Assembly (NCBI GenBank): GCA_943329505.2
Contig: CALQED020000005.1
Span: 1-15,651 of the forward strand
Length of the DNA stretch: 15,651 bases
Direction: 5' to 3'
Origin: Polynucleobacter meluiroseus
GTDB taxonomy: Bacteria > Pseudomonadota > Gammaproteobacteria > Burkholderiales > Burkholderiaceae
Made by a program: the position numbers and the translations under genes
Notes under the pieces: model-generated
Told to the model about the DNA's origin: nothing
Database searches by the model: none
Seen by the model: only the letters and a program-made list of their open reading frames with translations
Shown here: positions 1 to 15,651 of the stretch, one piece after another
Position numbering within the stretch: position 1 is the first letter of the stretch
Layout: each line of letters begins with the position of its first letter

Positions 1-606
1 TACGAACATTTAGAAATCTGTCCTGCTACCAAAGTGTTTCAATTAGATAGTGCATTGTGGTATTTACTCAGTGATTTAGTGAATGCGCCTCATATTGCTG
101 GTCTACTAGACATTCCTCAATCTTGTTTAACGCCTCCTCAATCGATTGCTACCCTGGAGGGGGATGTGCTCATTCTCGATCGCATCCAAGATGCTGGTAA
201 TTTGGGCTCTATCTTGCGTACTGCGGCAGCAGTAGGTTTTAACAAGGTACTTACGCTATCTGGGTGCGCACATTTATGGTCAAGTAAAGTATTGCGCGCA
301 GGCATGGGGGCCCATCGACTATTGGATCTTTATGAGGGCTGGTCTACTCAGCAGGCATTAAGTGCCATCACAGCGCCAATATTAGCTGCATCAGCGAATG
401 CTGAGCAGGACCTCTATCACTTAAAGAATGACTTACTGCATCCCGTTGCCTGGGTGATGGGTAGCGAGGGGCAGGGAGTATCTGAAGATATTTTGGCGCA
501 AGCCAAAAGGGTATCCATTCCAATTGATCCCCGTATAGAGTCTTTGAACGTTTCTACTGCTGCTGCAATTTGCTTGTTTGAGACGATGCGTGTCCGACGC
601 AGTTAA
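1..606 (+). CDS. SpoU/TrmH-family RNA 2'-O-methyltransferase (5' end outside window)
   Basis: This is the C-terminal catalytic part of a SAM-dependent RNA ribose 2'-O-methyltransferase of the SPOUT superfamily. The reading frame is open back to base 1, so the true start lies upstream; the GTG at 34 is internal. About 201 residues remain of a family that usually has about 250-270. All three SpoU motifs are visible: the N-x-G-x-x-x-R-T-A motif (DAGNLGSILRTAAAVGF, bases 190-240), the W-V-M-G-S-E-G-Q-G SAM-loop motif (about 451-477) and E-S-L-N-V-S-T-A-A-A (about 538-567). These residues form the trefoil-knot SAM pocket. The target nucleotide (tRNA or 23S rRNA) cannot be assigned from this fragment. 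The gene converges on the Bug gene that follows, with a 27-nt gap and no convincing terminator. It appears unrelated in function to the rest of the window. Confidence 0.9.
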   Translation, partial: YEHLEICPATKVFQLDSALWYLLSDLVNAPHIAGLLDIPQSCLTPPQSIATLEGDVLILDRIQDAGNLGSILRTAAAVGFNKVLTLSGCAHLWSSKVLRAGMGAHRLLDLYEGWSTQQALSAITAPILAASANAEQDLYHLKNDLLHPVAWVMGSEGQGVSEDILAQAKRVSIPIDPRIESLNVSTAAAICLFETMRVRRS

Positions 607-633
607 GATTCATCAAGCCACTATTTTTAGAGC

Positions 634-1614
634 TTATGGCTGCTCAATCTCAATCTCGCGAACTACTTTGCTCCAGCGAGCAGTTTCAGCTTTAACGTAG
701 ACCCCAAATGCTTCGGGTGAGGGGCTTGTCGCTGCAATGACGCCACCAGAAGCCAGTCTTTCCTGAACAGATTTCTGGGACATGACTTTGCTTATGGCAG
801 AGAAAAGTCTATTTACGATATCAGTCGGCGTTTCACGCGGGGCAAAAATACCTTGCCATGAGGAGCTAACTCTTGAGGGGTATCCTTGCTCAACAAGAGT
901 GGGCACTGATGGAAGTTGTTCAAGGCGATTAGTTGATGTAACTGCCAGCGCTTTAATCTTATTGGATTTAATGTATCCGATTGCAGAAGGTAAGGTAACA
1001 AACATGACGTCTATTTGACCGCCAATAAGATTAGTAATGGATTGACCGGCTCCACTCTTATAGGGAACCTGCGTCATATTTATCTTGGCTTCTTTTATTA
1101 AAGAGATCATCTCCAGGCTATTGAGACTTCCGCTACCTGAAGATCCAAAATTAAGCTCTCTTTTTTGTGTCTTGGCGTAATTAACAAACTCTTTTACCGT
1201 CGAACTTGGAATGTCGGGATTGACCACTAGAACGGAGGGGACGTCAACCACTTTGGATATGGGAATAAAGTCCTCCGCGGGCTTCACCTTTAAAGTAGAT
1301 CCAAAAACACTTGGATTAATCGATATAGCGCCTACGTTCCCAAAAAATAGTGTGTAGCCATCAGGCGCTGCTTTTGCAGCAGCCTCCATGCCAATATTGC
1401 CTGCTGCACCACCCTTATTTTCAATCACAATACTTTGTTTTAATTCTTCGGTGAGAGCTTGGGCGATGATTCGAGCAGCAAAATCTGAGGCGCCACCTGG
1501 AGCAAACGGCACAATTAAGCGAATTGGCCTCTGAGGATAAGTTTGCTGAGCATTAACTGCCGTACTAATTGCAAGTAATAGTAAGTAAAACAGGGCAATT
1601 AGAAAATTCTTCAC
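634..1614 (-). CDS. Bug-family (TctC-type) periplasmic solute-binding protein
   Basis: A 326-residue periplasmic binding protein of the Bug family, the extracytoplasmic receptors of tripartite tricarboxylate-type transport that usually bind small carboxylates. An N-terminal signal peptide (hydrophobic residues about 4-20, cleavage after VNA) is followed by the family signature YPQRPIRLIVPFAPGGASD, whose loop binds the ligand carboxylate. The family motif A-x-P-D-G-Y-T is also present, as is the VPYKSGAGQ segment. The length is normal. The start is a GTG at 1614; it is the only usual start codon after the upstream in-frame stop, but the nearest purine run (AAG) directly abuts it, so translation may be weak or coupled to the cupin gene 43 nt upstream. 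No TctA/TctB membrane genes are nearby. The ligand is unknown. Likely co-transcribed with the cupin gene at 1658-2131. Confidence 0.9.
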   Translation of the reverse strand: MKNFLIALFYLLLLAISTAVNAQQTYPQRPIRLIVPFAPGGASDFAARIIAQALTEELKQSIVIENKGGAAGNIGMEAAAKAAPDGYTLFFGNVGAISINPSVFGSTLKVKPAEDFIPISKVVDVPSVLVVNPDIPSSTVKEFVNYAKTQKRELNFGSSGSGSLNSLEMISLIKEAKINMTQVPYKSGAGQSITNLIGGQIDVMFVTLPSAIGYIKSNKIKALAVTSTNRLEQLPSVPTLVEQGYPSRVSSSWQGIFAPRETPTDIVNRLFSAISKVMSQKSVQERLASGGVIAATSPSPEAFGVYVKAETARWSKVVREIEIEQP

Positions 1615-1657
1615 CTTAATTTCATTTCAAGAGAATTGGCAGAAATGAAGACATAGT

Positions 1658-2131
1658 TTATTTAGCTACTTTCTTTGCTGCGCGACGAGGCTTGGGCTCA
1701 AAGCCGGGTTCGTAGTGAGCGCCAGTCATTGTGCCATCGATGGCCTTTCCAATAATGCCCTGAGAGAGATCTTTCAACGCAAGAAAAATAACATCCTGAT
1801 CAGGATCAGAAACGAGGCAATGAGGAGCATTTGCTGGAATGTAGACAAGAGTTCCTGCAGGCGCTACTACTTTCTTGCCATTAATCGAGCCTCGCAATGT
1901 TCCTTCTAATACATAGTTGAATTGTTCATTTTTGTGGCTATGCATCCGTGAGCCGGTACCACGGGGCTTATGTATGTAACCTACAAGCATTCGAGCGCCT
2001 TCCACAACGCCACCAATTGCTGTGGAGTACCCAGTTCCAGCCGCTATTTTTTTTAAGTTTGCAATCCGGAAAGAATACTTACCATCTCCTGCTGCTACTG
2101 CGCCCTCAGTCTTAGTTTTTTGTTTTGGCAT
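1658..2131 (-). CDS. Small single-domain cupin protein
   Basis: A 157-residue cytosolic cupin. Cupin motif 1 is intact: G-T-G-S-R-M-H64-S-H66-K-N-E-Q, then G77. Motif 2 is P91-A-G-T-L-V-Y-I-P-A-N-A-P-H104. Together H64, H66, E69 or Q70, and H104 form a plausible metal site. Both ends are lysine/arginine-rich (N-terminal PKQKTK, C-terminal KPRRAAKKVAK), which is unusual for a small metabolic cupin and may be a charged tail. Single-domain cupins include dioxygenases, isomerases and sugar- or acid-sensing proteins, so the sequence gives no reaction. It sits between two Bug genes in the same orientation, suggesting a role tied to the transported compound. The upstream region is AT-rich with no recognisable Shine-Dalgarno sequence. 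Confidence 0.85.
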   Translation of the reverse strand: MPKQKTKTEGAVAAGDGKYSFRIANLKKIAAGTGYSTAIGGVVEGARMLVGYIHKPRGTGSRMHSHKNEQFNYVLEGTLRGSINGKKVVAPAGTLVYIPANAPHCLVSDPDQDVIFLALKDLSQGIIGKAIDGTMTGAHYEPGFEPKPRRAAKKVAK

Positions 2132-2169
2132 TATGTATATTTTTTTAACTATTTATGTTTTTAGAAAAT

Positions 2170-2199
2170 TAATTCATGAAGTGAAAACTTCTTGAATTA
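2170..2199 (-). terminator. Imperfect stem-loop, possible weak terminator or operator
   Basis: Bases 2170-2182 and 2187-2199 form a 13-bp inverted repeat with one mismatch (T2177/T2192) around a 4-nt loop. On the minus strand the arms are AATTCAAGAAGT and ACTTCATGAATT, followed by AATTTTCT. It lies about 100 nt after the stop of the Bug gene at 2297 and 38 nt before the cupin start. It could attenuate read-through from the Bug gene into the cupin, or act as an operator for the cupin. The stem is AT-rich and the T-run is short, so terminator strength would be low. Confidence 0.4.
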
Positions 2200-2252
2200 G
2201 ACTATGCGCTTATAAAAATACTTTGGCATGCGGATTTATACCTAGCATTCAG

Positions 2253-2289
2253 AGTTCGCATCGATGGATTAGATAGTTCGCATCGATGG
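2253..2289. repeat. Two 15-bp direct repeats, 22-bp period
   Basis: The 15-mer AGTTCGCATCGATGG occurs exactly at 2253-2267 and again at 2275-2289, two helical turns apart. Each copy contains the palindrome CATCGATG. The pair lies just downstream of the Bug gene stop (2297) and upstream of the minus-strand cupin gene. The spacing suits two protein dimers on one DNA face, so an operator is possible. A small slippage duplication is the alternative. No other copy was seen in the window. Confidence 0.7.
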
Positions 2290-2296
2290 TGATGGC

Positions 2297-3286
2297 TTAA
2301 TCAGGGACTGCCCCAACTTCTTTGACAACTTTTTCCCATTTCTGAATTTCACTGCTTAAGAATTCTTTAGCAGCTTCCGGTGATTTACTAGTTACTACAA
2401 TGGCACCTTGTTTATCAAAACTCTCTTTAATCTCAGGCATGCTTAAGGTCTTGATAGCAGCGCTATAGAGCTTATTGATGATCTCTTTTGGAGTGCCGGC
2501 GGGTGCTGCCAACATTGTCCAAGATCCGCCAACTAATTCAGGGTACCCAACTTCAATCACTGTGGGTATGTTTGGAAATTCAGGTAAACGATATGTCGTT
2601 GTAATAGCGAGACCTTTTAATTTTCCAGCATTGATAAATGTTCGAACAGAGGAGATATTTAAAAATGCCATTTCCGTCTCACCACTGACTAGACCTATTG
2701 ATGCAGGTCCAGCACCGCCTTTATAGGGAACATGTACTAATGATGCATTGATTGCCTTAATATACCTCTCAGCTTGTAATCGGTTTACACTCCCCGACCC
2801 TGGTGATGCAAAGTTAAATTTACCTGGGTTGGCTTTTAGTAGGGTAGTTAATTCGCTAATATTGCTAACTGGAAGTGCTTGCGGGACTGCAAGCATACCT
2901 GGCAGATCTGCCACCAGGGTAATGGGGGTGAAATCCCGTACAGGATTAATTTTTAGATTTGGGAAAAGTGATGGATTGATCGCTAATGCACCAATATTCC
3001 CTAGATAAACCGTATAGCCATCTGGCGCAGCTTTCGCCACATAATCTAGCCCAATATTCCCAGAGGCGCCTGGCTTATTGTCAATTACTATTGGCTGACC
3101 TAAGGCCTCGCCTAATTTATTTTGCAATACCCTGGCAACTAAATCGGAAGTTCCTCCAGGCGCAAAAGATACAACTAGATGAATTGGCTTGTTCGGATAA
3201 TTTTGCGCAAAGGAGTTATGCGTAGCTCCTAAAAGTAGTAAAGAAAAAAATAAGTAGTAACCCTTAAATAATCTTTTCATCAACAC
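2297..3286 (-). CDS. Bug-family (TctC-type) periplasmic solute-binding protein
   Basis: A Bug-family receptor of about 327-329 residues. The signal peptide (KR followed by a hydrophobic stretch, cleavage near SFA-QNYP) leads into the signature YPNKPIHLVVSFAPGGTSD, then A-A-P-D-G-Y-T and the VPYKGGAGPA segment. The start is ambiguous: GTG (3286), TTG (3283) and ATG (3280) are consecutive codons. A GAGGTG Shine-Dalgarno sequence at 3296-3291 sits 4 nt before the GTG and 10 nt before the ATG; the difference is two residues. The gene diverges from the double-cupin gene at 3425 across 138 nt. It is clearly a distinct paralogue of the other three Bug proteins, not a recent duplicate. The ligand is unknown. 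Confidence 0.9.
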   Translation of the reverse strand: MLMKRLFKGYYLFFSLLLLGATHNSFAQNYPNKPIHLVVSFAPGGTSDLVARVLQNKLGEALGQPIVIDNKPGASGNIGLDYVAKAAPDGYTVYLGNIGALAINPSLFPNLKINPVRDFTPITLVADLPGMLAVPQALPVSNISELTTLLKANPGKFNFASPGSGSVNRLQAERYIKAINASLVHVPYKGGAGPASIGLVSGETEMAFLNISSVRTFINAGKLKGLAITTTYRLPEFPNIPTVIEVGYPELVGGSWTMLAAPAGTPKEIINKLYSAAIKTLSMPEIKESFDKQGAIVVTSKSPEAAKEFLSSEIQKWEKVVKEVGAVPD

Positions 3287-3424
3287 AGTACACCTCGCTT
3301 AACTGCTATAGTAGATTTTGAACGAGAACAGGATAGATTTTTAAACTATTTTTATCGTACATCAATAATCTCATCAATACCAGCATCGACTTATTGACGG
3401 TGACAGAGCAAGGAATTTTTATAT
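3287..3424. promoter_or_regulatory. Divergent intergenic region, Bug gene and double-cupin gene
   Basis: This 138-nt AT-rich region must hold both divergent promoters. On the plus strand TTGAAC (about 3317-3322) with TAAACT 18 nt further is a weak sigma-70-like pair. An AAGGA at 3410-3414 precedes the double-cupin ATG by 10 nt. A 7-bp inverted repeat, TCAATAA (3362-3368) and TTATTGA (3391-3397), lies near the cupin side. The ATAGAY-N3-RTCTAT palindrome found elsewhere in the window is absent here, so these genes probably answer to a different regulator. Confidence 0.3.
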
Positions 3425-4264
3425 ATGCCATTTTATAGATTTGAGAAATTGCAAAGTAAGGCGCTTACTCCGGATTTATCCTCTGCGCGTGGGCCAGTAA
3501 TTGAGGGTGAGTATATTTATTTCTGCCAAGTCAATAAAGCAGCTGGAACAGGTTCAGAACTGCATTACCACCCCAATGAACTTCTCATTTTTCCTACCAG
3601 TGGGCAAATTAATGCGATTGTTGGCAAAGATAGACGTGTTGTAGAGCCAGGCACATTTGTGCATGCCCCTGCATATGCCCGTCATTCGATGAAGGCCACT
3701 GAAAGTGGGGATCTTTCTTACTTGTATATCAAAGATAAGACTTGGACTGTAGTTGGGCTAGCTGCAGATCAAGCTGTGCCCGATAAAGCTTTCACCGTAG
3801 ATGAAATTAATTCATTGGTCAATAAAGGTGGAAAACGTAATGCTGCCACAGGGAGCTCTGAGGCAGTTATTGAAGGGCTCCATAATAGTTATTACCCGAT
3901 GCTTGACTCACTTGATGCACCACAATTCTCTACTCGAAGAGTGTATTGGGTTGAAGGTGAGAGGATGGGTTTTGGTTTAATTGATATGCCAAAAAACTAT
4001 CAAGAACCCACAATTCAATCTCAGCACGAAGTTTTTATCTACGTCATCTCTGGGGTAATGAATGCCAAAGTAGGCACTAAGAGCAAAACTGTAAAAGCAG
4101 GCGACGTAATTCATATACCGCGCGGCCAATCCTATAAGCTTGATAGCAAATCTAGTTTTGTTCGATATGCGATGGCTTGCTCAACGCCATACTTAGAGGC
4201 CAGAATCGATGGAATGAGTAAAAAAGAGCGAGAGCAAGCCCGAATTCACAATAAAGCAAATTAA
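3425..4264 (+). CDS. Two-domain cupin (bicupin) protein
   Basis: A 279-residue protein with two cupin folds. Domain 1 (about residues 25-105) keeps a full metal set: H47-Y-H49-P-N-E52, G60, then P75-G76, H80 and H87. Domain 2 (about 170-255) is degenerate: motif 1 keeps only H201-E202, and in motif 2 the usual His after I-P-R-G is Tyr237. Only the N-terminal domain is therefore likely to bind metal. Bicupins include gentisate-type ring dioxygenases, oxalate decarboxylases and quercetinases, but none of their specific signatures is evident, so no reaction is assigned. There is no signal peptide. An AAGGA Shine-Dalgarno sequence lies 10 nt before the ATG. The dehydrogenase gene follows 155 nt downstream on the same strand. 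Confidence 0.85.
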   Translation: MPFYRFEKLQSKALTPDLSSARGPVIEGEYIYFCQVNKAAGTGSELHYHPNELLIFPTSGQINAIVGKDRRVVEPGTFVHAPAYARHSMKATESGDLSYLYIKDKTWTVVGLAADQAVPDKAFTVDEINSLVNKGGKRNAATGSSEAVIEGLHNSYYPMLDSLDAPQFSTRRVYWVEGERMGFGLIDMPKNYQEPTIQSQHEVFIYVISGVMNAKVGTKSKTVKAGDVIHIPRGQSYKLDSKSSFVRYAMACSTPYLEARIDGMSKKEREQARIHNKAN

Positions 4265-4419
4265 ATTTATTAATTTGTTATGAATAAGCTTCTTAAATCC
4301 GAGCAAATGGTCATATGCGAGAGTATTGCAGCCCCTCTGATGAACTGAGTATATCTCTAGGGATGTAACGATTCGTCTATATTAGATTTTTACTTCTGCA
4401 CCGTTTTTTTTCTTAAATT
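4265..4419 (+). promoter_or_regulatory. Intergenic region before the dehydrogenase, with T8 tract
   Basis: This 155-nt spacer between the double-cupin and dehydrogenase genes shows no strong hairpin. TATATT at 4378-4383 resembles a -10 box, without a good -35. TTCGTCTAT at 4372-4380 matches 7 of 9 positions of the TTGATCTAT element found at two other promoters in the window, but no matching palindrome lies upstream of it. Eight consecutive T residues (4404-4411) sit just before the start codon and no Shine-Dalgarno sequence is visible. Confidence 0.3.
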
Positions 4420-5301
4420 ATGAACAGCAATCTTTCAGTGGCGTTTATTGGTCTGGGCCAGATGGGATTTCCTATGGCTATGAGTTTGTTGCGGGCGAAT
4501 ATTGAGGTTCATGTTTATGACCTTGCCGCTGCTGAGAATATCAAATCAGCCAAAAATGCCGGTGCAATACACGAAGATAGCCTAGAAAAGCTTGCTTCCT
4601 CGGCCATGTTCATCATTACTATGCTTCCAAGTGGAGAGGTGCTGAGGGATATCTTATTCGGTGAGCCTAATCTGAAGTCCTTTATTCGTCCGGGATCGAT
4701 CCTGCTGGATATGAGTACATCCAATCCAAAGCATACTCAATCAACACATGCAGAACTGGCCTCGCTGAATATCTCAATGATGGATGCGCCTGTAATGGGT
4801 GGGGTTGCTTTTGCAAAGGATGCAAGCTTGGATTTCTTGGTCGGTGGCGATAAGGGTCTTATAGAGAAATGTAGGCCAATTTTTGACGCTATAGGAAGAT
4901 CGGTTACCCACTGCGGGCCGATTGGCTCTGGACATGCGCTGAAGGCTTTAACCAATTATGTAAATGCAGCAGCAATGATGACTGCAGTTGAGGCGATTAG
5001 TATTGGTAGGGCATTTGGCATGGATGAAGATGTAATGTCTAAATCACTCACTGAGACGTGTACAGGCAGAAATCATCCGATTGTAAAAAAGGTCATTCCA
5101 AAAATATTAACTAGAAGTTACGATTCGGGGATGGCCATAGGCTTGCTAGAAAAAGACTTAAAGATTGCCGCAGATATTGCCTTACAGACTCACTCTGAGC
5201 ACCCACTGTTAGATGAATCTTTAGAAATTCTGAGTGAGATGGTTCAATCTATTGGTGCCTCCAAAGATCAAACCGAGATCGCTAAGTACTGGCGAAAATA
5301 A
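4420..5301 (+). CDS. NAD(P)-dependent beta-hydroxyacid dehydrogenase (3-hydroxyisobutyrate dehydrogenase family)
   Basis: A 293-residue cytosolic oxidoreductase expected to interconvert a 3-hydroxyacid and its semialdehyde or ketone. The Rossmann motif is G11-L-G13-Q-M-G16 at the N-terminus, which fixes the start even though no Shine-Dalgarno sequence is visible. D97-M-S-T-S-N-P is the second cofactor motif. The catalytic Lys is K175 in G-S-G-H-A-L-K-A-L-T-N, with N179 at the expected position. The substrate loop is atypical: the usual D-A-P-V-S-G-G reads D-A-P-V-M-G-G (M126), and the following G-A-x-x-G-T-L reads F-A-K-D-A-S-L. This argues against a standard 3-hydroxyisobutyrate or tartronate-semialdehyde substrate. 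The gene converges on the flavoprotein gene downstream. The exact substrate is unassigned. Confidence 0.88.
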   Translation: MNSNLSVAFIGLGQMGFPMAMSLLRANIEVHVYDLAAAENIKSAKNAGAIHEDSLEKLASSAMFIITMLPSGEVLRDILFGEPNLKSFIRPGSILLDMSTSNPKHTQSTHAELASLNISMMDAPVMGGVAFAKDASLDFLVGGDKGLIEKCRPIFDAIGRSVTHCGPIGSGHALKALTNYVNAAAMMTAVEAISIGRAFGMDEDVMSKSLTETCTGRNHPIVKKVIPKILTRSYDSGMAIGLLEKDLKIAADIALQTHSEHPLLDESLEILSEMVQSIGASKDQTEIAKYWRK

Positions 5302-5355
5302 TTTGAGTATGGGCAAGTAATGTTGCCCCTAAGATCGCTTAGCAGTTCACTCAAA
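5302..5355. terminator. Three-helix palindromic structure between convergent genes
   Basis: An outer stem TTTGAGT (5302-5308) with ACTCAAA (5349-5355) encloses two perfect hairpins: GGGCAA/TTGCCC (5311-5316, 5323-5328; 6-nt loop) and CTAAG/CTTAG (5329-5333, 5338-5342; 4-nt loop). Together they would fold as a three-way junction on either strand. The structure begins directly after the dehydrogenase stop codon and ends 12 nt before the flavoprotein stop, so a bidirectional terminator is the simplest reading. On the minus strand it is followed by a short T-rich stretch (TATTTTC); the plus side lacks a T-run. Confidence 0.5.
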
Positions 5356-5367
5356 GTAAAAAGTTAG

Positions 5368-6780
5368 TTAAAGAAGTACCTTTTTAGGATTAAAGATTCC
5401 ATGTGGATCTAGGCCTGCCTTAATCTTTTTCATCAAATTAAGCTCCGTTGGGGTTTTATATTTAACGAGCTCATGCGCTTTATTCGCGCCAATACCATGC
5501 TCAGCAGAGATTGACCCACCCATTTGATCTACAAGATCATGTATCAGTTCATTCACAACAACTTTGTTTTTCATGAACGCATCGACGTTTTCACCCTTAG
5601 GCGCTGCAACGTTGTAGTGCAGGTTGCCATCACCTAAGTGACCAAAATCAATGATGCGAGCATTTGGGAGTTGCTTAAGAATAATTTTCTTAGCCTCTTC
5701 AATAAAGTTGGGTATTTTTGATATCGGAAGAGAGATATCATGCTTGATATTTTTCCCATCCTCTACTTGTGAGAGAGGGATATGCTCTCGAATCTCCCAA
5801 AAACGTTTTGATTGTGCTAATGACTGGGGAATGATGGCATCAGTAATTAAATTCATCTCAAATGCCTCTTCAAGCATGGCATTCAGGAGCTCATAGGCAT
5901 GCTCTTCACTCTCGTTATCACTAATCTCAATTAATACGCAGTAAGGCACTTTTGTTGAAAATGGGTAAGCAAATTGGGGAAAATATTGATCTACTAGATT
6001 GAGGCAGGTATCTGAAATGAGTTCAAATGCTGTCAGCTGAGAGTTTGCCTTCGTTTGCACATATTCTAAAAGCTGGATTGCTAGGCTAGGAGAATTTAGG
6101 CTGAGTAATGCTGATAAACGGGCCTTTGGCAATGGCACTAACTTTAAAACTGCGCCAGTAATAATGCCCAGCGTTCCTTCTGCTCCGATAAAGAGATCTC
6201 TTAAATCGTAGCCAGTATTATCTTTTCGTAAAGTTCTTAAGCCATTCCATATCTCACCTTCAGCTGTAATGACTTCAAGTCCTAGACATAAGTCCCTAGC
6301 ATTTCCATACCGCAACACGGCTGTACCGCCAGCATTGGTAGATAGTAGACCTCCAATGGTTGCGCTTCCTTGTGAGCCCATGGTCAAGGGGAATTCGAGC
6401 CCATGTTCTTGTGCATATTTATGTAAATTTTCTAGAATCACTCCAGCATCAACAGAAATAGTCTTACCAAGAGCATCTAAGGAACGGATTTTATTGATTC
6501 GCTCAAGCGAAAGCACTAACTCATGTCCGCTATCATCCGGGAGTCCGCCGCCCACCAAGCCTGTATTGCCGCCTTGAGGAACAATCGAAACATGATATTT
6601 TTCCGATAATTTCACAATGCTGGCAATCTCTTCAGGATTGGCCGGCCTCGCTACTGCAAGAGCCTTTCCATTTGCCCTTCCAAACCAATCGCTTACATAT
6701 TTTTTTTGCTCAGCAATATCTATCAGAACATTATTTTTGCCGATTAAGTTTGTAAGCTCTTGAATAAATTGGGTATACAA
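5368..6780 (-). CDS. FAD-linked D-2-hydroxyacid dehydrogenase (GlcD/D-lactate dehydrogenase type)
   Basis: A 470-residue flavoprotein of the VAO/PCMH family that oxidises a D-2-hydroxyacid to the 2-oxoacid. FAD-domain motifs appear in order: PxxPEE (about 46-51), P-Q-G-G-N-T-G-L-V-G-G (68-78), the G-S-Q-G-S-A-T-I-G-G to N-A-G-G-T segment (135-153) and G-Y-D-L-R-D-L-F-I-G-A-E-G-T-L-G (190-205). The C-terminal FAD-oxidase domain has H381-L-G-D-G-N-L-H388 and S-A-E427-H428-G-I-G, the metal and substrate residues of D-lactate and D-2-hydroxyglutarate dehydrogenases. Length is normal. The only usual start is TTG at 6780, with a weak GAAAG 7 nt upstream. It is divergent from lysR and has a LysR-type promoter layout, so it is probably induced by that regulator. 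D-lactate, glycolate or D-2-hydroxyglutarate specificity cannot be separated from sequence alone. Confidence 0.9.
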   Translation of the reverse strand: MYTQFIQELTNLIGKNNVLIDIAEQKKYVSDWFGRANGKALAVARPANPEEIASIVKLSEKYHVSIVPQGGNTGLVGGGLPDDSGHELVLSLERINKIRSLDALGKTISVDAGVILENLHKYAQEHGLEFPLTMGSQGSATIGGLLSTNAGGTAVLRYGNARDLCLGLEVITAEGEIWNGLRTLRKDNTGYDLRDLFIGAEGTLGIITGAVLKLVPLPKARLSALLSLNSPSLAIQLLEYVQTKANSQLTAFELISDTCLNLVDQYFPQFAYPFSTKVPYCVLIEISDNESEEHAYELLNAMLEEAFEMNLITDAIIPQSLAQSKRFWEIREHIPLSQVEDGKNIKHDISLPISKIPNFIEEAKKIILKQLPNARIIDFGHLGDGNLHYNVAAPKGENVDAFMKNKVVVNELIHDLVDQMGGSISAEHGIGANKAHELVKYKTPTELNLMKKIKAGLDPHGIFNPKKVLL

Positions 6781-6810
6781 AATATGACTTTCTATTGTGT
6801 TGTATGTGTC

Positions 6811-6839
6811 AAAATAACTCGTAACATATAATAGATCAA
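6811..6839 (-). promoter_or_regulatory. Predicted LysR-activated promoter of the flavoprotein gene
   Basis: On the minus strand TTGATCTAT (6839-6831) provides a -35-like TTGATC, followed after a 17-nt spacer by TATTTT (6816-6811). Transcription would start near 6804. The palindrome at 6862-6876 is then centred near -65 and the TTGATCTAT half-site near -34, the usual positions of LysR recognition and activation sites. The same nonamer lies at the same 22-nt distance from a palindrome at 12794-12802. Confidence 0.55.
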
Positions 6840-6861
6840 TGCATGTATTTCAATAGTTTTG

Positions 6862-6876
6862 ATAGACTCCGTCTAT
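6862..6876. promoter_or_regulatory. LysR-type operator palindrome (T-N11-A), site 1
   Basis: ATAGACTCCGTCTAT is a perfect 6-bp inverted repeat with a 3-bp centre and a T6863-N11-A6875 core, the generic LysR-family box. It lies in the divergent region between the flavoprotein and lysR genes. It overlaps the lysR -10 hexamer, so binding there would repress lysR while sitting at about -65 for the flavoprotein promoter. Closely similar sites occur at 12740-12754 and 12757-12771. Confidence 0.7.
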
Positions 6877-6879
6877 AAT
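6874..6879 (+). promoter_or_regulatory. -10 box of lysR, possible leaderless transcript
   Basis: A consensus TATAAT lies 9 nt before the lysR ATG (6889). The expected start of transcription (about 6886) is within a few bases of the start codon and there is no usable Shine-Dalgarno sequence, so the mRNA may be leaderless or nearly so. No good -35 is visible. The operator palindrome at 6862-6876 overlaps this box. Confidence 0.5.
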
Positions 6880-6888
6880 ATATGGGAT

Positions 6889-7776
6889 ATGGAACTTAGA
6901 CATCTTAAATACTTTTTAACGATATCCCGCCTTGGAAGCTTTACAAAGGCGTCGGAAGAGCTTTATGTCACACAGCCAACCTTATCCCACCAAATGCGAC
7001 AGTTGGAGACAGAATTAGGTTGTGACTTATTAGATCGATCCTCAAGGTCAATTCGCTTAACTGGAGCGGGTGAAATATTTGCCCGCTATGCCAATCAGGC
7101 GATTAAAGAAATCGAGGATGGAAGGGCCGCAATTCAAGGCTATCAGGGCTTGCAAGTGGGTAGCGTTGTGATTGGTGCGATTTCCGCTTTTACGAATAAT
7201 TTACTTCCGCCAATTCTCTCGGAGTTTTCTCAGTCATACCCTGGTATCAAGGTTAGGATCGTCGAATTGCCTACTGGTGAAATGCAAAGGCAAATTAGAG
7301 ATGGCGATTTAGCATTTGGTTTGGGTTATGGACCTGAATCAACTGAACTGATTTCTGGTGAGGAGCTATTTCGGGAGGATTTAATGCTAATCGTTTCTAA
7401 ACGGCATCCCCTTTCAAAGAGTGCTTTTGTAACGATTAAAGATATTGCCCGTACAAAGCTGGCTTTATTGTCATCTGAGTACATGTCAAGAAAATTGATA
7501 GACATGGCATTCCTAGAAATTTTGACTGCGCCCGATATTGCGATGGAAATGAATTCTATCGACGCAATCTTAGAGACGATCGGTGACTCCCAGCTGGCTA
7601 CCATCATGACCAAAAGGATGATGCTCAATTACAAAAAATTAGTCGCCATACCCATTCGTCCAGAAATCTTAAGATCTGCTGCAATATTTCGACGGGAAAA
7701 TGCCAATTTATCGCCCGCAGCTCAGATTTTGGTAAACATGCTCATTGCTAAATATAGAAAAAATATAAAAAAATAG
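6889..7776 (+). CDS. LysR-family transcriptional regulator (CynR-like)
   Basis: A 295-residue LysR-type regulator. The start is set at ATG 6889 (MELRHLKYF), which places the winged helix-turn-helix at the usual residues 1-60 with the family pattern F-L-T-I-S-R-L-G-S-F-T-K-A-S-E-E-L-Y-V-T-Q-P-T-L-S and L-E-x-E-L-G-C-D-L-L-D-R. An extension to TTG 6859 would run through the operator and promoter and is rejected. Residues about 85-290 form the periplasmic-binding-like effector domain, whose inducer is not predictable. The overall pattern resembles the CynR group. The C-terminus is lysine-rich. It is divergent from the flavoprotein and convergent with the SDR, with a 22-nt gap and no visible terminator. 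Matching palindromes upstream of three other transcription units suggest it is the local activator and an autorepressor. Confidence 0.93.
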   Translation: MELRHLKYFLTISRLGSFTKASEELYVTQPTLSHQMRQLETELGCDLLDRSSRSIRLTGAGEIFARYANQAIKEIEDGRAAIQGYQGLQVGSVVIGAISAFTNNLLPPILSEFSQSYPGIKVRIVELPTGEMQRQIRDGDLAFGLGYGPESTELISGEELFREDLMLIVSKRHPLSKSAFVTIKDIARTKLALLSSEYMSRKLIDMAFLEILTAPDIAMEMNSIDAILETIGDSQLATIMTKRMMLNYKKLVAIPIRPEILRSAAIFRRENANLSPAAQILVNMLIAKYRKNIKK

Positions 7777-7798
7777 TAGCGATTTGCAAGATCAGCTT

Positions 7799-8554
7799 TT
7801 AAACCATAGTTGCGCCACCATTGACATCCATCGTAATTCCTGTGATGTAGCTTGCTTTACGACTAGCTAGAAAAACAATGGCATTCGCAATTTCATCAAC
7901 CTCAGCCAGCCTACCTAGTGGGGTTGTTTTTTGTATGTGAGCCAATCTTTCTGGGCTTCTAATAGCATTGGTGCGGGGCGTAGCAACGTTTGCCGGTGCA
8001 ACTGAATTGACAGTAATGCCATAAGGGCCAAGATCTTTAGCTGCTTGCCTGGTAAGCGCAAGCACTCCACCTTTTGCGGCAGTGTAATGTGGTGGGTTAG
8101 GATTGGTGCCGCTACGAGCAGCCATGCTCGAAACAGCTACAAACCTGCCATATTGATTTTTAATCATATGGGGAGCAACTGCTTTGAGAAGATAAAACAT
8201 AGAGCGTAGATTCGAATTCACTACTGAATCCCATGCTTCAACTGGGCAATCTAGTAAGTTGACATAACTAGGAAACCCGCCTGCACTGTGGATTAATGCC
8301 TGTATGCCGGTTGCTGATTTTGCAATTTCATCAATCTTGATTTTTGTAGCATCCCAGGAATTCAGATCGGTTACCGCTACTATAGCTTTGCCTCCAAACG
8401 CTTTAATTTTATTGGCGACATCTTCTGCCCCTTGCTGATTAAAGTCCATGATCACTACATTTGCACCTTCTTGAGCTAATTGGATCGCACAAGCTTCTCC
8501 TATCCCAGTAGCAGATCCGGTAACAATCACGCATTGATCTTCAAAGCTCTTCAT
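7799..8554 (-). CDS. Short-chain dehydrogenase/reductase (SDR), last gene of the five-gene operon
   Basis: A 251-residue classical SDR. The cofactor motif is T12-G-S-A-T-G-I-G19, and D37 at the end of beta-2 (VVIMD) suggests NAD(H) preference. The catalytic residues are Ser142/143, Tyr157 and Lys161 (Y-T-A-A-K), with N113/N115 in the V-V-N-S-N helix. The usual N-N-A-G motif reads H-S-A-G-G (89-93), a modest deviation. The closest generic label is 3-oxoacyl-ACP reductase-like, but in this context a catabolic alcohol or hydroxyacid dehydrogenase is more likely. It starts 11 nt after the Bug stop with an AAAAGGAAAAG Shine-Dalgarno sequence spanning that stop, which indicates translational coupling. 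It converges on lysR. Confidence 0.9.
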   Translation of the reverse strand: MKSFEDQCVIVTGSATGIGEACAIQLAQEGANVVIMDFNQQGAEDVANKIKAFGGKAIVAVTDLNSWDATKIKIDEIAKSATGIQALIHSAGGFPSYVNLLDCPVEAWDSVVNSNLRSMFYLLKAVAPHMIKNQYGRFVAVSSMAARSGTNPNPPHYTAAKGGVLALTRQAAKDLGPYGITVNSVAPANVATPRTNAIRSPERLAHIQKTTPLGRLAEVDEIANAIVFLASRKASYITGITMDVNGGATMV

Positions 8555-8565
8555 AACTTTTCCTT

Positions 8566-9543
8566 TTATTCTGGGGTAATGTTTGCATCTTTAATAATTT
8601 TTGACCAGCGACGTTTTTCGTCTTTTAGGTCTTTGTCAAATTCGGCAATAGAGCTACTTGTACTAATCTCAAGACCAGCTCGATTGGCTTTAGCGCGGAC
8701 ATCGGGATTTTTAGAAACCTCTGAGATTTCTTTAAATAGTTTTTCCCGAATACTCAGTGGGGTATTTTTTGGGGTGAAAAAGCCTGCCCAATTACTAATA
8801 GACAAGCCTGGAATGGTTTCATTAATTGCTGGAAGGGTTGGTAAAAACTGCTGGCGCGAGTTTGTTAATACTGCTAGCGCTTTAATTTTCCCAGAGTTTA
8901 AAACTGCACTTGCTGCAGCATAAGTTGTAAAGCTCACGTCAATGTCGCCCGACGCCAAATCAATCATGGCAGGTCCGCCGCCCTTGTAGGGGACATGGAC
9001 GAGATCTAAGCCAGTAGTTTGTTTAAAAAATTCAGCAACCAAGTGGTCAGCAGAGCCAATCCCAGAGCTTCCATATCTAATAGGCTCTTTACGGTTTTTT
9101 GCCCAAGTCAGGAATTCATTTACAGAATTAATATTGCGACTAGTAGGCACTACCATGATGTTAACAATTTCAGCGACGCGCATGAGCGGCAATAGATCTT
9201 TGTCAGGCGAATAATTAAGGCTGCTCACCAACAAGGGGGCCATGGTCGTGGAGGCTGGTGTGGCAATTAATAGGGTATAGCCATCTCCGGGCGCATTGGC
9301 AACAATTTCAGTGCCCAAACGAGATCCTGCACCAGGCTTATTTTCTAAAATAATAGTTTGTTTCAGTTTTTCGCCTAATGGCTCTGCAATGGCTCGAGCT
9401 GCAGCATCAAGTGCTCCTGCAGCTGGAAAAGGAATGATCACTTTAATGGGTTTACTTGGATATTTATCCGCAGCTTGGCTATGGCAATAAAAAGATATTG
9501 CCATGCCGATCAGCAGTGATATGAGCTTTATTTTCTTTGGCAT
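8566..9543 (-). CDS. Bug-family (TctC-type) periplasmic solute-binding protein
   Basis: A 325-residue Bug receptor. The ATG at 9543 (MPKKIKLISLL) is chosen over the ATG at 9573 because it is preceded by AGAGAGAA at proper spacing and gives a clean signal peptide, cleaved near SQA-ADKYP; the longer form would put ten charged residues before it. The signature YPSKPIKVIIPFPAAGALD differs from the usual F-A-P-G-G-x-x-D at the carboxylate-binding loop (P-A-A-G-A), which may reflect a different ligand. The VPYKGGGPAM segment is present. It is the fourth gene of the operon, 82 nt after the dioxygenase, the largest gap in that unit. Confidence 0.9.
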   Translation of the reverse strand: MPKKIKLISLLIGMAISFYCHSQAADKYPSKPIKVIIPFPAAGALDAAARAIAEPLGEKLKQTIILENKPGAGSRLGTEIVANAPGDGYTLLIATPASTTMAPLLVSSLNYSPDKDLLPLMRVAEIVNIMVVPTSRNINSVNEFLTWAKNRKEPIRYGSSGIGSADHLVAEFFKQTTGLDLVHVPYKGGGPAMIDLASGDIDVSFTTYAAASAVLNSGKIKALAVLTNSRQQFLPTLPAINETIPGLSISNWAGFFTPKNTPLSIREKLFKEISEVSKNPDVRAKANRAGLEISTSSSIAEFDKDLKDEKRRWSKIIKDANITPE

Positions 9544-9625
9544 GTGTTCTCTCTTGGGATAGTTGGGCTGCATCTAATACGTATGATGTGACGCAATTAA
9601 AAAATGTTTAGACTTTATTGGGCGA

Positions 9626-10528
9626 TCATAAGCTTCTCGGATGCGGCTTAAGATTTGCCGCATCTTTTGCTATGAAAGGTTTATGGCCCTTCACTTGGGC
9701 GGCATGCAAAATACGATCGTGGCTTGAGTCAAAAGGGCCTCGACGGTGAATGACACAACGGTTATCCCACAGTACAACATCATTCTCTGCCCATTCATGA
9801 CGATAGATATAGCGCTCTTGGGTTGCATGCTCCCACAATTGATCTAATATTGCTTCTGACTTCTCGAGTGACTCGCCCATGATGTAGTGAGCCAATCTTC
9901 TGCCCAAAAATAAGGAGTTGCAATTGCTTTCTGGATGAGTTGATACCATGGGATGAACGGGTCCCTTGCCTTGAGTTGGGTCTGTTACCGGAGTTGCTCC
10001 CATGCGTAGTGCCCGATTGGTATCGTAGACAATATCGTGCTTAATAGAATGATTTAACGCGTAATCTTTTAAGTCTGCAGGTAGGTCATTAAATGCAGCA
10101 TACATATTGGCAAACTCAGTGCTACCACCTGCATTTGATGGGGGGATCTTAATGCCATGCAAAATTCGCATTCCGCCAACAACTTCTTTAAAAGAGTAAT
10201 CACTGTGCCAGATCACTTCCCCATCACCAAGCTCGCCGATGGGCACGCCATTCACCTTTACATTTGAGACCACGGTAATTTCTGGCGCAGCATCACTTTC
10301 CTGAATGCTAGCGCGCTCATGTTGTGCTGGCGGAAGCATTAGTTCACCGAAGATGGAAGATACCTTGATCAGGTCTTCATCATGAATTTTTTGATTTCGA
10401 AAGAGGAGAAGCAGGTGATTTAGGTAGGCCTCTTTTAATATTGCGGCATCAATGCTTGATAACGGTGAGCTCAGATCCAAGCCGATAACTTCGGCACCTA
10501 GCGAACAGGGTAGGGGAACAATTTTCAT
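9626..10528 (-). CDS. TauD/TfdA-family Fe(II)/2-oxoglutarate dioxygenase
   Basis: A 300-residue non-heme iron dioxygenase that couples 2-oxoglutarate decarboxylation to hydroxylation of a substrate, often releasing a sulfite, phenol or amine group. The iron facial triad is complete: H108-S-D110 and H261. T137 (G-G-S-T-E-F) and R272 (D-R-I-L-H) are the 2-oxoglutarate contacts. The N-terminus (G-A-E-V-I-G-L-D-L-S) and W-D-N-R-C-V-I-H are typical of the family. Taurine, aryloxyacetate and other acids are all known substrates of relatives, so the substrate is not assigned. A strong AAGGAAG precedes the ATG; the gene starts 15 nt after the enolase-family gene. Its co-occurrence with Bug proteins suggests an imported organic acid. 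Confidence 0.93.
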   Translation of the reverse strand: MKIVPLPCSLGAEVIGLDLSSPLSSIDAAILKEAYLNHLLLLFRNQKIHDEDLIKVSSIFGELMLPPAQHERASIQESDAAPEITVVSNVKVNGVPIGELGDGEVIWHSDYSFKEVVGGMRILHGIKIPPSNAGGSTEFANMYAAFNDLPADLKDYALNHSIKHDIVYDTNRALRMGATPVTDPTQGKGPVHPMVSTHPESNCNSLFLGRRLAHYIMGESLEKSEAILDQLWEHATQERYIYRHEWAENDVVLWDNRCVIHRRGPFDSSHDRILHAAQVKGHKPFIAKDAANLKPHPRSL

Positions 10529-10543
10529 TTTTGCTTCCTTGGA

Positions 10544-11653
10544 TTATTTAAGTCTAAATTTATGAATTTGAGCCTCATTGACTTCAATACCAAGGCCAGG
10601 CTTTCTATCTAAAGTGAAGATTCCATTTGTCGTTGCGATTGGGCTCTGGACGACATCTTCTGCCAAGTATTGATTTGTAACGCTAATACCCCAGTCAAGA
10701 TTTGGTAATACAGCGCCAGTTTGAAATAGAGATGCCGCTGCAATACTGGATTCAGCGACCTTGCAGGCAAGGTTGACTGAGAGGCCAATATTCTCGCAAA
10801 GAATCCCTGCGTTCACTACAGAGCTAATGCCACCAAGCTTAATAATTTTTAAGTTTGCTCCTTGTATGGCTTTGGCATTGCTGAGTATGGCAATGTCTTC
10901 AACGGAGGTAATCGATTCATCTCCACATAGCGGCACAGAGATGCGGCTCGCTAACTGAGCCATACCATTGAGATTGCCGCTTCTTAATGGTTGCTCAAAA
11001 AATAGAAGATTTACACTCTCGGTTGCCTGGCAATAAGAAACAGTTTCACTGGCTGATAAGCCCATATTGGCATCTGCACATAAAGTCGCTTGCGGTCCCA
11101 GTTCTTTGCGTAAGCGTAGGGTATGAGTAATATCCTCTTGAATGGATCGAGCCCCAACTTTAATTTTGAAAAATTGAGTCCCCATTTTTTGCTTAGCAAG
11201 TGCATCGGCTAGATCCTGGTCACCGCTGCCACTTCCAAGGAGGGTCATAGGATGAAATTTCTCTCGCTTTGCTCCCCCAATCAAATCGTATACAGGCACT
11301 CCTAGATGTTTGCCGCATAGATCAAGCAAGGCGCACTCAATCGCACATTTTGCTCCGGTGTTGCGATAAATTTCCGTGGAGACTTTCTGCATAAGCTGGG
11401 CATGATTCAATGCATTTTCATTGATCAGTAAAGGGGCAAGATAGTCTTCAACGGCCGCAATCATTCCAGGCAGCAGATCGCCCGTCATCGTTGGCGCAGA
11501 GGCAGATTCACCCCATCCGACAAGACCGTTTTCAGCTTCAATCCGAACCATTAAGTTATAAGCTTTGGTAATAACGACCCCAGCCATGTGCATCGGCTTT
11601 AAGAGCGGCAAAGCAACTGGAATTGCTTCTACTTTTTTAATAATGAGACTCAT
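10544..11653 (-). CDS. Enolase superfamily enzyme, muconate-lactonizing (MLE) subgroup
   Basis: A 369-residue Mg-dependent enzyme that abstracts a proton alpha to a carboxylate. It has the N-terminal capping domain and a TIM barrel with the MLE-subgroup pattern: K163-I-K165 on strand 2, metal ligands D194 (C-A-D-A-N), E220 (F-F-E-Q-P) and D245 (C-G-D-E-S), and K272 (I-I-K-L-G-G) as the opposite base. A Lys at that place and no His-Asp dyad argue against mandelate racemase and acid-sugar dehydratases. The strand-8 region reads N-L-D-W-G rather than the D-x-D of dipeptide epimerases, so a peptide epimerase is less likely. Cycloisomerase, racemase or syn-dehydrase activity all remain possible. 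The gene is second in the operon, 25 nt after the first Bug gene, with a weak Shine-Dalgarno sequence. Confidence 0.92.
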   Translation of the reverse strand: MSLIIKKVEAIPVALPLLKPMHMAGVVITKAYNLMVRIEAENGLVGWGESASAPTMTGDLLPGMIAAVEDYLAPLLINENALNHAQLMQKVSTEIYRNTGAKCAIECALLDLCGKHLGVPVYDLIGGAKREKFHPMTLLGSGSGDQDLADALAKQKMGTQFFKIKVGARSIQEDITHTLRLRKELGPQATLCADANMGLSASETVSYCQATESVNLLFFEQPLRSGNLNGMAQLASRISVPLCGDESITSVEDIAILSNAKAIQGANLKIIKLGGISSVVNAGILCENIGLSVNLACKVAESSIAAASLFQTGAVLPNLDWGISVTNQYLAEDVVQSPIATTNGIFTLDRKPGLGIEVNEAQIHKFRLK

Positions 11654-11678
11654 TTTTTTATCTTGTTCTTATAGTGAT

Positions 11679-12659
11679 TTATGGCTGTGCACGAATTTGT
11701 AACTCATTTGCTATATTGACCCAGCGAGTAATGTCGGCTTCTAAAAATGATTTAGATTGACTGGGCGTCAATGGCATTCCAGTAGCTCCGACTCTTTGGA
11801 GTCCGGCTTGAAAATCAGGATCCTTAAGCGCTTGCAATACGCCAGCAGATAATTTGTTCAGGGTTGCTGGTGGTAAATCTTTAGGCCCAAAAAGACCATA
11901 CCAGGATCCCATCACAAAATTACTGCCGCTAGCTTCTGCAATTGTTGGAATTTCAGGCAAAACTGGTGAGCGTTCTTTGCTGCCGATAGCAATGCACTTT
12001 ACTTTTCCCGCCTTCATATGCGGTACTGCGCTTGGTATCGAGTCATAAGTCATTGAAATCTGCCCGCCCATGACATCAACCATTGCTGCTGGCAAACCTT
12101 TGTATGGGATATGAGTAACATCAATCCCCAGCGTTTTCTTAAGGGCTTCAAATCCAAGATGGGGCGAGCTACCAATGCCGGATGATCCATAAGTCAGTTT
12201 TCCGGGATTTGCTTTTGCATAGCGCACAAGTTCTGCAATAGAGTTAATGCCTAGCTGGGGATTTAAGCACAGCAAGTAGGGCGCATCGCTAAAAATAGCA
12301 ATCGTCGTAAAGTCTTTTATAGGGTGGTAGGGCAGGTTGGGGATGGTTGCAAAATTAGTAGAGTGAGTTCCAGTCGTACCTAGTAGCAAGGTGTAACCAT
12401 CCGGCTTACTTTGGACTACATATTGACTGCCAATGACTCCAGAGGCCCCTAATTTATTGTCAACGATAAAAGGTTGTTTCAGTATTTCACTGAGTTTTTG
12501 TGACATCACTCGGCCCATAAAATCAGCACCACCACCAGCGGTAAAGGTGACGATTACCTTTACTGGGCTTGATGGGTAGGCATCTTGTGCCATTACGGAC
12601 TGCATCTGAGTGATGAGGAATGTGCAAAATATGATGGCTAGACCAATTTTTCTTGGCAT
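11679..12659 (-). CDS. Bug-family (TctC-type) periplasmic solute-binding protein, first gene of the operon
   Basis: A 326-residue Bug receptor with a signal peptide cleaved at VMA-QDAYP. The signature YPSSPVKVIVTFTAGGGAD, the K-P-D-G-Y-T motif and IPYKGLPAAM are present. An AGGGGAA Shine-Dalgarno sequence sits just upstream of ATG 12659. It leads the Bug, enolase-family, TauD, Bug, SDR operon and is divergent from the GTPase operon across 171 nt containing two LysR-type palindromes. It is only distantly similar to the other Bug in the same operon, so the two probably bind different ligands, for instance the substrate and a pathway product. No membrane permease is encoded nearby. Confidence 0.92.
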   Translation of the reverse strand: MPRKIGLAIIFCTFLITQMQSVMAQDAYPSSPVKVIVTFTAGGGADFMGRVMSQKLSEILKQPFIVDNKLGASGVIGSQYVVQSKPDGYTLLLGTTGTHSTNFATIPNLPYHPIKDFTTIAIFSDAPYLLCLNPQLGINSIAELVRYAKANPGKLTYGSSGIGSSPHLGFEALKKTLGIDVTHIPYKGLPAAMVDVMGGQISMTYDSIPSAVPHMKAGKVKCIAIGSKERSPVLPEIPTIAEASGSNFVMGSWYGLFGPKDLPPATLNKLSAGVLQALKDPDFQAGLQRVGATGMPLTPSQSKSFLEADITRWVNIANELQIRAQP

Positions 12660-12739
12660 ATAGTTCCCCTGTTGTGGTGGTTGCTATCAAACTAGCCTGA
12701 TCTTAGTATTCACGCAAATGATATTTTTAGATATTTCGA

Positions 12740-12754
12740 ATAGATCTCATCTAT
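12740..12754. promoter_or_regulatory. LysR-type operator palindrome (T-N11-A), site 2
   Basis: ATAGATCTCATCTAT is a perfect inverted repeat, extendable to 17 bp (12739-12755), with a T12741-N11-A12753 core. It lies 80 nt upstream of the Bug operon start. Reading towards that operon, 22 nt further on, lies TTGCGT (12717-12712), a possible -35, but the ATCTAT half-site present at the other two promoters is missing there. Confidence 0.65.
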
Positions 12755-12756
12755 TA

Positions 12757-12771
12757 ATAGACAACATCTAT
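12757..12771. promoter_or_regulatory. LysR-type operator palindrome (T-N11-A), site 3
   Basis: ATAGACAACATCTAT matches site 1 and site 2, with one mismatch between arms, and extends with flanking pairs to 12755-12773. Its centre is 17 bp from that of site 2. Exactly 22 nt downstream lies TTGATCTAT (12794-12802), as at the flavoprotein promoter, placing this palindrome near -63 of the predicted GTPase promoter. Confidence 0.7.
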
Positions 12772-12793
12772 TATTTATATAAATATATAACAT

Positions 12794-12820
12794 TTGATCT
12801 ATATGTATATGCGGTATAAA
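12794..12820 (+). promoter_or_regulatory. Predicted LysR-activated promoter of the GTPase operon
   Basis: TTGATC (12794-12799, part of TTGATCTAT) is a -35-like hexamer; TATAAA (12815-12820) is the best -10, with a short 15-nt spacer, and TAAATT (12817-12822) would give 17 nt. Suboptimal spacing fits dependence on an activator. Transcription would start near 12827, only a few bases before the ATG at 12831, and no Shine-Dalgarno sequence is visible. Confidence 0.5.
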
Positions 12821-12830
12821 TTAAGCATTC

Positions 12831-14021
12831 ATGTTTGATAGCCAAGACCTCCAAAACCCCCTTTCCGCAGCTTTTGGTGGGGAAACTTTACCCGTAACCA
12901 TTCTGACGGGTTTTCTGGGAAGCGGTAAATCTACGTTTTTGAATGCTCTATTTAGGGACCCTGATTTTCAAAAGACGCTCGTGATAGTCAATGAGTTCGG
13001 CGAAATTGGCTTAGACCACCTTTTAATTGAAAGGCCTGAAGAAAATATTGTCCTATTAGAGGGCGGGTGTCTTTGCTGTGAAGTACGTGGCGACTTGGTC
13101 CAAACCCTTGGGGATATCCACCAACGGAGAAGTAGTGGAAATTTAGCAGAATTTAATCGCATTGTGATTGAGACAACAGGATTGTCCAATCCAGTACCCA
13201 TCATTCAATCGATTCTTTGTGATTTTGAGTTAAGAGCTCACTATTCGCTATCTAAGGTGATCACTATTGTTGACTCTAGAGAGATTGAATCTCAAATAGC
13301 AAAATTTACAGAGGCAATCGAGCAGGTTGCTGTCGCAGACCTATTGCTAGTGAGCAAGACTGATCTTCCCGATCATCTGCCAATGGATCAGTTGGAGGCG
13401 ATTTTGCGCCCCATCAATCCTGGTTCCCCTATTGTGATCAATCATCAAGGTGTTCTTAGCAACTTTAATTTGAATGAATTTCTACAGGCTGATACCACTA
13501 CAGAGCATGATGCATTTATGCAATGGCTGGAAAGAGGAGAGAGCTTTATTCTTGAGCATCAACATGCGCATATTCCGGAATCAGGTGCTCGCTCTGCGCT
13601 CCACCCGATTCATGGCAAGGGGATTTCATTGCTCTCAGAAAGCAATCGCGTCCACACATTTTCTCTGCGACGTGAGGGAGTTATTACGGGTAATAGCTTT
13701 GTAGTTTGGCTTAATCTACTGACAACGATGAAGGGTGAAAATATTCTTCGTCTGAAGGCAATTCTGAATGTTGAAGGTATGCCAGTTGCCCTACATGGCA
13801 CCCATACGATTATTCATGAGCCCATTCATATGTCGGAATGGCCAAGCTCAGATCATTCTTCTCGATTTGTAGTGATTGCTAATGGCCCGATACAAAAACA
13901 GTTTGAAAGATCGCTTGAATTATTAGATTTTAATGTGCAAACACACAATAAAGTTTCTCTCATTGATCCAGACTCATACCAGAATTTTTTAAAACTAGCA
14001 GAATCATTTAGTCGTGTTTGA
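12831..14021 (+). CDS. CobW/G3E-family GTPase, putative metallochaperone
   Basis: A 396-residue GTPase of the COG0523 group, which deliver zinc, cobalt or other metals to client enzymes. The P-loop is G27-F-L-G-S-G-K-S-T35, the switch region is V-N-E-F-G-E-I-G-L-D (53-62), the metal-binding C-x-C-C is G-G-C80-L-C82-C83, the Walker B-type segment is E114-T-T-G, and the base-specificity motif is S175-K-T-D. A His-rich linker follows (about residues 243-262: repeated H-x-H and H-P-I-H), then a CobW C-terminal domain (about 275-385). It lies 26 nt upstream of a metal-dependent amidohydrolase and under the predicted LysR promoter. This suggests a dedicated metal supply for that hydrolase rather than a general zinc-starvation response; no zinc-regulator box was found. 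Confidence 0.92.
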   Translation: MFDSQDLQNPLSAAFGGETLPVTILTGFLGSGKSTFLNALFRDPDFQKTLVIVNEFGEIGLDHLLIERPEENIVLLEGGCLCCEVRGDLVQTLGDIHQRRSSGNLAEFNRIVIETTGLSNPVPIIQSILCDFELRAHYSLSKVITIVDSREIESQIAKFTEAIEQVAVADLLLVSKTDLPDHLPMDQLEAILRPINPGSPIVINHQGVLSNFNLNEFLQADTTTEHDAFMQWLERGESFILEHQHAHIPESGARSALHPIHGKGISLLSESNRVHTFSLRREGVITGNSFVVWLNLLTTMKGENILRLKAILNVEGMPVALHGTHTIIHEPIHMSEWPSSDHSSRFVVIANGPIQKQFERSLELLDFNVQTHNKVSLIDPDSYQNFLKLAESFSRV

Positions 14022-14035
14022 TATTTATACTTATT

Positions 14036-14041
14036 GGAGGA
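14036..14041 (+). promoter_or_regulatory. Shine-Dalgarno sequence fixing the amidohydrolase start
   Basis: GGAGGA lies 6 nt before the TTG at 14048. It decides in favour of this start over the in-frame TTG at 14018, which overlaps the GTPase stop codon, has no ribosome site and would place the Shine-Dalgarno bases inside the coding region. Confidence 0.8.
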
Positions 14042-14047
14042 ATTAAC

Positions 14048-15409
14048 TTGGGCGAACTATATAAAAAATACATCCCACCAGAGCAAGAAGGCCCTGTTGT
14101 TTATATCAAGGGAGCTCGCTTAATCGATGTAGTGAAATCTAAGGTGATTGAGTCCCCAGTGATTGCAATACAAGGTAAGCGGATTGTTCAAGTTGGCACG
14201 GATAAGGACATTCATATTCCTGAGGGTGCTCAGGTTACAGATTGCAGCGGACTGACTTTGATGCCCGGCATGATTGATAGCCACCTCCACACCATGATGT
14301 TCAATTGTTTAACTTTCCATAATTATCGCGTTTCACAATGGGAAATTACACCTGAATTACAGCAAATGTACGGCTTGTTTCATGCGCAACTGTGTTTTGA
14401 TATGGGCTTCACGACGCTACGTGATTTGGGCCTCGCATCAAGTCGCGGACTAATGACCGCCCATCTATGTGCAGTCAGAGATTCCATTAATGCAGGCGTC
14501 TTAGAAGGTCCAAGAATGTTTATCGGTGGATTCACTTCTATTACTGGCTCTCATTTAGATCTTATTAATCCACGTGCAATGCAACGCTATGGTTTTCAAA
14601 CTGCTGATGGCCCATGGGAATTGCGTAAGTTAGCGCGTCAAAATATGTTGGTGGGCTGTGATGTTGTGAAGACTTGCGCAACTGGTGGCGGTGGGACTGA
14701 CAAGGAAGAGCCGGATATTCGTAATATGACGCAAGAGGAAATTGATGCGATTGTGGATGAGGCTCATGCCTTTCATAAAATTGCAGCAGTGCATTGCTTT
14801 ACTCCTGCAGGACAGAAGATGGCATTGAATGCAGGCGCTGATACTATTGAGCATATGGTGTTTTCTGACCAAGAGACAGCTGACCAAATTGCGGATTCCA
14901 ATGTCTACATGACTCCAACCTTATTGCATCGTACTGATCATGCAATTGAAATGAGAAAAATGCAGGGCACTTCTTTATTCGTTATTAATAAAATGAAATC
15001 TATTCAGTCAAGCTGTTTTGATACCTTCCAAAGAATGCATAAGACGGGCGTCAAAATTGCCATGGGAACTGATATGGGATTTGATCCTGAGATGGGAACT
15101 AATGCAAAAGAGCTCTCTATCTATGTTGATTTAGGCATGTCTACCATGGAGGCTTTGCAGACTGCAACCATTAACGGTGCTAATGCAATCAAGGCATCTA
15201 AGGATTTGGGTAGTATTGAGGTTGGCAAGTATGCCGATATCCTCGCGATTGACGGTGACCCTACTAAAGATATTAATTGTCTTCAAGACAAGAAAAATAT
15301 TCAAATGGTAATGAAGGAAGGAAGAATTTATGCCGACCGTCGATCTGGCAAGAGCAAGAATGTCGTGTCGGTAAATCCTGGCGAATGGAAGAAAATTGAT
15401 TATTTATGA
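14048..15409 (+). CDS. Metal-dependent amidohydrolase (prolidase/imidazolonepropionase-like)
   Basis: A 453-residue amidohydrolase superfamily enzyme that hydrolyses an amide, lactam or ester bond at a one- or two-metal centre. The beta-sandwich start (V-V-Y-I-K-G-A-R-L-I-D-V) and G-M-I-D-S-H79-L-H81 are followed by K208 (D-V-V-K, the likely carboxylated bridging lysine), H249 (A-A-V-H), H269 (T-I-E-H) and catalytic D342 (M-G-T-D), a complete set. The G-K-Y-A-D-I-L-A-I-D-G-D-P ending is standard. The pattern is closest to the Xaa-Pro dipeptidase/carboxypeptidase-like group. It has no signal peptide, so it should be cytosolic. It starts with TTG behind GGAGGA, and its stop overlaps the next ATG by 4 nt (ATGA). 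The substrate is unknown; the operon suggests the imported acid or its conjugate. Confidence 0.92.
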   Translation: MGELYKKYIPPEQEGPVVYIKGARLIDVVKSKVIESPVIAIQGKRIVQVGTDKDIHIPEGAQVTDCSGLTLMPGMIDSHLHTMMFNCLTFHNYRVSQWEITPELQQMYGLFHAQLCFDMGFTTLRDLGLASSRGLMTAHLCAVRDSINAGVLEGPRMFIGGFTSITGSHLDLINPRAMQRYGFQTADGPWELRKLARQNMLVGCDVVKTCATGGGGTDKEEPDIRNMTQEEIDAIVDEAHAFHKIAAVHCFTPAGQKMALNAGADTIEHMVFSDQETADQIADSNVYMTPTLLHRTDHAIEMRKMQGTSLFVINKMKSIQSSCFDTFQRMHKTGVKIAMGTDMGFDPEMGTNAKELSIYVDLGMSTMEALQTATINGANAIKASKDLGSIEVGKYADILAIDGDPTKDINCLQDKKNIQMVMKEGRIYADRRSGKSKNVVSVNPGEWKKIDYL

Positions 15410-15651
15410 GTTTGCAGAATACCGATGATTTTTTGACGATTGTCACTGGCGCTAGTTCAGGTCTTGGCGCCGCTACTGCTCATAAACTCGCTCTTGAAGG
15501 TCGGAGAGTCTTAACCCTACAAAGGCGTCCTCCTGAGAATGTGATGCGGGATGGCTATCGCTATCCTATCGAATTTATGGAGGTAGATTTATATGATCAT
15601 GGCGCAATTGATCAGGTCACTCAGATCATCAATCAGAAGTATCAGGTTGGA
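15406..15651 (+). CDS. SDR-family oxidoreductase (3' end outside window)
   Basis: The first 82 residues of a short-chain dehydrogenase. T-G-A-S-S-G-L-G (about residues 15-22) is the NAD(P) glycine-rich motif. R-V-L-T-L-Q-R-R after beta-2 ends in arginines rather than an acidic residue, which points to NADP(H); this differs from the SDR at 7799, which carries Asp there. An acidic V-D-L (beta-3 end) is visible. The Ser-Tyr-Lys triad lies beyond the window. The ATG overlaps the amidohydrolase stop by 4 nt, so the two are translationally coupled and belong to the same operon. Confidence 0.88.
   Translation, partial: MSLQNTDDFLTIVTGASSGLGAATAHKLALEGRRVLTLQRRPPENVMRDGYRYPIEFMEVDLYDHGAIDQVTQIINQKYQVG

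Follow-up and report, generated by a model that had tools for sequence, protein, structure and literature searches.

A candidate CynR-subfamily LysR regulon marked by a conserved composite element in a Polynucleobacter catabolic gene cluster

Introduction

The Polynucleobacter meluiroseus DNA analysed here (the window, 15,651 nucleotides) carries a lysR gene within a cluster of predicted catabolic genes, and the question it raises is whether a short element repeated at its promoters joins these genes into one regulon. The first-pass annotation had proposed that a T-N11-A palindrome followed by a nonamer links lysR, a flavoprotein gene, a GTPase operon and a Bug/enolase/TauD operon through a single LysR-type regulator. 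Among the matches listed in a search of open PMC papers, titles and abstract openings held no description of this motif or of a LysR regulon in Polynucleobacter. If the proposal holds, an uncharacterised freshwater catabolic cluster would gain a testable control circuit, and the indication of which genes act together would help to find the substrate.

Results

Three exact matches to ATAGAY-N3-RTCTAT lay, to the base, where they had been annotated: ATAGACTCCGTCTAT (palindrome 1) in the flavoprotein-lysR gap, and ATAGATCTCATCTAT and ATAGACAACATCTAT (palindromes 2 and 3) in the 12.7-kb intergenic region (Table 1). As claimed, the nonamer TTGATCTAT stood exactly 22 nt from palindrome 1 on the minus strand and from palindrome 3 on the plus strand, the two spacers differing in sequence while the ends flanking them were identical. 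A third TTGATCTAT (11317-11325, minus) fell within the enolase gene, and no palindrome with up to two mismatches was found nearby. Within the window alone, the frequency of palindromes at up to two mismatches was unimpressive (6 vs 2.58 expected; at least 6 in 10 of 200 shuffles); the nonamer occurred 3 times against 0.28 expected, a count reached in 1 of 200 shuffles.

Table 1. Features of the window (position 1 is its first nucleotide); regulatory roles, promoter hexamers and targets are predictions
Feature	Position	Strand	Remarks
FAD-linked oxidase (GlcD-like), predicted target	5368..6780	-	Pfam FAD_binding_4, FAD-oxidase_C; TTG start in 4/4 genomes
Putative -10 TATTTT, flavoprotein promoter	6811..6816	-	17 nt after TTGATC; identical in 4/4
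Nonamer TTGATCTAT (IR3-like half-site, ~-34, over putative -35)	6831..6839	-	9/9 positions invariant, 4 genomes
Palindrome 1 (candidate recognition site, IR1)	6862..6876		Flavoprotein-lysR gap; exact; kept in 4 genomes, 1 mismatch in one
Putative -10 TATAAT of lysR	6874..6879	+	Overlaps right half of palindrome 1; TATA[A/C]T in 4/4
lysR, CynR-subfamily LysR-type regulator	6889..7776	+	Start MELRHLKYF; Pfam HTH_1, LysR_substrate
SDR oxidoreductase	7799..8554	-	Domain search
Bug/TctC binding protein	8566..9573	-	Domain search
TauD-family dioxygenase	9626..10528	-	Domain search
Enolase-superfamily (MR/MLE) enzyme	10544..11653	-	Domain search
Bug/TctC binding protein, first gene of predicted target operon	11679..12659	-	Domain search
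Putative -10 TAGTTT of Bug operon (weak)	12689..12694	-	17 nt after TTGCGT; TA-N3-T in 4/4
CATTTGC, second element of Bug promoter	12714..12720	-	19 nt from palindrome 2; 7/7 invariant; overlaps putative -35 TTGCGT (12717-12712)
Palindrome 2, candidate recognition site of Bug operon (minus strand)	12740..12754		Exact palindrome at orthologous place, 4/4
Palindrome 3, candidate recognition site of GTPase operon (plus strand)	12757..12771		Exact; kept, 1 mismatch in one relative
Nonamer TTGATCTAT	12794..12802	+	22 nt from palindrome 3; 9/9 invariant
Alternative GTPase-operon -10 TATAAA	12815..12820	+	15-nt spacer
Putative -10 TAAATT of GTPase operon	12817..12822	+	17-nt spacer
CobW-type (G3E) GTPase, predicted target	12831..14021	+	Domain search
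Amidohydrolase, predicted target, GTPase operon	14018..15409	+	Domain search

The Bug-operon promoter carried a mirrored, weaker unit on the minus strand, in which palindrome 2 is followed by CATTTG at an equal distance. In all four genomes that carry the system, the 19-nt gap to CATTTGC equalled that of CATTTGATCTAT on the plus side, and in the window the two units formed an inverted repeat (12715-12758 and 12753-12796). The nonamer itself is mostly lost here, reading TTGCGTGAA in the window (4/9) and TTGCTATAA in L024 (6/9); in L024, 17 bp are inserted between palindromes 2 and 3, and the internal spacing of both units is kept. In G187 the mirrored unit was also recovered by a composite scan allowing three mismatches, a class made up mostly of chance matches. 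The link to the Bug/enolase/TauD operon, first drawn from a bare palindrome, is thus supported by a unit with its own conserved spacing, and the bare palindrome need not be its basis.

All 12 promoter sequences (three promoters in four genomes) contained TTG-N3, a 17-nt spacer and a TA-N3-T hexamer, an arrangement that would place the element centres near -65 and -34 relative to starts at about 6804 (minus), 12829 (plus) and 12682 (minus), with that of lysR near 6886; the first-pass annotation had given about -65 and -33. A generic promoter scan returned no match in 6700-6950, and in 12600-12900 it did not find these promoters, giving one chance-level match (12809-12782, minus). It is plausible that the nonamer doubles as the -35 (TTGATC), and the putative lysR -10, lying over palindrome 1, would fit autorepression and a message almost without a leader.

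We then asked how far these elements are scattered elsewhere, using the reversed pattern as control for palindrome scans. In the genome of origin, a Polynucleobacter metagenome-assembled genome of 1.42 Mb and 64% completeness, the exact palindrome occurred only at these three sites (control 1) and the exact composite twice (control 0); it is the exact form that departs from chance. Exact palindromes were likewise confined to these sites in G127 and G189 (three each), and G187 had one exact and two one-mismatch palindromes at the same places, while 36 other genomes of the genus held 12 in total vs 39 for the control. Across 186 genus genomes, the exact composite was present in three, twice in each and always at these two promoters. 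Allowing one mismatch gave eight places, these same two promoters in each of the four genomes with a LysR ortholog (89-100% identity); the other 182 had none, nor did they have a LysR match at E <= 1e-40, except G182 (34% identity). The element is therefore neither scattered genome-wide nor lost from those relatives that keep the regulator, so that two of the refuting outcomes named in the first-pass annotation did not arise. Palindromes with up to one mismatch were set aside as further targets: set against the control, their counts were 20/13 in the genome of origin, 20/27 in G127, 19/20 in G187 and 24/27 in G189, and they exceeded it only in the genome of origin, where 3 of the 20 were the exact sites. 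Further targets could be missing from that incomplete assembly, which does not apply to G127, which is 99% complete.

The system in this close form is known from four genomes, all near relatives, and among these the half-site and nonamer positions were invariant at 46 of 48 places compared with 86 of 200 other positions (nominal P 1e-12). Both the 22-nt gap at the two promoters and the 31-bp distance between centres were kept in 4/4. For the FAD-oxidase region by itself, with all 15 palindrome positions counted, P was only 0.013. These counts bear on whether the repeats could have arisen in AT-rich intergenic DNA by chance or by common descent, through composition or duplication. The intergenic regions are indeed AT-rich, and palindromes at two mismatches are not rare in the window, yet the spacers of the two promoters differ between identical ends, the N3 cores vary (1 of 9 positions invariant) where the half-sites do not, and exact palindromes keep to these sites in ortholog-bearing genomes. 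Contradicted also by the distribution of the composite in the 186 genomes and by the conservation counts, such an origin is highly improbable.

Other promoters of the cluster were scanned for the composite with up to six mismatches (upstream of cupin 1, Bug 2-cupin 2, cupin 2-HIBADH, HIBADH-FAD oxidase and upstream of Bug 1; L024 was covered in three of the five regions and L022 in none). The window yielded none, and the only match, with four mismatches, was in L023. These units were accordingly not placed in the regulon.

Both Pfam domains of the LysR protein scored well over their cut-offs, as a LysR-type transcriptional regulator should. Its best NCBIfam model was CynR (NF008416) at 255.2 bits, under the cut-off of 277, so we do not file it as CynR itself; the nearest solved sequence was also E. 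coli CynR. A protein search returned 141 proteins at E <= 1e-50, and among the matches listed (120 of 141) were metagenome proteins at 74-96% identity and one Variovorax protein at 51%. Searching plasmids for the regulator turned up three records, all at about 36%. At E <= 1e-58, a sample of 398 family genomes held no LysR homologue except that of the genome of origin, and no new ortholog came from the 11 genomes of the G327 family or the 4 of the G239 family.

Outside the genus, two of five LysR homologues had a near-copy of the composite beside them. In L047, from another family (LysR 39% identical), ATCGATGGTGTCGAT-N22-TTGATCTAT lay in the gap separating lysR from a divergently oriented Bug gene, and in L046, from a third family of the order (44%), ATAGATGGGGCCGAT-N22-TTGTTCTAT formed a near-copy beside the lysR homologue. 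The element was not found in L021, L048 and L049 (41%, one clade), two of which sit in related clusters, and the recognition-helix sequence was similar in homologues with and without it. Around L046 (L077), homologues of the GTPase (30%), amidohydrolase (69%), FAD oxidase (48%), enolase (50%) and TauD (55%) clustered with the lysR homologue. Within 20 kb of the element-bearing L047 (L078), Bug-type genes and an enolase homologue (26%) were all that matched the cluster, and its other enzymes were not found. One might propose, tentatively, that the palindrome, rigid 22-nt gap and TTGATCTAT constitute a single recognition code, preserved in different Burkholderiales families whose CynR-related catabolic regulators share about 39-44% protein identity. 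At one locus, two mirrored units back to back would then make up a roughly symmetric operator some 82 bp long, from which a single regulator encoded 5 kb off could drive two divergent operons. The genes found in L078 make this reading less likely.

Discussion

We consider it very likely that these elements serve as operators for the CynR-subfamily LysR encoded at 6889-7776, which would govern four transcription units: lysR, the FAD oxidase, the GTPase/amidohydrolase unit and the Bug/enolase/TauD/Bug/SDR unit. The single circuit first suggested for these genes is supported by the restriction of the motif to their promoters and by its conservation, and it is very probable that lysR and the neighbouring catabolic operons together make up a single small circuit that can be switched, of a kind already well known. 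Might the cluster instead be controlled through these elements by some other protein, whether a second LysR or a dimeric factor of unrelated type? The assignment to this LysR is made from sequence, and three of five distant homologues are without the element. Against this, element and LysR co-occur in four genomes of the genus and 182 have neither element nor ortholog (G182 has its 34% homologue), near-copies lie beside two distant lysR homologues, and palindrome 1 ends 12 bp before the lysR start, the usual place of LysR-type autoregulatory sites. Control by another factor thus seems improbable.

The geometry suggests how the predicted LysR operators may work. In the CynR, IlvY-ilvC and OxyR-oxyS systems, placed together as 'group two' (PMC5002191), published layouts put IR1 and IR3 at -65 and -34 for ilvYC and at -66 and -34 for cyn. 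For CynR and IlvY, the IR1-IR3 arrangement is the inducer-free, repressing one, and activation uses IR1-IR2, about 22 bp apart, with activation sites at -43/-44; IR1 overlaps the regulator's -10, and IR1 and IR3 are the best conserved. The present sites, too, have their best-conserved elements 31 bp apart, with palindrome 1 over the putative lysR -10. The layout first matched to the recognition and activation sites of LysR-type activators fits the CynR/IlvY kind. Since 31 bp is the IR1-IR3 distance, however, the nonamer is more aptly taken as the resting site, occupied without inducer, and calling it an 'activation site' is probably incorrect.

We postulate that one dimer of a LysR tetramer anchors on ATAGAY-N3-RTCTAT near -65 and that, without inducer, the second dimer would sit on the TTGATCTAT half-site near -34, covering the -35 and keeping the promoter silent. 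An inducer, probably an intermediate of the pathway, would make the second dimer slide roughly 10 bp upstream, onto a weak, AT-rich sequence near -43, where it would contact RNA polymerase and activate transcription. As palindrome 1 overlaps the putative lysR -10, binding there would also repress lysR, and each of the two divergent promoters in the 12.7-kb intergenic region would have its own unit, the two being arranged back to back. Alternatively, regulator and sites could be the same and the nonamer a true activation site (ABS at -35), occupied with inducer in a two-site system like that of MetR/GcvA, with no shift from a resting site. A review places RBS, ABS(I) and ABS(II) near -65, -35 and -10 (PMC11602165), and around -43/-44 an AT-rich stretch with no clear third palindrome is visible by eye. 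IR2 is expected to be poorly conserved, so its weakness is no evidence against a shift, and the 31-bp distance matches IR1-IR3 of ilvYC and comes near that of cyn, whose activation sites are at -43/-44; we regard a fixed activation site as rather unlikely. With 31 bp kept between centres at three promoters and a half-site lying over the -35, the cluster offers a good natural test of whether LysR-type regulators wait at a resting site and slide on induction.

Like LysR-type operators in general, palindrome 1 is a 15-bp odd T-N11-A palindrome at about -65 of the putative target start and close to the lysR start. T-N11-A palindromes with divergent targets are also described, in PMC6449761, for CatR, CatM, BenM and ClcR and for the Betaproteobacteria 'CatR^^'. 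The CatR/ClcR consensus given there, AkACC-N5-GGTAT, differs from ATAGA-N5-TCTAT here, and CatR^^ was compared by description, not motif letters. The closest family model and closest solved protein both point to E. coli cynR/cynTSX, which shares with this locus a regulator divergent from its target, 15-bp inverted repeats, IR1 near -65 over the regulator's -10 and, at -34, another conserved site that covers the -35. It differs in its half-site (ATAA-n7-TTAT rather than ATAGA/TCTAT) and in having one promoter pair, whereas here three target promoters plus lysR serve a catabolic cluster and the -34 element is a half-site within a nonamer. On the best reading, this would be an autoregulated CynR-subfamily regulon, a new case within a known operator type.

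Distribution of the composite element

On sequence grounds, the window very probably holds a local, autoregulated LysR regulon of the ordinary type, whose operator is unusually clean and rigid. The three palindromes (ATAGAY-N3-RTCTAT) and two composites (palindrome, 22 nt, nonamer) of the first-pass annotation were recovered at exactly the same positions when the window was re-scanned. The window is the entire contig C5 of a 1.42-Mb genome (G000, 64% complete), in which the exact palindrome occurred three times, every copy inside the window, and a reversed-pattern control matched once; 36 other genus genomes gave 12 matches in total versus 39 for the control. Three of the 186 genus genomes had the exact composite, each of them twice and only at the FAD-oxidase and GTPase promoters, with no control matches. 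Allowing one mismatch gave eight places, two each in G000, G127 (Polynucleobacter sp. UK-Mo-2m-Kol15, of the same genus), G189 and G187, exactly the genomes with a LysR ortholog (100%, 94%, 94% and 89% identity); confined to two promoters, the composite is not scattered genome-wide. The fifth genome with a LysR match, G182, had only a 34% homologue and the element was absent from it. Composites with up to three mismatches occurred somewhere in 30 of the 186 genomes; as only 144 of the 186 reached 90% completeness or more with no more than 5% contamination, some absences may be assembly gaps. At one mismatch or fewer, palindromes outnumbered the control in G000 only (20/13, versus 20/27, 19/20 and 24/27 in G127, G187 and G189), and we therefore do not claim further genomic targets.

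Positions of features in the window and in the related region L024
Feature	Position	Strand
Palindrome 1	6862-6876	
Palindrome 2	12740-12754	
Palindrome 3	12757-12771	
Nonamer, FAD-oxidase promoter	6839-6831	-
Nonamer, GTPase promoter	12794-12802	+
FAD oxidase	5368-6780	-
lysR	6889-7776	+
Inferred start to ATG, lysR	6886-6889	
Inferred start to ATG, GTPase gene	12829-12831	
Inverted-repeat arms (73%)	12715-12758 / 12753-12796	
Direct repeat, perfect, 15 bp	2253-2267 and 2275-2289	
52-bp gap	9574-9625	
L024, region with the 17-bp insertion	L024 15980-16028	
L024, additional gene	L024 7056-7940	

Conservation and operator architecture

Both intergenic regions were aligned across the four ortholog genomes, and half-sites and nonamers were compared with the remaining positions. 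Fixed half-site bases were invariant at 9/10 and 19/20 positions in the two regions and nonamers at 9/9 and 9/9, versus just 1/9 in the N3 cores. Pooled, 46/48 half-site and nonamer positions were invariant versus 86/200 elsewhere (Fisher P 1e-12, nominal given the dependence among adjacent positions and among related genomes), so the motif is conserved in the relatives that have the LysR; neither side of the comparison included inferred -10 blocks, Y/R positions or the mirrored block. The FAD-oxidase region by itself gave P 0.013 in a first version counting all 15 palindrome positions. The aligner sets the L024 insertion within palindrome 3, and L024's own palindrome, ATAGATGATATCAAT, likewise has one mismatch in ten.

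In L024 the GTPase and Bug palindromes start 34 bp apart rather than 17, while each keeps its distance to its own partner element; what is conserved is therefore one palindrome-plus-partner unit per promoter. The insertion lies between the two palindromes and carries an additional ATAGAC half-site, and the operator looks as if one register unit had been gained.

At the Bug-operon promoter, CATTTGC lies 19 nt from palindrome 2 on the minus strand and its plus-side equivalent, CATTTGATCTAT, 19 nt from palindrome 3, both in 4/4 genomes. Beyond the palindromes themselves, the two sides mirror each other at 15 to 17 of the first 26 positions (shuffle P 0.003 to 0.006); when 31 or 45 positions are taken, P is 0.003 to 0.022. 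A repeat finder, which for the 12.7-kb region covered the window and L024, joined the two sides as arms of one inverted repeat in the window and gave shorter arms only in L024. The mirrored unit of G187 scores three mismatches in the composite scan, a class in which most matches are chance. CATTTGC was spotted by eye ahead of any count, and the nonamer is mostly lost here (TTGCGTGAA), which makes this unit the least certain of the three; the promoter pair, remote from the regulator gene, very probably carries a mirrored double operator.

A single geometry (TTG-N3, 17 nt, TA-N3-T) fits 12/12 promoter sequences, with site centres at about -65 and -34. A generic promoter scan did not find these promoters, and its sole other match (12809-12782, minus) was at chance level. 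lysR starts 12 bp beyond the end of palindrome 1, whose right half is overlapped by TATAAT/TATACT in 4/4 genomes, which would imply autorepression of lysR and a nearly leaderless message. The inferred lysR and GTPase starts lie 1 to 3 nt upstream of ATG in the four genomes, suggesting that both messages may be nearly leaderless.

Homologues outside the genus and cluster content

Among 399 sampled genomes of the order, five outside the genus carried a LysR at E <= 1e-60. Between lysR and a Bug gene divergent from it, region L047 (LysR 39%) has ATCGATGGTGTCGAT, 22 nt, TTGATCTAT; L046 (44%) has ATAGATGGGGCCGAT, 22 nt, TTGTTCTAT; both composites were picked out by eye, and their palindromes have two mismatches each to the consensus. 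No composite-type element was found in L021, L048 and L049 (41%, one clade). The surroundings of L046 (L077) encode homologues of the GTPase (30%), amidohydrolase (69%), FAD oxidase (48%), enolase (50%) and TauD (55%), of the SDR found downstream in relatives (47%) and of the relatives' GST (42%), so that genes of separate transcription units in the window are neighbours there. L079 and L080 have the amidohydrolase (71-72%), FAD oxidase (45%) and cupins without the element. L081 and the surroundings of L047 (L078) contain few cluster genes apart from those of Bug type, making L047 a case of the element without the cluster. The gene content of these regions lends partial support to a common pathway.

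A GST-family gene lies between TauD and Bug 3 in the relatives L022, L023 (the G127 region; Pfam GST_N) and L024; the window has just 52 bp between these two genes, and the GST gene was either lost from this place or never acquired at it. The additional gene in L024, of 3-hydroxyisobutyrate-dehydrogenase type, lies between HIBADH and the FAD oxidase and is missing there in the window and L023. The direct repeat AGTTCGCATCGATGG (22-bp spacing) lies between Bug 2 and cupin 1 and could be the operator of a second regulator; in L023, 13 bp of it recur at 22 bp, and in L024 they do not.

Regulator type

The LysR protein is closest to CynR, yet falls under the CynR cut-off. In the CynR/IlvY/OxyR model, as PMC5002191 describes it, the two conserved sites, IR1 and IR3, are the ones occupied without inducer, with IR3 shutting off the promoter; the weak IR2 comes into use with inducer, and IR1 lies over the regulator's -10 or downstream of it. 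Sites are at -65, -43 and -34 in ilvYC and at -66, -44 and -34 in cyn. The first-pass annotation read the nonamer as an activation site, a less likely reading in whose favour PMC11602165 places activation sites at around -35 and -10. That name is probably wrong: in conservation and spacing the window sites resemble IR1 plus IR3 (31 bp, versus 31 in ilvYC and 32 in cyn), and for this reason the nonamer is more likely a resting site than an activation site.
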